Below, piece after piece: positions 1 through 64,000 of a DNA stretch of 64,000 nt. The stretch spans positions 1 through 64,000 of the forward strand of contig JAEUMD010000014.1 of NCBI GenBank assembly GCA_016793635.1, read 5' to 3'. The notes under the pieces are model-generated. The model was not told where the DNA came from. It made no database searches and worked only from the letters and a program-made list of their open reading frames with translations. Both the position numbers and the translations under genes were made by a program. This stretch comes from Hyphomicrobiaceae bacterium (GTDB lineage Bacteria; Pseudomonadota; Alphaproteobacteria; Rhizobiales; Hyphomicrobiaceae). Each line of letters begins with the position of its first letter. Positions within the stretch are counted from its first letter, which is position 1.

Positions 1-983
1 CCCTTCACCTCCTTGCCGTTCGCCCGCTTGTAGCTGCCGAGGTAGATCGCCTGCATGCCGATGACGTTGTAGAAGTGCGAGTTGTGCGTGTTGTCGGAGA
101 AGCAGTCATGCTCCTCCTCCGGGTCGTGCAGCATCAGGCCCAGCTTCATGCGCTCGCCGGCGAGCTCGCCATAGGAAAGGCTGCCGATGCCGGTGACGAT
201 CGTGGCGATGCCGGCTGCCGGGTCCTTCATCAGCTCGGCCCGCGCCTCGCCGTCCGCGCTCCATTGCTGTGCGATCCAGGCCAGGTCGTCGATCAGGAGC
301 TGCGTCGCGACCGTCAGGTACTGCGCGCGGCGCTCGCAGTTCTTGTTGGTGCACTGGGTGCCCTTGGCGTAGTCGGTCCAGGGCCGGTTGCCCGCGCCAG
401 GCCCGGTGCCGTTCAGGTCCTGGCCCCAGAGCAAGAACTCGATCGCGTGGTAGCCGGTGGCGACATTCGCCTCGACCTTGCCGGCTTCCTGCAGGCCGCG
501 CAGGAGCTGCCAGTTGATGGTCTTGGCGTTGACGGTCTTGCCGCCGACCTTGAGCGTCGGGTTGGCGATGACGTTGGCCGTGTACCACGGGTTCTCGTCG
601 TTCGCGTCGCCGTACTTGCCGGTGTCGACATAGTCGATCAAGCCCTCGTCGAGCGGCCAGGCGTTCACGCGGCCCTCCCACTCATCGACGATCGCGTTGC
701 CGAAGCGGAAGGCCTCGGTCTGCTGGTAGGGGACGCGCGCCGCCAGCCATGCCTCGCGCGCCGCCTTCAGCGCCGCGTCGGACGGCGTCGTCGTCAGCGC
801 CGTCACCGCCTTCTGCAAGCCCCGCGCGGTCGACAGCGCGTCGCCATACATCGCCTGGGCGATGTCGGCATAGGTGGCCAGCACCTTTTCCTTCTCCGGC
901 GCCTTGGCTTGCGCGTGGGCCGCGCCGATCGGCGCCGCCAGCATGGCGCAGGTCGCCAGCGCGGCCGCGAGCATCTTCTTCAT
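1..983 (-). CDS. Imelysin-family (insulin-cleaving metalloprotease-like) secreted protein, 3' end cut by window
   Basis: The frame reads from an ATG whose product begins with a typical signal peptide (MKKMLAAALATCAMLAAP, cleavage near AHA-QAK at residue 24) and stays open to the window edge, so the C terminus is missing. Residues 177-182 carry GYHAIE, the GxHxxE signature of imelysin/iron-regulated peptidase-like proteins (Peptidase_M75), followed by FLLWGQDLNGTG as in that family. Such proteins are periplasmic or outer-membrane-associated and usually iron-regulated; proteolytic activity is doubtful for many members. About 327 codons are visible, against a usual length near 400. It is transcribed away from rnd, with a 196-bp gap containing a palindrome that may be its operator. 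The family call is firm; the biological role is inferred from the family. Confidence 0.88.
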   Translation of the reverse strand, partial: MKKMLAAALATCAMLAAPIGAAHAQAKAPEKEKVLATYADIAQAMYGDALSTARGLQKAVTALTTTPSDAALKAAREAWLAARVPYQQTEAFRFGNAIVDEWEGRVNAWPLDEGLIDYVDTGKYGDANDENPWYTANVIANPTLKVGGKTVNAKTINWQLLRGLQEAGKVEANVATGYHAIEFLLWGQDLNGTGPGAGNRPWTDYAKGTQCTNKNCERRAQYLTVATQLLIDDLAWIAQQWSADGEARAELMKDPAAGIATIVTGIGSLSYGELAGERMKLGLMLHDPEEEHDCFSDNTHNSHFYNVIGMQAIYLGSYKRANGKEVK

Positions 984-1078
984 GTCCCGATTTCCCTCTG
1001 TCCACTGGGGGCGCCGGACGGCGGCGCCGAAAGCGGGCGCATGATAATGCAACTGCGACTAACTCGCATATATGAATC

Positions 1079-1093
1079 TGCGAAAGATTCGCA
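1079..1093. promoter_or_regulatory. 15-bp palindrome upstream of the imelysin gene, possible metal-regulator operator
   Basis: A perfect 6-3-6 inverted repeat, TGCGAA-AGA-TTCGCA, lies about 100 bp upstream of the imelysin start. An AT-rich stretch at 1042-1075 (TGATAATGC ... GCATATATGA) sits next to it in otherwise very GC-rich DNA. Imelysin genes are commonly iron-controlled, and Fur-family operators of alphaproteobacteria are TGC/GCA-flanked palindromes, so an iron-responsive site is a reasonable inference. No regulator is encoded nearby. Confidence 0.35.
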
Positions 1094-1179
1094 AGAAGCC
1101 TCGGGCGAAATGTCGCGGATCTGTACCGGCTGTTCGCCGGCGGCGGCGGGGTCGCTATTCGCCGCCTGCGGCGAGCTCT

Positions 1180-2424
1180 TTACTGGCCGCCTGCGGCGGC
1201 CTGGGGCAGGGGTGCCTCGACCCGGGCCAGCCCCTCGGCGGCCACGACCCCGGAAAGTACGGGGCGGGCGGCCGGGCCGAGCGGGATCAGCTTCACCTGG
1301 GCGCCTTCGGCGGCGAGCGCCAGGCGCCCGTGCTTCAGCGCCAGGGCGTCCTCGCCGAACACCTCGCGGCGCCAGCCCTTCAGCGCCGGCACGTCGGCCT
1401 TGTCGTCGGCGGCGATCATCTCCAGGTCGTCGGTGTTGGCGACCAGGCGCTGGGCCACGTCGTTCTGCTCGCAGCGCGTCTTCAAGAGCACCCGCAACAG
1501 GTCGACCAGCGGCCCCAGGCCCTGGGGCAGCTCGACGCGCGGCGGCAGCTTCGGCCAGGTCGCGGGGTCGCTGTCCAGCCCGCGCTTCACCGCCGCCAGG
1601 ATGTCGTTGCCCAGCTTGCCCTCGGCGACGCCGCGGCCGACGCCGCGCCCGCGCGCCAGTTCCTCGATCGTCGTCGGCGGATGCGCCGCCACGTCCAGCA
1701 TCGAATCGTCCCGGATGATCCGGCTGCGCGGGATGTCGCGGCGCTGCGCCTCGCGCTCGCGCCACGCGGCCAGCTCGCGCAGCACGGCCAGGAACTTGGG
1801 ATTGCCGCCGCGCACCTTGATGCGTTCCCAGGCGACCTCGGGGTCGGTGCGGTAGATCGCGGGGTCGACCAGCCCGGCCAGCTCGTCCTCCAGCCAGTGC
1901 GCGCGGCCGTTGGCTTCCAGCTTGCGGGCGAGCTTGGTGTAGACGCGGCGCAGGTGGATCACGTCGGACAGGGCGTAGTCGATCTGCCGCGCGTTCAACG
2001 GCCGGTGCTGCCAGTCGGTGTAGCGCGAGGACTTGTCGATCCGGGCGCCGGCCAGCTTGGCGACGAGCGTGTCGTAGGCGACCGAGTCGCCGAAGCCGCA
2101 GACCATGGCCGCGACCTGGGTGTCGTAGATCGGGTGCGGCATGCGCCCGGCCTGCTTGACGAAGATCTCGATGTCCTGCCGAGCGGCGTGGAACACCTTC
2201 AGGACAGGGCTCTCGGTCACCAGCCGCCACAAGGGCCTGAGGTCGATCCCGGGCGCCATGGCGTCGATCGCGACCGCCTCGTCGGGCCCCGCCACCTGGA
2301 CCAGGCAGAGCTTGGGCCAGTAGGTCTTGTCGCGCATGAACTCGGTGTCGACGGCGACGAAATCGGCGCTTTCCTGGCGCTGGCAGAAGGCGGCCAGCTC
2401 TTCGCTGTCGACGATCAGGGTCAT
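1180..2424 (-). CDS. rnd: Ribonuclease D
   Basis: A 414-residue 3'-5' exoribonuclease of the DEDD family that trims tRNA precursors and other stable RNAs in the cytoplasm. The first exonuclease motif is DTE (D26, E28 in VAVDTEFMRDKTYWP). The second lies in FHAARQDIEIF, and the Y-x3-D motif is in ARQIDYALSDVIHL. An HRDC domain follows at roughly residues 205-290. Length fits rnd (about 380-410) with a short Ala/Gly-rich tail. It is divergent from aspS, an arrangement common in alphaproteobacteria. A GC-only hairpin (TCGCCGC-CT-GCGGCGA at 1159-1174) lies just beyond its stop but has no T-run. Confidence 0.96.
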   Translation of the reverse strand: MTLIVDSEELAAFCQRQESADFVAVDTEFMRDKTYWPKLCLVQVAGPDEAVAIDAMAPGIDLRPLWRLVTESPVLKVFHAARQDIEIFVKQAGRMPHPIYDTQVAAMVCGFGDSVAYDTLVAKLAGARIDKSSRYTDWQHRPLNARQIDYALSDVIHLRRVYTKLARKLEANGRAHWLEDELAGLVDPAIYRTDPEVAWERIKVRGGNPKFLAVLRELAAWREREAQRRDIPRSRIIRDDSMLDVAAHPPTTIEELARGRGVGRGVAEGKLGNDILAAVKRGLDSDPATWPKLPPRVELPQGLGPLVDLLRVLLKTRCEQNDVAQRLVANTDDLEMIAADDKADVPALKGWRREVFGEDALALKHGRLALAAEGAQVKLIPLGPAARPVLSGVVAAEGLARVEAPLPQAAAGGQ

Positions 2425-2536
2425 TTCGGACGTGTAACACGGGAATGCGTCCGGAGCCTAGCGCCCAGAAGGGCCCCGTGCTTGACAAACCGGCCCTGAT
2501 GTTGCCCTCTCCGCCGCCTTGAAACGGGGCATTTCC

Positions 2537-4345
2537 ATGCATTCCTATCGCACCCATACCTGCGGCCAGCTCAGGGCCGGCGACACCGGCAAGACCGCCC
2601 GCCTGTCGGGCTGGATCCACCGCAAGCGCGACCACGGCCACCTGCTGTTCGTCGACCTGCGCGACCATTACGGGCTGACCCAGGTCGTCGTTGATACCTC
2701 CAATCCCGTGTTCAAGCAGCTCGAGCATCTCCGCCTGGAATCGGTCGTGACCGTGACCGGCGAGGTGGTGGCGCGCTCGGCCGAGACGGTCAACGCCAAG
2801 CTGCCGACCGGCGCGGTCGAGCTGCGGGCGCGCGAATTCTCGCTGCAGTCGGAATCGAAGGAGCTGCCGCTGCCGGTGTCGGTCGAGGCCGACTATCCCG
2901 AGGATATCAGGCTGCGCTACCGCTACCTCGACCTGCGCCGCGACAAGCTGCACCGGAACATCATGCTGCGCGCGGCGGTGATCGCGTCGATCCGGCGGCG
3001 CATGATCGAGCAGGGCTTCACCGAGTTCCAGACGCCGATCCTGACGGCGTCGAGCCCCGAAGGCGCGCGCGACTACCTGGTGCCGTCGCGCATCCATCCC
3101 GGCAAGTTCTACGCCTTGCCGCAGGCGCCGCAGATGTTCAAGCAGCTCTTGATGATGGCGGGCTTCGACCGCTACTTCCAGATCGCGCCCTGCTTCCGCG
3201 ACGAGGACCCGCGCGCCGACCGCCTGCCCGGCGAGTTCTACCAGCTCGACCTCGAGATGAGCTTCGTCGAGCAGGAGGACATCTTCCAGACGATGGAGCC
3301 GATACTCACCGGCGTGTTCGAGAAGTTTGCGGACGGCAAGCCGGTGACGAAGGTCTGGCCGCGTATTCCGTACGACGAGGCGATCGCCAAGTACGGCTCC
3401 GACAAGCCGGACCTGCGCAACCCGATTGAAATGCAGGATGTCACGGAGCACTTCCGCGATTCAGGCTTCAAGGTGTTCGCTGGCATGATCGCCAAGGACC
3501 CGGCCGTGCGCGTGTGGGCGATCCCCGCACCGACCGGCGGATCGCGCGCCTTCTGCGATCGAATGAACTCGTGGGCGCAGGGCGAAGGACAGCCGGGCTT
3601 GGGGTACATCTTCTGGCGCGAGGACGAGGGTGCGGCGGGCGCAGGGCCCATCGCCAAGAACATCGGCGCGGAGCGGGCCGAGGCGATCCAGAAGCAGCTC
3701 GGCCTCAAGACCGGCGATGCCGCGTTCTTCGTCGCAGGAAAGCCCGCGAACTTCTACAAGTTTGCAGGCGCCGCGCGCGATCGCGTCGGCAGCGAGTTGA
3801 AGCTCGTCAAGGAGGGTGAGTTCGCGCTCGCCTGGATCGTCGACTTCCCGTTCTACGAGTGGAACGAGGAGGACAAGAAGATCGACTTCTCGCACAACCC
3901 GTTCTCGATGCCGAAGGGCGGACGCGAAGCGCTGGAAGCCGCCGAGAAGTCCGGCCGCGACGCGCTGCTTGGGCTCAAGGCCAACCAGTACGACATCGTC
4001 TGCAACGGCTACGAGATCGCGTCGGGCTCGGTGCGTAACCATGTCCCTGAGACGATGGTCAAGGCATTCGAGATCACGGGCCTGACGCAGAAGGACGTCG
4101 AGGATCGCTTCGGCGGACTCTACCGCGCCTTCCAGTATGGCGCCCCGCCGCACGGCGGCATGGCGGCCGGCATCGAGCGCATGGTGATGCTGCTGACGGG
4201 CTCGAAGGCGGTGCGCGACGTGGCGCTCTTCCCGATGAACCAGCAGGCGCAGGACCTGCTGATGAACGCACCTTCGGAAGCGACGCCGAAGCAGCTCCGC
4301 GAGCTTTCGATCCGCGTCGTACTGGACCAGAAGAAGGGGGCCTGA
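2537..4345 (+). CDS. aspS: Aspartate--tRNA(Asp/Asn) ligase
   Basis: Class II aminoacyl-tRNA synthetase that charges tRNA with aspartate. The N-terminal OB-fold anticodon domain reads [15 protein letters not shown]. Motif 2 is [10 protein letters not shown] followed by the conserved [13 protein letters not shown], the bacterial GAD insertion domain is in the middle, and motif 3 is [15 protein letters not shown] near residue 530. The ATG at 2537 with GGGG eight bases upstream is preferred over a TTG six codons earlier; this gives 602 residues, the normal bacterial length. Base composition changes within the gene: before about 3240 codons end almost only in G/C and Leu is mainly CTG, while afterwards CTC, TTG and A/T-ending codons become frequent. 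No frameshift is seen. In many alphaproteobacteria this enzyme is non-discriminating; that cannot be decided here. Confidence 0.96.
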
Positions 4346-4893
4346 GAGGCCCCAACCACCTCTGGAACGCCCAAAGCCCAACTCCGCGAGGGCAGTATCC
4401 GATCAGACGCAACCGCATTTGGTTCCGTCTGATCGGATACTGCCCTCGCGAACGGTCTTGCCGCTGCGTGCCCAGCACGATGATCCGCACCATGTGCGAC
4501 GCCCACGGGCCTTGCACCGGACGCATGCGCCCGCCATTCGTACTTTTCACAACAGGGTCAAATCTGCTTCAAAACAAAGCAGCGCCGCGGAATCGCCCGT
4601 ATTGTCGCGTCACAACAAGATGTTCGGGACGCTCAACCGCCCATCCTGCGGTGAGGGAGACACTCGCGCGAGCGGAAGCGGCCCGCGCTTTGTTGACGAT
4701 GCGGCGACAAGAACGCAGAACATCGCTCGATCATAAGTTTTGGATGATTCGATTGCGATGAGAACCGGTGCCCGGAGCGTGACGCGACACGCTGCGTGGT
4801 GGCGCCGCTGACGAGCCGGACGGCTGCGGCGGGACGCTGCGGCGCGCGGCCGGACGAGGGGATGGACGGCGGGCCAATGACGGGCGACACGGC
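4346..4893. other. 548-bp intergenic stretch after aspS
   Basis: No convincing gene is present. It holds a short 7-bp-stem hairpin straddling the aspS stop (GGGGCCT-gag-AGGCCCC, 4337-4353), the large inverted repeat described separately, and a moderately AT-richer stretch (about 4550-4750) that may contain the promoter of the downstream GYF-domain gene. Confidence 0.5.
4385..4450. repeat. Perfect 25-bp inverted repeat (long hairpin) downstream of aspS
   Basis: Arms 4385-4409 and 4426-4450 are exact reverse complements, beginning CGCGAGGGCAGTATCCGATC. The 16-base loop contains a further AACC/GGTT pair after one C-C mismatch, so about 29 pairs can form. There is no T-run on either side, so it is not an ordinary rho-independent terminator. 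It could be a mobile palindromic element, a processed RNA hairpin, a binding site or an assembly artefact. No second copy was noticed in this window. Confidence 0.8.
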
Positions 4894-6501
4894 ATGACAG
4901 ACGGCAACGGATCAGGCTCCGGCGGCGCAGCACCCGGCCCCGATGTGCAGTGGTACATCGCCCGCGAAGGCCAGCAGCACGGGCCGCTGACAGACGTCGA
5001 GATGCGGCTGTTCGTTGACGGTGGCCATCTGAAGCCGACCGATCTGCTCTGGCGCCCAGGTTTCAGCGATTGGCGCCCGGCTCCGCAGGTTTTCCCGCCG
5101 CGCCCCGCAGAGCCCGCCCCGTCCCCACCTCCGCCGCAGCAGCCCGCGGCACCACGCGCCGCGACGGCCACGCCAGCCCAACAGGCCCAGCCTGCGAGCG
5201 ACATGGGCGGCGCCAGAACGGCAGCAGCCCCATCGAGTACTCAACAGGGCGGTTACGCCCAAGCATCACCCGCTGGCATGAGCCGCGCAGCCGCTCCGGC
5301 CGATCACAGAATGCAACCCGCAGCGGCAGCGAGCGGCACCGCAGCCGCACCGGGCAGTGCCGGGCAGACCCCGCGCTATGGCCAGCCTCGCACGGCCGGG
5401 GGCCCGGCTGCGGGCTCGGGACATGCGGCTGCTTCGGGACCTGCCCCTAGCGCAGCGATGGGCGCTGCGGCCGGACCAGCGGCCACCGGACGCCCCGCGG
5501 CGGCGCCCGCTGCCTCCTCCTCACGCGCGCTGACCACCACCGCCGAGCAGGACGACTTCGACTACCAGCCGGAGAAACCGCGCAGGGGCGGCCTCAAGGC
5601 GGCCGTGATCGCCCTGCTGCTGCTGGGGGTACTCGGCGGCGGTGGATGGTTCTTCATGCAGTACAAGGCATCTCTGCTCGCGCTGCTCGGCAGCGGCACG
5701 ACCGCCAAGGACGGCGTGCCCGTGGTCAAGGCCGAGCGCGATCCGGTCAAGGCCAAGACGCCCCCGGTCAAGACCGCGGCGACGGCGCCGGTGGGAGCTC
5801 AAAGCGATCCCGCGCTGGTCGCGCCCCCCACACAACCGCCGCCAGACACCGCGTCGCTCGACGCGGCACTGCAACGCCGGCCGCTCTGGGTGTTCATGAA
5901 GAGCACCTTTCCCGACTGGTACGCAGAGCGCGTCAAGGAAGCCGCCGTGATGGTCGCGGCATCGCGGCCGACACGAGAGGTGACGAAGCACCTGGTCGAA
6001 GCCCTCGTCGACTATCGCCGCAAGAATGCCGACCTCGCGCTCAAGGCCAGCACGGGACGCCACAAAGCCATCGCCAATGCGTTCCTCGAAAACCTTCAGA
6101 GCCTGTCCGCGCGCGGTCCCGACGTCTGTTACGGCTTCATCAGCCAAGGCGAAACAAGCTCCGTGATCGTAGACCTGATGGCAACGCCGGAATCCTCCCC
6201 GTCCGTCGAGAAGCACGCCATCTCCATCTTCGAGGCCGTCGCCGAGGGTAAAGCGCAGCCCGTCGGCCACGACCGGCCGCGCAAGGAGGACTACGACGTG
6301 CTGGCCAGCCAGCTCGGCAAGCTCGGCTGGAGTCAGGCGGATTTGCAGATGTTTGCTGATCCAAAGTCGCTCTCGGCCGCGACGCCAGCGCGCGTCTGCC
6401 AGATGGTACGTGACTGGTTCAAGGCACACGTGGAGATCACCGACGCAACGGTGCAGGAACGGCTGCTGTTCGAGACGCTGCGCCCGGTCATCGGCGGTTA
6501 G
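4894..6501 (+). CDS. GYF_2 (DUF4339) domain membrane-anchored protein
   Basis: The N terminus (residues about 16-66: VQWYIAREGQQHGPLTD ... LLWRPGFSDWRPA) is a GYF_2/DUF4339 domain, a small fold thought to mediate protein-protein contacts, often in bacterial membrane proteins. A long Ala/Pro/Gly-rich low-complexity linker (about 67-215) follows, then one hydrophobic segment at about 235-256 (AVIALLLLGVLGGGGWFFM). A C-terminal soluble domain of about 240 residues (LWVFMKSTFPDWYAERVK onward) is not recognised. The GYF domain should be cytoplasmic and the C-terminal domain periplasmic. The gene is monocistronic between aspS and an ABC-F gene. Its function is unknown. Confidence 0.8.
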   Translation: MTDGNGSGSGGAAPGPDVQWYIAREGQQHGPLTDVEMRLFVDGGHLKPTDLLWRPGFSDWRPAPQVFPPRPAEPAPSPPPPQQPAAPRAATATPAQQAQPASDMGGARTAAAPSSTQQGGYAQASPAGMSRAAAPADHRMQPAAAASGTAAAPGSAGQTPRYGQPRTAGGPAAGSGHAAASGPAPSAAMGAAAGPAATGRPAAAPAASSSRALTTTAEQDDFDYQPEKPRRGGLKAAVIALLLLGVLGGGGWFFMQYKASLLALLGSGTTAKDGVPVVKAERDPVKAKTPPVKTAATAPVGAQSDPALVAPPTQPPPDTASLDAALQRRPLWVFMKSTFPDWYAERVKEAAVMVAASRPTREVTKHLVEALVDYRRKNADLALKASTGRHKAIANAFLENLQSLSARGPDVCYGFISQGETSSVIVDLMATPESSPSVEKHAISIFEAVAEGKAQPVGHDRPRKEDYDVLASQLGKLGWSQADLQMFADPKSLSAATPARVCQMVRDWFKAHVEITDATVQERLLFETLRPVIGG

Positions 6502-6556
6502 CGCCCAGGAAACTCGATTCCCAGGATTTAGGTTCTAGGCCACCGGGAAGTAGGTT

Positions 6557-8551
6557 ATGGCAGCGAGGCGGCACCCGCCGCCTCGCCCCCCAATCCGGAT
6601 GCCCGGCTTTCTTTCCATGCTGCACATCAACGACCTCGTTTACCGCATCGAGGGCCGCCCGATCTTGGACGGTGCGACGGTCGCTGTCCCCGCCGGGCAC
6701 AAGGTCGGCCTGATCGGCCGCAACGGCGCCGGCAAGACGACCCTGTTGCGACTGATCACGGGCGAGGTTCATCCCGATGACGGGAGCATCGGCCTGCCGC
6801 GCAACCACCGCATCGGTTACGTGGCGCAGGAGGCTCCGGGCGGCGAAGCGAGCCTGATCGAGTGGGTGCTCTCGACCGACACCGAGCGCGCCGCGCTCCT
6901 GAGCGAAGCGGAAAACGCCAGCGATCCCCACCGCATCGCCGAAATACAGATCCGCCTGCAAGATATCGATGCGCATTCCGCGCCGGCGCGCGCGGCACAA
7001 ATTCTTGCCGGCCTCGGCTTCGACGACGCGGCCCAGCGCTCGGCATGCCGCAACTTCTCGGGCGGCTGGCGCATGCGCGTCGCGCTCGCCTCGGTGCTGT
7101 TCCTCGAGCCTGAGCTGCTGCTGCTCGACGAGCCGACCAACTACCTCGATCTCGAAGGCACGATGTGGCTCGAGAGCTATCTGAGGAGCTACCCGCACAC
7201 CGTTCTGATGGTCAGCCACGACCGCGATCTGCTCAACACCGCCGTCGGCGCGATACTGCATCTCGAGCGCGGCAAGCTGACGCTCTACAGCGGCGGTTAC
7301 GATGCCTTCGAGGAAGCGCGGCGCGAGCGCCAGCGCCTCGAGCTGAAGCTCAAGAAGAAGCAGGACGACCAGCGGCGCCACATCCAGGCATTCATCGATC
7401 GCTTCAAGGCGAAGGCGACGAAGGCGCGTCAGGCGCAAAGCCGCGTGAAGGCACTCGCCAGGATGCAGCCGATCGCCGAGCAGGTGGACGAGCGCGTGGC
7501 CCCGTTTCTGCTGCCGAGCCCGGAGAAGATGATCGCGAGCCCGATATTGCGGCTCGAGGGCGCGGCGGCAGGCTACGATCCCGCCCGGCCGATCCTGACG
7601 CGGCTCGATCTCCGGATCGACAACGACGACCGCATCGCGCTGCTCGGCCAGAACGGCAACGGCAAGTCGACGTTCGCCAAGCTGATCGCGGGCAAGCTCA
7701 AGGCGCTATCCGGCAACGTCTTCGGCGCGGCCAAGGTCGAAGTCGGCTATTTCGCGCAGCACCAGCTCGACGAACTCAACCCTCTGCATACGCCCTACGA
7801 CTACATGGCGAAGCTGATGCCCGAGGCAACGGAGGCGCAACGGCGCACGAAGCTCGGCACGTTCGGCTTCGGCGCCGACAAGGCCGATACCAAGTGCGCC
7901 AATCTCTCGGGCGGCGAGAAAGCCCGCCTCCTGCTCGCGCTCACCGCATTCCATCGCCCGCATTTGCTGATCCTGGACGAGCCGACCAACCATCTGGACG
8001 TCGATAGCCGTGAAGCGTTGATCCACGCCCTGATGGAGTACGAGGGCGCCGTCATCCTCATCAGCCACGACCGCCACCTCGTCGAGGCCACCGCCGACCG
8101 CCTATGGCTCGTCAAGGGCGGGACAGTACGCGCCTACGACGGTGACATCGACGGCTATCGCGCCGAGCTGATCGCGGAAAGGAGCGGCCGGAGCCGCGCC
8201 GTCGCAGCCGCCCGCGAAACGGCGGCGGATGCAGCCAAGGGCACGGGCGCGAGCCGGGCGGATCAGCGCCGCGCGGCGGCCGGTCGCCGCGCGGAGCTCG
8301 CACCACTGAAGAAAGCGATGGAGGCAGCCGAACGCGAGGTGGCACGGATCGCGGGCGAGATCGCCAAGCTCGACGCGTTACTTGCGGACCCCGGTCTTTA
8401 TGTGCGCGATCCCGCTGCCGCGCAGAAGTCTGCGCATACGCGCGGCGCGCTCGCGAAGCGCCTTGGCGAAGCCGAGGAGCAATGGCTCGTCGCCGGCGAA
8501 GCTTACGAGGCCGCGGAGAGTGCCGCGACCGAGGCCAACTCGGTGGATTGA
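6557..8551 (+). CDS. ABC-F family ATP-binding protein (Uup/YheS-like)
   Basis: Two ABC ATPase domains are fused with no membrane segments, which is typical of ABC-F proteins that act on ribosomes rather than in transport. Domain 1 has Walker A GRNGAGKTT, signature FSGGWRMRVALAS and Walker B LLLLDEPTNYLDL. Domain 2 has GQNGNGKST, LSGGEKARLLLAL and LLILDEPTNHLDV. The linker between them is charged (ELKLKKKQDDQRRHIQAF), like the P-site tRNA interaction motif region. A C-terminal coiled-coil (about residues 570-640) resembles the Uup/YheS tail. The start at 6557 has a good GGGAAG ribosome site; the internal ATG at 6617 (MLHINDLVYR) matches the usual family N terminus and is an alternative. Confidence 0.93.
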   Translation: MAARRHPPPRPPIRMPGFLSMLHINDLVYRIEGRPILDGATVAVPAGHKVGLIGRNGAGKTTLLRLITGEVHPDDGSIGLPRNHRIGYVAQEAPGGEASLIEWVLSTDTERAALLSEAENASDPHRIAEIQIRLQDIDAHSAPARAAQILAGLGFDDAAQRSACRNFSGGWRMRVALASVLFLEPELLLLDEPTNYLDLEGTMWLESYLRSYPHTVLMVSHDRDLLNTAVGAILHLERGKLTLYSGGYDAFEEARRERQRLELKLKKKQDDQRRHIQAFIDRFKAKATKARQAQSRVKALARMQPIAEQVDERVAPFLLPSPEKMIASPILRLEGAAAGYDPARPILTRLDLRIDNDDRIALLGQNGNGKSTFAKLIAGKLKALSGNVFGAAKVEVGYFAQHQLDELNPLHTPYDYMAKLMPEATEAQRRTKLGTFGFGADKADTKCANLSGGEKARLLLALTAFHRPHLLILDEPTNHLDVDSREALIHALMEYEGAVILISHDRHLVEATADRLWLVKGGTVRAYDGDIDGYRAELIAERSGRSRAVAAARETAADAAKGTGASRADQRRAAAGRRAELAPLKKAMEAAEREVARIAGEIAKLDALLADPGLYVRDPAAAQKSAHTRGALAKRLGEAEEQWLVAGEAYEAAESAATEANSVD

Positions 8552-9341
8552 ACGGCGAGCGCCCCCGTGAGCACGGAAGTGTGCGGATAGGGCAGGTTAG
8601 CAGCTTCGCCGAAGCCAGAGGCGACGGCGACAGGGACACGGAATCTCCGCAGACGGTTGCGCAACGCAACAGTCCAAGCGCCCTGCGCCCAGCGGTTCCA
8701 TGCACGCTTTTTAGCACTGCCTCAAAACGCGGCGATGTCGAGAGTAAGCACAGCGTCCGACGCGCGTCAGCCATCGTTATGTGTCGAGGTGCGCAACGTT
8801 TTCCGCACGTCCGATGCCGAGTTCAGGGCCGGTGCGGCAGAGTTTGCGCATCGCAAGTTGTACCCGGATTTATTGAACAACTACGCTTCGCCGAATTGTG
8901 GCGAGATGTGACACGTCAACCCGCGCTCCCTTGCACCAATGTTCAGAATGTCAGTTTCACGTCATCGATGTGACACCGAAACACCCTTTCAAAAATGAGG
9001 AGTGCGGGGCCCGTCATCTGCATGTATCTAGGTGCCGCGAGAGGGAGCCGATGCGTGCGGTCTGCGGGGACCGTCCGGAGGCGAGAGGGCCTATCCGGCT
9101 TGACGCATCGTCTCCCTCACTGCGCTTGCGCGGGATCGACCGCAAGCCTGTCGGACGGAGCCCCAAAGCGCTCACTGTTGTCCGAAGAGAGTGTTGTTGC
9201 GGCGGCGCCTGGCGCGCTCACGAACGCGCAACCGGCGGACATCTCCTCACACGATTTCGGCATCGGCACACGGCGGCCATTGCGGCGGCGCCGCGCGCGC
9301 TGCACGTTGTCGCGTCGCAACTCGAAGGGAAGCCGCCGCCC
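8552..9341. other. 790-bp stretch without a recognisable gene
   Basis: No open frame here looks like a known protein, has a good ribosome site or shows strong codon bias. The sequence is less GC-rich between about 8690 and 9000 and contains two copies of GATGTGACAC (around 8904 and 8968), whose meaning is unclear. The promoter of the downstream glutathione transferase gene probably lies near the right end. Confidence 0.45.
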
Positions 9342-9956
9342 ATGAAGCTTTTTTCATCACCGCCCTCGCCCTATGTCCGCAAGGTGAAGATTACTGCGGC
9401 GATGAAGGGCGTACTCGAACGCATCGAGGTTGTGGCCGCCGACACCAATCCTCCAGCCAATGCCGCGCTGATCGAGCAAAACCCGCTCGGCAAGATCCCG
9501 GTGCTCGTTCTCGATGACGGTACGCGCCTGTTCGACAGCCGCGTCATCTGTGAGTATCTCGACAACATCGGCGCCGCGGGCACGCCACGCCTGTTCCCCG
9601 AGCCCGGACCGGATCGCTGGCGCACGTTGACGCGCGCCGCCCTCGCCGACGGCATCGCCGACGCCGGCGTCCTCATCGTCTACGAGAAGCGCTTCCGCAA
9701 CGAGGACCATTGGAACGCCGGCTGGATGGGCCGCCAGCAGGGCAAGGTCGACGCGGGCCTCGATACGTTCGAAGCTAACCCGCCAGGCTGGACGGGCTCG
9801 CCCGACTATAGCCACATCGCGCTCGCGTGCTGCCTCGGACACCTGGATTTTCGCCACGAAGGCCGCTGGCGCGTCAACCGGCCGAAGCTCGTCGCCTGGC
9901 TCGAGCGATTCGCCGCCGAGGTGCCGGCTTATGCGGAGACGATGCCGCACGCCTAA
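9342..9956 (+). CDS. Glutathione S-transferase family protein
   Basis: A 204-residue protein with the thioredoxin-like N-terminal GST domain: MKLFSSPPSPYVRKVKI has the SPY-VRK pattern at the catalytic loop, NPLGKIPVLVLDDG contains the cis-Pro of the glutathione-binding site, and LFDSRVICEYLD has the gamma-glutamyl-binding Asp-Ser. An all-alpha C-terminal domain completes it. It probably conjugates or reduces electrophiles with glutathione in the cytoplasm; the substrate is unknown. The ATG at 9342 matches the family N terminus, and the open frame extends far upstream without similarity. It converges on a gamma-glutamylcyclotransferase gene, another glutathione-linked function. Confidence 0.92.
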   Translation: MKLFSSPPSPYVRKVKITAAMKGVLERIEVVAADTNPPANAALIEQNPLGKIPVLVLDDGTRLFDSRVICEYLDNIGAAGTPRLFPEPGPDRWRTLTRAALADGIADAGVLIVYEKRFRNEDHWNAGWMGRQQGKVDAGLDTFEANPPGWTGSPDYSHIALACCLGHLDFRHEGRWRVNRPKLVAWLERFAAEVPAYAETMPHA

Positions 9957-9960
9957 CCGG

Positions 9961-10005
9961 GCTCAGCCTGACCGGTCTCAGCGTGACCGGGCTCAGCGTG
10001 ACCGG
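9961..10005. repeat. Three tandem copies of a 15-bp unit
   Basis: GCTCAGCCTGACCGG, TCTCAGCGTGACCGG and GCTCAGCGTGACCGG follow each other directly after the glutathione transferase stop, preceded by a partial copy (ACCGG). The array lies between two convergent genes and is probably slippage-generated. No function is evident. Confidence 0.85.
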
Positions 10006-10063
10006 TCGGAGCGAGAGAGGGAGTGATATAAATAGAGCGCTGTTGCGGACAGCGGGCGAGCGA

Positions 10064-10525
10064 TCAGTCGCCGCCCGTTGTCCAGCGCCCACCCGGCACG
10101 ATGCGCGCCCGCCCCATTCCTCCTTGGAAGATGTACGCATTTGCCTCACGACGACGCAGCGGGGCCGACGTCAGCACCGCGTCGATAACGTCCCGGCGGT
10201 ACTCGCATGCGCGGCCGCCCGGCACGATGCCCTCGTAGCGATCGAGCCAGGAGAAGGTCTGCTCGGGATCGGTGAGCGCGAGCAGTTCGCCGTGCACCAC
10301 GGTCGAGCGGCCGACAGCGGCGGGCGACCAGCGCCTCGGCTCGACCAGACCGGGATAGTTGCCGAGATCGACCATCAGTCCCGCGGCCATCGCTTTTCCG
10401 AGAATGCGCCCCTCGCGCCGCAATCGCAACCGCTCGCCCTGGCCGAGCGCGCCCGAAGCCATAGACATCAGAGTGCCGTAGACGAACAGAAGGTCGGTCC
10501 GAGCCGTCACCAGACGCCCTTTCAT
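10064..10525 (-). CDS. Gamma-glutamylcyclotransferase (AIG2-like) family protein
   Basis: A 153-residue protein with the family hallmark LLFVYGTLMS near residues 13-22 and the acidic residue of the active site in WLDRYEGIVPG. Between them is a typical small beta-barrel pattern (GKAMAAGLMVDLGNYPGLV ... VHGELLAL). Members release 5-oxoproline from gamma-glutamyl amino acids or act in glutathione turnover, in the cytoplasm. The C terminus is close to normal length. It converges with the glutathione transferase gene. The ribosome site before the chosen ATG is weak, but no better start retains the N-terminal motif. Confidence 0.87.
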   Translation of the reverse strand: MKGRLVTARTDLLFVYGTLMSMASGALGQGERLRLRREGRILGKAMAAGLMVDLGNYPGLVEPRRWSPAAVGRSTVVHGELLALTDPEQTFSWLDRYEGIVPGGRACEYRRDVIDAVLTSAPLRRREANAYIFQGGMGRARIVPGGRWTTGGD

Positions 10526-10710
10526 TGCTGCAAAAATAATTCGGCGCGGTGCGGAACCCGGAAACGGACAGAAGAGTTATTTCGGCGGTGCCTCACACCT
10601 ACCCCCCTCCCCCGTCCCCTCCCGGGTGGGGCACCGAATGGCCGGCCCCGGCGTTCCTGCTCCCCGCGGCGCCGGGTCCGGCCAATCTTTTCACCCGTGA
10701 AGCCGCTGCA

Positions 10711-11838
10711 TCACGAGCAGCAGCTCCCTCCCGAAGCTCCCGGCACCACCACGCTCGCCACGGCGGATTCGCCGCCGCCAACTGGCGATTTGCTGCCGCA
10801 GCTCGCGAAACGTCCATAGTGTGTGGCGAAGCTGCCAACCGGGGTGAAGAACGGCGCAAGGCGACTCTGAGTGAGAATGTGGAAGGTGTTGCCGCACACC
10901 GGTACCACCTTGCCCGTGTCGAAGCGCGACCCGTTATCCAGCTCGAGCACGTCGGGGTGGCCGGCGATGCCGCCGTTGTAGACGACGGCCTGACCGTAAT
11001 CCTCGCAGGTCGCTTCGAGATCCGAGATATTGAACAGGCGGTAGGTCGCGGAAAAAAAGCGCGCGGCGCCAACCTTTGCCGCCTGCGCCGGGTCGTCGAC
11101 GCTCAGCGGCCGAGCGGTGACCAGGCGAGCATCCGCGAAACCGGCCGCCCGCGCGATCTCTATGAAGTCGCCCCAATAGAGCGCTCCGCCCAGGCACTCA
11201 CCCAGCAATACCGGATCGTCCTTGAGACCTGCCGGCAGTCGCCTGTCGGAATAGACGTCGGCGAAGTACATCTCTCCACCCGGCTTAAGCAGCGAGCGGG
11301 CGCCCGCGAGCACAGCCGCCTTGTCGGGTGAGAGGTTGATGACGCAATTGGACACGATCACGTCGAACGAGGCGGGCTCCAGCCCGAGCTTGTCGAGCTC
11401 CTCGATATAGCCTTCGACGAACTGGACGTTGGAGCAACAGTAGCCGAAACGTTTCGAGTGCCACTCCTGATGGCGGCGCGCGACTTCTAGCTGCTCCGCC
11501 GTCATATCGACGCCGACGACTTTGCCCTTCGGCCCCACCATCTGGGCCAACACGTAAGCGTCCTGCCCCGAACCCGATCCGAGATCGAGAATGCGCGCGC
11601 CCTCGAGGTGCTCCGGCGCGACGAAACCGCAGCCATAGTATTTCGCGCGGACTTCCTCGTGCACGTTGGCAAGCGCCGCCTTGAGGCCGGTCGGCAGCGC
11701 ACCCGGCGTGCAGCAGGCGCTGGTCTTGAGATCGTCACTCGAAGTGAGAACCTTGCCGTAGTATTCGCGCACGAGGTTCTTGGTCTTCGCCTGCTCGTTC
11801 GCCGCCGGCGCGCGGGTAACGGGTGTGTGCTCGTTCAT
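10711..11838 (-). CDS. arsM: Arsenite S-adenosylmethionine methyltransferase
   Basis: A 375-residue cytoplasmic enzyme that methylates arsenite with SAM, producing volatile or less retained arsenicals. The SAM-binding motif I is ILDLGSGSGQDAYVL (about residues 83-97), with the acidic VVGVDMT strand after it. Cysteines expected to bind As(III) are present: ACC (42-43), YCCSNV (134-135), VSNCVINLS (165) and LGECLGG (215). After the usual core there is a C-terminal extension rich in Ser/Gly that ends GGSCCS, adding a vicinal cysteine pair. The chosen ATG gives MNEHTPVTR; the open frame continues 30 codons upstream without support. No arsR, arsC or arsB is visible beside it, so it appears to be a stand-alone detoxification gene. 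Confidence 0.93.
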   Translation of the reverse strand: MNEHTPVTRAPAANEQAKTKNLVREYYGKVLTSSDDLKTSACCTPGALPTGLKAALANVHEEVRAKYYGCGFVAPEHLEGARILDLGSGSGQDAYVLAQMVGPKGKVVGVDMTAEQLEVARRHQEWHSKRFGYCCSNVQFVEGYIEELDKLGLEPASFDVIVSNCVINLSPDKAAVLAGARSLLKPGGEMYFADVYSDRRLPAGLKDDPVLLGECLGGALYWGDFIEIARAAGFADARLVTARPLSVDDPAQAAKVGAARFFSATYRLFNISDLEATCEDYGQAVVYNGGIAGHPDVLELDNGSRFDTGKVVPVCGNTFHILTQSRLAPFFTPVGSFATHYGRFASCGSKSPVGGGESAVASVVVPGASGGSCCS

Positions 11839-12029
11839 GCGGGGTCTCGCTCCCTGATTGTCGCTCCCGACCGGCGGCGTGATGCGCGCAGGTTGCCCCG
11901 CGCCGCCATGTCGATCAAGCCACGGCAAACTACGGCGCGAAAGCCGGAGGCGTTACGCGCGCCCGATGGCGCCGCCCGTGCTGGTTTTGCCCGGGCTGGT
12001 TTGCTGGACCGCCGACGGCGCCTGCGGCG

Positions 12030-14147
12030 TCAGCCCGCGATCCGCGAGAAGTCTGCGACAGCCAGAGTCGCGGCGCGAATCTCGTTCAGCAGCTTCAGGC
12101 GATTTTCGCGCATGTTTGCGTCGGGCGCGTTGACGATGACAGCATCGAAGAACTTGTCGACCGGCGCACGTAGCTCGGACAGCGCACGCATTGCTCCGGC
12201 GAAATTCTCGACGTTGATCGCCGCCTTCGTGTCGAACTTCACCTTGGCGATGGCAGCCGCGAGATCGCGCTCCGCCGGCTCGGTGAGCAGCGGCCCGGAA
12301 ACCTCGCCGTCGTAGCTCCGCTTGTCCTTCTTTTCCTCGATGGCGAGAATGTTCGAAGCGCGCTTGACGCCCGCGAGCAGGTTGGCACCGTCGTCGGTTC
12401 CGAGGAAGTCGGTGAGTGCCTCCACGCGCTTGACGATGAGCGCCAGGTCATCCTGCCCGGGCAGGGCGAACACGGCGTCGATCAGATCATGGCGCTTGCC
12501 TTGTTCGCGCAGGAACACCTTGAGGCGGTCGGCGAAAAAGGCGAGCAGCTCAGCGACGAGATCCTCGCGGTCCAGCACCTCGACCGTCTGGGCCTGTCCC
12601 TCGAACCGCTTCTCGATGTACTGCGACACGTAGTGATTGAGGATCGCGGACCCGAGCGGCACGCGCAGATCGTTTTCGAGAACGGTGCGGATGATGCCAA
12701 GCGCGGCACGGCGAAGCTGATAGGGATCGCCCGATCCCGTCGGCTTCTCCTGGATCGCCCAGAACCCGATCAACATGTCGAGCTTGTCGGCGAGCGCCAC
12801 AGCGATTGCGACGGTCTCGCCGTCATCCTCCTTCGGCACCGTGTCGCCAGCGCCTTTCGGCTTGTAGTGCAGCTCGATGGCGCGCGCGATCTCCGGCTTG
12901 GTGCCCGCCTTCTCCGCGTAGTACCGCCCCATCAGACCTTGCAGCTCGGGAAATTCTCCAACCATGCCGGAAACGAGATCGGCCTTGCAAAGCTGCGCGG
13001 CGCGGCGCGCATCGACCGGATCGGCATCGACCGCGCCAGCGATCTCGTGCGCCAGCTCCTCGATGCGCTCGACGCGCTCTTTCTGCGTTCCGAGCTTGTC
13101 GTGGAAGGTGATGCCAGCGAGCGCCAGCGCCATCTCGTCGAGTGGCTTCTTGAGATCCTGCTCCCAGAAGAATTTGGCGTCGGAAAGCCGCGCCGCGATC
13201 ACCTTCTCGTTGCCGGCGACGATCTGGCGGCCGTCGTCGGCGGCGATGAGGTTCGACACCGCAAGAAACTTATTGGCGAGCTTGCCTGTCTTCGGGTCCT
13301 TGAGCGAGAAACACTTCTGGTGCTGCTTCATCGACGTCATCAGGCACTCGGCCGGCACGTCGAGGAACGATTTGTCGAACGTACCCATGTAGACGGTCGG
13401 CCATTCGGTGAGGCCCGCGTTCTCTGCGACGAGCGCATCGTCCTCGACCCACTCGAGCTTGGCGGCCTTGGCCAGATCGCGCGCCTGCTCTGCGATCGCC
13501 GCCATGCGTTCGGATGCCGGCAGCAGCACCTTCGCGTCCATCAGCATGCGGCCGTAGTCCTCGAAGCTCCTGGCGCTGAAGCTCTCCTTGCCGTGGAACC
13601 GATGCCCTCGCGTCGTATCAGAACTCTTCAGGCCCGCAACTTCGAACGCGACGACCTTGCCGCCCAGAATGCACAGTATCGAGTGGAGCGGGCGCACCCA
13701 CTGAAACGGGCTCGAGCCCCACCGCATCGACTTCGGCCAGGGGAATTTGCCGAGCACCTCGGGGATCGTCTCGGCGACGATCTCGGCTGCGGACCGGCCC
13801 GGCTTCTCGATCCGCGCGACGTAATAGTCGCCCTTCTTCTCGTCCTTGACGATCTCCGCCTCGCCGACCGATTTCAGCCCGGCCGACTTGAGGAAACCTT
13901 CGAGCGCCTTCTCCGGCGCGCCGACGCGCGGGCCCTTGCGCTCCTCCGAGAGCGCGGGCGACTTCGCCGGCACCTTCTGGATCGCCAGCGCGAGGCGGCG
14001 CGGCGTGGCAAAGGAGAGAGCGTCGCCGACCTCGAGGCCTCGGGCCTTGAGGCCGTCGACGACGAGACGCTTAAGATCGTCGGCTGCACGCTGTTGCATG
14101 CGCGCCGGGATCTCCTCGGAGAAGAGCTCGAGTAGCAGTTCAGACAT
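12030..14147 (-). CDS. glyS: Glycine--tRNA ligase beta subunit
   Basis: A 705-residue beta chain of the bacterial alpha2beta2 glycyl-tRNA synthetase, which binds tRNA while the alpha chain (GlyQ) carries the aminoacylation site. The N terminus MSELLLELFSEEIPARMQQ is the family signature. The core KSMRWGSSPFQWVRPLHS and the C-terminal anticodon-binding region (LLAGVKRASNIL near residue 590) are intact. Length matches alphaproteobacterial glyS. The two genes upstream on the same strand encode small membrane proteins rather than glyQ, so the alpha chain must be encoded elsewhere in the genome. Confidence 0.96.
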   Translation of the reverse strand: MSELLLELFSEEIPARMQQRAADDLKRLVVDGLKARGLEVGDALSFATPRRLALAIQKVPAKSPALSEERKGPRVGAPEKALEGFLKSAGLKSVGEAEIVKDEKKGDYYVARIEKPGRSAAEIVAETIPEVLGKFPWPKSMRWGSSPFQWVRPLHSILCILGGKVVAFEVAGLKSSDTTRGHRFHGKESFSARSFEDYGRMLMDAKVLLPASERMAAIAEQARDLAKAAKLEWVEDDALVAENAGLTEWPTVYMGTFDKSFLDVPAECLMTSMKQHQKCFSLKDPKTGKLANKFLAVSNLIAADDGRQIVAGNEKVIAARLSDAKFFWEQDLKKPLDEMALALAGITFHDKLGTQKERVERIEELAHEIAGAVDADPVDARRAAQLCKADLVSGMVGEFPELQGLMGRYYAEKAGTKPEIARAIELHYKPKGAGDTVPKEDDGETVAIAVALADKLDMLIGFWAIQEKPTGSGDPYQLRRAALGIIRTVLENDLRVPLGSAILNHYVSQYIEKRFEGQAQTVEVLDREDLVAELLAFFADRLKVFLREQGKRHDLIDAVFALPGQDDLALIVKRVEALTDFLGTDDGANLLAGVKRASNILAIEEKKDKRSYDGEVSGPLLTEPAERDLAAAIAKVKFDTKAAINVENFAGAMRALSELRAPVDKFFDAVIVNAPDANMRENRLKLLNEIRAATLAVADFSRIAG

Positions 14148-14163
14148 CAGGTCACGTTTCTTT

Positions 14164-14412
14164 TCAGTAGCCGTCAGCGGGATTGCGGGCTGGAACGTTC
14201 GGTCGCGGCGCCGCGCTCGACGACGATTGCGAATTGCCGAGCAGCTTGGCGCCGACGTCCTCGACCGCGCCGGTGGCCGTCAGATACCCCAAACCGATCA
14301 TGCATGCAGCGAAATACATCAACATCACGGGACGGTTGCGGCCGAGGAAAAAGAAGCCGAACACCAGTAGCGGTATGCCGATGGCGAGCCATCCGGCGAC
14401 GAGCGGGGTCAT
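14164..14412 (-). CDS. Small membrane protein, function unknown
   Basis: An 82-residue protein with two hydrophobic segments (about 5-23, GWLAIGIPLLVFGFFFLG, and 28-46) and a short Ser/Pro/Asn tail that should be outside the lipid phase. It ends 16 bp before glyS on the same strand, so it is probably cotranscribed with it. No domain is recognised. The open frame, the hydrophobic pattern and the tight spacing are the only support. Confidence 0.65.
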   Translation of the reverse strand: MTPLVAGWLAIGIPLLVFGFFFLGRNRPVMLMYFAACMIGLGYLTATGAVEDVGAKLLGNSQSSSSAAPRPNVPARNPADGY

Positions 14413-14504
14413 GGGCTTGCTCCGTCGATCCAGGGACAGGGCCGTGTCGCGCGCGGGCGGCCGGCACGTTCATCCCGCGCCGCCCTGGGCGGCCGGACTG
14501 CCGC

Positions 14505-14792
14505 TCAGTTGAACACGAGTGCAAGAATTCCTAGCAGAACAGCGGCGCCGATGAACAGCCACAGCACAAGTGCGGCGCCGGGGACACCGAGATAGCTGAG
14601 GGCGGCGACGAAGGCCGTCGCCGCGAGCCAGCCGAACAGCAGCGGATTCATGGATCGCGGCCACATGCGCCGCACCAGGAAACCGATGAAGATGGCCGCC
14701 ACGGCTATCAGCGTGGCGAGGCCAAGTTGCTTGGGGTCGTTGAGCGTTGAGAAAATGCCGGCGTCGAGAACGACGGCGAGGGGCAGCGGCAT
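14505..14792 (-). CDS. Small three-segment membrane protein, function unknown
   Basis: The 95-residue product has a short N-terminal stretch and three hydrophobic segments: GLATLIAVAAIFIGFLV, LLFGWLAATAFVAAL and GAALVLWLFIGAAVLLGIL. Basic residues in RRMWPRS between the first two suggest a cytoplasmic loop. AAGGAG lies 13 bases before the chosen ATG, a slightly long spacing, so the start could shift. It precedes the 82-residue membrane protein and glyS on the same strand and is divergent from the secreted protein at 14978. Confidence 0.6.
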   Translation of the reverse strand: MPLPLAVVLDAGIFSTLNDPKQLGLATLIAVAAIFIGFLVRRMWPRSMNPLLFGWLAATAFVAALSYLGVPGAALVLWLFIGAAVLLGILALVFN

Positions 14793-14977
14793 GGGATTGG
14801 CCTGGCTCCTTCGGACAAGCAGAACACGAACCGGTCCCGGCCGAATGACCACGCCCGCTCGTCGGTCGTCAAGGGCGCGGCTCTGGACCGACACCAGCGG
14901 AGCCGTTGTCGTCGTGGTTCGGAAATGATACGTGTTAGGAGTTTCATGTCGTGTTCCAATTTCAGGAGTAACGTTCC

Positions 14978-15442
14978 ATGGTGTTATTCGAAAATCGCTT
15001 TTTGCCCCTGCTGGCCGCAAGTCTCGGCCTCGTCTTCATTGGATCTCCTGCGCTGGCGAAGGCCTGTCCCCAAGTCATCGTTTGCGGTTTGAAAGACGGC
15101 CAGCCGAAGGAATACCCGGACCGCTGCATTGCAGAGAAGGACGGCGCGACAAACATCTCTCCCAAGAAGGGCACATCCTGCGGAGCCGCTGCGCTCAACG
15201 TCGGTCCGAGCTTTGCGGCAGCGCTTCAGCGCTCGCAGAGCCTGCGCAGCGACCTCATCAAGGCGATCGAAAAAAAGCCGACGACATGGGCCAACGAAAA
15301 CAAGGCGAACGCCCTCGTTGCCGAGGCTCAAAAGCATCTGGAGCGGGCCCAAAAATTGCTCGATCAGGGCAAGGTGCTTTCGGCGGCAAACGAGGAGGCC
15401 AAGGCGACCCAACTTCTCGCAAAGGCCGCTGGTGCCAAGTAA
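14978..15442 (+). CDS. Secreted protein with a Kazal-like cysteine segment and a helical C-terminal half
   Basis: A 154-residue protein with a clear signal peptide (LPLLAASLGLVFIGSPALA, cleavage before KACPQ). The mature N terminus has four cysteines in the pattern C-x4-C-x11-C-x18-C around CPQVIVCGLKDGQPKEYPDRC, which resembles a Kazal-type inhibitor loop. The rest is a predicted two-helix, Ala/Lys-rich segment (HLERAQKLLDQGKVLSAA). AGGAG nine bases upstream supports the start. It lies ahead of two larger cysteine-rich secreted proteins and may work with them. The Kazal comparison rests on cysteine spacing only and is tentative. Confidence 0.72.
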   Translation: MVLFENRFLPLLAASLGLVFIGSPALAKACPQVIVCGLKDGQPKEYPDRCIAEKDGATNISPKKGTSCGAAALNVGPSFAAALQRSQSLRSDLIKAIEKKPTTWANENKANALVAEAQKHLERAQKLLDQGKVLSAANEEAKATQLLAKAAGAK

Positions 15443-15995
15443 CGGCCCACTATCCAGGACAGAATTCATCGGCGGCAGCCAGTGAGGTCACTGGAGAGCC
15501 ACGCCATGCGGACAACGTCATCGGCTTGTGGTCCGGCGCTGCCCCGATACCAGCTTCGGTTTTATTCTTCTCCCACTCGACCGAAGGTTGATCGCGATAA
15601 CAGCCATCACATGACTATTGGTGGCCACCGCCGTCGTAATTCTGGCCGCTCGCGCACTTGCGATGGCCGATGCGACTTGCATTGACCGTGCCCCCTCAAA
15701 AGAACGGCCGGCCATGTTCGCACTTGGTCGATCGCTCGAAACTGGCTCATGACAGATGACAAGGGCTATGGTATCTTTACACTGAGTACATTTGCGGTTT
15801 CAAAAATTGCGATATTGATTTCCGCAGGCGGAGGCGGCGCAACGGCATGCACGACGAGAGTTGCGGCGGCGCGTCCTTCCATTCCGCGTGCGCGGTGCGT
15901 TCAAAGCACCAGGAGTAGGCTCTCTCCGGGCGCGTGTGCTCTCGTGTGATCGTGACGCCGAAAGTAGGTCTGGTTCCGGCAAGACGGGGGCTGCG
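15443..15995. other. 553-bp stretch without a recognisable gene
   Basis: No frame with coding character is seen. GC content is lower than in the neighbouring genes, especially around 15740-15830, which would suit a promoter for the cysteine-rich pair downstream. No terminator hairpin with a T-run was found. Confidence 0.4.
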
Positions 15996-17324
15996 ATGGC
16001 ACTTTCGGCGAGACTCATAGCGTGCTTGCGGCTGCCCATGGCCCGTCGAGGTTGCTGGCGGCAACTCCACAGCAATCGCTGCGGCGTCGTGCTCGCGGCA
16101 GTCGGTGCGTTGCTCTTCTCAGCATTCGATGCACACGCCGCCACGCCCACGTGCAGTCCGGCAGAGCTCGAGCAGGCGGCCAAGAACGTTTACAAAACCG
16201 TACCCAAGCAATGTTCGACGCATACCGCAAACCCAGTTTTCTATGGCCTCACCGCCTATCTCATCGCGCTCACGCAGGCGCCGGAGGGGAAGAAGTTCTG
16301 CGCCGCCGCGCAACAGGCCAAGGTCGAGGCCGACAAGGCCAAGAACAAGCTGCTCGACGTCTTCGGCATGCTCGACGAGGACCAGCAAAAGGCGGTCAAG
16401 GAGAAGGTACCCGCTCTGGGCGAGGGCGCCAGCACGGCGCAGGAGGCGCTCGATGGCCTCTCGTTGATCAGTTGCGCCTGTACTGTGGCGCAATGGGATG
16501 CGCCGGCCGAACTCTACGGTGAGCTAAGCGACTGTGTCGCCGACGGCGTCTGTCATGCGCAGGACTGGATGCACGATAACGTTTCATCGGAGTTCGCGAG
16601 CTGCACCGGGCCGCCACCCGAGAAGCCGTCGAAGATCGACTGCACGATCAATCCGCGCGTCAAGGATGGGGCTTACTACGCTCTCGGCAAGCCGTACGTC
16701 GGCTTCAACAATGGCAACTCCTGCAAGGACCCCGGCTACGTCTGCCTCGGCAGTATCTGCTACGCGAAGGATCTCGTGGCAAAATCGACGTCGACGCCGT
16801 TCGTCGGGTCGAACCACTACTGCTATTGCCCCCCGCACATGCAACAGGCGGACTGGTTCGAGGATGCGAGCGGCTGCATCAACTTCCTGAGATGTGCATG
16901 CCCGGCCGGCACCAAGCCCCTGAGCGAAACAGGCGCCGGCGCCTACACATGCATTTGCGAAAACTCCGGGCTGCCACCCGAAGAAGACGGCACCTGCCCC
17001 AAGCCCGTCGTCTGCAATTGCCCCGCGGACGAGGTGGTTCTCGCCAAGGACACCAAGACGGGCACCTGCACCTGCGGTTGCGCGGAAGGCAAGTTCAAGC
17101 TGGGCAGTACGTGCGTGGCCCCTTGCAGCAAAGAGGGCAACGTCATGATGTCCGACGGCGCATGCTGTCCGCCGTCGAGCGCAACCACGTGCGGCACGTG
17201 CTGCCCGGCGGGCATGAAGCGTAGCGACGACGGCACCACTTGCGTCGCATTCTCGGCCACGCAGACCAAACAGCCGAAAAGCTTGCCGCAATCGAAGTCT
17301 CCCACGAAGCCCATAAAGTTCTAG
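15996..17324 (+). CDS. Cysteine-rich secreted protein, function unknown
   Basis: The 442-residue product starts MALSARLIACLRLPMARRG and has a signal segment ending SAFDAHA-ATPTC. A helical N-terminal part (about 45-150) contains few cysteines. From about residue 165 to the end there are roughly 35 cysteines in short EGF/TNFR-like spacings such as CYCPPHM, RCACPAGTK, CICENSG, CNCPADE, CTCGCAEG and CCPAGMK. A tail rich in Lys/Pro/Ser ends the protein. The next gene starts 8 bp downstream and has the same CCP-type motifs, so the two are almost surely cotranscribed. The cysteines imply disulfides in the periplasm or outside the cell. No catalytic motif is visible and no known bacterial family could be assigned. 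Confidence 0.8.
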   Translation: MALSARLIACLRLPMARRGCWRQLHSNRCGVVLAAVGALLFSAFDAHAATPTCSPAELEQAAKNVYKTVPKQCSTHTANPVFYGLTAYLIALTQAPEGKKFCAAAQQAKVEADKAKNKLLDVFGMLDEDQQKAVKEKVPALGEGASTAQEALDGLSLISCACTVAQWDAPAELYGELSDCVADGVCHAQDWMHDNVSSEFASCTGPPPEKPSKIDCTINPRVKDGAYYALGKPYVGFNNGNSCKDPGYVCLGSICYAKDLVAKSTSTPFVGSNHYCYCPPHMQQADWFEDASGCINFLRCACPAGTKPLSETGAGAYTCICENSGLPPEEDGTCPKPVVCNCPADEVVLAKDTKTGTCTCGCAEGKFKLGSTCVAPCSKEGNVMMSDGACCPPSSATTCGTCCPAGMKRSDDGTTCVAFSATQTKQPKSLPQSKSPTKPIKF

Positions 17325-17332
17325 GTGCTCAC

Positions 17333-20300
17333 ATGCCATCATCTCGTGGGACGAACGGGCTTCTGCGGCGGGCTGCTCGCAACCTAGCGGCAGCCGCCTC
17401 GCTGCTGGCGGCGTGGGTGACGGTGCCGTCTCCTGTACCCGCGCAGGAGCTTGCGCCGCGTGGCATCCTCGCCCCGGGCGACGCGGCCGTCGCCGGCTTC
17501 TCCGGCGTGAGAGCCCCCGTCAGCATCAGGAAGGGCGAAGACCCGGCCGAGCGGACGTTCATCGATCTCGACGGACCGTCCCTGCGCGTGGTCGACCTCT
17601 CCCGCATGGGGGGCCCGCCTGATGCCCGGCTCGTGCCGGCACCAAAGCCCGTGACCGTGCTGGCGTCGCAGATCGGCCAGGTGTTCGGCGTCGCCCTCGA
17701 CGATGCCACACCGCCAAACATTTTCGTCGCAGCCAGTTCCGCGTATGGCTTGCCGATCGTGCTGCCGGGCTCCGGCGACGCGTTGCGACGCATTCGAAAG
17801 GGCCAGCAGGGTGCGGGCTTCATGCCTGGACTATGGGGCGGCGCGCACAAGGATGGCGGGCCGGGCTCGATCTGGCGCATCGACGGCGTGTCGGGCATCG
17901 TCACGCTATTCGCCAACCTCGGCGACGGTGAGGACGGCAATAGGGGAGCCGCACTCGGCGGTCTGGCGTTTGATCCAGATACCGGGACTTTGTTCGGCGT
18001 CGACCGCGAAAGCGGCATCATCCACGGGCTGACGCGGGACGGCAAATCGCAGCTCAGGTACGACCACGGCGTGGAAGGACGGAAGGCCGCCGGCCTCGCT
18101 CCTGTACCCTTCGACCGCGACAACCGCATCGACATCGAGAGCGCAGATTTCGACACCAGCAGGTTCGAGACTTGGGGCTATGCGCCGCCAGCACGACGCA
18201 TCTTCGGCCTCGGCGTCCATGACGGCCGGCTCTATTACGCGGTCGCCGACGGCCTGCAGATCTGGTCGATCGACATCTCGCGCGATTCTGCCACCCGCGA
18301 TCCGCGCTTCGAACTCCAGGTACCGCCCGCCGCCGCCGCCGTCGAGATCTCGAAAATCCTGTTCGACCATGCGGGTCGCATGATTTTGGCGGAGCGCCCG
18401 CAGCCGACCGGTGCATTCGATTTCCACGAGCTTGCCCTGCCCAATGCGGGACGCGTGCTGCGTTATGCGCTCGTCGCTAGTCACCCCCAAGCCCCGCGCG
18501 TCTGGCAGCCTGATCCGAGCAGCTATGCCGTCGGCTTTCCCGAGGAGCTGACTAACGCCAACGGAGGCGCCGCGATCGGCTTCCCTTACGATGCGTTCGG
18601 CGACCGCGATCGGTCGACCTGCGTGGGCTTTCTCTGGTCCACGGGCGAGGAGCTGCGCCGGAGTACCAATCCCGATCTCGACGCGCGCCTAGGACTGTCC
18701 GGCCCCCTCGGCGTCAACGGCCTGCAGGGGAACGCGCTGGCCTTGCTCAGGCCGCGAAACGAGCCGCCTCTCACCACCTATTTCATCGACTACGACGATC
18801 GCGTCGAGGACAGTCCCATCGCCGGACATCTCGGCGACGTCGCTATCTGGCGGCCGTGCGGCCCGAGCATCGCCGGCCGCTGGCAGATGCCGTGGTGGGG
18901 CTGGACGTGGTGGGGTGAGGATGGACCGCGGCCGCCGCCGCCTGACTTCCAGTGCCCGGCCGACCAGAAGAAACCGGGCTTCTCGTGCTGCTCCAAGGGC
19001 ACGGCGCCAGACCCGAAAGGCGTGTGCGTGGCGTGGTGCCCCGATGGCGCCATGGATCTCACCAGTCAGCAGTTGTGTGGCCTCGGCTTCGATAACGCGA
19101 CGCACGACCCGGCGGCACCCTCCACGCTCAAGTGCCTCGGCGGCGACAGTCCGAAGCCCAACCAGGGACTGAAAGGCTGCATCGAGCACTCACCGGTATT
19201 CAATCCGCCGGTGTGTCCCGCCGGCTTCGCGAAGAAGCCGATCGGCGGCAACGTATCCGTGTGCGCTCCGACGCCCGCGCAGCAGGCGTGTGCGGCCGGA
19301 AAGCAAGTCAGTCCGATCGACGGCAAGTGTCATGCACTTTGCCAAAACGGGATGGCGTGGCCGGTGAAGCAGTGTTGCGCCATCGGCTCCGCCGTGACCG
19401 CAACCGGCAAGTGCTGCCCGCCCGGCGCGAAATTCGACACGGCGACGGGGCAGTGTCAGCAGCAAATCGTGATCCCCAGCTGTCCGCCGGGAACGAAGCC
19501 CGACGCGAAGGCCAAAGGATGCGTCGCGGACGGCGCCTGCCCGGATGGAAGCCAGAAAAACCCGGATAACGGAGAATGCCTGCTCGTCGTCGTCGAGTGC
19601 CTCGACGGCAGCAAACCCGATCCTGCGAGCGGCAAATGTCCGCCCACTGGCAGCACTCCGCCCGGGGGGGCGCAGCCGGTTTGCCCCCCTGAACTCGTGG
19701 CCACGGGGGCTGGCACAGCCTGCTGTCCGCCGGCGCAAGCTCCGGGCCCCAATGGGCAATGCACGATCGCCTCGTGCCCTCCGCCGGCCAAGTCGATCGC
19801 AGGCAAGTGCTGCACGCCGGCCGATCTGGCACCGGGAGGGGCTTGCGCCACCTCGATATGCGGCCCCTCGAAAGTCCTGATCGGCTCAGCGGGCGTGTGC
19901 TGTAGCGCGGCCAAGGTCTACAAAGACGCGAGCGGCGCGAATGCCTGCTGCGCCAGCGGAGAGGTCGTCGACGGCAAGTGCAAGAATCCGCCGGGCGGGG
20001 GTCAGATGGCAAACCCGCAATGCGGCACCAACGACCCCAACTGCTGCAAGGCCGGGTATTTGCCGGCGGCTGACGGGATGTGCTGCAAGGCCGAGCAGCT
20101 AACCTCCGGCGGCCAGTGCTGCACAGCCAGTCAGAGCCCCAGCGGCGCCAACAAGGAAAGCTGCGGCCCGCCCGCGCTCGCCGACACGCCGGACACGCCG
20201 CCGGGCTCAACCGGCGGCCCGACCGGCACACAATGCTGTGCCAAGGGCTTCGCACCCACTGCACTCGGGAGCTGTTGCGCGCTCACGCAGTTGACGGCGA

Positions 20301-21025
20301 CAGGGACGTGTTGTCCGCAAGGACAGCTCCCTGATCCGAAAGCCCCTGGTCGTTGCGGCAAGCTGCAAGGCACGCCCGGCTTGGTCAAACAGCCGCCCGA
20401 TGAACCTCAATGTGCGGCTGGATATCGTGAGTTGCCTGACGGCTCTTGCTGCAAGGCGAGCTTCGTGAGTGCCGACGGCCGGCGTTGCCAGCCACCTTCC
20501 GGAACGGAGACCCTCACGCCCGTATTGCCGGTGCCGATTCCATCGCCGTCGTATAAAAAAACGCGACCCTCCGACGACGATGACGAAGAGTTGGCCCCAG
20601 CGCCACGCAAGCTCGATCCCGCTGACACCCGCCCTCCGCGTGGCAGCACGGACGTCCGACGCGAGCCTGCGGACACGGATCGACGCTCGACTCCGCGATC
20701 GACGCCGCCGCGCGACGAGACGAAGCAGGAACCGCCGAAGCGTGAGCCCCCGAAACTCGATGAGCCGAAGCGCGTCGAGCCCAAACGCGAGCCGCCGAAA
20801 CGGGAGGAGCAAAAGAAGGAGCCGCCCAAACGCGAGCCTCCGAAGCGCGAGGAGCCAAAGAAGGAGCCGCCCAAGCGCGAGGAGCCGAAGCGCGTCGAAC
20901 CCAAGCGCGATGTGCCGAAGAAACTTGTCATTCCCAAAACTCTGAAGATCGTACCGAGCAAGAAGGAACCAAAGAAGGAGGACAAGAAGCCGGCATCGCA
21001 ATCATCACAGCCGAACATCCGCTGA
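17333..21025 (+). CDS. Giant cysteine-rich secreted protein with propeller-like N-terminal half and Lys/Glu/Pro repeat tail
   Basis: The 1230-residue product begins MPSSRGTNGLLRRAARN and has a signal peptide ending VPAQ-ELAPRG. Residues about 60-535 contain repeated Gly/Asp strands (ASSAYGLPIVLP, GSIWRIDGVSG, GTLFGVDRESGIIHG) suggesting a beta-propeller. From about 538 to 1053 there are roughly 20 modules built on CCxxG/CPPG motifs (FSCCSKG, KCCPPGAKF, CCAKGF, TCCPQGQLP), each about 20-40 residues. The tail (about 1080-1230) is a disordered block of KREPPKREEPKKEPP-type repeats. AGGTG before the ATG is a modest ribosome site. It forms a tight operon with the preceding cysteine-rich gene. A cell-surface or matrix role is plausible next to an exopolysaccharide locus, but this is inference. 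Confidence 0.82.
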   Translation: MPSSRGTNGLLRRAARNLAAAASLLAAWVTVPSPVPAQELAPRGILAPGDAAVAGFSGVRAPVSIRKGEDPAERTFIDLDGPSLRVVDLSRMGGPPDARLVPAPKPVTVLASQIGQVFGVALDDATPPNIFVAASSAYGLPIVLPGSGDALRRIRKGQQGAGFMPGLWGGAHKDGGPGSIWRIDGVSGIVTLFANLGDGEDGNRGAALGGLAFDPDTGTLFGVDRESGIIHGLTRDGKSQLRYDHGVEGRKAAGLAPVPFDRDNRIDIESADFDTSRFETWGYAPPARRIFGLGVHDGRLYYAVADGLQIWSIDISRDSATRDPRFELQVPPAAAAVEISKILFDHAGRMILAERPQPTGAFDFHELALPNAGRVLRYALVASHPQAPRVWQPDPSSYAVGFPEELTNANGGAAIGFPYDAFGDRDRSTCVGFLWSTGEELRRSTNPDLDARLGLSGPLGVNGLQGNALALLRPRNEPPLTTYFIDYDDRVEDSPIAGHLGDVAIWRPCGPSIAGRWQMPWWGWTWWGEDGPRPPPPDFQCPADQKKPGFSCCSKGTAPDPKGVCVAWCPDGAMDLTSQQLCGLGFDNATHDPAAPSTLKCLGGDSPKPNQGLKGCIEHSPVFNPPVCPAGFAKKPIGGNVSVCAPTPAQQACAAGKQVSPIDGKCHALCQNGMAWPVKQCCAIGSAVTATGKCCPPGAKFDTATGQCQQQIVIPSCPPGTKPDAKAKGCVADGACPDGSQKNPDNGECLLVVVECLDGSKPDPASGKCPPTGSTPPGGAQPVCPPELVATGAGTACCPPAQAPGPNGQCTIASCPPPAKSIAGKCCTPADLAPGGACATSICGPSKVLIGSAGVCCSAAKVYKDASGANACCASGEVVDGKCKNPPGGGQMANPQCGTNDPNCCKAGYLPAADGMCCKAEQLTSGGQCCTASQSPSGANKESCGPPALADTPDTPPGSTGGPTGTQCCAKGFAPTALGSCCALTQLTATGTCCPQGQLPDPKAPGRCGKLQGTPGLVKQPPDEPQCAAGYRELPDGSCCKASFVSADGRRCQPPSGTETLTPVLPVPIPSPSYKKTRPSDDDDEELAPAPRKLDPADTRPPRGSTDVRREPADTDRRSTPRSTPPRDETKQEPPKREPPKLDEPKRVEPKREPPKREEQKKEPPKREPPKREEPKKEPPKREEPKRVEPKRDVPKKLVIPKTLKIVPSKKEPKKEDKKPASQSSQPNIR

Positions 21026-21459
21026 GACGGGGACGTCCGTGTCGTTCCTCATCTCACGGTGGCGGGCACTTTGATTGACGGTCTCGGACCGAGGCTCAGA
21101 ATCGCAGGTCGGCACGTACTACCGTGCCGAAGCCTCGCGGGCTTGTTGTCGCTCGGCCACGTGAGCCCGGTCGGCTTCAAAGACCGGATGCAATTGGCTT
21201 AACTCAGCGTCCTCGGAACCGGGGCAACTCAGGGTACATGCAGGCAGGCCGCGGCTTCGCAAATGCGCGCCTCGATGAGCGCGTTTGCGCCATCCCGCGC
21301 GCCGACCAACGCCGTGCCGAGCAGGCTCATCTGCTCGCCGGCCTACTCACCAAGCCGCGAATTAGGAAGCTCTAAATCCTGAGGTTGCATCGCATTGCCC
21401 CTCACCGTTGCAATGGATCACAGCCGGGGACAGCATCACGATTTGCAGACAGAGCCTTG
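21026..21459. other. 434-bp intergenic stretch between convergent genes
   Basis: It separates the giant cysteine-rich gene from the ligase-like gene on the opposite strand. No gene, strong hairpin or repeat stands out. Short open frames here lack ribosome sites. Confidence 0.4.
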
Positions 21460-23037
21460 CTATTGCTGTTTCTCGCCCGGCGATGCTGGCGGCTCACGCC
21501 AAGCCTCGGGCCAGGCCTCGACACCCGACCATCGTTCCCTTGGGCGCAACGGACGTGGCGCCTCCGGAACACGAGCCTCCCGGCCGATCTCGCTCCCTGC
21601 ATCACTTCTGTGCTGCCGTCCGCTGCCGTTGTGCGCTGGATCGTGTCGCGCCGGGAGCAGCAATGCTGATGCAAACGCGAACACCGACATCAAAGCGGTG
21701 GTGCGCAGTGGATAATCCACGAGCGAGTGCGCCAGCAGCAGGAGAACGATCAACGTCGCTGCGCGCTGAAGGATCAGGTGCTGCCTCGCATGACCGCGAT
21801 CGCGCCACACCCGCACGGATGCGGAGATGAACCACACCAGCGCGATACCGAAGAGTAGCGGCGCCACGATACCGAGTTCGAGCAGCCACTCGGCGAAGTC
21901 GTTATGCGCGCGATTGGCATAGGTGGCCAGCAATTCGGTGGGCCGTTCCACCACCGCAAAGACCGGAACGAACGAACCGATTCCAGTGCCGAACGGAAAG
22001 CTTCGTAACGCCTCCTCCAATGTCGTCAGCGTGAGGGGTATCCGTAGATCTTCGAGAGGATCGACCCCGAGCCGGGTCATCACGCGATGCAGACCGAACT
22101 GCGCGGCGAACAGGAGAGCGAACCCCAATGTGACGGCGATCAGCCGCAGGACGCCGCCCCCCTCGTCACTGCCGCCCTGGGGCTTGCGAGAACTGAAGCG
22201 GATCAGGAGGACGAGCCCCACCATCGCGATCATTGTCAGAAGGATGCCGGCACGCGAGCGTGCGACGGCAAGGGCCGCCACGATCGCAACGACCAAGCCG
22301 AACGCGGCGGCAAGAAGAACGAGATAGTGAGTTGCCAGAAGCTGTCGCCGCGTGAAATCGGGCTTGATGCTTATCAGCCATGTCGCCGCCAGAACGAGTG
22401 TCACATACATCAGAGCAGCGAAATGATTGCGATTGGCAAAAAAGCCCACGGCCTCGCTAGGGTTCGTCACTTCGAAGAAGCGGAGCTGGCTTTCCGGCCC
22501 CTGGGCGACCTGCAACAACCCGACGACGAGGGAGATTGCGCCCAAAGCGATCAGGAGCTGGGCGAGCCGAATGCGCGAATGTTCGCCGATTTGCGCTACC
22601 GCGAGGAAGATCGCCAGCGGAACCAAGACGGACACGAAACCGGACCAAGTTGCGTGCGGCGAAACTGTAATCGAATGCCAAGATCCGATAGCGCGCCCGG
22701 CTGCATTATCGACACCGATGGGTACGCGATCTTCCAGCGCTCCCATCACTGCTGCGGGCAGCGGCAACAACTGCAAAACTGTCACCAGAAGCGCCGCGCT
22801 CAATAGGAACCAGCACGCACGTCGCACCCTGGCTCGACCATCTTGCGGCTGAGAACCCGAGGATCGTGAATCGGGAGATTGAGAAACCGGGGGCTCGAAA
22901 AGAAGCCGATAAATTGAAAAAATAAGAAGCGGAACAGCCAGCGCTTGAACGAACACGTCACCGAGAAAACCCGATCGCGTCCCGCCGCCGAGAACGACGG
23001 CACTTACCAGGACCAGCGCCAATAAAAATGACGTCAT
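21460..23037 (-). CDS. O-antigen ligase / polymerase-like membrane protein
   Basis: A 525-residue polytopic protein with about 11-12 hydrophobic segments (for example FLLALVLVSAVVLGGGT and LLATHYLVLLAAAFGLVVAIVA). A large periplasmic loop contains GIGSFVPVF and YANRAHNDFAEWLLELG, and FFANRNHFAALMY lies in the middle. Both elements are typical of the O-antigen ligase/Wzy family, which joins or polymerises lipid-linked glycans on the periplasmic face. Its position next to CpsB, Wza and Wzc homologues supports a role in exopolysaccharide assembly. Ligase and polymerase cannot be told apart from sequence alone. It is transcribed away from the cpsB gene. Confidence 0.85.
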   Translation of the reverse strand: MTSFLLALVLVSAVVLGGGTRSGFLGDVFVQALAVPLLIFSIYRLLFEPPVSQSPDSRSSGSQPQDGRARVRRACWFLLSAALLVTVLQLLPLPAAVMGALEDRVPIGVDNAAGRAIGSWHSITVSPHATWSGFVSVLVPLAIFLAVAQIGEHSRIRLAQLLIALGAISLVVGLLQVAQGPESQLRFFEVTNPSEAVGFFANRNHFAALMYVTLVLAATWLISIKPDFTRRQLLATHYLVLLAAAFGLVVAIVAALAVARSRAGILLTMIAMVGLVLLIRFSSRKPQGGSDEGGGVLRLIAVTLGFALLFAAQFGLHRVMTRLGVDPLEDLRIPLTLTTLEEALRSFPFGTGIGSFVPVFAVVERPTELLATYANRAHNDFAEWLLELGIVAPLLFGIALVWFISASVRVWRDRGHARQHLILQRAATLIVLLLLAHSLVDYPLRTTALMSVFAFASALLLPARHDPAHNGSGRQHRSDAGSEIGREARVPEAPRPLRPRERWSGVEAWPEAWREPPASPGEKQQ

Positions 23038-23072
23038 TTCAGGCGATCAGGAGTTTCCCGAAGCTTACGCGA

Positions 23073-23465
23073 TCAAGGGCTGTGTCCGCCGCCGCCGCCG
23101 GAAAGCCCGACCGCAGCACCGACGGCACCCGCAATCACGACGCCGCCGATCACGTAACCGGTCATCCCCATCGTGGCAGGCGCAGATTCCACGACTCCTG
23201 CCAAGCACGGAGCCTCTGCGGGGATCGTCACCACTTGACCGGCAGAGACTGAGACCTGACATCCCGGAGAATAGATGATCGTGACCGAGCTGCCCTCGCT
23301 GACGAGCACCTTGTCGCCCGCCCCGACCTGAGTACCGCTGCTTGCCGGCTGGAAACCATCGCCCCTGCTGACTGATGCCGTACCTTCGTTCACTTGAACC
23401 GTGGCAGCAGCGGCAGGCAACGTCGCGCAAATCAACACAGCGACGACATAGAGAAATCTAATCAT
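23073..23465 (-). CDS. Secreted Gly-rich protein in the exopolysaccharide locus, function unknown
   Basis: A 130-residue protein with a signal peptide (MIRFLYVVAVLICATLPAAA) and a mature part resembling a small beta-rich domain (VQVNEGTASVSRGDGFQPA ... KVLVSEGSSVTIIYSPGC). It has two cysteines and ends in a hydrophobic, glycine-rich segment (YVIGGVVIAGAVGAAVG) followed by SGGGGGH. The beta pattern resembles FecR-type surface domains, though it is too short for certainty. A GAGGGGGG sequence upstream of the ATG at 23465 supports this start over an in-frame codon six residues earlier. It lies 35 bp upstream of the ligase-like gene on the same strand and is likely cotranscribed. Confidence 0.7.
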   Translation of the reverse strand: MIRFLYVVAVLICATLPAAAATVQVNEGTASVSRGDGFQPASSGTQVGAGDKVLVSEGSSVTIIYSPGCQVSVSAGQVVTIPAEAPCLAGVVESAPATMGMTGYVIGGVVIAGAVGAAVGLSGGGGGHSP

Positions 23466-23747
23466 GATCTTATCCCCCCTCAACGGCCGGGCATAACGAG
23501 GCGAAACTGTACCACGCGAACTTACTGCATGCTGAAGCCGCTACCATGGCGCGATGCACGGGGTCAAACGCCCACTAGAAGATCAGATCACTTACTAAGG
23601 ACGTGTGTGTTCCGCGCAACGAACGCCCAAGTTTAGGGCACGCGACGACGGCTGCTCCCGATCAGGGTTAGATCGCTAGTACCGTCCGCTTATCAACGAT
23701 TTGACACTATAAACAGTTAAGTTGGCATTATGACACGGGGCAACCTG

Positions 23748-24593
23748 ATGATCGATCTCCACAGTCATATTCTCCCCGGAATCGACGACGGAGCGAGAGA
23801 CGCGAGCGTATCGCTGGAAATGGCCCGCGCTTATGTCGCGCAGGGCGTGACGCACGTGGCGTGCACACCGCATATCCTCCCGGGCCTTTATCATAATACT
23901 GGCTTGAACATTCGCGCTGCGGTTGCCGACCTTCAAGCTCGAATCGACGCGGAAGGTCTGCCTCTGCGTCTCCTGACTGGAGCGGACAATCACGTGGTGC
24001 CGGAATTCGTCGCAGGACTCCAGTCCGGGCACCTGCTCAGCCTGGCCGATTCGCGCTACGTCCTCGTCGAACCCCCGCATCATGTTGCGCCGCCGCAACT
24101 GGACACCATGTTCTTCAACGTTTTAGTGGCCGGATATGTGCCGATACTTACACACCCCGAGCGACTTACGTGGATTGAGCACAGGTATTCCCTGATGCAG
24201 CAGCTTGCGGCGCGAGGGGTCTGGATGCAGATTACCTGCGGCTCGCTCAGCGGCCGCTTCGGCAAGCGCGCCCGATATTGGGCCGAGCGCATGCTGGACG
24301 AGGGTCTAGTTCATGTTCTCGCGACCGACGCGCATGATCCGGCGCGGCGGCCGCCTGATCTTGCGGAAGGGCGGCAACGCGCCGCGCGTCGCGTTGGGGA
24401 CATCGAGGCCGAGCATCTGGTTTCCACACGCCCAAGTGGTATTCTTAACAACACTTCACCGTTCGAGCTGCCGCCTCCGGCTCATTCGAACTTCACCGAC
24501 GAGATTGCCGATCATGCTGCGAACAGTTCTGGTCATGGCCCTCAGCATAGGGTGCGGATTGCTGACCGGCTGCGGCGTCTCTTCTCTCAATGA
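23748..24593 (+). CDS. CpsB/CapC-type PHP-fold tyrosine-protein phosphatase
   Basis: A polymerase-and-histidinol-phosphatase fold enzyme with the metal-binding motifs in order: MIDLHSHILPGIDDGA, CTPHILPG, GADNHVVPEF, ILTHPERL and LATDAHDPARRPP. Such enzymes dephosphorylate the tyrosine-rich tail of the partner BY-kinase, here the Wzc-like protein 720 bp downstream, and so control polysaccharide chain length. The ATG at 23748 starts directly at the motif and has ACGGGG upstream; an ATG six codons earlier is possible. Its last 80 bp overlap the start of the next gene, and the C-terminal 45 residues beyond the catalytic domain look unstructured. Confidence 0.9.
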   Translation: MIDLHSHILPGIDDGARDASVSLEMARAYVAQGVTHVACTPHILPGLYHNTGLNIRAAVADLQARIDAEGLPLRLLTGADNHVVPEFVAGLQSGHLLSLADSRYVLVEPPHHVAPPQLDTMFFNVLVAGYVPILTHPERLTWIEHRYSLMQQLAARGVWMQITCGSLSGRFGKRARYWAERMLDEGLVHVLATDAHDPARRPPDLAEGRQRAARRVGDIEAEHLVSTRPSGILNNTSPFELPPPAHSNFTDEIADHAANSSGHGPQHRVRIADRLRRLFSQ

Positions 24594-25287
24594 TGTGTCT
24601 CCCGGAGCGCAAAGCCTAGGCTCCACGAGAGAAGCGACAGGTTCGGTGTCGAAGCCGGCCAAGAACACCGGCGCTGCCACCGATCCAACGGTAAAGGCCA
24701 CCGCGGCTTCTATGGTGGCTGTCGCCCAGCCTGGAAGCGCTTCCTATAAGATCGGCCCGTTCGACGTGCTCGACGTTTCCGTTTTCAAGGTTCCCGAGCT
24801 TTCAAAGACGGTCCAGGTTTCCGATGCCGGGACGGTGAATTTGCCATTGGTCGGCGAGGTCATGGCGGGCGGAAGAACAGCTCGGGATGTCGAGCACGAG
24901 CTGACCAAAACGCTTGGCGACAAGTACCTGCAAAAGCCGCAGGTCACCGTGTTCGTCAAGGAGTACAACAGCCAGCGCGTGACGCTCGATGGCGCGGTGA
25001 AGAAGCCCGGCGTGTTCCCGATCCAGGGCAACCTTACTCTGCTTCAGGCGTTGGCGATCGCGCAGGGCCTCGACCCTGCTGCCGACTCCACGGTCGTCAT
25101 TTTCCGCGACCAGGACGGCCAGCGGGCGGTTGCTCGGTTTGACGTTTCTGAGATCCGTAGTGGTGCCGTTGCCGATCCACAGCTCCAGGCCGGCGATGTG
25201 GTGGTGGCTGGCTCATCAGCGCTCAAGGAAGCTTGGAACAACTTCCTCAGGGCACTCCCGATTGCCAGTGCCTTTGCGCTGCTCTAG
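24514..25287 (+). CDS. Wza-like polysaccharide export lipoprotein
   Basis: A 257-residue protein with a lipoprotein signal (MALSIGCGLLTGCG, probable lipidated Cys at residue 20). A Poly_export domain follows (YKIGPFDVLDVSVFKVPELSKTVQVSDAGTVNLPLVGEV, about 73-115), then an SLBB-type domain (RVTLDGAVKKPGVFPIQGNLTLLQALAIAQGLD). It would form or gate the outer-membrane channel for exopolysaccharide. It overlaps the phosphatase gene by 80 bp and is followed 26 bp later by the kinase gene, so one operon is clear. It lacks the long C-terminal helix domain of E. coli Wza (379 residues), as is common for alphaproteobacterial homologues. Confidence 0.92.
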   Translation: MLRTVLVMALSIGCGLLTGCGVSSLNDVSPGAQSLGSTREATGSVSKPAKNTGAATDPTVKATAASMVAVAQPGSASYKIGPFDVLDVSVFKVPELSKTVQVSDAGTVNLPLVGEVMAGGRTARDVEHELTKTLGDKYLQKPQVTVFVKEYNSQRVTLDGAVKKPGVFPIQGNLTLLQALAIAQGLDPAADSTVVIFRDQDGQRAVARFDVSEIRSGAVADPQLQAGDVVVAGSSALKEAWNNFLRALPIASAFALL

Positions 25288-25313
25288 CGCACAGAATTTC
25301 TGAGCGGGGCGAG

Positions 25314-27653
25314 ATGCAGGATACAGGACAAGGCGTCGGCCGACCGGATCCATCGGGGAACGGGACGCTTGTAGCTGCTGCGGCTGCATTGCCGCCGGCA
25401 TCGCGCGATCTCGCCGGTGCACCAGGGTATGGCTACGGCCCGGGTTACGGGTACGCGCAACAGGAGGAAGGGGGCAATCTCGCGCAGACGTTGCAGCAAT
25501 ATCTGCGCATCATCGTCAAGCGGAGATGGCTGATCCTTTCGTGCGCTCTGGTGGTCTTGGCGCTCGGCACCGTTCGCACGCTGATGCAGACGCCCCTCTA
25601 TTCCGCTTCGGTTCGCATCCAGATCGACCGGGAGGGTGTGAAGGTCGTCGAGGGCGGAGATACCTCGCCAAGGGAATCCGATTCGTATGACTACATGCGG
25701 ACGCAGTATGAACTGCTGAAGAGCCGCTCCATGGCCGAGCGCGTCGCATCGCGTCTCGTCCTCGGCTCCGATGAGAACTTCTTCGCGCCGCGCAACGCAT
25801 CGCTGACGGGCTTGTTGCGATCGGTGCTATCCAGCTCACCCAAGCAGAGCACCTCCCCTTCGACTGCCGACAAGGAGTCCGCGGCCGCCGGGATTGCACA
25901 AAGCAATGTCGCCGTGAGGCCCGTATCGGGTTCACGCCTCGTGGACATCGAATACACGGACCCGAACCCCGATCGTGCCCAGCGCATCGCCAATGCCTAT
26001 GCGGAAGCGTATGTCGCCTCGAACATCGACAAGCGCTTCGAGGCGAATCAGTATGCAAAGACGTTTCTTGACGATCAGTCGAAGCAATTGAAACTCCGCC
26101 TCGAGGAGTCGGAGAAAGCTATGCTGGCGTTTGCAGAGCGCGAGCAGATCGTCGAAGTCAACGAGAAGACTTCTATCGCCGAAGCCAATCTGGCTGCCGC
26201 GAACGCGGCCCTCGGATCGCTGATCTCCGAGCGCATCAAAAACGAGCAACTTTGGCGTCAGGTCGAAAGCGCCAATGCGATCACGCTTCCGCAGGTTCTG
26301 TCCAACGGCGTGATCGAAAGCCTTCGCAGCCAGCGCAACGAGCTCAAGCGCGATTACGAACAGAAACTCGAAACGTTCAAGCCGAGCTATCCGGCGATGG
26401 TGCAAATCGCCAACAAGATCGGCGAGATCGATCGCCAGATCGCGGCGGAGATTAAGACGATTCGATCCTCGCTGAAGGCCGCTTACGAGTCGTCGGCCGA
26501 GCAGGAGACGAAGATGAAGGCTCGCATCGAGGAGCTGCGCATGGCTGCCCTCGATCTGCAGAAGCGCGCGGTGCAATACAACATCTTGAAACGCGAGGTC
26601 GAAAGCAACCGGGGCCTCTATAATGAAATTCTGCAACGCTTCAAACAGGTCGACGTGGCGAGCGGGGTGGGCACGAACAACGTGTTCATCGTCGATCGGG
26701 CAATGGCGCCTGGAGCGCCATCCTCGCCCAATTTGTCGCGTGCGCTCGTCCTGGCGCTGGCGCTCGGCTTGGGCCTCGGTCTAGGTAGTGCCTACCTGCT
26801 CGAGATCCTCGACGATCGCGTGCGAGCACCGGAGGACGTTGAGCAGTTCTCGGGGCTCGCGACACTTGGAATCATCCCGCGGGTACCATCCAACAACATG
26901 CAGGCGGAGTTGACCGATCCCAGATCCGCCATTGCGGAAGCCTACCGCTCGACCGCAACCGCGCTGCAATTTTCGACGGAAGGCGGCCTCCCTCGCTCGA
27001 TTGCGATCACCAGTTCGGGGCCCGGCGAAGGCAAGTCGAGCACCGCGATCGCTATCGCCCGGCACTTCGCTACGATGGGACGGAAGGTTCTGTTGATCGA
27101 TGGCGATATGCGGAAGCCTTCCCTGCATGAGAAGCTCGGCCACGACAATTCGAGCGGTCTCAGCAATTATCTGACGGGATCGGCACTCCCGCCAGATGTC
27201 ATCCAAGCCACGGATCACCCCAATCTCGCGCTCATGGGCTCGGGGCCACTGCCTCCCAACGCCGCCGATCTCCTCGGCGGCACGCGCATTTTCTCGCTCA
27301 TTTCACAAGGTCTCGAGGTTTTCGACCTGATCGTGATCGACTCCCCCCCGCTGCTCGGCCTCGCCGACGCCCAGTTGCTGGCCAGCGCCGCTTCCGCGAC
27401 CGTGTTCGTCGTCGGAGCCGGAGAGCAGCGCAAGGGTGCTGTCCGTTCGGCGCTACGGCGTCTTCAACTGTCGCGCGCCAACGTCATCGGTATCGTTCTC
27501 ACCAAGTTCGATATGAAGTCAGGCGGCTACGGCTACGGCTATGGCTACGGATATGGTTACGGCTCCAGCGATCCATACAGTTACGGCGGCAAGGTCGACC
27601 AGAGCCAACCGGCTGGCGACAAGCCGCGACTTTCGAGCAGCGCGTTGTCTTAG
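25314..27653 (+). CDS. Wzc-like polysaccharide co-polymerase and BY-type tyrosine kinase with Tyr-Gly tail
   Basis: A 779-residue inner-membrane protein. After a Pro/Gly/Tyr-rich N terminus (GYGYGPGYGYAQQ) comes a Wzz domain with its first membrane segment (WLILSCALVVLALGTV), a long periplasmic coiled-coil (about 250-430) and the second segment (ALVLALALGLGLGLGSAYL). The cytoplasmic kinase follows, with Walker A GPGEGKSSTA (about 569), Walker A' VLLIDGDMRKP and Walker B LIVIDSPPLLGLADA. The C terminus ends in an unusually regular run of GYGYGYGYG followed by SSDPYSYGG, the likely autophosphorylation cluster, encoded by a GGCTAY hexamer repeat at about 27524-27565. It controls chain length together with the upstream phosphatase. 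Confidence 0.93.
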   Translation: MQDTGQGVGRPDPSGNGTLVAAAAALPPASRDLAGAPGYGYGPGYGYAQQEEGGNLAQTLQQYLRIIVKRRWLILSCALVVLALGTVRTLMQTPLYSASVRIQIDREGVKVVEGGDTSPRESDSYDYMRTQYELLKSRSMAERVASRLVLGSDENFFAPRNASLTGLLRSVLSSSPKQSTSPSTADKESAAAGIAQSNVAVRPVSGSRLVDIEYTDPNPDRAQRIANAYAEAYVASNIDKRFEANQYAKTFLDDQSKQLKLRLEESEKAMLAFAEREQIVEVNEKTSIAEANLAAANAALGSLISERIKNEQLWRQVESANAITLPQVLSNGVIESLRSQRNELKRDYEQKLETFKPSYPAMVQIANKIGEIDRQIAAEIKTIRSSLKAAYESSAEQETKMKARIEELRMAALDLQKRAVQYNILKREVESNRGLYNEILQRFKQVDVASGVGTNNVFIVDRAMAPGAPSSPNLSRALVLALALGLGLGLGSAYLLEILDDRVRAPEDVEQFSGLATLGIIPRVPSNNMQAELTDPRSAIAEAYRSTATALQFSTEGGLPRSIAITSSGPGEGKSSTAIAIARHFATMGRKVLLIDGDMRKPSLHEKLGHDNSSGLSNYLTGSALPPDVIQATDHPNLALMGSGPLPPNAADLLGGTRIFSLISQGLEVFDLIVIDSPPLLGLADAQLLASAASATVFVVGAGEQRKGAVRSALRRLQLSRANVIGIVLTKFDMKSGGYGYGYGYGYGYGSSDPYSYGGKVDQSQPAGDKPRLSSSALS

Positions 27654-27655
27654 AC

Positions 27656-28318
27656 ATGGCGGACCTCGATGCGATTTCCGCCGCACTCGAACTCGTCCGC
27701 AAGCCGGTCCTCGTCCATGCTGCACGCGGGGCACCGCTGCCAGATGGTATCGCGACGATGCTTCATATTGCCGTCGGCCATCCCGAGATCACGGCGATGG
27801 CGTCGCGATCGAGCGGCCGTTCCGAGGATAGCCTCCGACAGGCCGCCGCATTCTTCATCGAGCAGATTCTGCTCGATCCCGCGGCTGACAGCTATCGCCG
27901 CCTCGGCCTCGACAACAAGGCCTCGCCCCGCGAGCTGCGCCTGCACATGGCGCTCTTGACGCGCTGGTTGCACCCGGACGCCGCCGCGACATCGGATCGG
28001 GCGCTCTACGCGACGCGCCTCACCAGTGCCTGGGAAGACGTGAAGTCGGGGCCCCGGAGGGATCGGTACGATCAGGCACGATTGGTCGAAGCCGCCAAGA
28101 CCAGCACGTCGATGCCGGCACGCGGCTCTCGCGGCGTGAAAGTGAAACCTGCTGCGAACGGTAGCGGGAAGAAGCCGTCGCCGCACGTCCCCACAGAGTT
28201 GTCGGCCGTCACGAAACAACCGAAGCGGAGACGCTTTCGCCGTCTCAGTCTGTTTCGACAAGAGGGCGACGGCCTGCTGACCCGTCTCCTCGCGTCGTTG
28301 CGGAGGACCGACCGGTGA
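27656..28318 (+). CDS. J-domain protein of the exopolysaccharide operon
   Basis: A 220-residue cytoplasmic protein. Residues about 79-140 form a J domain: DSYRRLGLDNKASPRELRLH, then the essential HPD at residues 106-108 (RWLHPDAAA) and a final helix (LTSAWEDVKSGPRRDRYDQ) like that of DnaJ. The first 75 residues and the basic, disordered C-terminal tail are not recognised. J proteins recruit and stimulate Hsp70. The gene starts 3 bp after the kinase stop and overlaps the next gene by 4 bp, so a chaperone link to polysaccharide export is built into the operon. The J-domain call rests on HPD and helix pattern. Confidence 0.78.
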   Translation: MADLDAISAALELVRKPVLVHAARGAPLPDGIATMLHIAVGHPEITAMASRSSGRSEDSLRQAAAFFIEQILLDPAADSYRRLGLDNKASPRELRLHMALLTRWLHPDAAATSDRALYATRLTSAWEDVKSGPRRDRYDQARLVEAAKTSTSMPARGSRGVKVKPAANGSGKKPSPHVPTELSAVTKQPKRRRFRRLSLFRQEGDGLLTRLLASLRRTDR

Positions 28319-29679
28319 CGAGGCAACGAAGGCACCGTGAGCCCCGCGATGTATTGCCCCGCTGGAAGATATCGCCGGTGAAGATGCTCGCCTTTCTGGC
28401 CCTGTGCTCGCCGCTCCTCGGCTTGATCGCGACCACAACCCTGCCCGATGCGATTGCCCCGACGAACCCGGATCTCGCTCTTCGCTTGAGTCCCAATCAT
28501 CCGAAGGCACTGCTCGTCAAGGCAGAAGCCCTGCGCGCGAAGCTTCTGGCACTGAGCAAATCGGAAAGCGCGGACGGCTCCACACAACCCAAGAGTGGCA
28601 CGGACCACAACACTGAGCGTCTGACACTGAGGACCGAAATTCGCGCACTGGCGCACAGGGCCGCGCAACACGATCCGCTGAATTCGCGTGCCTTCCTTCT
28701 GTTGGCGGAGACGAGCGACGATATCGCGGAGACACGTGCGCTGATGAAAGCTGCGGTCGCACGCTCGCGGCGCGAGTCCGTCGCCGCATTCTGGCTGCTC
28801 AACGATGCCTTCCAGCGCGGCGACACCGAGGCTACGCTTGCTAACGCCGAAATCCTGATGCGCTCACGTCCCGAGCTCAATGCGTATGTGCTCGGCTATC
28901 TCGGCCAACTCGGCGAAACCGACGATCAACGCAAACTTCTCGTGGCGTGGCTTGCGGAACCACGTAACCAGAAGCTCCGGCGAACCATTCTGATGGCCCT
29001 TCCGAGCTACGTCAGAGACGCGCAGACGCCGCAGAAGATCATGAGTGAGCTTGCGACGGCGGGATTGGTGCCCAGCGCCGACGAACTGAAACCGTATCTC
29101 GGACTCCTCGCCCAGAAGGGCCACATCGAACTCGCCTACTACACCTGGCTGAAGCATCTCGGTTCCGAGGGCATGAAAAGAGCTGGAAACATTTACAACT
29201 CCGGCTTCGAAGAGGATGCGAGCGGCCTACCGTTCGATTGGCAGATTGCCCCTCCGCGAAACGCGACCGTCGAGATTCGCCGGCGTGAGGACGGCCAGGG
29301 TCGTGCACTTCAACTGAGGTTCGGTGCCGGTCGCTTGGACAACCTCCGACTATCGCAGGTGATGCTGATTTCGCCCGGCGTCTACAGCTTCGCCTGGCTT
29401 TACAAGGGCGACATCAGCGCCAAGCGTGGGCTTCGCTGGCAGTTGACATGCTTCTATCCGCCCCATGATCGCCTCCTCGAGACAGAGATGATGCTGGGGC
29501 GCCAGACCGAATGGTCGAGGATGGAGGCCCGGGTCACCGTTCCTGATCGGCCGAACTGCCGGGCGCAGACGCTCGTTCTCGTGCATGACGCCCGCTCGTC
29601 CTCAGAGCAGCTCATCACCGGCGAAGCTTGGTTCGACGACCTGAAGCTTTCGCCCGCCCCCCCTCCCCCGGTCCAATAA
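28315..29679 (+). CDS. Membrane-anchored protein with helical-repeat and jelly-roll-like domains, function unknown
   Basis: The 454-residue product has a basic N terminus and one membrane segment (MLAFLALCSPLLGLIATT, about 24-41). A helical region (about 55-275) with TPR-like periodicity (ALLVKAEALRAKLLAL, AFLLLAETSDDIAETRALMKAA) follows. The C-terminal domain (about 295-445) starts IYNSGFEEDASGLPFDW and has the strand pattern of a carbohydrate-binding jelly roll (RALQLRFGAGRLDNL, GEAWFDDLKL). It should sit in the periplasm. It is the last gene before a rho-independent terminator about 155 bp downstream. A role in polysaccharide handling is inferred from context. Confidence 0.75.
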   Translation: MTRQRRHREPRDVLPRWKISPVKMLAFLALCSPLLGLIATTTLPDAIAPTNPDLALRLSPNHPKALLVKAEALRAKLLALSKSESADGSTQPKSGTDHNTERLTLRTEIRALAHRAAQHDPLNSRAFLLLAETSDDIAETRALMKAAVARSRRESVAAFWLLNDAFQRGDTEATLANAEILMRSRPELNAYVLGYLGQLGETDDQRKLLVAWLAEPRNQKLRRTILMALPSYVRDAQTPQKIMSELATAGLVPSADELKPYLGLLAQKGHIELAYYTWLKHLGSEGMKRAGNIYNSGFEEDASGLPFDWQIAPPRNATVEIRRREDGQGRALQLRFGAGRLDNLRLSQVMLISPGVYSFAWLYKGDISAKRGLRWQLTCFYPPHDRLLETEMMLGRQTEWSRMEARVTVPDRPNCRAQTLVLVHDARSSSEQLITGEAWFDDLKLSPAPPPPVQ

Positions 29680-30151
29680 GGCCAGGGCGACCGTTGGCAC
29701 GGCCCTCCGGCCCCCTTGCCCCGCACAACCTGTGCGCTGCGACCCATCCGATGGCCATCGTCCGGCGAAGGACCGGCGGGTGGACACGCGACCTTCACTG
29801 TTCGTTCGGTCCGTAAAGCGGCCCGCTATTGCGAAAGCCCGACGCAAGCCGGGCTTTTTCGTGCCCGCCACAGTGATCCAGAAGTCGCGGACCTGGGACA
29901 GCAGGTGTGCTAGATCGCTATGCAAATCAGGCAGCCTGTTGAACGGTTTCCCCTGATCGGATGCCAGTGCTCTCTGGGGCGGTCGACGGAAATGGAAGCA
30001 CGCGGCTCTTCCATCGAAAGTGCGATCAGGTCTTGAGGCTCGGAATTCCGAAGCAACATCGAGCCGCTTGTCGCCCAGGCGACTCCACGCGGCGGGATGT
30101 TGCGCCATCCAAAGCCACCTCCCTGTACTCGTCAGCGACTGAGAAGCCCGA
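29680..30151. other. 472-bp intergenic stretch with a terminator
   Basis: No gene is seen. A terminator at about 29834-29859 closes the upstream exopolysaccharide operon. The region right of it is AT-richer and probably holds the promoter of the next membrane-protein gene. Confidence 0.5.
29834..29859 (+). terminator. Rho-independent terminator of the exopolysaccharide operon
   Basis: An 8-bp stem AAAGCCCG / CGGGCTTT with an 8-base loop continues into a T-run (five Ts in all), about 155 bp after the last operon gene on the plus strand. Confidence 0.75.
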
Positions 30152-31717
30152 ATGGTGTCACCTGTAGCGCGCTCTCATGCCGGGTTCTCGGCCCCTCAGA
30201 TCGGCGGACTCGCCCTCGTTCTACTGGTCATTACGTCGACGCCATTGTGGACGCACGTACTGCCCCCACAATCGGATTACGTGAACCATCTCGCCCGCAT
30301 GCACATCATCGCGCGGCTCAACTCCGACGCTCTGCTTTCGAAGTACTATGAGATCGAATGGCAGATCATTCCCAACCTGATGATGGACCTCGTGGTCCCT
30401 TTCATCGAACGGTGGACCAGCGTCTACTTCGCCGGCCAGCTTTTCACCTTCCTGACGTTCGTTCTGATCGTCGGTGGCGTGTTGGCGCTCAACCGTTCGC
30501 TGTTCGGACGGTGGTCGCCGTTACCACTGTTATGCCTCCCCTTCCTCTACAATCACATCTTCCTGCTCGGCCTGATGAACTACCTGTTCGGGGTCGGGCT
30601 TTCGATCATCGCGCTCAGCGCCTACGTGGTCCTGCGCGAGCGTTGGCTCGCGCGATTAGCAGTCTCGACCGCCTTCGTGTTGTTGCTGTTCTTTTGCCAC
30701 CTCTTCGCCGTCGGCATCTACGGCATGGGTGTTCTCGCACTGGAGATCGAGCACGCACTGGCGAAGCGCGAGCGGTGGCCGCGCGTCTTGCGTAACCTGA
30801 TCGTGAGCGGCCTGCCGTTCCTCGTCTGCGTCCCGCTGCTCCTGATGAGCCCGACGCGGCAGCTCGCATCGGAATTCTGGTGGGAGCCCCAGGGCAAGTT
30901 CACCGGCCTCGCGTATGCCATCGAGACCTATTCCGACACCATCGCCGCGGTTCTCGTCGGCTCCATTGGCGCAGCAGCGATCTGGCTGCGCGGCACGAAC
31001 CTGCTGAAGGTTCATCCATTCGGCTGGGTCTTTCTGGCCATCGCGGCGATCGTTTATCTGGCCATGCCCCGTGTCTTGTTCGCCAGCTATATCGCCGACC
31101 AGCGCCTGCCGATCGCAATTCTGTTCATCCTCCTGGCCACCTTTCAGGTGAAGTTGCATCCACGACGCGTGCGCCGCGGGTTCATCGCCCTGCTGCTTCT
31201 GCTCGTTGCTGTTCGCGTGATCGAGGTGGACGTCGCGTGGTCGGAGCTGTCCACGACGAGCAGCCAATTCAAATCGTCGGTCCGTCGCATGAAGCCGGGG
31301 GCTAAGGTTCTCGTGGCCTACGGCGATCGCACGGGAGGAAGCGAGGCCGTGGACCTCGGCCTGGTGCACGCCGCCTGCCTCGCCATCATCGAGCGGGGCG
31401 CGCTGGTGACGACGGTATTTGCCGTTTCGGGCAAGCAGGTGCTGCGCATCCGGCCGGACTACAGGGATCGCGTCGATACGCTGGACGGCACGCCACCCTC
31501 TATTCACGAGGTGCTGCTGAGCGCGGAGGAATGGAACCGGCCGGAGCCCGCCTATTGGCGCGACTGGCGCCGCAATTTCGATTACCTCTACGTGATCTTC
31601 ACCGATCCCGACGACCCCGACCCCGCTCCCAACTATCTTACCCCTGTCTTCGCGGGCGACCGCTTCAAGCTCTATCAGATCATCAAGCCACCGGAGCAGC
31701 GGAGCGGCCCGCAATGA
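30152..31717 (+). CDS. Polytopic membrane protein, function unknown
   Basis: A 521-residue protein with about 9-10 hydrophobic segments between residues 15 and 365 (LALVLLVITSTPLW, LFTFLTFVLIVGGVLAL, FVLLLFFCHLFAVGIYG, GWVFLAIAAIVYLAMP). A soluble C-terminal domain of about 150 residues follows. The early motif SDYVNHLARMHIIARL, with an Asp and His after the first segment, recalls the first loop of GT-C glycosyltransferases, but no family could be assigned. It follows the exopolysaccharide operon terminator and so has its own promoter. A role in glycan assembly is possible from context only. Confidence 0.72.
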   Translation: MVSPVARSHAGFSAPQIGGLALVLLVITSTPLWTHVLPPQSDYVNHLARMHIIARLNSDALLSKYYEIEWQIIPNLMMDLVVPFIERWTSVYFAGQLFTFLTFVLIVGGVLALNRSLFGRWSPLPLLCLPFLYNHIFLLGLMNYLFGVGLSIIALSAYVVLRERWLARLAVSTAFVLLLFFCHLFAVGIYGMGVLALEIEHALAKRERWPRVLRNLIVSGLPFLVCVPLLLMSPTRQLASEFWWEPQGKFTGLAYAIETYSDTIAAVLVGSIGAAAIWLRGTNLLKVHPFGWVFLAIAAIVYLAMPRVLFASYIADQRLPIAILFILLATFQVKLHPRRVRRGFIALLLLLVAVRVIEVDVAWSELSTTSSQFKSSVRRMKPGAKVLVAYGDRTGGSEAVDLGLVHAACLAIIERGALVTTVFAVSGKQVLRIRPDYRDRVDTLDGTPPSIHEVLLSAEEWNRPEPAYWRDWRRNFDYLYVIFTDPDDPDPAPNYLTPVFAGDRFKLYQIIKPPEQRSGPQ

Positions 31718-31986
31718 GGGCGGCAAGAGACGCACCGCAGTCCGTGATCGGCCACCGGAGACGGGCAGCGCTGGCGAAACGCTCCTAGTCCACGAGCCCG
31801 TCATCAGCGGACGAAGCGGATGGTTCCGACACCGACTGATCCAGAAGCGGGGGCAAGCGCATCGACTTGCGGCCTCTCACCACGGGCGGATGAGAACAGG
31901 GTCCCAGGTCATCGATAGCACACTCTAAGGCCCGATCTGCCGCTTGCCGGCCCCGGCGCGAATGCCCGCGATGGTTTTTGGATGGT

Positions 31987-32061
31987 TGGCTGGGGCGCCA
32001 GGATTCGAACCTGGGAATGGCGGAATCAAAATCCGCTGCCTTACCACTTGGCTACGCCCCA
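31987..32061 (-). tRNA. tRNA-Gln (anticodon TTG)
   Basis: The full cloverleaf is readable on the minus strand: acceptor TGGGGCG pairs with CGCCCCA, the D-arm is GCCAAGTGGTAAGGC, the anticodon loop carries TTG in GATTTTGATTC, and the T-arm is CCAGGTTCGAATCCTGG. The 3' CCA is encoded. Anticodon TTG reads CAA/CAG. Confidence 0.96.
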
Positions 32062-32261
32062 ATGCCGGTGCCTCCGATTAAGCGGAGGCGAAGCGACGCG
32101 CACCATAGATAAACGGCTCGCGGCGGGCAATCTCTGTTCGCCGTCGCGTGCGAGCCTTACTCGTTCGCGGTCGGGCGGGGGAAGCGCGGGGCGGGTAACG
32201 AGCCTCGCGCCTCGAATCGTTTTCTACCCGGCGGGCACGTAACGCGGCCGGGGTGCGCTCC

Positions 32262-33788
<1,527 letters not shown>

Positions 33789-33879
33789 GGAGACGTGGCC
33801 GAGTGGCTGAAGGCGGCGCTTTGCTAAAGCGTTATACGGCAAAACCGTATCGAGGGTTCGAATCCCTCCGTCTCCGCCA
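33789..33879 (+). tRNA. tRNA-Ser (anticodon GCT)
   Basis: Acceptor GGAGACG pairs with CGTCTCC and CCA is encoded. The anticodon arm CTTTGCTAAAG carries GCT. A long variable arm (TACGG ... CCGTA) marks a class II tRNA, and the T-arm is GAGGGTTCGAATCCCTC. It reads AGC/AGU. The 3' end borders an integrase-type module. Confidence 0.96.
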
Positions 33880-34255
33880 TAACTCATTGATTTTGAAGAC
33901 TTTTTTTGTGTTTTGAGGCGGGATTCGAACTCTGTCCGTAGTTCCCGCGGGTTACGTGGTCGCGAAACCGATGAGTGGTCGGCCGAGACGGTTTCGGTGC
34001 GGCTTCCGGGCGCGGTTTCGGCCCCGTGTCTCTTTGCGGCCAAATAGTAGTACGACTTGGGCGACGTGATCACGGACGATGGCGTCCGGCACACCGCAGT
34101 CCTGAGACTGTCGTTCGCTCTTGATGGAAGCACGCTTGCAGCGTGACGCGCGACCGCGCCGCCCTGAGCCGCCCCATTCTCGTGAGGTAGGCTGCCCGGT
34201 TGCTCGATCGTGCCAGCTATTCATCAAACTCGGATGATTGCCCGAGCGGAGTCGA
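33880..34255. other. 376-bp stretch between tRNA-Ser and the recombinase gene
   Basis: No gene is seen. A seven-T run just after the tRNA may end its transcript. If the neighbouring recombinase module integrated here, its attachment site should lie in this stretch, but no direct repeat of the tRNA 3' end was found elsewhere in the window. Confidence 0.4.
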
Positions 34256-35998
34256 TCAAGGTCGACCGGCTGCGAGCCGCAACCGCTGTTCGCTCCAAGC
34301 CAGTGACAGCCGCGTGTCCGCCATGAGAATGTTGGCGGTGAGCGTCGGCGGATGGCGTCCGTCGAGAATATCGCGGACGAGATCGGGGGCGAGGAAGGTC
34401 AAGCGCAGAAGGCGGGTCGCATACGAGCCGGTCAGCTTTTCCCGCGCCGAGAGTTCGTCGATGCTGATGCCGTCGCCGGCCAAGAGCTTGTCGCGCAGCG
34501 CGAACGCTTTCACGACCAGTTTGATCAGCGTCCCGTCGGGCGCGCCGGCATGGGCCCCCTCGATCACCATGCGCTTGCCAATCCCCGCCCGCTTCAATCG
34601 AGCCGGAACGGAAAGGACGGTCATGTCTGTCGCCGGTCCGGGTTCAGATTGGGTAACGGGCCGGCTGCGCTGATCGCCGCGCAGGAGATCAGCCAGCCGT
34701 GCACGATCGAGATGTATGTCGATGCGGTCGGCACCGATGTCGATGCGCGCCAGCAGCGACGAAATCATGACGCGCTGTTCGACGATCGGCCGCTTCCTCC
34801 AGGTTCGGCCAAGCTCGGCGGCGCGCTCGATCAGCTGCTCCTGCTCGGCGGCGTCATGACTGTGAGCTGAGAATGCGTCATGCACGTTTCCGCGATTGGT
34901 CAAATACGTGCATAGCCGATCGACGATTAGCTGCTCGATATCGCCGGCCGGGATCCGCCGACCGCCGGGCACCTGCGAACGGCTTCCTGTCACCAGAGCC
35001 CGCGAGATGTAGTAGCGGTAGCGCTTGCCGTTCTTGACCGCATGCGTCGGCGTCATCGGGTTGCCGGCCTCGTCATGGAGCAGGTGGACGAGCAGGCTCG
35101 GGGACTCCGCGGTCGCACCGCTTTCACGCTCGTTCCGTTTCGCGGCCAATCGCTCGGCGACCGTATTCCAGAGTTCCTCGTCGATGATCGCGGCGTGCTC
35201 GCCCGGATAGCTCGACTCCCTGTGGACAATCTCGCCGCGGTAGATCCGGTTCTGCAGCATCAGGTACAGCGCACCGCGGGCAAGCGGCTTGGCGCCGCGC
35301 GGTTCGCCCGTCGCGCTGCGCCGCGTCTTGCTGACGATGCCGTCGCGTTCGAGCTCGTGACTGAGCAGGCGCACCGAGCCGAGCGCCGCATAACGCCGGA
35401 AGATGTGTCGCACCCGCTCGGCTTCGGCCTCGTTGACGATTAGCTTCCTGTCGATGACGTCGTATCCGAGCGGCGGGTTGCCGCCCATCCACATGCCCTT
35501 TTTCTTCGACGCAGCGATCTTGTCGCGGATCCGCTCGCCGGTTACTTCGCGCTCGAATTGCGCGAACGAGAGCAGCATGTTGAGCGTCAAGCGGCCCATC
35601 GACGTGGTCGTGTTGAACTGCTGCGTGATCGACACGAAGGAGACACCCTGGGCATCGAAGACATCGACGATCTTGGCGAAGTCGCTGAGCGATCGGGTTA
35701 GCCGGTCGACCTTGTAGACGACGACGGTATCGACCTTCTTGGCCTCGATGTCGGCCAGCAGCCGCTTCAGTGAAGGACGCTCCATCGTGCCGCCGGAGAT
35801 GCCACCGTCATCATACATCGTCGCAAGTGTCGTCCAGCCTTCGTGCCGTTGGCTCTTGATGTAGGCCTCGCACGCCTCCCTCTGGGCATCGAGCGAGTTG
35901 AATTCCTGCTCCAGACCCTCCTCGGACGATTTGCGCGTGTAGATGGCGCAGCGGGTCACCCCGCTGCGCCGCACCTTGCCGCCGGTCTCGTCAGCCAT
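34256..35998 (-). CDS. Large serine recombinase (resolvase/invertase family with recombinase domain)
   Basis: A 580-residue site-specific recombinase. The N-terminal resolvase domain has the catalytic serine in IYTRKSSEEGLEQEFNSL (S24 as the likely nucleophile), the conserved arginines in VYKVDRLTRSLSDF and YDDGGISGGTMERPSL. The recombinase domain (NPPLGYDVIDRKLIVNEAEA) and zinc-ribbon/coiled-coil region follow. Such enzymes integrate or excise phages and genetic elements. The ATG at 35998 overlaps the end of the DUF2924 gene by 8 bp. The trio DUF3489-DUF2924-recombinase is a recurring module in alphaproteobacteria. All key residues are intact, so it may be active. Confidence 0.93.
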   Translation of the reverse strand: MADETGGKVRRSGVTRCAIYTRKSSEEGLEQEFNSLDAQREACEAYIKSQRHEGWTTLATMYDDGGISGGTMERPSLKRLLADIEAKKVDTVVVYKVDRLTRSLSDFAKIVDVFDAQGVSFVSITQQFNTTTSMGRLTLNMLLSFAQFEREVTGERIRDKIAASKKKGMWMGGNPPLGYDVIDRKLIVNEAEAERVRHIFRRYAALGSVRLLSHELERDGIVSKTRRSATGEPRGAKPLARGALYLMLQNRIYRGEIVHRESSYPGEHAAIIDEELWNTVAERLAAKRNERESGATAESPSLLVHLLHDEAGNPMTPTHAVKNGKRYRYYISRALVTGSRSQVPGGRRIPAGDIEQLIVDRLCTYLTNRGNVHDAFSAHSHDAAEQEQLIERAAELGRTWRKRPIVEQRVMISSLLARIDIGADRIDIHLDRARLADLLRGDQRSRPVTQSEPGPATDMTVLSVPARLKRAGIGKRMVIEGAHAGAPDGTLIKLVVKAFALRDKLLAGDGISIDELSAREKLTGSYATRLLRLTFLAPDLVRDILDGRHPPTLTANILMADTRLSLAWSEQRLRLAAGRP

Positions 35999-36521
35999 TG
36001 CCCGCTCCCCCACCGTCCGACGAGCGAGACCGCCCACCAAAGCGCGCCTTGGCCCGCTTCAGCCCGAAGAAGGCCGGGCCAGACCGGTGCAGGCCGCAGA
36101 TCACCGCAGCGACTTTCGTGAGGGACTTGTAACACTGGCCGAGGTACTCGAAGCCGTCGTCGAGAACGAGGACCGTATGCGTTGTCCCACCCCATTCGCG
36201 CACGAGCTTGGTTCCGGGTTTGAGCGACGGATACGGCTCACGCGACTGTCCCTCCGGATTCTCGAGCGCGCGTGCCAGCGTCGTCAGTCGGCGCAGCGTC
36301 GATTTGCTCAGGCCCCCGAAGGCGTGCTCCTGGATCTTGTAGGCAATCGCGCGGATGAGCATGTCGCGGCTCAGTCCCCGTGGCGGCGGCACGCGATAGT
36401 GTCGCCGCCATGCGACACGAAGCTGTTCGGGCGCGAGTTCCATGAGGGCAGAAAGCTGAGCGTCGATGTCCGTGGCTTGCACGGCCGCTCCGGGCTGTTG
36501 GGCGGTAGCGTTCTTGTTCAT
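35991..36521 (-). CDS. DUF2924 domain protein, recombinase-associated
   Basis: The 176-residue product matches DUF2924: a helical N-terminal half (LSALMELAPEQLRVAWRRHY, RDMLIRAIAYKIQEHAFGG) and the C-terminal signature VREWGGTTHTVLVLDDGFEYLGQCYKSL, ending in SGPAFFGL. Function is unknown; the domain occurs mostly beside serine recombinases. The gene overlaps the recombinase at one end and the DUF3489 gene by 4 bp at the other, so all three are translated from one message. Confidence 0.9.
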   Translation of the reverse strand: MNKNATAQQPGAAVQATDIDAQLSALMELAPEQLRVAWRRHYRVPPPRGLSRDMLIRAIAYKIQEHAFGGLSKSTLRRLTTLARALENPEGQSREPYPSLKPGTKLVREWGGTTHTVLVLDDGFEYLGQCYKSLTKVAAVICGLHRSGPAFFGLKRAKARFGGRSRSSDGGGAGNG

Positions 36522-36889
36522 CGTCTGCGCGCTCCCGCTTCGACAACGCGATAGCGGCGAAGGTCGCCGTCCGCCTTCGACGAAACGAGCGTGAGGCCGA
36601 GCTTCTTCTTGACGGTGCCAGCGAGAAATCCCCGGATACTGTGGGTCTGCCAGCCGGTCGCCGATTTCAGGTCTTCGATGGTCGCGCCGTCAGACCGTGC
36701 CAGAAGCCTCAGGCAGGCGTTCTGTTTCGTTGCGCGCTGCGACGGTCCATTGGACGGAACTGGCGGCGTTGGCGCGACCGCGCGAGCTGATCCTGGCCGT
36801 CGCACGTTGCGCGTCACGCGCTTCTTGGTCGGGTCTGGCGATGGCTTCGTGTTGGACTGGGCAACGTTGGGGGGGCGGGATTTGGCCAT
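36518..36889 (-). CDS. DUF3489 domain protein, recombinase-associated
   Basis: A 123-residue basic protein with a Pro/Arg/Thr-rich N-terminal half and a C-terminal winged-helix-like DUF3489 domain (TKQNACLRLLARSDGATIED ... TGWQTHSIRGFLAGTVKKKLGL). The domain resembles small DNA-binding folds, so it may regulate or assist the recombinase. The ATG giving MAKSRPPNV was chosen because the frame upstream lacks any family similarity. First gene of the three-gene recombinase operon. Confidence 0.85.
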   Translation of the reverse strand: MAKSRPPNVAQSNTKPSPDPTKKRVTRNVRRPGSARAVAPTPPVPSNGPSQRATKQNACLRLLARSDGATIEDLKSATGWQTHSIRGFLAGTVKKKLGLTLVSSKADGDLRRYRVVEAGARRR

Positions 36890-37203
36890 ATGGTGCGGCT
36901 CCGGTTGATTGCGGCGCCGGAATTGGCGCTCGCACCACCCAAAGCCCCGCGTTTCGCGAGGCGAGCCGTTGTACTGTCGTCGCACTCTCTGGCGCCGACC
37001 ACACCCATAGCAATGCGTGCTTCCCGGCCGAAGTCGAATGGAAAGTGGCGGGCAGCGCCACACAAACCGCACCGGCGCGGTTGTCGGGTAATGGCGGCCC
37101 AAGGGGGCTGGCGACGGGCCGGCAATGTCCTCATCAAGGCATACCCGGATATGACCGCCAAGGCTCCGGAATACCGCCGATCTCTCCGTATCTGAGGCGC
37201 GGC
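36890..37203. other. 314-bp stretch between the recombinase operon and the metal-resistance region
   Basis: It should contain the promoter of the DUF3489-DUF2924-recombinase operon. No gene, repeat or terminator could be identified. It marks the junction between the recombinase module and the first metal gene. Confidence 0.4.
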
Positions 37204-37686
37204 TTATATTGGCTCCGTTCCACGGTAGCGGCCGAAGCTGTGCTGCCAGCCCGGGCCAAACAGAAAGACCTCGTAGGCTTCCGACGTCCCACCCTCCATG
37301 CCAGGTGAGCCGCTTGGCATGCCCGGCACGGCAAGTCCCTTGGCCTCTGGTCGTTCCACGAGCAGTCTCTCGATGGCGTGGAGCGGCACGTGCCCTTCGA
37401 GCACATAGCCCTCCAGTTCCGCCGTATGGCAGGAGGCGAGGTTGCCCGGGACACCGAGCCGCCGCTTCACCGCCTCCACCGCAGGCGTCTCGACCATGGT
37501 CACGCCAAAGCCCGCGCGCTCGAGATGCCTGGCCCAGGCCGTGCAGCAGCCGCAGTTCGGATCTTTGTGGACAACGACTAGCAAACGCCTCTGGGATCGC
37601 GCAGGCGAAAGGAAGCCCGCATTGGTAGCCAGAGCGATCAAGCCGAGTGTGGCGCGCCGCGACATGGTCTTGCCGATCGAAATCAT
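37204..37686 (-). CDS. DUF411 family periplasmic metal-binding protein
   Basis: A 160-residue protein with a twin-arginine-like N terminus (MSRRATLGLIALATNAG) and a DUF411 core: VVVHKDPNCGCCTAWARHL contains the CGCC metal- or redox-active motif, followed by NLASCHTAELEGYVLEGHVP and the C-terminal GMPSGSPGME. Members are found in copper and silver resistance loci and probably bind Cu in the periplasm. AGAGGAG eight bases upstream of the ATG at 37686 fixes the start. It is the leftmost gene of the metal-resistance region, 25 bp downstream of a membrane-protein gene on the same strand. Confidence 0.9.
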   Translation of the reverse strand: MISIGKTMSRRATLGLIALATNAGFLSPARSQRRLLVVVHKDPNCGCCTAWARHLERAGFGVTMVETPAVEAVKRRLGVPGNLASCHTAELEGYVLEGHVPLHAIERLLVERPEAKGLAVPGMPSGSPGMEGGTSEAYEVFLFGPGWQHSFGRYRGTEPI

Positions 37687-37711
37687 GGTCGAATGCTCCT
37701 CTGATGTGAGC

Positions 37712-38188
37712 TTATCGCTGATGTCTCTCCACCGCATCGACCGTCAGTTTGCTCAGCCGGAGGCCGAACCAGTTGAGAATGACGACATCGATGAGCGTTG
37801 CGAGCGCGGCCTGTGCCATGACGATGACTTGGAACACGTTGAGCGGATGGCTCCCGCGCATCCATTCGAACATCGCAAAGCCGACAACGAACAACGGCAA
37901 CAATGACACCAAAATGCCGATCATCGAATGCACGACGCCTCGGCGCGGCTGAGCCAGCACGGATCGCGCCTGCAAGGCCACATAGACGAGGGCGATGACC
38001 CCGACCCAGAACACGTGCCGCATGGCCTCGTCCGTAGTCTGTACGTTGGGCGTGTGCCCCCACCACAGCATCCACCATAGCAGGACGGACAGCACGACGG
38101 GCGCGCCATGTGCCCCGACGAACTCAATCATTGAGCGGGCGGTGGCACCCGATGCCGGCCGGTGTGCATGTGAGCCTGGCATTGTCAC
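37712..38188 (-). CDS. Four-segment membrane protein of the copper block, function unknown
   Basis: A 158-residue protein with four hydrophobic segments (APVVLSVLLWWMLWWG, FWVGVIALVYVALQA, IGILVSLLPLFVVGFAMFEW, VFQVIVMAQAALATLIDVVIL) and a His-containing N terminus (GSHAHRPASG). A GTG start with GGGGAG eight bases upstream fits better than the ATG two codons later. No family was recognised. It sits between the methyltransferase-like and DUF411 genes on the same strand, so it is likely part of the copper operon. Confidence 0.7.
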   Translation of the reverse strand: MTMPGSHAHRPASGATARSMIEFVGAHGAPVVLSVLLWWMLWWGHTPNVQTTDEAMRHVFWVGVIALVYVALQARSVLAQPRRGVVHSMIGILVSLLPLFVVGFAMFEWMRGSHPLNVFQVIVMAQAALATLIDVVILNWFGLRLSKLTVDAVERHQR

Positions 38189-38266
38189 GACAGTCGCTCC
38201 CCTTCTGGATTGACCGCACTCAGCGGTTCGGTTGTGCGCTTGCTGCGCTCGAGTGAATGATACTCC

Positions 38267-38941
38267 CTACCGGCCATTGGGCGTCTCGTTCGACTCCCTG
38301 CCGGAGATCCGGCCGAGCCTCGGAATGAATCCGGGCACGTCCCTGGCATAGGCGCGATAGGCCGCGCCGAACGTCGCAATCGCATCCTGCTCCTCGCTTC
38401 GTGCCAGGCGGACATACATCCAGGTCAGCACGGGGAACATCGCCAGCGTCAGCAACGTCGGCCACTGCAGCAGGAAGCCGAACATCACGACAATGAAGCC
38501 GACATACTGCGGGTGGCGCACGTAGGAGTAAGGCCCGGTCGTTGCCAGCGCGCCCTTGCGCTGCGCATCGTAGAGCACGCGCCAGGATGCCGAGATGACC
38601 AGGAAGCCCATGATGATGAGCACATTGCTCAGCACGTGAAACGGTCCAAAATGCGGGTTCGCCTTCCACCCAAGCAACATCTCGAGCAGGTGGCCTGCGT
38701 CATGCGAGAACCAATCGACGTTCGGATAGCGCGACTGCAGCCAGCCCGACAGGAAGTAGATCGTGAGCGGAAAGCCGTACATCTCAGCGAACAGCGCGAC
38801 GAGGAAGGCGCTGAAGGCGCTGAACGAGCGCCAGTCCCGCGGGGTCTGCGGCTTGAAGAAGGTGAATGCGAACATGATGAAGATCGCCGAGTTGATCAGC
38901 ACGAGGCCCCACAGGCCATAGGCTGGGGTGTCTTGTGTCAT
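38267..38941 (-). CDS. Isoprenylcysteine methyltransferase-like (PEMT/ICMT) membrane protein
   Basis: A 224-residue polytopic protein with the ICMT/PEMT signature TGPYSYVRHPQYVGFI and the later acidic motif RLARSEEQDAIATFG...YRAYARDVPGFIP, which bind SAM at the membrane face. Similar genes are frequent beside copper P-type ATPases in proteobacteria, but their substrate is unknown. GGGAGG upstream and a 4-bp ATGA overlap with the DUF2933 gene show translational coupling. Confidence 0.85.
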   Translation of the reverse strand: MTQDTPAYGLWGLVLINSAIFIMFAFTFFKPQTPRDWRSFSAFSAFLVALFAEMYGFPLTIYFLSGWLQSRYPNVDWFSHDAGHLLEMLLGWKANPHFGPFHVLSNVLIIMGFLVISASWRVLYDAQRKGALATTGPYSYVRHPQYVGFIVVMFGFLLQWPTLLTLAMFPVLTWMYVRLARSEEQDAIATFGAAYRAYARDVPGFIPRLGRISGRESNETPNGR

Positions 38942-39213
38942 GGGTTGCCTCCCTCACGCTCGCCCGTCTTGCGGTTCGTCGTGCCGCCGCCGTGATGATG
39001 CCCGCCGTGTCCGCCATGCATGAAGATGTGCATCAGCGGGCAGGCGAGGACGAACAAGTACGGGATGACGCCGAGAATGTGGACCTTGTGTTCCTCCCAC
39101 AGGAGAACGATCGCGATGGCCGTGAACCCGAGAAAGACGAGGAACACCCTCGAGGTCCAGAAGCTGCCTTGGGAGCCGTCATGGCGCGTGTGTTGCGAGT
39201 GGTTGTGTGTCAT
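38938..39213 (-). CDS. DUF2933 family small membrane protein
   Basis: A 91-residue protein with an N-terminal His-containing stretch (THNHSQHTRHDG), two hydrophobic segments (FLVFLGFTAIAIVLLW and VIPYLFVLACPLMHIFM) and a His/Gly-rich end (HGGHGGHHHGGG) that could bind copper. The CPLMH motif in the second segment is characteristic of DUF2933. GGGAGGG eight bases upstream fixes the start. It is found beside copper ATPase and cupredoxin genes here. Confidence 0.85.
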   Translation of the reverse strand: MTHNHSQHTRHDGSQGSFWTSRVFLVFLGFTAIAIVLLWEEHKVHILGVIPYLFVLACPLMHIFMHGGHGGHHHGGGTTNRKTGEREGGNP

Positions 39214-39227
39214 TGAGGTGCCCTCCC

Positions 39228-39605
39228 CTATTCGACGATGAGACGGCCGCGAAACATCCCCATGGGACATGCGAAGGCGTATTCGCCGGGCTCCTTGGGA
39301 AAGAACTCGACAGCGACGGTCTCGCCGGTCGGTAGCTCGGCGCTCTTGTTGAAGTCGGCGAACACGACCTTGTCCGAGCACGAAGCGGTTTCCTCGCGCC
39401 GGAAATTGAGCCGGACGGGCTTGCCGTGCCGGACGATGATCGTGTCGGGCGTGTAGCCGCCCTTGACCAGAATCATCGCTTCCTGATAGCCGCCGGAAAC
39501 CTCCGCCGCGCGCGCTCCGGCCGTGCGTTTGAGCCAGAAGAACCAGACGATGAACGCGACGAGTGAGAGACCGAGAACGAGGACCAACCAGCGATCGGCA
39601 GTCAT
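39228..39605 (-). CDS. Membrane-anchored cupredoxin-domain protein
   Basis: A 125-residue protein with one N-terminal membrane segment ([19 protein letters not shown]) and a cupredoxin domain of the EfeO/CopM-like type (about 40-125). The type-1 copper ligand loop is near the end: [17 protein letters not shown], with Cys and Met ligands but no His in the usual C-x-x-H position. It probably binds periplasmic copper delivered by the P-type ATPase, whose gene overlaps its start by 4 bp. Confidence 0.85.
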
Positions 39606-42139
39606 GACGCATTCCTCCCCGGCTCGAAATAGCGGAGCCGATTGGCGTTGGTGACGACGGTGACGGAGCTGAAGGCCATCGCAGCTGCCGCGATCAGCGG
39701 TGACAGCAGGAGACCCAAGAACGGGTAGAGTGCGCCCATCGCAACAGGGATGCCGAGCACGTTGTAGCCGAACGCGCCGATGAGGTTCTGGCGCACGTTG
39801 CGCATCGTCGCCTTGCTGATCGCGATCGCCGTTACGACACCGGTGAGGCTGCCCTTGATCAGCGTAATGTCGCTCGCCTCGATGGCGACATCGGTGCCGG
39901 TACCGATGGCAAAGCCGACGTCCGCCTGTGCGAGGGCTGGCGCATCATTGATGCCATCGCCGACCATGCCTATATTTCTGCCCTCGAGCTGCAGTTTCTG
40001 CACCTCGTGCGCTTTGTCCTGCGGAAGCACGTCGGCCAGCACTCGGTCGATGCCGACCTGGCGCGCGATGGCCTTGGCGGTGCGCTCGTTGTCGCCGGTC
40101 AACATCACGACTTCGAGCCCGAGCGCTTTCAACTGCTCGATGGCCACTTTGGAGTCCGGCTTCACCGTATCGGCGACCGCGACGAGACCGAGCGCCTTGC
40201 CGTCGGACGCGATGTACATCGGCGTCTTGCCTTCGCCCGCCAGGCGCTCCCAATCGCTCGTGAGATGGTCGATGCCGATGCCGCGATCCCGCATCAGCTT
40301 GGCATTGCCAAGCAGGATAGCGCGATCTTCGATGCGTCCGCCGACGCCATGGCCCGGAATGGCCCCAAAGTCCTTCGCCTCGACGAGCGCGAGATTGCGC
40401 GCCTCGGCGCCCTTGACGATCGCTTCACCTAGAGGGTGCTCGGAGCCGCGCTCAAGCGATGCCGCGAGCCGTAGCACGGTCTCCTCGTCGCTACCCTTGG
40501 CGACCACGTCCGTCAGCGAAGGCTCGCCGCGCGTGATCGTCCCGGTCTTGTCGAGAATCACAGCGTTGAGCTTCTCGGCGCTTTGCAGCGCATCACCGGA
40601 ACGGATCAAGATGCCGTTTTCCGCCCCCTTGCCGATGCCGACGGTCAGCGACGTCGGTGTCGCCAGGCCGAGCGCGCAGGGGCACGCGATGATGAGCGTC
40701 GTGACCAGCACGATGGTCGCATAGACAAGCCGCGGCTCGGGGCCGACGAGATACCAAATGACGAAAGCGGCGATGGCGAGGATCATCACAGCCGGCACGA
40801 AGTAGCCCGAAACCGCATCCACAACACGCTGGATGGGGGCCTTCGAGCCCTGCGCGTCCTTGACCAGGCGGATGATGCTGGCGAGCGCCGTGTCCTTGCC
40901 GACCTTGGTCGCATTGAACTTGAAGCTGCCGGTCTTGTTGAGCGTTCCGCCGATGACCTCGTTGCCAACCCCCTTCTCCACGGGAAGCGACTCGCCCGTG
41001 ATCATCGATTCGTCGATCGCGCTCGACCCCTCCAGAATTTCCCCGTCGACCGCGACCTTGTCGCCGGGCTTGACCACCAGCACATCGCCAACGAGTACTT
41101 CCTCAACCGGGATCTCGATCTCCTTACCGTCGCGCCAGACGCGCGCGGTCTTGGCCTGCAGACCGATCAGCTTCTTGATCGCCTCTGAGGTGCGGCCCTT
41201 GGCCTTGATCTCAAGCGCCAAGCCGAGCACCACGAGCGCGACCACGACCGTCGTCACATCCCAGAACACCTCGGCGAGCCGCATGTCGGGAAACAGCCGC
41301 GGAAAAGCCACCGCAACGATCGAATAGAGATAGGCCGCGCTGATGCCGATCGCGATCAGCGTGTGCATATTGGCGGCGCGATGCTTCAATGCATCCCACA
41401 TGCCGGTGAAGAACTGCGAGCCCGACCAGACGAGCACGGGAAGGCTGATGACGCCGAGCAGCGCCCAGACCACGCGCCGCGTACCGCTTCCCATCGGCAT
41501 CCAGTCCCGCAAACCGGGAATGAGATCCGGATAGCTGAAAAGCATCACCGGAACCGAGATCGCCGCCGCGAACCAGAACTTGCGCATCAACAGGTCGTAC
41601 TCGGCCGCGCTTGCGGCCTCCTCGGCGCTCAGTGGCTCAGCATCGGCAGCGTGCTTCGGCTCAGAGACGCGATAGCCGGCGCGCCCGATCGCGGCCTTCA
41701 GGGCATCCATCGATGTCCGCTCCGGCTGGTACTCGATGTCGACAGCGTTGGTGAGCGTGCTCGCCTCCGCCTTGACGACACCTGGCATCATCTTGAGCTC
41801 AAGCTCGATGCGCAGCACGCATGAGCTGCAATGCATGTTCGCGATCGGCAATCGCGTCTTGGCCGTTCCACAGGCATATCCCGCACGCCGGATGGCTTGC
41901 ACCAGGTCGGCCACCTTGGCTGCCGCCGGATCAAATCCGACATGCGCGTTCCCGGTTGCCAGGTTGACGCGCGCATGTCGCACACCAAGCACGGCCAACA
42001 ATGCCTTCTCCACGGCCGGCGGACAGTGAGCGCAGGTCATGCCGCCAATCCGCAGCGTGATGTGCTCCGACTTCGCCGGGGCGCCCGCCCGCTCGCCTTC
42101 GTCGCTCCGGCCTGCGAGCCTCAATTTCGTTTCCGTCAT
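39602..42139 (-). CDS. copA: Copper-translocating P1B-type ATPase
   Basis: An 845-residue inner-membrane pump exporting Cu(I)/Ag(I) to the periplasm. Two N-terminal metal-binding domains carry GMTCAHC (C36, C39) and NMHCSSC (C104, C107). The membrane metal site is [10 protein letters not shown] (about residue 484), the phosphorylated Asp is in [10 protein letters not shown] (about 530), and the hinge is [14 protein letters not shown]. Length and order are those of CopA. The gene starts a four-gene overlapping block (cupredoxin, DUF2933, methyltransferase-like). A strong AGGAG lies upstream of the ATG. Confidence 0.97.
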
Positions 42140-42238
42140 TCGGGGCTCCTTACCTGGCCTCTGCCGTCAATCGTCCTCAGAATATGCACGGATCGCTCGG
42201 CCGATAATGGTCGGCGAGAAAGCACCTCCGTGACGCCG

Positions 42239-43021
42239 TCAGTGCAGAACCATGCCGCCGATATGAAATCCCGCATCAGCGTGGATAATCTCGCCTGTGA
42301 TCGATGCCGCGTAGTCTGAGGCGAGCACGACGGCGACCTTGCCGACCTCACAGGCGTCAACCGTGCGGCGCAAAGGGGCTTTGGCGGCCGCCCCAGCCAG
42401 CAATTCGTCGAAATGCTCGATGCCCGATGCCGCTCGTGTCTTTATCGGACCTGCCGAGATGGCATTGACGCGAATACCCTTCGGACCGAGCTCATGAGCG
42501 AGATAGCGAACCGAGGCTTCGAGCGCGGCCTTGACGGGGCCCATGACGTTGTAGTGATCGACGACTTTTTCGGCACCGTAATAGCTGAGCGTCAAGAGGT
42601 TGCCGCCCGTCTCCATCAGCGGCTCGGCCAGCTTTGCCATCCGAATGAAGGAATGACAGGAGACCTGCATGGATTCCGCAAATCCCTCCGCCGAGCAATC
42701 GACAAGCCGTCCATGCAGGTCCGTCTTGCGCGCCCAGGCAATAGCGTGAAACACGACATCGACACGGCCCCATTGGGTCTTCGCCCGCTCGAACACAGCC
42801 TCGAGTTCGCCGGGCGTCGAAACGTTGCAGTTTTCCAGGAACGCCGCGCCAAGCTCGACCGCCAACGGCTCCACGAAAGCCTTGGCCTTGTCGTTGAGAT
42901 AGGTAAGTCCGAGTTCGGCACCGGCGGCGCGCAAGTGCTTCGCGGCCCACCATGCCAGGCTGTCGCGGTTCGCCACGCCGAATACGAGCGCCTTGCGGCC
43001 TCTCAGATCGACGATCTCCAT
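42239..43021 (-). CDS. fabI: Enoyl-[acyl-carrier-protein] reductase (NADH), FabI type
   Basis: A 260-residue short-chain dehydrogenase fold enzyme that reduces enoyl-ACP in the last step of each fatty-acid elongation cycle. The N terminus LVFGVANRDSLAWW is the FabI cofactor motif, and the active-site YNVMGPVK gives the Y-x6-K catalytic pair (Y157, K164), with SYYGAEKV before it. GGAGGA seven bases upstream fixes the start. Its place between copA and a DUF3141 gene inside a metal block suggests an extra copy acting with DUF3141 rather than the housekeeping one; this is inference. Confidence 0.93.
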   Translation of the reverse strand: MEIVDLRGRKALVFGVANRDSLAWWAAKHLRAAGAELGLTYLNDKAKAFVEPLAVELGAAFLENCNVSTPGELEAVFERAKTQWGRVDVVFHAIAWARKTDLHGRLVDCSAEGFAESMQVSCHSFIRMAKLAEPLMETGGNLLTLSYYGAEKVVDHYNVMGPVKAALEASVRYLAHELGPKGIRVNAISAGPIKTRAASGIEHFDELLAGAAAKAPLRRTVDACEVGKVAVVLASDYAASITGEIIHADAGFHIGGMVLH

Positions 43022-43148
43022 AGTCTCATCCTCCGTGGTCGTTGCCGCCGGCCAACAGGCGGCCGAAACATAAGTGAGCGTCGCATGGGGTCGTGATGCC
43101 TCGCTAACCCCGGCGTGCCGAGACGCGCTGCGCCGATCGTACTTGGCA

Positions 43149-44975
43149 TTATTTCCGCGCATCCTGGTCTCCGAAAACGATCTCAAAAGCCCGCTCAAGA
43201 GCCGCGTCCCGGATGCGGCGAACAGTCTCCCATAACGCAGAGATCTCCTCGATCTGCCGGCGTTCCTGTGCGAGCAGCGGGTGCTCGTCAGGCAGCGGAT
43301 GTCGGGAACTGGAGACGGCATCGGCGAGCACCTCAAACACTCCCATCCACGGAAGGATGCGCTCCGAAAACACGTAGCGGTTCGCGCGCATCGGATGCAG
43401 CCATTTGAGAGCATCTGACATCCAGGGATTTGCCATGGCACACACCCAGGGGCTGACGAAGGCTCGATAGATGTTCTCGTTCATTTCCGAGATGTCGCGC
43501 ACGCGTTCGAAGCCGCGCGAGGCATATGCGAATTGAATGTCCTCGATCCGGCGGGGCTCGAACCGCACGACATACTGATGACGCTCGCAGTCAGGATCGC
43601 CGGTCGGATTGTCGATCTTCATCTCGTAGAGGCCCGGCACCAGCGCCTCGATGTCATCCAGATTCTCGAGGATGGCGCGATGCTCGAAACGAGCGACGCT
43701 CGCCGAGACGAAGATGCCGAGATGACCGACATGCGGGTTGGTCAGATAGACCACGCGCTGCCCCGCAGATCTCAGCTCGTCGGTCGTGGCGTAGATCGCC
43801 GGCAGCCAGCCGAGCGCCTGATGCGGCGGCGTGATATTGTCGCCGTAAGATGCGAAGATGACGAGCGGGCTGCGGATCTTCTTGAGATCGGCCACGCAGT
43901 GTTCATCGACGCGCACCTTTCCCTGTTCGAGTCGGTTGCCGACGAACAGGTTCTCGATGATCGCGACCATCTCCTCGCCGCTCAGACGGTAGAAGCCGCC
44001 CCACCAACGCTCAAAATCAAGAAACCTTGCCTGCTCCGTATCGATGCGCGTGAACAGGTTGGCGTACTTGTCCCAGATGGCGTTGCCCGGCTTCAGGCTC
44101 TCGAAGCTCTGCACCAGCCACGCGCCGTCGAATCGGTCCTCATTGAGGTCCGACAGGAAGTGCGTCAGCCACACCCCACCGACGAACCCGGCGGCGATGC
44201 GCATCGGATTGACGCCGGGCTCGCCCGCCCAGTAGGACAGCGGCGACCCATTCAGGACGATCGGTCCGGTCAAGCCATCGCAGTGCGCGGCGAGCATCGC
44301 TGCCGCCCATCCCGCTTGGCAATTGCCGTAGAGGATCGGCGCACAACCCCCGTGTCTCGCCGCCACCGCCTCGACAAACCGCCTCAGTGCGGCCAGCACA
44401 TCGGTGAGCGTCTGGCCCGGGCAAGGTTCGGGATAGAACACCACGAAATACACGGGATAACCCGTATGCAGCGCGATTCCGACCTCGGAATCCCGCTTGA
44501 AGCCGCCGATGCCGGGACCGTGGCCGGCGCGCGGATCAATGACGATGACGGGCGGCTTGGCCGGATCGACGCACGCCTCCCAGCAATCGTCGCCGACATC
44601 GGTGATACGCAAGAGCGAATAGTTGACCGGCTGCTCGAACGTCCGCGCATCAAGTATGAGTTCGTGTTTGAAATTGAGCAGCGGCGGCAAGCCGGCCTGC
44701 TCATGCTCCAACATGGCGTTCGCGCGCCGGCGCATCGTGTCGAAGAACAGAATCGTGCGCTCGAGCACATCGCGCTGGTAGTCGAGCAGATCGAACGCGG
44801 AAGGGTATGTGGTTGCGGCACGGCCGGCTCTCGACGGTCGACGCGCGTTCGCGTCACTTGCGCGGCTTGGCATGCTTGAAGGCGACGCGGCCTTGTCGCC
44901 TACGGGATTTGCCGATCGCTTACTCGGCTGGTCAACCCGAATGGATTTGATGCGCGACGTATGATCTTTACCCAT
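43149..44975 (-). CDS. DUF3141 alpha/beta-hydrolase-like protein (PhaC-related fold)
   Basis: A 608-residue protein of the DUF3141 family. A basic, disordered N terminus (about 1-55) precedes a PHA-synthase-like N-terminal helix (AFDLLDYQRDVLERTILFFD) and an alpha/beta-hydrolase core whose nucleophile position is a cysteine in YGNCQAGWAAA (C219), as in PhaC. The other expected residues lie near ASYGDNITPP and NPHVGHLGIF. Its substrate is unknown. Elsewhere such genes lie in clusters with phosphate acetyltransferase, acetate kinase and fabI; here only fabI remains next to it. AAAGGAG upstream supports the ATG at 44975. Confidence 0.88.
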   Translation of the reverse strand: MGKDHTSRIKSIRVDQPSKRSANPVGDKAASPSSMPSRASDANARRPSRAGRAATTYPSAFDLLDYQRDVLERTILFFDTMRRRANAMLEHEQAGLPPLLNFKHELILDARTFEQPVNYSLLRITDVGDDCWEACVDPAKPPVIVIDPRAGHGPGIGGFKRDSEVGIALHTGYPVYFVVFYPEPCPGQTLTDVLAALRRFVEAVAARHGGCAPILYGNCQAGWAAAMLAAHCDGLTGPIVLNGSPLSYWAGEPGVNPMRIAAGFVGGVWLTHFLSDLNEDRFDGAWLVQSFESLKPGNAIWDKYANLFTRIDTEQARFLDFERWWGGFYRLSGEEMVAIIENLFVGNRLEQGKVRVDEHCVADLKKIRSPLVIFASYGDNITPPHQALGWLPAIYATTDELRSAGQRVVYLTNPHVGHLGIFVSASVARFEHRAILENLDDIEALVPGLYEMKIDNPTGDPDCERHQYVVRFEPRRIEDIQFAYASRGFERVRDISEMNENIYRAFVSPWVCAMANPWMSDALKWLHPMRANRYVFSERILPWMGVFEVLADAVSSSRHPLPDEHPLLAQERRQIEEISALWETVRRIRDAALERAFEIVFGDQDARK

Positions 44976-45125
44976 TGCCCGCTCCTTTCGCCATCCCGCG
45001 AAAGTGTGGAATTGCCGGCCGAGCAGCAGCGCGGTGCACCAGCCGTAGTGCACGGACTCGGCGGGCCCGACCGGAATGCCGCGCGGCGTCGAACGCGCGA
45101 GGCCCGGAACGGAAAACTTGAGTCA

Positions 45126-45233
45126 TCACCGGAAGAACACGTATTTTACGAGCGCGGCAATGACGAGTGCGACGACGAGCACGCCGAGCAGATGCCCGGA
45201 ACCCATGCCCCACAATATTCCATCGTTCATCAT
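45126..45233 (-). CDS. 35-residue single-span membrane peptide
   Basis: A small frame beginning MMNDGILWGMGSGHLLG and ending in a hydrophobic helix (VLVVALVIAALVKYVFF) then R-stop. It has an excellent ribosome site (GAAGGAGGA about seven bases before the ATG) and lies between the multicopper oxidase and DUF3141 genes on the same strand. Small helices of this kind are common in metal-resistance operons. No function is known. Confidence 0.75.
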   Translation of the reverse strand: MMNDGILWGMGSGHLLGVLVVALVIAALVKYVFFR

Positions 45234-45300
45234 GGATCGTTCCTCCTTCGTATCGGACATGACCTTCGACGCTCGTCCGAACCCAAGCGCTGAAGGCGCC

Positions 45301-46788
45301 TCACGCGATCCGGACCTCGGTCATCATGCCGGTGGCCATGTGGTAGAGGTGATGGCAGTGCAGCAGCCATGCGCCTTTCTGTGCGGCGTCGAAGGCAATC
45401 GTCACCGGTGCATGAGGCGGGACGATCAAGGTGTCTCGCACCGCTCCGGGGAAGCGGCGACCGCCGATGGCCACGACCTGGAAGTGGTGTCCGTGCAGAT
45501 GCATCGGATGCATCATCATCGTCGGGTTCATGAAGGTCATCTCGACGCGCTCGCCGCGCCGCACCTCGAACGGCTGGTGCTCGCCATGAACCTTGCCGTT
45601 GATGGTCCAGCGATACCCCGGCTCCTCGCCCAGCATCACCATGAACGCCTTGTCCGGCTGCCGTTGCGATAGCGGACCGGTGGCCCTGACCAGCGCCTCG
45701 AAACCCAGATCGACCATGCCCTGCGGCTTGTCCGCGGTCGCGGCAAGCTTGCTGATCGTTGCGCCCGGCGTCGACAAGACGATGCCGGTCACGAACTGCG
45801 CCGCCTCGACCTGCGCCAGGACCGGGAAAGCACCACCCTCGCGCGGAATCTCGACGATCAGGTCGATGCGTTGGCCCTGTGCCAATGGGAAGGCCGGTGC
45901 CTCCACCGGTTGGCAAGGCGTGCCGTCCACGGCAATGCAGCGTGCCGTCAGTCCTGGCGTCGAAATGAAGAATGCCGTCGCGGTACCGCCGTTGATGATT
46001 CGCAGCCGAACGCGGCCACCCTTTTCGACAGTCACCGTCTCGGGGTCATCCAAGGTGCGATCGTTCGCCAGGAACGCGTCGTAGCGCACGTCATTGGCGT
46101 GCGTCATGCCCATCATTGGCCCGCTGCCCTGTCCGGGCATGGCGTGCATCATGCCCGGACCATGCTGCATCTGGGGCATGCTTTGCGGCGGCGGCTTCGC
46201 CTTGCTCGATGGCGCACCACCATGCCCTGCGTGGGCATCGCTGCCGCCCAGCTCGGCCAGGATCTCCTGAGGAGATCGGAAGGCGAAGTCGTGCAACATG
46301 ATGACCACGTCGTGCACGTCACCGGCATCCTTCTCGCGGGCCACCATGGGGGCGGCCAGCATCTGCTGCTCGGAAAGCGTATGCGAATGCATCCAGTGGG
46401 TGCCGGCCGTCAGCTCGAAATCGTGCACATCCGCCTGACCCGGGGAAACGGCGCCGCCGCCCGGCCGCGCCCGATCCTGTTCGAAGGGCGCCTTGATCTG
46501 CCCGTGCCAATGCATCTGCAGGGGCTCATCGGTAGCATTGAGCAGGGCTCCCGTCAGCCGGCCTCCCTCGTTCGCGAAAATGCCCTTCTTTCCGTTCCCT
46601 GCAGCTACGCTGAAGACTCTCGCGGCGCGCTTGTTGACCTCGATCGTGCGCGAGTAGACCTTCAATGCAGGCGCGGCGGCGAACGCCGGCAACATCGGCA
46701 TGCCCGTCGTGACGACGCCACCGAAGGCGATACCCGATCGTATAAAGGCCCGGCGGCTCATTGCTCGGTTCATCGTTGTGGTGCTCAT
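45301..46788 (-). CDS. Multicopper oxidase (CopA/CueO-like, Tat-exported)
   Basis: A 495-residue periplasmic laccase-like oxidase that would convert toxic Cu(I) to Cu(II). A twin-arginine signal (SRRAFIRSGIAFGG) ends before APALKVY. Copper ligands are complete: HWHG (93-96), HWMHSH (131-136), HPMHLHGHH near 425 and HCHHLYHM near 475, with a downstream GM as axial ligand. A Met/His-rich insertion (MPQMQHGPGMMHAMPGQG, about 200-232) resembles copper-binding loops of CueO. AAGGAG six bases before the ATG at 46788 decides the start. It is cotranscribed with the RND system upstream. Confidence 0.95.
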   Translation of the reverse strand: MSTTTMNRAMSRRAFIRSGIAFGGVVTTGMPMLPAFAAAPALKVYSRTIEVNKRAARVFSVAAGNGKKGIFANEGGRLTGALLNATDEPLQMHWHGQIKAPFEQDRARPGGGAVSPGQADVHDFELTAGTHWMHSHTLSEQQMLAAPMVAREKDAGDVHDVVIMLHDFAFRSPQEILAELGGSDAHAGHGGAPSSKAKPPPQSMPQMQHGPGMMHAMPGQGSGPMMGMTHANDVRYDAFLANDRTLDDPETVTVEKGGRVRLRIINGGTATAFFISTPGLTARCIAVDGTPCQPVEAPAFPLAQGQRIDLIVEIPREGGAFPVLAQVEAAQFVTGIVLSTPGATISKLAATADKPQGMVDLGFEALVRATGPLSQRQPDKAFMVMLGEEPGYRWTINGKVHGEHQPFEVRRGERVEMTFMNPTMMMHPMHLHGHHFQVVAIGGRRFPGAVRDTLIVPPHAPVTIAFDAAQKGAWLLHCHHLYHMATGMMTEVRIA

Positions 46789-46811
46789 GATCATCTCCTT
46801 GGCAGGACGGC

Positions 46812-47189
46812 TTAGTACTTGGCCTGGGCCGTGGTTCCATCAGGCGCGGTGATCTGGATCGCGCCCTTTGCACCGGGATTGACAGGTGCCGGCGCGGTAC
46901 CTGTGAGCTTCGAGCCGTCGGCTGGCACGAGCTCGAAACGCTGCGACTTCCCGTCGATGACCAGGATGGCGTTGGCCTTGAAGCCGGCAGTGGGGATCGG
47001 CTTGTCATCGGCATCGCTCAAGAACACGGCGACAGCCGACGTGCCATCGACGACAAGCTCGGCGTGATACTTGCCGGCATCGACTCTCAGGCCGCCGTTC
47101 TTCCCCTTGGCCGCCTCGTGGGCGAACGCTGCAGGTGCCGCCACGAGCGCAGCGGCGAGCGACAGCAATGCAAGATGAGTCCGGTTCAT
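46812..47189 (-). CDS. Small periplasmic protein paired with an RND permease
   Basis: A 125-residue protein with a signal peptide (LALLSLAAALVAAPAAFA) and a beta-rich mature domain: GKNGGLRVDAGKYHAELVVDG, AVFLSDADDKPI and KANAILVIDGK. The protein at 63423 has the same arrangement (GKHGGKVVESGHHHLELIAADG), and both genes directly follow an RND permease gene. No known name fits; metal binding by its His and Asp residues is an inference from context. AGGAG eight bases upstream supports the start. Confidence 0.82.
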   Translation of the reverse strand: MNRTHLALLSLAAALVAAPAAFAHEAAKGKNGGLRVDAGKYHAELVVDGTSAVAVFLSDADDKPIPTAGFKANAILVIDGKSQRFELVPADGSKLTGTAPAPVNPGAKGAIQITAPDGTTAQAKY

Positions 47190-47214
47190 GATCGATCTCC
47201 TGGGTTGCTTGACG

Positions 47215-50361
<3,147 letters not shown>

Positions 50362-50371
50362 GCGAGCCCCC

Positions 50372-52057
50372 TCAGCGGATCTGGTTCAGAAGCTCGGCGC
50401 CGGTCGTGACGACACGCTTGCCGGGCTCGATGCCAGCGACAATCAAGACGCGCTCTGCATCGAGCTGCTCGATGCGCACCTCGCGTGGAACGAAGCGCTC
50501 GGCGTTGCTGTGTTCGTAGACGATGCTCTGACCGTTGGCACCGCGAAGGACTGCCTCACGCGGCACTGCGATCCCCGCGCGATCCGTGGTCGTGGTCGCC
50601 AGAACCGTGAGGAACTGGCCGGCGCGCAGACCATTCGTGTCGCCGCGTATCGAGAAATGCACCGGGACGGACTGGTTGCGGTCGGCGAGCCCGGTGCCGA
50701 CGTAGGCGAGCTCGATCGACTTGCCGCCTGCGAAAAGCCCCTGTGCCGAGCCGTTGGTCGACTGCGGCTCGAAGCTCAATGCCTCGACCCAGAGGCGGGC
50801 CGGATCGACGATCTGGAAGATGATCGAGTTGGGCTCGGCCATCTGGCCTGCGACGGCGTTCGAAGCGGCGATGACACCGCCGACAGGGGAGACGAGCGGT
50901 TCCGGCTCCTTGTTGGCGCGCGCCAGGTTTGTCCGCCGCTCGTGCAGGCCCTTCAATTCCAGCTCGGCGTCCTCGAGCTGACCTCTGGCGATGATCTTCT
51001 CGATGGCGCGCAGCCGCTCGACCTTGCGAGAGACGACGGAAATCTGCTGATCCAACTCGCGGGCCTGCTGCTGCTGCGTCGTCAGATCGGCGGAGCTGAT
51101 CGGCGGATGCACATAGGCCAGGACGTCGCCCGACTTGACCGAGGTGCCCAGAGGCTTGAACCCACCAGGCGGCGGCAGCAACCGGCCGCCCACTGCGGCC
51201 TGAACGAGCCCGCTGGCGTTCGGGTCGGGAATGATCCGGCCGGGCAGCTCGATGGCGCGGCGATGGGCCCGTTGCTCGGTGAAGATCGTGCGCAATCCGA
51301 GGATGCGCTGTGTCGGCTTCGGCACGAACAGCGCTCCATCCGGGAACCGCTGTGAGACATCGCGCGCCGCTATCCCGGTTGCAGACGCCCGGGGCCCAGT
51401 ATCGGCCAACGCACCGGTCGGCGTTGCGAACGACAAGGCGGCCAGCAGGATCAGGCCGACGGCCGCACGCCGCCGTCGAAGTGCCAAGGCGGTTACGGCG
51501 ATGCCTGTCAGGAATCCCAGTCCGAGGGTCAGCAAGAGTGACGTGCCGGGCTCTCCGACGCGCTGAGACAGATCCTTGGCAATGGCTGGATCGACGCCCC
51601 ACCACGGGCGCGGCGCTGCTACCGCCTGAGGCTGCGTCGAGAGCGGGACCTTGAGTGTGGTGGTCAAGACATCGACGACACCGTTCGCCGAGATGGTGAT
51701 GGCAAGATCGTGGTTGCCGGGCTTTGACGCAAACGGAGCGGCAACGGTGTAAAGCCCCGGACCTGCCGCAACCGGCTTCAAGATCCCTCCGGGGGAATCG
51801 ATTTCGATCTCGGCGCCGTCGATCGGCTGATTGCCGCGGAACGTGTCGAGATAGATCTCGAGCTTGTTGCCGCGCGCGATGGCGACAAGCTCCAGGTCGG
51901 CCGACGACGCGTCTGCGCGTGGCGCGATTGTGCTCGACGTCGGAGGCGGTGGGGCGCCGTGGTCATGCCCCTCATGGGCGTGAGCCGACCCGGCGCCAAG
52001 GAGTATCGCCACAGACAAGAGCAGCGACATCGCGAGCTTGGTGGGCGGAAACCGCAT
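50372..52057 (-). CDS. RND periplasmic adaptor with fused periplasmic N-terminal domain and two extra membrane helices
   Basis: A 561-residue protein. After a signal peptide ([16 protein letters not shown]) comes [12 protein letters not shown] and a beta domain (about 50-140, [19 protein letters not shown]) like FixH/YtkA domains. Two membrane helices lie at about 173-193 and 198-216, separated by RRRR and followed by an ALADTG cleavage-like site. Then comes a standard membrane-fusion adaptor (about 240-561) with lipoyl motif [23 protein letters not shown], a coiled-coil hairpin (about 335-395) and a beta-barrel. It would link the permease downstream to an outer-membrane channel. The N-terminal part is unusual for this family. 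Confidence 0.88.
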
Positions 52058-52128
52058 GAGGCCTCTCGTTCGTAACAACCGATCGAGGCCGACCCTAACC
52101 CGCGTCGCGTGACTGCGCGTTTCGCGAC

Positions 52129-52144
52129 TGTAACAAATTGTTTC
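52129..52144 (-). promoter_or_regulatory. Direct-repeat site upstream of the RND adaptor operon, probable response-regulator operator
   Basis: On the minus strand GAAACA-attt-GTTACA, two half-sites ten bases apart, begins 72 bp before the adaptor start codon. It shares the consensus GAAACA-N4-G-A-A with three other sites nearby, and a further GCGAAACGC follows on the same strand. OmpR-type regulators bind such 10-bp-spaced repeats. Confidence 0.6.
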
Positions 52145-52197
52145 GCGCCGCCTCCGCGACGGGCAGCGACCCGGGTGATCGCAGCAAAGCGAACCGT

Positions 52198-52213
52198 GAA
52201 ACAATTTGGAATG
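52198..52213 (+). promoter_or_regulatory. Direct-repeat site upstream of the 42-residue secreted peptide gene
   Basis: GAAACA-attt-GGAATG on the plus strand, about 130 bp before the ATG of the small peptide. It shares an 11-base core (GAAACAATTTG) with the minus-strand site at 52129-52144, so the two flank the divergent promoter region. Confidence 0.6.
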
Positions 52214-52342
52214 CGGCAGAAATAACGGTGAAACAGGGCTTTGCTATTGTGACCAGGCTTCGCAGATGCTCACCGTTTCTCTTTGACGGTGTGGTGCAGT
52301 TTGCCGGAGCAGCAACAATCACGCCGCAAATGGAGGTTCATC

Positions 52343-52471
52343 ATGAGACGCATTCTCGTTGGTACCATTCTGATCCTGTCGCTCACCGGCGTCGCCACTG
52401 CGGCGAGTGCCGATCACTGCAAAAAGTGGTCGGACTGCTACTTCGAGGATCAGACAAAGAGCGGTGGCTGA
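52343..52471 (+). CDS. 42-residue secreted peptide, function unknown
   Basis: The product is a signal peptide (MRRILVGTILILSLTGVATA) plus a very short mature part (ASADHCKKWSDCYFED) with two cysteines and a His, ending TKSGG. GGAGG seven bases before the ATG and a regulatory repeat 130 bp upstream support it as a real gene. A perfect 13-bp hairpin lies 28 bp downstream. It may be a small metal-binding or signalling peptide. Confidence 0.65.
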   Translation: MRRILVGTILILSLTGVATAASADHCKKWSDCYFEDQTKSGG

Positions 52472-52498
52472 GGTCAAGAACGGCGTTAGGGCACCCTA

Positions 52499-52534
52499 TT
52501 CCGGCTGCATCGGCATTGCTTGATGCAGCCGGAA
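52499..52534. terminator. Bidirectional hairpin terminator between convergent genes
   Basis: A perfect 13-bp stem TTCCGGCTGCATC / GATGCAGCCGGAA with a 10-base loop lies between the 42-residue peptide gene (plus) and the histidine-kinase stop (minus). There is no strong T-run, but the position and stem strength fit a terminator or 3' RNA hairpin. Confidence 0.65.
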
Positions 52535-52543
52535 ACCTCTTGC

Positions 52544-53854
52544 TCACATTGCGGCCGGCAGGACGACCGTCACCGAAAGACCGCCCTCATCGCGGTTGGC
52601 CAGACGCAGCTTGCCCCCGTTCGCCTCGATATTGTTCTTTGCGATGGTGAGCCCCAGCCCGACGCCGCCGGTGGTCAAGTTGCGAGACTCTTCGAGACGC
52701 ACGAAGGGCTCGAGAACCGCATCGAGCTTTTCAGGCGGAATGCCGGGGCCATCGTCGTCTATTGTCACGACGACGTCATCGCCAACGTGGCGGACCTCGA
52801 CCCGAGCCCGCGTGCCGTAGCGCAAGGCATTCGAAACGAGATTGGAGAGGGCCCGCTTCATGCCGAGCATCCCGGTGTTTACGACGAGATGAGCCGGCGC
52901 CGTCAGCTCTGCGTCGCGACCCATGTCACGTGCGTCGTTGACGATCGTCTCGAGCAGCGCTACCAGGTCGACAGCGCGTCGAGGTTCATCCGGCTGGTCC
53001 CCCTTGAGGTACGAGAGCGTAGCCTCGACCATCTCTTCCATCTCGTCGATGTCGGTCGCCATGGCACGCTGTAGTGCGGGATCCGCAAGATCATCCAGTC
53101 GGAGCCGAAGCCGGGTCAGCGGCGTTCTCAAGTCGTGCGACACCGCTGCCAACGCTTGCGTCCGGCGCGTGACGAGTTCTGCAATGCGCCGTCTCATGTC
53201 GTTGAATGACCGGGCGAGGTGACGCACTTCGCGCGGGCCAGCTTCGGGGACGGAGGACGCGGCGTCATCTGGCGACAGCAGCGTGACGGCATCGGCAATT
53301 TCCCGGATCGGACGGGTCAGCCAGCGCGCCATCAGGAGCGACATGAGCACGACCCCGAGCGCCATCAGGCTAGTCGAGAGCAGCGTGCCGTGACCGGTCC
53401 CGCGAGCGGGGCTCGCCGCGAACAGGCTCACGTTGAGCCAGCTGTCGTCGGGCAACCGAATCGAGAGCAGCGCAACGTGCGGATCGGTGCTGGTGCCGAT
53501 GACGACGTCGCCACTCGTCATGTTCTCGGCGAACCTCCTGATCTGTTCGCCGAGGCCGGTCCAGGCCTCGACGCCGGGACCGCCTGCAACGGCCCCCCTG
53601 CTCGAGTTCCAATGCGCCTCGATGGGCCCGCCGGACAAGTCGTGCGCAAGTGCCTCCCGCTGGTCGCGCGGTGCCAATGCGACGCTGCGCTGGATCGAGA
53701 TGAGGCGCTCGGCAAGGCTCGCTTCATGCGCGCGCGACAATTCCTGATCCAAGGCCCTCTGGTAGGTCCAGAGACTCAACACGTGCACCAGCGTGATGCC
53801 GAGCAGCGACACCAGGATGACGCGCGCCACGATCGTATCGAGCGCGCGGATCAT
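52544..53854 (-). CDS. Sensor histidine kinase of a two-component system (CusS/EnvZ type)
   Basis: A 436-residue inner-membrane kinase. Two membrane segments (about 12-29 and 159-178) flank a periplasmic sensor region of about 130 residues, followed by HAMP (RWLTRPIREIADAVTLL). The HisKA motif has the phosphorylated His in AVSHDLRTPLTRL (H240), and the HATPase domain has N box NLVSNALRYG, DDDGPGIPP and GGVGLGLTIAKN. Its start overlaps the end of the regulator gene by 4 bp. It most likely senses periplasmic copper or silver, inferred from the surrounding genes. Confidence 0.93.
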   Translation of the reverse strand: MIRALDTIVARVILVSLLGITLVHVLSLWTYQRALDQELSRAHEASLAERLISIQRSVALAPRDQREALAHDLSGGPIEAHWNSSRGAVAGGPGVEAWTGLGEQIRRFAENMTSGDVVIGTSTDPHVALLSIRLPDDSWLNVSLFAASPARGTGHGTLLSTSLMALGVVLMSLLMARWLTRPIREIADAVTLLSPDDAASSVPEAGPREVRHLARSFNDMRRRIAELVTRRTQALAAVSHDLRTPLTRLRLRLDDLADPALQRAMATDIDEMEEMVEATLSYLKGDQPDEPRRAVDLVALLETIVNDARDMGRDAELTAPAHLVVNTGMLGMKRALSNLVSNALRYGTRARVEVRHVGDDVVVTIDDDGPGIPPEKLDAVLEPFVRLEESRNLTTGGVGLGLTIAKNNIEANGGKLRLANRDEGGLSVTVVLPAAM

Positions 53855-54612
53855 GCCCGGGTGACCGCCGGCACGAACATGTAGCCCGACCCTCGGATGG
53901 TCTTGATCATGTTCTGGCCGTCCTCGTCCGAGCCGAGCTTCTTGCGCAGCCGGCTCACCTGGATATCGATGGCCCGGTCGAAGCCGGTCGCCATCCGGTG
54001 CTTGGCGCTGTCCATCAACTGATCGCGCGTGAGAACGCGCTGCGGCAGTTCGAGAAACGTCAGCAGCAGGTCGTACTCTCCGGTCGAAAGGTCGACGACC
54101 ACGCCGTTCGGATCATTGAGCTCCCGGCGTCGCGTATCGAGCGACCACCCCTCGAACCGCAGCAAATGACCGCCACCTTCATGTCCCGCGCCCTGTTGAT
54201 TGCGCGTGCGCCTCAGGACCGAATTGATCCGGGCCAGAAGCTCGCGAGGGTTGAAGGGCTTTGCGACGTAGTCGTCGGCACCGATCTCCAGCCCGACGAT
54301 GCGGTCCGTCTCCGTACCGCGTGCCGTAAGCATGATGATGGGGATGGAGGAGCGGGTACGAATCTCCTTGCAAAGATCGAGACCGTTGCCGCCCGGCAGC
54401 ATGATGTCCAGCAGAACGAGGTCGATGGCGGCCGTCTCCAGGACCTGCCGCATCTCTCGGCCATCACGGGCCATGGTCACGCGATGCCCATGCTCGCGCA
54501 GGAATTTTCCTGCGAGCTGACGGATCTGCGCGTCGTCATCGACGATCAGGATGTGCCCGTCGCTACCTGCAGGAGAGGGCTGTGAGCTGAGTTCGGGATC
54601 TTTGGTTGTCAT
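53851..54612 (-). CDS. OmpR/PhoB-family response regulator
   Basis: A 253-residue transcription factor. The receiver domain (about 20-130) has the acidic pocket VDDD (D25, D26), phosphoacceptor D69 in LVLLDIMLPGG, T96 and K118 in YVAKPF. The winged-helix DNA-binding domain (about 155-245) ends in DIQVSRLRKKLGSDEDGQ and IKTIRGSGYMFV. It is cotranscribed with the kinase by a 4-bp overlap. A repeat site lies 64 bp upstream of its start, suggesting autoregulation. Confidence 0.95.
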   Translation of the reverse strand: MTTKDPELSSQPSPAGSDGHILIVDDDAQIRQLAGKFLREHGHRVTMARDGREMRQVLETAAIDLVLLDIMLPGGNGLDLCKEIRTRSSIPIIMLTARGTETDRIVGLEIGADDYVAKPFNPRELLARINSVLRRTRNQQGAGHEGGGHLLRFEGWSLDTRRRELNDPNGVVVDLSTGEYDLLLTFLELPQRVLTRDQLMDSAKHRMATGFDRAIDIQVSRLRKKLGSDEDGQNMIKTIRGSGYMFVPAVTRA

Positions 54613-54675
54613 GGCTAGCGGTCAGTTGTGGCGCCGGAATCTTAGCGCAACATTCGTATCGCCCGGTATCGGTCC

Positions 54676-54691
54676 TGTTTCAAAGTGTTTC
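54676..54691 (-). promoter_or_regulatory. Direct-repeat site upstream of the response-regulator gene
   Basis: On the minus strand GAAACA-cttt-GAAACA, a perfect 6-base direct repeat with a 10-base period, 64-79 bp before the regulator start codon. It is the best match among the four repeat sites in this block. It lies between the divergent regulator and membrane-protein genes and could serve both. Confidence 0.65.
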
Positions 54692-54786
54692 ATAACGCGG
54701 TTCCGACTTGTCCCGACGTGGCCTGCCACTCATGTTCGGCTTCGCGCCAGTGCCGCACGAAGCATAGCTCAGACAAAGGGGCCGAT

Positions 54787-55269
54787 ATGAACCTCAAGGA
54801 TGGGCAATGCCCGGACTGGCCGCTTGCTCTGCGCCGGTATCTTGCTGCGTCGCTGGTTTTGCACCTCGTATGGGAGATCCTGCAACTGCCGCTTTACACA
54901 CTGTGGACCAAGGGCACGCTTCGCGAACAGGCCTTCGCCGTCGTCCATTGCACCGTGGGCGACCTGATGATCGCTGGGCTCTCCCTGCTGGTATCACTCG
55001 CGATTCTCGGTCGACCGACATGGCCGGTGGCGGGAAGCCGCCGCGTGTGGCTGCTGATCGTGCTTCTCGGCGTCGGGTACACGATCTACAGCGAATGGCT
55101 GAACGTCAGTGTTCGCAGGAGCTGGGCGTATTCGGATCTCATGCCGACGCTGCCGGTGCTGGGCACGGGGTTGGCGCCTCTGTTCCAGTGGATCATCGTG
55201 CCTACTTTGGCTCTGTGGCTCGCAGTCGGCCGCGCACCGTGGCGCGATCAGAGTGCCGCCGCGAAGTGA
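54787..55269 (+). CDS. Polytopic membrane protein, function unknown
   Basis: The 160-residue product has four hydrophobic segments (YLAASLVLHLVWEILQLPLY, VGDLMIAGLSLLVSLAIL, VWLLIVLLGVGYTIYSEWL, FQWIIVPTLALWLAVG) and short loops. Conserved-looking His/Glu residues in the first segment (LHLVWE) and the HCTVGD loop could bind metal, but no family was recognised. It is divergent from the response-regulator gene, and its start lacks a strong ribosome site. Confidence 0.7.
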   Translation: MNLKDGQCPDWPLALRRYLAASLVLHLVWEILQLPLYTLWTKGTLREQAFAVVHCTVGDLMIAGLSLLVSLAILGRPTWPVAGSRRVWLLIVLLGVGYTIYSEWLNVSVRRSWAYSDLMPTLPVLGTGLAPLFQWIIVPTLALWLAVGRAPWRDQSAAAK

Positions 55270-55290
55270 CGATCCCGGCGAAGCTGGCCT

Positions 55291-55306
55291 GACACAATTT
55301 GTAATA
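55291..55306 (+). promoter_or_regulatory. Direct-repeat site upstream of the Spy-like gene
   Basis: GACACA-attt-GTAATA on the plus strand, about 204 bp before the Spy-like start. Its context (GACACAATTTGT ... AGACGCGACACGC) closely matches the minus-strand site at 52129-52144 over about 26 bases, including a second GCGA-AC element downstream. Confidence 0.55.
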
Positions 55307-55509
55307 GACGCGACACGCTGGGTTACCGGCGCGCGGCTAGAGTCCTCGGGGCCGGCTCCCTGTCACTGTAGAGGCGACTGGGAGCGGTGGGTGTGGCACC
55401 CAGCCCTAATACAGAGGTCACAAACTACACACGTACCGTAAACCATCGGCTCGACGACGTACCAAACACAGCCCGTCGCCCCCTGCGAGACCAACCGAAG
55501 GAGATCGTG

Positions 55510-56079
55510 ATGCAAAAATTCTTCACACAATTCACCGCTGTAGCTGTCTTGGCGGGACTTCTAATCAGCGGCACCGCATTGGCGCAGCCTGCGCCTGATC
55601 CGCATCACCCGGGTGGTGCTGCAGCCCAGGCGCAGCCGCAGGGCCCAATGCCAGGCGGCACGATGGGTCCCGGCATGATGGGCCGGATGATGGGTGGCGG
55701 GATGATGGGACCAGGCATGATGGACATGATGGCCAACTGCCCGATGATGGGCGGGGGCACGAGCCATGCCGAGGGACGGATCGCCTTCCTGAAGGCTGAG
55801 CTTGCCATCACCGAGGCCCAGAACGCGGCGTGGGAAGCCTACGCAGCACAAATCCGGAAAAACCTGACGGGCATGCAGGACATGCAGAAAACCATGATGT
55901 CGATGATGGACGCGAAATCGCCGGTCGAGCGGCTCGACGTACGCATCGCCATGATGGAGAAGCGCACGCTGGCGCTGAAGGAGATCAAGCCGGCCCTGGC
56001 CGCGCTGTACACCGGCCTCAGCGCGGATCAGCAGAAAAAGGCCGATCAGCTCCTGACCGGCATGGGCTGCATGATGTAG
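55510..56079 (+). CDS. Met-rich Spy/CpxP-like periplasmic protein
   Basis: A 189-residue protein with a signal peptide (FTAVAVLAGLLISGTALA). A Pro/His stretch (APDPHHPGG) is followed by a very methionine-rich segment (about 46-80: TMGPGMMGRMMGGGMMGPG), able to bind Cu(I). The C-terminal helical domain has two LTxxQ-like motifs (LAITEAQNAAW and LSADQQKKADQ) typical of Spy/CpxP periplasmic chaperones. AAGGAG upstream of the ATG supports the start. It probably buffers copper or protects periplasmic proteins. A regulator-type repeat lies upstream. Confidence 0.87.
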   Translation: MQKFFTQFTAVAVLAGLLISGTALAQPAPDPHHPGGAAAQAQPQGPMPGGTMGPGMMGRMMGGGMMGPGMMDMMANCPMMGGGTSHAEGRIAFLKAELAITEAQNAAWEAYAAQIRKNLTGMQDMQKTMMSMMDAKSPVERLDVRIAMMEKRTLALKEIKPALAALYTGLSADQQKKADQLLTGMGCMM

Positions 56080-56135
56080 GTCGCTCGACGCGGGCCCGGC
56101 GCGGCGACGGCCGCACCGAGCTCGCCCAGATCAAT

Positions 56136-59100
56136 TCAGGACGCCGTCGGTCGGCCATGTTGCGCCGACAGCTCACTCTGCGCCGGTGCGGACAGCCGCC
56201 AGCCTTTCACCATCGCGTAGATCGCCGGGATGACGACGAGGGTGAGGATGGTCGACGAGACCATGCCGCCGATCATCGGCACGGCGATGCGCTGCATGAC
56301 CTCCGAGCCGGTGCCGTGGCTCCACAGGATGGGCACCAGGCCGGCCATGATGGCGATGACGGTCATCATTTTCGGGCGCACGCGCTCGACCGCGCCTTCC
56401 ATGATGGCGGCCGCGAGATCGGCGCGCGTCGCCTCACGACCCTCGGCCGCCGCCTTCACCTGCTGCGCCTGCCATGCGTGATCGAGGTAGATTAGCATGA
56501 TGACGCCGGTCTCGGCGGCGACGCCGGCGAGCGCGATGAAGCCGACCGCGACCGCGACCGACAGGTTGAAGCCCATCCACCACATCAGCCACAGCCCGCC
56601 GACGAGCGCGAACGGCAGCGACAGCATGACGATCAGCGTCTCGGTCATGCGCCGGAAGTTGAGGTAGAGCAGCAGCAGGATGACGAGCAGCGTCAGTGGC
56701 ACCACGACCGCGAGGCGCTTCTTCGCCCGCTCGTAGTACTCGAATTGGCCGCTCCAGACGGCATAGTAGCCGGGCGGGAACTTGACCGACGCGGCCACGG
56801 CCTGCTTCGCGTCGGCGACATAGCTGCCGAGATCGCGCTCGCGGGCGTCGACGAAGATGTAGGCGGCAAGCTGCGCGTTCTCGGTGCGGATCGACGCCGG
56901 ACCCTGGACGAGCGAGACCTTGGCGACCTGTCCGAGCGGGATCGAGGCACCGTTGGCGAGCGGCACCAGCACCTCGCGCGAGATCGCCTGCGGGTCGGAG
57001 CGCACGTCGCGCGGATAGCGAACGCTGACGCCATAGCGCTCGCGCCCTTCGACCGTCGTCGTCACGGTCTCGGCGCCGAGCGCGGACGCGACGACCTGCT
57101 GCACGTTGGCGATCGTCAGGCCGTAGCGCGCGAGATCGCGTCGGTCGGGCTCGATATCGAGATAGTAGCCGCCGATGATGCGCTCGGCGAAGGCGCTCGA
57201 CGTGCCGGGCACGGTCTTGATCGCGGCCTCGATCTCACGCGCGAGCCTCTCGATGACCTTGAGGTCCTGCCCGATCACCTTGACGCCGACGGGCGTGCGG
57301 ATGCCGGTCGCCAGCATGTCGATGCGGGCCTTGATCGGCATCGTCCAGGCGTTGGAGACCCCTGGGAACTGCAGCGCCTTGTCCATCTCCTGGATCAGGC
57401 TGTCGATGGTGACGCCCGGCCGCCAGTCCCTCTCCGGCTTCAGGTTGATGACCGTCTCGAACATCTCTGTCGGTGCCGGATCAGTGGCCGTTGCGGCTCG
57501 TCCCGCCTTGCCGAACACACTCTGAACCTCGGGGAAGGTCTTGATGATGCGGTTCTGGATCTGCAAGAGCTCCGCCGACTTTGTGATCGACAGCCCGGGC
57601 AGCGTCGTCGGCATGTACATGATCGTGCCCTCGTTCAGGTTGGGCATGAACTCGGAGCCGAGCCTCGTCGCCGGCCAGACGCTGGCGGCGAGTGTGGCCA
57701 GCGCAACAGCGATAGTGACGCCCTTCGCTCTGAGCACAACTTGAATGACCGGCCGATAGGCGCGGATCAGGATGCGGTTCACCGGGTTCCGGTGCTCGGG
57801 GACGATGCGCCCGCGCACGAACAGGATCATCAGCGCGGGCACCACCGTGACGGACAACATGGCGGCGGCCGCCATCGCGAACGTCTTGGTCCAAGCCAGC
57901 GGCTTGAACAGCAGTCCCTCCTGCGCTTCGAGCGCGAAGATCGGCAGGAACGAGACGGTGATGACGAGGAGCGAGAAGAACAGCGACGGACCCACCTCGC
58001 TCGCCGCCTCGATCAGCACCTCCGTGCGCGGCTTGTCGGGAGGCGCGCGCTCGAGATGCTTGTGCGCGTTCTCGATCATGACGATCGCCGCGTCGATCAT
58101 GGCGCCGATGGCGATCGCGATGCCGCCGAGGCTCATGATGTTGGACGATAGCCCCAAGGCCCACATGCAGGTGTAGGCGACGAGGATGCCGAGCGGCAGC
58201 GTGACGATGGCCACCAGCGCGCTGCGGGCGTGCAGCAGGAATACGAAGCAGACGAGGGCGACGATCACGCTCTCCTCGATCAGCGTGGTTTTGAGCGTCG
58301 CGATCGCACGATGGATGAGATCGGAGCGGTCATAGACCGGCACGATCTCGGTGCCCTCGGGCAGGCTGCCCTTGATCTCGGCGAGCCGGTCCTTGACGCT
58401 GCCGATGACCGACAGCGCGTTCTGGCCGTAGCGCTGCACGGCGATGCCGGACACGACCTCGCCCTCACCGTCGAGCTCGGTGACGCCGCGCCGCTCGTCG
58501 GGCACGAGCTCGACGTGCGCCACATCCTTGATGAGCACGGGCGTGCCGCCTTCCGCCTTCAATACGATCGACTCGATGTCGGCGATGCCCTCGAGGTAGC
58601 CGCGTCCGCGCACCATGAACTCGGTCTCGGCCAGCTCGACGACGCGGCCGCCGACGTCCATGTTCGACTCGCGGATCGCCTCGCGAACCTTCGCGAGCGG
58701 GATGTCGAAGGCGCGCAGCCGGCGCGGATCGACGACGACCGAATATTGGCGGACGAACCCGCCGACGCTCGCGACCTCGGCCACGCCCTCGGCCTTGGCG
58801 ACCGCGAAGCGCACCTGCCAGTCCTGCGTGGTCCTGAGCTCGGCGAGGGTCCGCTTCCTGGCCATGACGGCATACTGGTAGACCCAGCCGACCCCGGTAG
58901 CATCGGGCCCCAGCGTCGGCACCACGCCTTGCGGCAGGTTCCGCGTTGCCGCCGACAGGTATTCGAGCACGCGGGAGCGGGCCCAGTAGATGTCGGTGCC
59001 TTCCTCGAAGATCACGTAGACGAAGGAGACGCCGAAGAACGAGAAGCCGCGCACGACCTTCGATCGCGGCACCGACAGCATGGCGGTCGAGACCGGGAAG

Positions 59101-59297
59101 GTGACCTGATCTTCCACGACTTGCGGCGCCTGGCCCGAGAACTCCGTGAACACGATGACCTGCGTGTCCGAGAGATCGGGAATGGCATCGAGCGGCACCT
59201 TGGTCACCGCATAGAGCCCCGCTCCCGTCGCGAGCACGGTCGCGATCAGGACGAGCATCAGGTTCGAAGCCGACCAGCGGATGAGACGCGCGATCAT
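56136..59297 (-). CDS. cusA: Cu(I)/Ag(I) efflux RND permease, CusA type
   Basis: A 1053-residue inner-membrane pump of the HME-RND family. The N terminus SNLMLVLIATVLATGAGLYAV and PDLSDTQVIVFTEFSGQAPQ match CusA, as does the end LWSHGTGSEVMQRIAVPMIGGMVSS. Transmembrane helix 4 has the acidic IGAMIDAAIVMIENAH motif. It would take copper or silver from the periplasm or from CusB and send it to an outer-membrane channel. No outer-membrane factor gene is visible in the window. It overlaps the adaptor gene by 4 bp and is convergent with the Spy-like gene. Confidence 0.95.
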   Translation of the reverse strand: MIARLIRWSASNLMLVLIATVLATGAGLYAVTKVPLDAIPDLSDTQVIVFTEFSGQAPQVVEDQVTFPVSTAMLSVPRSKVVRGFSFFGVSFVYVIFEEGTDIYWARSRVLEYLSAATRNLPQGVVPTLGPDATGVGWVYQYAVMARKRTLAELRTTQDWQVRFAVAKAEGVAEVASVGGFVRQYSVVVDPRRLRAFDIPLAKVREAIRESNMDVGGRVVELAETEFMVRGRGYLEGIADIESIVLKAEGGTPVLIKDVAHVELVPDERRGVTELDGEGEVVSGIAVQRYGQNALSVIGSVKDRLAEIKGSLPEGTEIVPVYDRSDLIHRAIATLKTTLIEESVIVALVCFVFLLHARSALVAIVTLPLGILVAYTCMWALGLSSNIMSLGGIAIAIGAMIDAAIVMIENAHKHLERAPPDKPRTEVLIEAASEVGPSLFFSLLVITVSFLPIFALEAQEGLLFKPLAWTKTFAMAAAAMLSVTVVPALMILFVRGRIVPEHRNPVNRILIRAYRPVIQVVLRAKGVTIAVALATLAASVWPATRLGSEFMPNLNEGTIMYMPTTLPGLSITKSAELLQIQNRIIKTFPEVQSVFGKAGRAATATDPAPTEMFETVINLKPERDWRPGVTIDSLIQEMDKALQFPGVSNAWTMPIKARIDMLATGIRTPVGVKVIGQDLKVIERLAREIEAAIKTVPGTSSAFAERIIGGYYLDIEPDRRDLARYGLTIANVQQVVASALGAETVTTTVEGRERYGVSVRYPRDVRSDPQAISREVLVPLANGASIPLGQVAKVSLVQGPASIRTENAQLAAYIFVDARERDLGSYVADAKQAVAASVKFPPGYYAVWSGQFEYYERAKKRLAVVVPLTLLVILLLLYLNFRRMTETLIVMLSLPFALVGGLWLMWWMGFNLSVAVAVGFIALAGVAAETGVIMLIYLDHAWQAQQVKAAAEGREATRADLAAAIMEGAVERVRPKMMTVIAIMAGLVPILWSHGTGSEVMQRIAVPMIGGMVSSTILTLVVIPAIYAMVKGWRLSAPAQSELSAQHGRPTAS

Positions 59298-60736
59298 GGC
59301 TTGCGCTCCCGGGGTGGCGAAGCGGGTTCGGCGGTGAAGCCCGACAGCGCCGCCTTGAGGTTGCTCTCGGCATCGATCAGGAAATTCGCGGCCACGACCA
59401 CGCTGTCGCCGGCCTTGATGCCACTGGCGATCTCGACGTAGCCGTCGCCGCGCAGACCGACCTTGACCGGCCTGGGCTCGAAGCGCCCCTCGCCGCGATC
59501 GACGATCACCACCTGGCGGTTGCCGCTGTCGATCAGGGCGGACACCGGCACCGAGAGGCGCTCGGGCTCGCCGTCGCCTGCGTTGATCTCCACGTCCGCG
59601 AACATCTCGTGCTTGATGCGGTGATCGGGATTGGCGACCTCGACCCGCACCTTGGCCGTGCGGGTCGCCATCTCCAGCTCGTGCAGGATGAAGCTGACGC
59701 GCCCGTCGAACGCCTCGTTCGGGAAGGCGCGGAAGGTGACCTTCGCCTTGGAGCCGATGCGGACCTGGGCCAGATCCTGCTCGGCGACGTCGGCGACCAC
59801 CCAGATCGACGACAGATCGGCGAGGCGCAGCATCTCGTCACCCGCCTTCATCATCATTCCTTCGATCGCCTTCTTCTGCATGACGACGCCGGACACGGGT
59901 GATGGCCAGTCGAACGAGATGACGGGCTCGCGCGTGCGCTTGAGCTCGTCGATGACCGCCTGCGGTAGCTGCAGGTTGTGCAGTCGTTGCAACGAGCCCT
60001 TCTCGTCGCGGTTGCCGCTGGCGTTGACCGCGATGCGATAGTCGACCTGCACCTTGACCATGTCCGGGCTGTAGACGCGGAACAGCGGCTCGCCCTTCTT
60101 GACGTGCCGCCCGGTCTCGTTGACATGGAGCTTCTCGATGAAGCTGTCGGCGCGCAGCGCGACGGTCAGCAGCGTGCGCTCGTCGGGCTTGGCGACGCCC
60201 GGCACCCGGATCGGCCGCACGAGGCGGCGCAAAGCCGCCGGCTCGGTGCGGACACCGGAACGCTGGATCTTGGCGATGCTGACCTTGACGGTGCCGTGAT
60301 CCTCCGCTTCGCCGGCGTAGACCGCTATGTAGTCCATGCCCATGTGATCCTTCTTCGGCACGGGCGAGGTGTCGGGAAGCCCCATCGGGTTGCGGTAGTA
60401 GAGGATCTTCGGCGGAGCGCCATTGGCCGGCTTCGGTGGCGCTTTCGGCTTGGCTACGGCAAAGTCGGCCTCCTGGTCGTCGTAGACCGGCATGTAGTCG
60501 CGGCCGTCGCCGGTCTTCCTGGGCTCCGGGGCGAACTCGGTGTCGCGGTCGGGATGCCTCCAGTAGAGCACCTTGCGATCCCTCGGCGGCACAGGGGACT
60601 TGGTTGCGACGTCGGGCTTCGGGCTCGTATCGGAACCGCGCGGATCGGGCCACTTGCCGGCTCCGAGACGGTAGCCGGCAAGGAGCGCGGTGAGGATCGC
60701 CGCAACGGCGATCCCCCGCTTGACGGGCGTTCGCAT
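59294..60736 (-). CDS. cusB: Cu(I)/Ag(I) efflux periplasmic adaptor, CusB type, with two heavy-metal-binding domains
   Basis: A 480-residue membrane-fusion protein. An N-terminal anchor (GIAVAAILTALLAGYRLGAG) is followed by two short heavy-metal-binding domains: residues about 57-85 (VLYWRHPDRD ... GRDYMPVY, a degenerate copy) and about 111-140 (ILYYRNPMGLPDTSPVPKKD then HMGMDYIAVY, the standard copy). The adaptor body has lipoyl/hairpin elements (RHVKKGEPLFRVYSPD) and a C-terminal membrane-proximal domain. It hands metal to CusA. Both domains keep Tyr and the C-terminal Met-Asp-Tyr type motif; only the second has HMGMDY. Confidence 0.94.
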   Translation of the reverse strand: MRTPVKRGIAVAAILTALLAGYRLGAGKWPDPRGSDTSPKPDVATKSPVPPRDRKVLYWRHPDRDTEFAPEPRKTGDGRDYMPVYDDQEADFAVAKPKAPPKPANGAPPKILYYRNPMGLPDTSPVPKKDHMGMDYIAVYAGEAEDHGTVKVSIAKIQRSGVRTEPAALRRLVRPIRVPGVAKPDERTLLTVALRADSFIEKLHVNETGRHVKKGEPLFRVYSPDMVKVQVDYRIAVNASGNRDEKGSLQRLHNLQLPQAVIDELKRTREPVISFDWPSPVSGVVMQKKAIEGMMMKAGDEMLRLADLSSIWVVADVAEQDLAQVRIGSKAKVTFRAFPNEAFDGRVSFILHELEMATRTAKVRVEVANPDHRIKHEMFADVEINAGDGEPERLSVPVSALIDSGNRQVVIVDRGEGRFEPRPVKVGLRGDGYVEIASGIKAGDSVVVAANFLIDAESNLKAALSGFTAEPASPPRERKP

Positions 60737-60745
60737 GTCCGCCCC

Positions 60746-61144
60746 TCAGTCCTTGGCCCGGAACACGACGACGCCCTCGACCGTCTCGGCCTCGCCCGGC
60801 ACCTTGGCCATGATGCGGAAGGCCCAGCCGCCGGCCATGGTGAGATCGGCCTTGAAGGCGTAGACGCCTGCGTCGGCCGACGGCATGGCCGCGTGGTTGG
60901 CCGTCATGTCGGCCATGTTGTCGGGGGCCATATCGAGGCGCGTGCGGAATAGCACCGCACCAGGGACGGGCTTGCCGGTCGGCTTATGCACCAAGCGCAC
61001 GGCGAGCTCGCTGCCGGCACCGTTCTTGACGTCGACCTTGAGCGGCTGGAACTCGTAGTCCGCTGCGCCGGCGAGCGCGCTTGCGGCGCTCGCCGAGAGC
61101 GCGAGACCGATCAGGCCGGCGCGAAGGGCTGTGTGAAGGGTCAT
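60746..61144 (-). CDS. FixH/YtkA-like periplasmic protein
   Basis: A 132-residue protein with a signal peptide (AGLIGLALSASAASALA) and a beta-sandwich domain typical of FixH/YtkA-like proteins: EFQPLKVDVKNGAGSELAVRLV, then DMAPDNMADMTANHAAM with Met/His candidates for copper, and GGWAFRIMAKV. It lies 9 bp upstream of cusB and so is cotranscribed. Such proteins commonly accompany copper efflux genes and may bind copper. Confidence 0.85.
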   Translation of the reverse strand: MTLHTALRAGLIGLALSASAASALAGAADYEFQPLKVDVKNGAGSELAVRLVHKPTGKPVPGAVLFRTRLDMAPDNMADMTANHAAMPSADAGVYAFKADLTMAGGWAFRIMAKVPGEAETVEGVVVFRAKD

Positions 61145-61259
61145 CGGCTGATCCTATCGAATGAGTGTTGACGCGCGCCGGCACCATGCCGGACGCGCGC
61201 GGCGCAGAGGCACACGCCCATGCGCCGATGCCCGCAGCAGCGGGCCCGTCATCGATGGA

Positions 61260-61679
61260 TCAGGTTCGGGGAGGCGGCGTCGCAGGCGGGATGGATCGCT
61301 TCGGCGGCCGGTCGGGCTCGGCCGATACGGGCGACCGCGCGACGAGCAATCGCACCAGGGGCGGACGAGGCAAGTCGCCGAAGATCTTGTAGCACTTGGC
61401 GAGGCAAGCCTCGGGCGGACAGGATTTTCCGGTATCGCAGCAAGGACAATCGGAGGAATCCGACTTGCCCATCATCTTCTCGCAGTCGGTCATCTCCGCC
61501 ATGTCGGACATGTCGTGATGTTCTGGCGTGGCCGCACTTTGATCGGTCGCCCCGTGCTTCGCCAGATGTGGTCCGGCGAGGGCAGAGCCAAGCGGCGCGC
61601 TGACTACCGCCAGCGCGACGAGCAAGACAACGACGAGACGCAGCAAGGACACGAGACCATGCCTCCCAGCCCGCATCAT
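61260..61679 (-). CDS. Secreted His/Met/Cys-rich protein, function unknown
   Basis: A 139-residue protein with a hydrophobic signal (LLRLVVVLLVALAVVSAPLG) and a mature part dense in metal ligands: HHDMSDMAEMTDCEKMMGK, then DCPCCDTGKSCPPEACLAKC, with seven cysteines in about 35 residues. Such a peptide could bind copper, silver or cadmium. Start choice is uncertain: two adjacent ATGs sit directly after GAGAGG, and a GTG 48 bp upstream is also possible. It lies upstream of the FixH-like gene on the same strand. A GC-rich hairpin at about 61178-61192 follows it. Confidence 0.68.
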   Translation of the reverse strand: MMRAGRHGLVSLLRLVVVLLVALAVVSAPLGSALAGPHLAKHGATDQSAATPEHHDMSDMAEMTDCEKMMGKSDSSDCPCCDTGKSCPPEACLAKCYKIFGDLPRPPLVRLLVARSPVSAEPDRPPKRSIPPATPPPRT

Positions 61680-61772
61680 CCTCTCTTGGCGTCCGAGGTC
61701 AAGGTTTCGGCAGCAGGTTGCGTTCACGTTGTCGCGCGCATGCCAGAAATGGTTAGGCGGAAAGTAATCATG

Positions 61773-62285
61773 TTACCGTCTGACCACCTTGCCACACGCC
61801 GCTTCAACCGGCTTGCTGGCCAGCGGCAGATCTGTGCGGGGGCCGCATCGTTCATCTGCCGATACCACGGCCCGCCCACTATCGATGGATTTCTCCGACA
61901 ACGCCCCGATCACACCGCACGTGGCGACCCGACCGCTCGAGCACGCATCGACCATGCCCTGGATCTCGACCCGAAGAGCCTGCAATCGCTCGAGCTTGCT
62001 GTCGATCTCATGAAGATGCTGCCGGGCGATACTGTCAGCGTCCGCACATGATGCGGTGGGCGTGTCCGCGAGACCGATCAAATCGCGGATCGCCGGGATC
62101 TCGAACCCGAGTTCGCGCGCATGGCGGATGAAGGCAAGACGTTGCAGCTCCAGCTCACCGTAAGTGCGCCGATTGGATGCCGTGCGCTCCGGACGTGGCA
62201 AGAGCCCGATGCTCTCATAATAGCGGATCGTCGTGACCTTCACGCCCGTCCGCCGCGCTACCGCACCGATCGCGTAAGTGGCCAT
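61773..62285 (-). CDS. MerR-family regulator, Zn/Cd/Pb sensor type
   Basis: The 170-residue product has the MerR helix-turn-helix (YAIGAVARRTGVKVTTIRYYESIGLLP) and second wing, a long dimerisation helix (about 82-118) and three cysteines at 80, 115 and 123, which matches the metal-binding pattern of PbrR/CadR/ZntR rather than the two-cysteine CueR pattern. A C-terminal tail of about 40 residues follows. It is divergent from the CDF-like transporter. The intergenic promoter has the 19-bp spacer typical of its targets. Confidence 0.9.
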   Translation of the reverse strand: MATYAIGAVARRTGVKVTTIRYYESIGLLPRPERTASNRRTYGELELQRLAFIRHARELGFEIPAIRDLIGLADTPTASCADADSIARQHLHEIDSKLERLQALRVEIQGMVDACSSGRVATCGVIGALSEKSIDSGRAVVSADERCGPRTDLPLASKPVEAACGKVVRR

Positions 62286-62295
62286 TACTCACCTC

Positions 62296-62326
62296 TTGAT
62301 CCTCTAGTGACTGTAGGACGTAGGGT
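62296..62326 (+). promoter_or_regulatory. MerR-type promoter with 19-bp spacer
   Basis: TTGATC (-35, 62296-62301) and TAGGGT (-10, 62321-62326) are separated by exactly 19 bases, with an imperfect palindrome between them (CCTCTAGT-g-ACTGTAGG). This is the standard form of Zn/Cd/Pb MerR operators, where the activator twists the long spacer. It lies between the regulator gene and the CDF-like transporter and drives the latter, 31 bp before its start. Confidence 0.82.
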
Positions 62327-62356
62327 GCCATCACTGGACTTTCGAGGAGACGCATC

Positions 62357-63040
62357 ATGAGCGATCATTGCGAAGCGGCGGGAGCGTGCGGCTGCTCCGG
62401 CAATCCCAGTTTCGATGGCATTGACCCGCGATACAAGCGTGCGCTGTGGATCGTGATCGCAATCAATGCTGGCATGTTCGTCGTTGAGACGGCCGGTGGA
62501 CACCTTGCTGGTTCGCAAGCGTTGCAGGCAGATGCACTCGACTTCCTTGGCGATACGCTGACCTATGGCCTCAGCCTTGCCGTGATCGGCGCAAGCCTGA
62601 GGACTCGGGCGATGGCCGCTATTCTCAAGGGGGCCAGCCTGACCGTGATGGGCCTGTGGGTCGCGGGATCGACGGTCTATCACGTCCTCGTCCTCGGCGT
62701 TCCGCGAGCCGAAATCATGGGGACGATCGGCTTCATGGCGTTGGCGGCGAACGTCACCAGTGTGCTGCTGCTCCGCCGCTACAAGGACGGCGACGCCAAT
62801 GTCCGATCGGTCTGGCTCTGCTCGCGAAATGACGCGATCGGCAACATCGCCGTGATGATGGCCGCCGTTGCGGTCTGGGCAACGGCTTCGGCCTGGCCCG
62901 ACCTCATCGTGGCCGCCGCGATGGCCGCATTGTTCCTGAACTCGTCGTTCCTTATCCTGCGGCAGGCGTTCTCGGAGTTCAGAGGCAAGGGTGATAGCGG
63001 CCTCCCCAGCGGCGAGCGGCACGAGCACAGTCACCATTAG
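62357..63040 (+). CDS. CDF-like cation transporter
   Basis: A 227-residue inner-membrane protein with a Cys-rich N terminus (SDHCEAAGACGCSGN) and six hydrophobic segments. Helices 2 and 5 carry acidic metal motifs, ADALDFLGD and SRNDAIGNIAV, as in cation diffusion facilitators (usually H/D-x3-D). The C terminus lacks the usual cytoplasmic CDF domain and ends RHEHSHH. Such short MerR-linked transporters probably export Zn, Cd or Co. Its divergent neighbour is the MerR regulator. Confidence 0.87.
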   Translation: MSDHCEAAGACGCSGNPSFDGIDPRYKRALWIVIAINAGMFVVETAGGHLAGSQALQADALDFLGDTLTYGLSLAVIGASLRTRAMAAILKGASLTVMGLWVAGSTVYHVLVLGVPRAEIMGTIGFMALAANVTSVLLLRRYKDGDANVRSVWLCSRNDAIGNIAVMMAAVAVWATASAWPDLIVAAAMAALFLNSSFLILRQAFSEFRGKGDSGLPSGERHEHSHH

Positions 63041-63062
63041 GTAACTGTGCTGATCCCCCTGC

Positions 63063-63359
63063 TTACCGGAAGCGGCCAGCGTGAGTGCCATGATCATCGT
63101 CCGGTCGCGCCCCTGACCGCCAGGGTAGCCCAGCTCGTTCGCAGTCCTTTTTTTCCCGAACTACCGCGCCGTCGACGTGGCAGTGAGGACGTGTCGGGCT
63201 CCAGTCAGCAAGATACATGCAGGGCCCTTTGGCACACGAACCATAGGGGATTCTTCGGAGCTCTCCCGCGCGCCAGGGAAGCTCGTGCGCATAGGAGGTG
63301 ACCTGCACCGCGAGCAGCGAAAGCCCCGTCAAGACTGCAAGACTGATGATCTTTGGCAT
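63063..63359 (-). CDS. Small secreted protein, function unknown
   Basis: A 98-residue protein with a signal peptide (IISLAVLTGLSLLAVQVTSYA) and a mature part with four cysteines (YGSCAKGPCMY, PHCHVDG, KKDCERAG) and a His-rich end. Similar Cys/His content suggests a metal-binding peptide. It follows the periplasmic protein at 63423 on the same strand, beyond a strong hairpin. The coding case rests on the signal peptide and position. Confidence 0.65.
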   Translation of the reverse strand: MPKIISLAVLTGLSLLAVQVTSYAHELPWRAGELRRIPYGSCAKGPCMYLADWSPTRPHCHVDGAVVREKKDCERAGLPWRSGARPDDDHGTHAGRFR

Positions 63360-63383
63360 CTTGGTTGTTCTCCACTTCAGAAG

Positions 63384-63413
63384 GATGTCGCGCCCCTTCG
63401 AGGGCGCGACATC
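63384..63413 (-). terminator. 12-bp-stem hairpin between two minus-strand genes
   Basis: A perfect stem GATGTCGCGCCC / GGGCGCGACATC with a 6-base loop (CTTCGA) lies between the stop of the periplasmic protein gene (63423) and the start of the small secreted protein gene. Without a T-run it could be a terminator that lowers downstream expression, or an RNA-stability hairpin. Confidence 0.6.
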
Positions 63414-63422
63414 ATCGGTTGG

Positions 63423-63800
63423 TCAGTCGAGCTTGAAACGTGCCTGCTCCGGCTTGTGATCGGGCATGGTCAGCGTGATCACGATGGTCGCGCCCTTGGC
63501 GGCCTTGAACGCCCCCTTGCCGCTGAAAACGCCACCGGCAGCCGGCTGCAGATCAACCGCCTCGGTCTTGCCGTCAGCGAGTACGGTCGCAGAGGCCTTG
63601 GCCTTCGTCACGTCCTCGGGCTTGTCCGCCTCGTCACGCACGTAGAGCGTCAGCGAGCCATCGGCCGCGATCAGCTCGAGATGATGGTGGCCGCTTTCCA
63701 CGACCTTGCCGCCGTGCTTGCCTTTGTGGTCTCCAGCGGCGAAAGCAGCGACAGCCGATGTGGCGACGATGGCTGCGGCAAATGTTAACTTGCGAAGCAT
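63423..63800 (-). CDS. Small periplasmic protein paired with an RND permease (paralogue of the one at 46812)
   Basis: A 125-residue protein with a signal peptide (LTFAAAIVATSAVAAFA) and the domain GKHGGKVVESGHHHLELIAADG, with LYVRDEADKPEDV and a C-terminal beta segment (KGATIVITLTMPDHKPEQ). The first 45 mature residues line up with the protein at 46812 (shared GK-GG, V-G-H-EL, DG, DEADKP). It directly follows the end of the partial permease. GGGAG seven bases upstream fixes the start. Confidence 0.83.
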   Translation of the reverse strand: MLRKLTFAAAIVATSAVAAFAAGDHKGKHGGKVVESGHHHLELIAADGSLTLYVRDEADKPEDVTKAKASATVLADGKTEAVDLQPAAGGVFSGKGAFKAAKGATIVITLTMPDHKPEQARFKLD

Positions 63801-63823
63801 GGTGGTACTCCCTTGGTTGAACG

Positions 63824-64000
63824 TCAGAAGGCTTCGGCGTGTGCCAGCTCCCCCTCGGTCTCCTGCAGACGCTCGAGCGGCTTTCGACCGAAGAGAAGGA
63901 ACAAGGTCGGCGTGAGAAAGGCATCCAGCAGCGTTGCGCTGACGAGGCCGCCAAAGATGGTGATGGCAACCGGATTGAGCAGCTCCTTGCCTGGCTCGTC
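63824..64000 (-). CDS. C-terminal end of an HME-RND permease, 5' end outside the window
   Basis: The last 58 codons of an RND pump: [19 protein letters not shown] is nearly the same as [19 protein letters not shown] at the end of the permease at 47215, followed by LLDAFLTPTLFLLFGRKPLERLQ and a short tail ending AEAF. The permease belongs to the same subfamily as the one at 47215, not the CusA type. It is followed by the paralogous small periplasmic gene. Confidence 0.9.
   Translation of the reverse strand, partial: DEPGKELLNPVAITIFGGLVSATLLDAFLTPTLFLLFGRKPLERLQETEGELAHAEAF

Follow-up and report, generated by a model that had tools for sequence, protein, structure and literature searches.

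The 64-kb window analyzed here (the whole stretch of DNA, 64,000 nucleotides) contains four copies of a conserved, operator-like element, one located 5' to each of the regulator-kinase operon, the RND adaptor-pump operon, a 42-residue peptide gene and a Spy-like gene. The four sites are confirmed as real conserved elements. They very probably serve as operators for the response regulator of the OmpR family whose gene lies in mid-block, and this regulator would act on all four promoters as a signal-driven class II activator.

Four conserved sites and their genes

The sites were checked letter by letter. On the motif strand they read GAAACAATTTGTTACA at 52129-52144 (minus strand), GAAACAATTTGGAATG at 52198-52213 (plus strand), GAAACACTTTGAAACA at 54676-54691 (minus strand) and GACACAATTTGTAATA at 55291-55306 (plus strand). 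The initial annotation described them as GAAACA-N4-G-A-A sites; the sites themselves stand, but GAAACA is exact in only three of the four, the site at 55291 having GACACA, and the literal G-A-A second half, coded as GAAACANNNNGNANA, does not occur in the window. This literal pattern was dropped as uninformative, the genome having 10 matches against 6 for the reversed control. The pair of half-sites originally noticed is the upstream half of a larger unit, which comprises four half-sites and an in-register -10 element. An agreement over about 26 bases between the 52129 and 55291 sites, also pointed out at that time, corresponds to the downstream pair of half-sites, the two elements being identical at 27 of their first 37 positions. 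As had been claimed, all four sites lie 5' to the genes named, provided that the ATG at 52057 is the start codon of the adaptor gene, as homologs support (Table 1).

Table 1. Genes and putative promoter elements of the block
Feature	Coordinates	Strand	Half-sites, matches or basis
Multicopper oxidase	45301..46794	-	Pfam Cu-oxidase families; no own operator
RND pump, CusA/CzcA family	47215..50361	-	TIGR00914, 797.7 bits (cut-off 701.45)
RND periplasmic adaptor (HlyD1)	50372..52057	-	Pfam HlyD_D23, HlyD_3
-10 TAGGGT, adaptor promoter	52092..52097	-	10 bp after last half-site; register in alignment A1
Adaptor-pump operator	52108..52144	-	GAAACA, GTTACA, GAAACG, GTCACG
Peptide-gene operator	52198..52235	+	GAAACA, GGAATG, GAAATA, GAAACA
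-10 TATTGT, peptide promoter	52245..52250	+	Operator scan
42-residue peptide gene	52343..52471	+	Coding-type substitution pattern in 3 genomes
Sensor histidine kinase	52544..53854	-	HAMP, HisKA, HATPase_c; overlaps regulator gene
OmpR-family response regulator	53851..54612	-	Pfam Response_reg, Trans_reg_C
-10 TAAGAT, regulator promoter	54639..54644	-	Operator scan
Response regulator-kinase operator	54655..54691	-	GAAACA, GAAACA, GATACC, GATACG
Spy-like operator	55291..55327	+	GACACA, GTAATA, GACACG, GTTACC
-10 TAGAGT, Spy-like promoter	55338..55343	+	Operator scan
Spy-like LTXXQ protein	55510..56079	+	Pfam LTXXQ, 64.8 bits

The RND pump gene begins 10 bp 3' of the adaptor gene, and the multicopper oxidase, on the same strand as the pump, is probably co-transcribed with it. 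The operator scan found no operator 5' to the multicopper oxidase, to the neighboring CusA/CusB genes or to RND1, nor was one found 5' to the 160-aa membrane gene in its own direction. The 42-residue peptide has an N-terminus that by eye is signal-like and two Cys residues in its C-terminal part; it has no Pfam match above cut-off. A structured-RNA reading of the region was rejected, as an Rfam search of 45000-61000 returned nothing above threshold; its single weaker match (E=0.35) lies at 45816-45997, a long way from the sites.

Operator architecture

Each operator is about 37 bp long and has four in-phase half-sites, roughly GAAACA-N4-GWWACR-N5-GNAAYG-N4-GNNAC, spaced 10-11-10 in these promoters. 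The second hexamer is mostly GWWACR rather than TGTMAT. The direct repeats with a 10-bp period proposed in the initial annotation were borne out in 23 promoters, where direct-repeat self-similarity peaks at +10, +21 and +31, or at +10/+21/+32 in the peptide promoters; the last half-site of the window's peptide operator (52230-52235) is shifted one base 3' relative to the other operators. Tandem direct-repeat operators of 10-11 bp period are those expected of the OmpR/PhoB family, and the local regulator is the presumed ligand. A different reading is that the element is an inverted repeat with a ACAAATTGT core, bound by a dimeric repressor of, for example, the TetR or MarR type. The adaptor site is indeed nearly palindromic, and its reverse strand is the fifth-best first-dimer match of the held-out matrix described below. 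However, mean direct self-identity is 4.26 of 6 at +10 and 4.09 at +21 against a best inverted value of 3.61, which we ascribe to the ACAATTTGT core, and the regulator promoters have the non-palindromic GAAACA-N4-GAAACA, on which ground the palindrome was rejected. We thus give very little credence to a repressor of this kind.

The -10 hexamer follows the last half-site after 10 bp, or 9 bp in the peptide promoter, and its TA is in register in 20 of the 23 aligned promoters, while 17 of the 23 have the full TANNNT; the register is thus established for close relatives. In alignment A1, L178/L204 and L089 are one record and were entered once; the G006 adaptor promoter, which has a degenerate first half-site, was kept out and was found later with 33.3 bits. 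An out-of-sample count was made on 35 further sites picked by the first dimer only, a set that contains chance and reverse-strand matches. In these sites the third half-site is kept (G23 in 30/35, A26 in 29/35), the fourth is weaker (A36 in 14/35), and the -10 TA is in register in only 15/35, with the full TANNNT in 7/35. They were drawn from 21 loci, with matches de-duplicated by their first 40 letters and with L295 (which repeats L293), L200, L207, L208, L211, L302, L313 and L315 left out.

All four window promoters share a constant operator-to-(-10) layout in which the downstream half-site pair overlaps the -35 position. A site overlapping -35 at a fixed distance to the -10 element is the layout of an OmpR/PhoB-type class II activator, which suggests activation at these promoters. 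Binding over -35 might also block the polymerase, so that the regulator could instead repress by covering this region until metal relieves the repression. As the spacing to -10 is the same in all four promoters, which is what activation from -35 predicts, we regard such repression as quite improbable.

Pattern and matrix searches

Simple patterns performed poorly. With up to 3 mismatches GAAACANNNNGWAACA matched the window 25 times (27.4 expected), and with up to 2 it matched the genome 142 times, against 110 for the reversed control. The tighter TGAAACANNNTGWWACR with at most one mismatch had 2 genome matches, both among the four sites, but the reversed control also had 2. The loose consensus alone is not distinctive; conservation decides. 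Counts so near background are what would be expected if the four matches were chance occurrences or a low-specificity AT-rich motif. This explanation is contradicted by the conservation of the sites across genera, by their uniqueness in the genome and by their ranking with a held-out matrix, and it is scarcely credible.

The held-out matrix was built from 12 promoters of divergent relatives, none of them from the window or its close kin. It ranked the four sites first to fourth in the 64 kb, with 40.5, 40.1, 36.1 and 23.2 bits; the next match had 9.1. None of 60 Markov resamples of the window exceeded 16.1 bits, and the best of 60 column-permuted matrices gave 19.6. When each promoter class was left out in turn, all four sites were still top-ranked. 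The initial annotation had called for a genome-wide matrix scan, and a random genome-wide frequency of the motif was to count against it. The loose pattern does lie near chance, but the operator model, which includes the window's four sites, found exactly these four in 3.8 Mb (E 8e-10 to 8e-7). The next genome match (E=0.39) is a degenerate four-half-site element 5' to a paralogous adaptor, at C12:234977.

The operator in other genomes

The sites are kept in homologous promoters, and unbiased scans of other genomes place the operator beside homologs of this regulator system, which together support the proposal that the sites are targets of the mid-block regulator. The first dimer was found (≤2 mismatches) 5' to the adaptor in 11 of 12 genomes with an adaptor of at least 56% identity, the twelfth having a degenerate copy, and (≤1 mismatch) 5' to the regulator in all eight genomes with a regulator of at least 75% identity. 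The peptide-gene operator is kept in L070 and L199, and the Spy-like operator in L070, L202 and L301. More distant genes differed: the G062 adaptor (47% identical) had no match at ≤2 mismatches, the G015 regulator (68% identical) had no upstream match, and of the 48 regulator homologs with less than 70% identity, 47 lacked a first-dimer match (≤1 mismatch) within 400 bp upstream. Thus, autoregulation is not general in the wider regulator family.

Of 13 genomes outside the bacterial family, 11 have the match next to regulator, kinase or adaptor homologs; G053, among these 11, had been in the model. G339 and G384 also gave second matches. Within the family, 16 of 17 genomes with an operator at E≤1e-3 have a regulator of at least 300 bits and 81 of 103 genomes have neither, a co-occurrence that is partly circular because 10 of the 17 gave model promoters and G001 hardly differs from the window. 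The regulator is present in five of the remaining six (G108, G109, G114, G118, G120 and G126). Five genomes with a regulator of at least 300 bits had no operator at E≤1e-3 under the strict scan filters.

A further possibility is that a paralog of the regulator within the OmpR family is the main protein at these sites, or that several regulators share them, with the local pair as only one input. The genome encodes paralogs of 55% (C23:46806) and 47% (C12:247832) identity, which could share the sites, and the degenerate element at C12:234977 means that the sites of paralogs may look similar. Against this, operators adjoin this regulator or its homologs in most genomes with scan matches. In addition, two genomes of the same genus, G002 and G003, in which no regulator homolog reaches 200 bits, are devoid of an operator at E≤0.1. 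We consider a main or shared role for paralogs unlikely and favor the local regulator.

In relatives, the genes that follow further operators include those for an HMA P-type ATPase, a cupredoxin, an outer-membrane efflux protein, YtkA and LTXXQ proteins. Since operators precede the HMA P-type ATPase, cupredoxin and YtkA genes, copper or silver is the likely signal. The presumed targets are those of copper/silver homeostasis: a CusA/CzcA-family RND pump, a multicopper oxidase and an LTXXQ protein in the window, and the HMA ATPase and cupredoxin in relatives.

Identity of the regulator and kinase

The response regulator scores above cut-off for both Response_reg (112.7 bits) and Trans_reg_C (71.7 bits), which places it in the OmpR/PhoB family. 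Judging by its position, Asp69 is the residue likely to be phosphorylated. Its DNA-binding domain is OmpR/RstA-like, with RstA and OmpR among the nearest solved relatives, and its recognition helix, FDRAIDIQVSRLRKK from residue 211, aligns with the OmpR and RstA helices. The best NCBIfam scores were to EnvZ for the kinase and OmpR for the regulator, but both fall short of the equivalogs (NF007005, 237 bits, cut-off 331, for OmpR; NF007004, 206.4 bits, cut-off 415, for EnvZ). The pair also lies outside the heavy-metal CusR/CopR/CzcR subfamily, with 136.3 bits to TIGR01387 (cut-off 279.2) for the regulator and 111.2 bits to TIGR01386 (cut-off 292.55) for the kinase.

Proposed mechanism

From the sequence we infer binding, phosphorylation, activation rather than repression, and the identity of the metal. 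On sensing a metal in the periplasm, with Cu(I)/Ag(I) the most likely, the kinase would phosphorylate the regulator, two dimers of which would bind head-to-tail on the four half-sites of each promoter. The upstream pair would be the strong anchor, and the weaker downstream pair would cover the -35 position, so that RNA polymerase could be brought by the regulator to promoters that have a -10 element but hardly any -35, if one at all. This would turn on the Spy-like periplasmic chaperone and the small Cys-containing peptide with its signal-like N-terminus, as well as the RND adaptor-pump operon, to which the multicopper oxidase probably belongs. The regulator-kinase operon would also switch itself on, a positive autoregulation.

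Comparison with known systems

The known targets of OmpR and RstA are porins and acid-shock genes, unlike the metal-efflux and copper-type genes found here, but EnvZ/OmpR and RstB/RstA of gammaproteobacteria likewise use tandem TACA-type half-sites with a period of about 10 bp. RstA recognizes TACA-type direct repeats in tandem, its box being TACATNTNGTTACA (PMC4117788, excerpt); predicted OmpR boxes of A. caldus include GTTACAACTTGTTACATAAG (PMC9861516, excerpt). AgrRS of Cupriavidus metallidurans provides two-component control in silver resistance, with RND efflux, the small periplasmic PrsQ1/2, autoregulation and a type II promoter position (PMC7380067, excerpt). Two-component control, an RND efflux system and, putatively, small periplasmic proteins, autoregulation and the promoter position are shared with the present system. 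In the AgrR box the repeat is inverted, ATKACANNNNTGTMAT, and some operators have extra direct repeats (PMC7380067, excerpt); the 6-4-6 inverted repeat ATKACANNNNTGTMAT was not found in our operators, in which all half-sites are direct.

CusRS, CopRS and CzcRS resemble this system in their metal-type RND, multicopper oxidase and Spy-like neighbors, but differ in that the TIGR01387 and TIGR01386 scores here are far below cut-off. In the case of PhoB, the pho box replaces the -35 element. It consists of 11-nt direct repeat units arranged head-to-tail, and PhoB contacts sigma-70 (PMC4415409, excerpt). The arrangement is similar to ours, but from that excerpt the half-site sequence differs, and here there are four at 10-11-10. 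CenKR of Rhodobacter sphaeroides, an OmpR-family system, has the direct repeat TGA-N8-TGA, which for 31 of 59 transcription units is present no more than 100 bp upstream (PMC9275681, excerpt). It too is alphaproteobacterial with a direct repeat, but the half-site differs and the regulon, as excerpted, is one of envelope and division. UzcRS of Caulobacter crescentus is an alphaproteobacterial two-component system for U/Zn/Cu. PMC12864828 (excerpt) refers to ChIP-seq of UzcR and to a motif logo.

The type of system is familiar, and the literature search found no description of this regulon. We lean slightly towards the view that it represents an undescribed OmpR/EnvZ-derived subfamily for periplasmic copper/silver defense in many Hyphomicrobiales, with its own four-half-site operator overlapping -35 and with new copper-handling peptides. 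As four promoters have a common site, very probably for the regulator in their midst, a small regulon would be readable from raw DNA alone, including uncharacterized small proteins as candidate new copper-handling peptides. The regulator is thereby tied to probable targets without experiment, model R1 locates like promoters in other genomes, and the system makes it possible to test cleanly how half-sites of the OmpR type were recruited to metal defense. The unannotated small proteins flagged as probable copper-response genes are the 42-residue peptide and others found after operators in L293, L294 and L298, which have signal-like N-termini and Cys or His residues.

Architecture of the operator

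The initial annotation described a 10-bp-spaced direct repeat carrying GAAACA at 52129-52144 (minus), 52198-52213 (plus), 54676-54691 (minus) and 55291-55306 (plus), in the promoters of the adaptor, 42-residue peptide, OmpR-family regulator and Spy-like genes, respectively. GAAACA is found at the first three sites, but 55291 reads GACACA. Promoters were aligned by their first site alone (alignment A1; 22 promoters, 23 once the peptide promoter of locus L070 from a relative was added). The half-sites beyond the first emerged in register, approximately as GAAACA-N4-GWWACR-N5-GNAAYG-N4-GNNAC, followed after 10 bp by TANNNT. Self-similarity of half-site 1 was 4.26 of 6 at +10, 4.09 at +21 and 2.96 at +31, and stayed at or below 2.5 at all remaining offsets between 6 and 43; the peptide promoters have their fourth half-site at +32. 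The repeat at +10 thus stands, but the real unit is four half-sites plus a -10 element rather than one pair. Among the 23 aligned rows, which are mutually related so that counts are non-independent events, column counts were G12 23, A15 23, G23 22, A26 22, G33 17, A36 21, T49 21, A50 22 and T54 19, with TA together in 20 and TANNNT in 17. With positions numbered from the -10, half-sites 3 and 4 extend from roughly -38 to -23, overlapping the -35 region. In 35 further sites, picked by the first pair alone and including chance and reverse-strand matches, the third half-site was kept (G23 30, A26 29); the fourth was weaker (A36 14/35), as was the -10 (TA in register in 15, full TANNNT in 7); the downstream half thus differs from subgroup to subgroup.

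The four half-sites would accommodate two regulator dimers arranged head-to-tail, of which the second would sit on the -35. This predicted layout would fit activation via σ70, as described for PhoB (PMC4415409). The regulator's recognition helix, FDRAIDIQVSRLRKK, begins at residue 211 and aligns with its counterparts in RstA and OmpR. In Klebsiella RstA, Arg199, Val203 and Arg207 contact bases in a tandem TACA site (PMC4117788); by a tentative mapping, the regulator here would have Arg, Ile and Arg at the contact positions. AgrR of Cupriavidus (PMC7380067) is comparable in its silver resistance and small periplasmic proteins, but its box is an inverted repeat.

Held-out and genome scans

A held-out matrix was built from 12 promoters of divergent relatives, leaving out the window, L070 and L199; these promoters were picked for resemblance to the first half and for homologous neighbour genes, with the window outside the fitting. 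The four sites ranked 1-4 of about 128,000 positions (40.5, 40.1, 36.1 and 23.2 bits; next 9.05), and remained top-ranked when each promoter class was left out in turn. With the downstream part alone, the top three positions were three of the four sites. Maxima were 16.1 bits in 60 Markov resamples of the window and 19.6 bits for 60 column-permuted matrices.

The source genome (3.82 Mb, 26 contigs, 95% complete) contains the window as contig 7. The genome-wide matrix scan envisaged initially, done with R1, a sequence-only model made from A1 that includes the window's own four sites, gave exactly four sites (E 8.4e-10, 4.1e-9, 7.6e-9, 7.6e-7). Simple patterns alone are not distinctive; the case for the four sites rests on conservation, not simple-pattern counts. 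The next match genome-wide, at C12:234977, was weak (E=0.39). It belongs to an element (L207:6974-7029; own genome, C12:234974 on) that precedes the gene of a paralogous adaptor and has four degenerate half-sites, GTTACA, GAAACA, GAAATC and GCAACG. Adaptors in G015 (C21) and G007 (C94) likewise have weak matches upstream. The element resembles a sister class of operators, serving paralogous regulators.

Under strict filters, 24 of 103 family genomes had an R1 match at E<=0.1, 17 of them at E<=1e-3; a regulator of at least 300 bits was present in 21. Operator (E<=1e-3) and regulator occurred together in 16 genomes and neither in 81 (Fisher p 1.5e-13, which should not be read literally since it ignores kinship; moreover, 10 of the 17 operator genomes supplied promoters to R1, and G001 and the window are almost the same in sequence). 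G126, 54% complete, has the operator without the regulator; G007, G035, G068, G072 and G121 have the regulator and no operator at E<=1e-3 under these filters. Among operator genomes outside the model and G001 (G108, G109, G114, G118, G120, G126), five of six carry the regulator, at 60-61% identity. Across 397 genomes of the order, 18 had a match at E<=0.01, 13 of them outside the family; in 11 of these 13, one of which (G053) was part of the model, the best match adjoins homologs of the regulator, kinase or adaptor, and the two exceptions are among the weakest matches.

Conservation of individual promoters

The adaptor site recurs with at most 2 mismatches, on the same strand at -58 to -101, in 11 of 12 genomes whose adaptor is at least 56% identical; the twelfth, G006, has a degenerate copy. 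For less similar adaptors (<50%, n=23) this fell to 4, and to 1 at no more than 1 mismatch. A regulator site with at most 1 mismatch lies close upstream in 8/8 genomes with regulator identity of at least 75%, and in 1/48 homologs below 70%. The Spy-like site is kept in L070, L202 and L301, and the peptide site in L199 and L070.

The metal-efflux island

The block around the four sites is a metal-efflux island.

Genes of the island in the window
Feature	Coordinates	Strand	Remark
Multicopper oxidase	45301-46794	-	
RND pump, CusA/CzcA family	47215-50361	-	
RND adaptor	50372-52057	-	
42-residue ORF	52343-52471	+	
Histidine kinase	52544-53854	-	
OmpR-family regulator	53851-54612	-	
Membrane-type ORF, 160 residues	54787-55269	+	divergent from regulator gene
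Spy-like LTXXQ protein	55510-56079	+	
CusA	56136-59297	-	
CusB	59294-60736	-	

Regulator and kinase both scored below the cut-offs for OmpR, EnvZ and the heavy-metal subfamilies. No Pfam match was found for the 125-residue ORF between pump and oxidase (46812-47189, minus), and none above cut-off for the 160-residue membrane-type protein, which relatives also encode (outside the genus, at 54-93% identity). An operator upstream of CusB was sought and none found; CusA/CusB adjoin the regulon.

Compared with L069 and L070, the island (45000-61000) has an almost identical counterpart in another genome of this genus, G001 (assembly contamination 7%), the pump is 96% identical in G022, of another genus, and same-genus G002 and G003 are without close regulator homologs; the island therefore looks accessory, possibly moved horizontally.

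In relatives, operators precede, among others, ORFs for an outer-membrane efflux protein and a P-type ATPase with an HMA domain (both L072), a cupredoxin (L293), YtkA (L299), and LTXXQ and DUF3141 proteins (L202); four small ORFs after operators (L293, L294, two in L298) had no Pfam match. Together with the window's genes, these targets make copper/silver the likely signal.

The small peptide gene and the Spy-like leader

Among the literature matches listed, from a search mostly outside subscription journals, no description of the operator was found. The predicted system is of an ordinary type and very well supported from sequence; we found no description of its regulon, and the small peptide gene is its freshest part. 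Differences in this ORF follow a coding-type pattern, with third positions accounting for 10/20, 12/19 and 16/24 of them in three pairs, and two genomes from another genus have it at 81-88% identity. By eye, its N-terminus is signal-like, followed by two Cys. The L070 copy has its stop codon at a different place.

The Spy-like leader (55344-55509) runs about 165 nt from the promoter -10 to the start codon and gave no Rfam match; its L202 counterpart may be very short.
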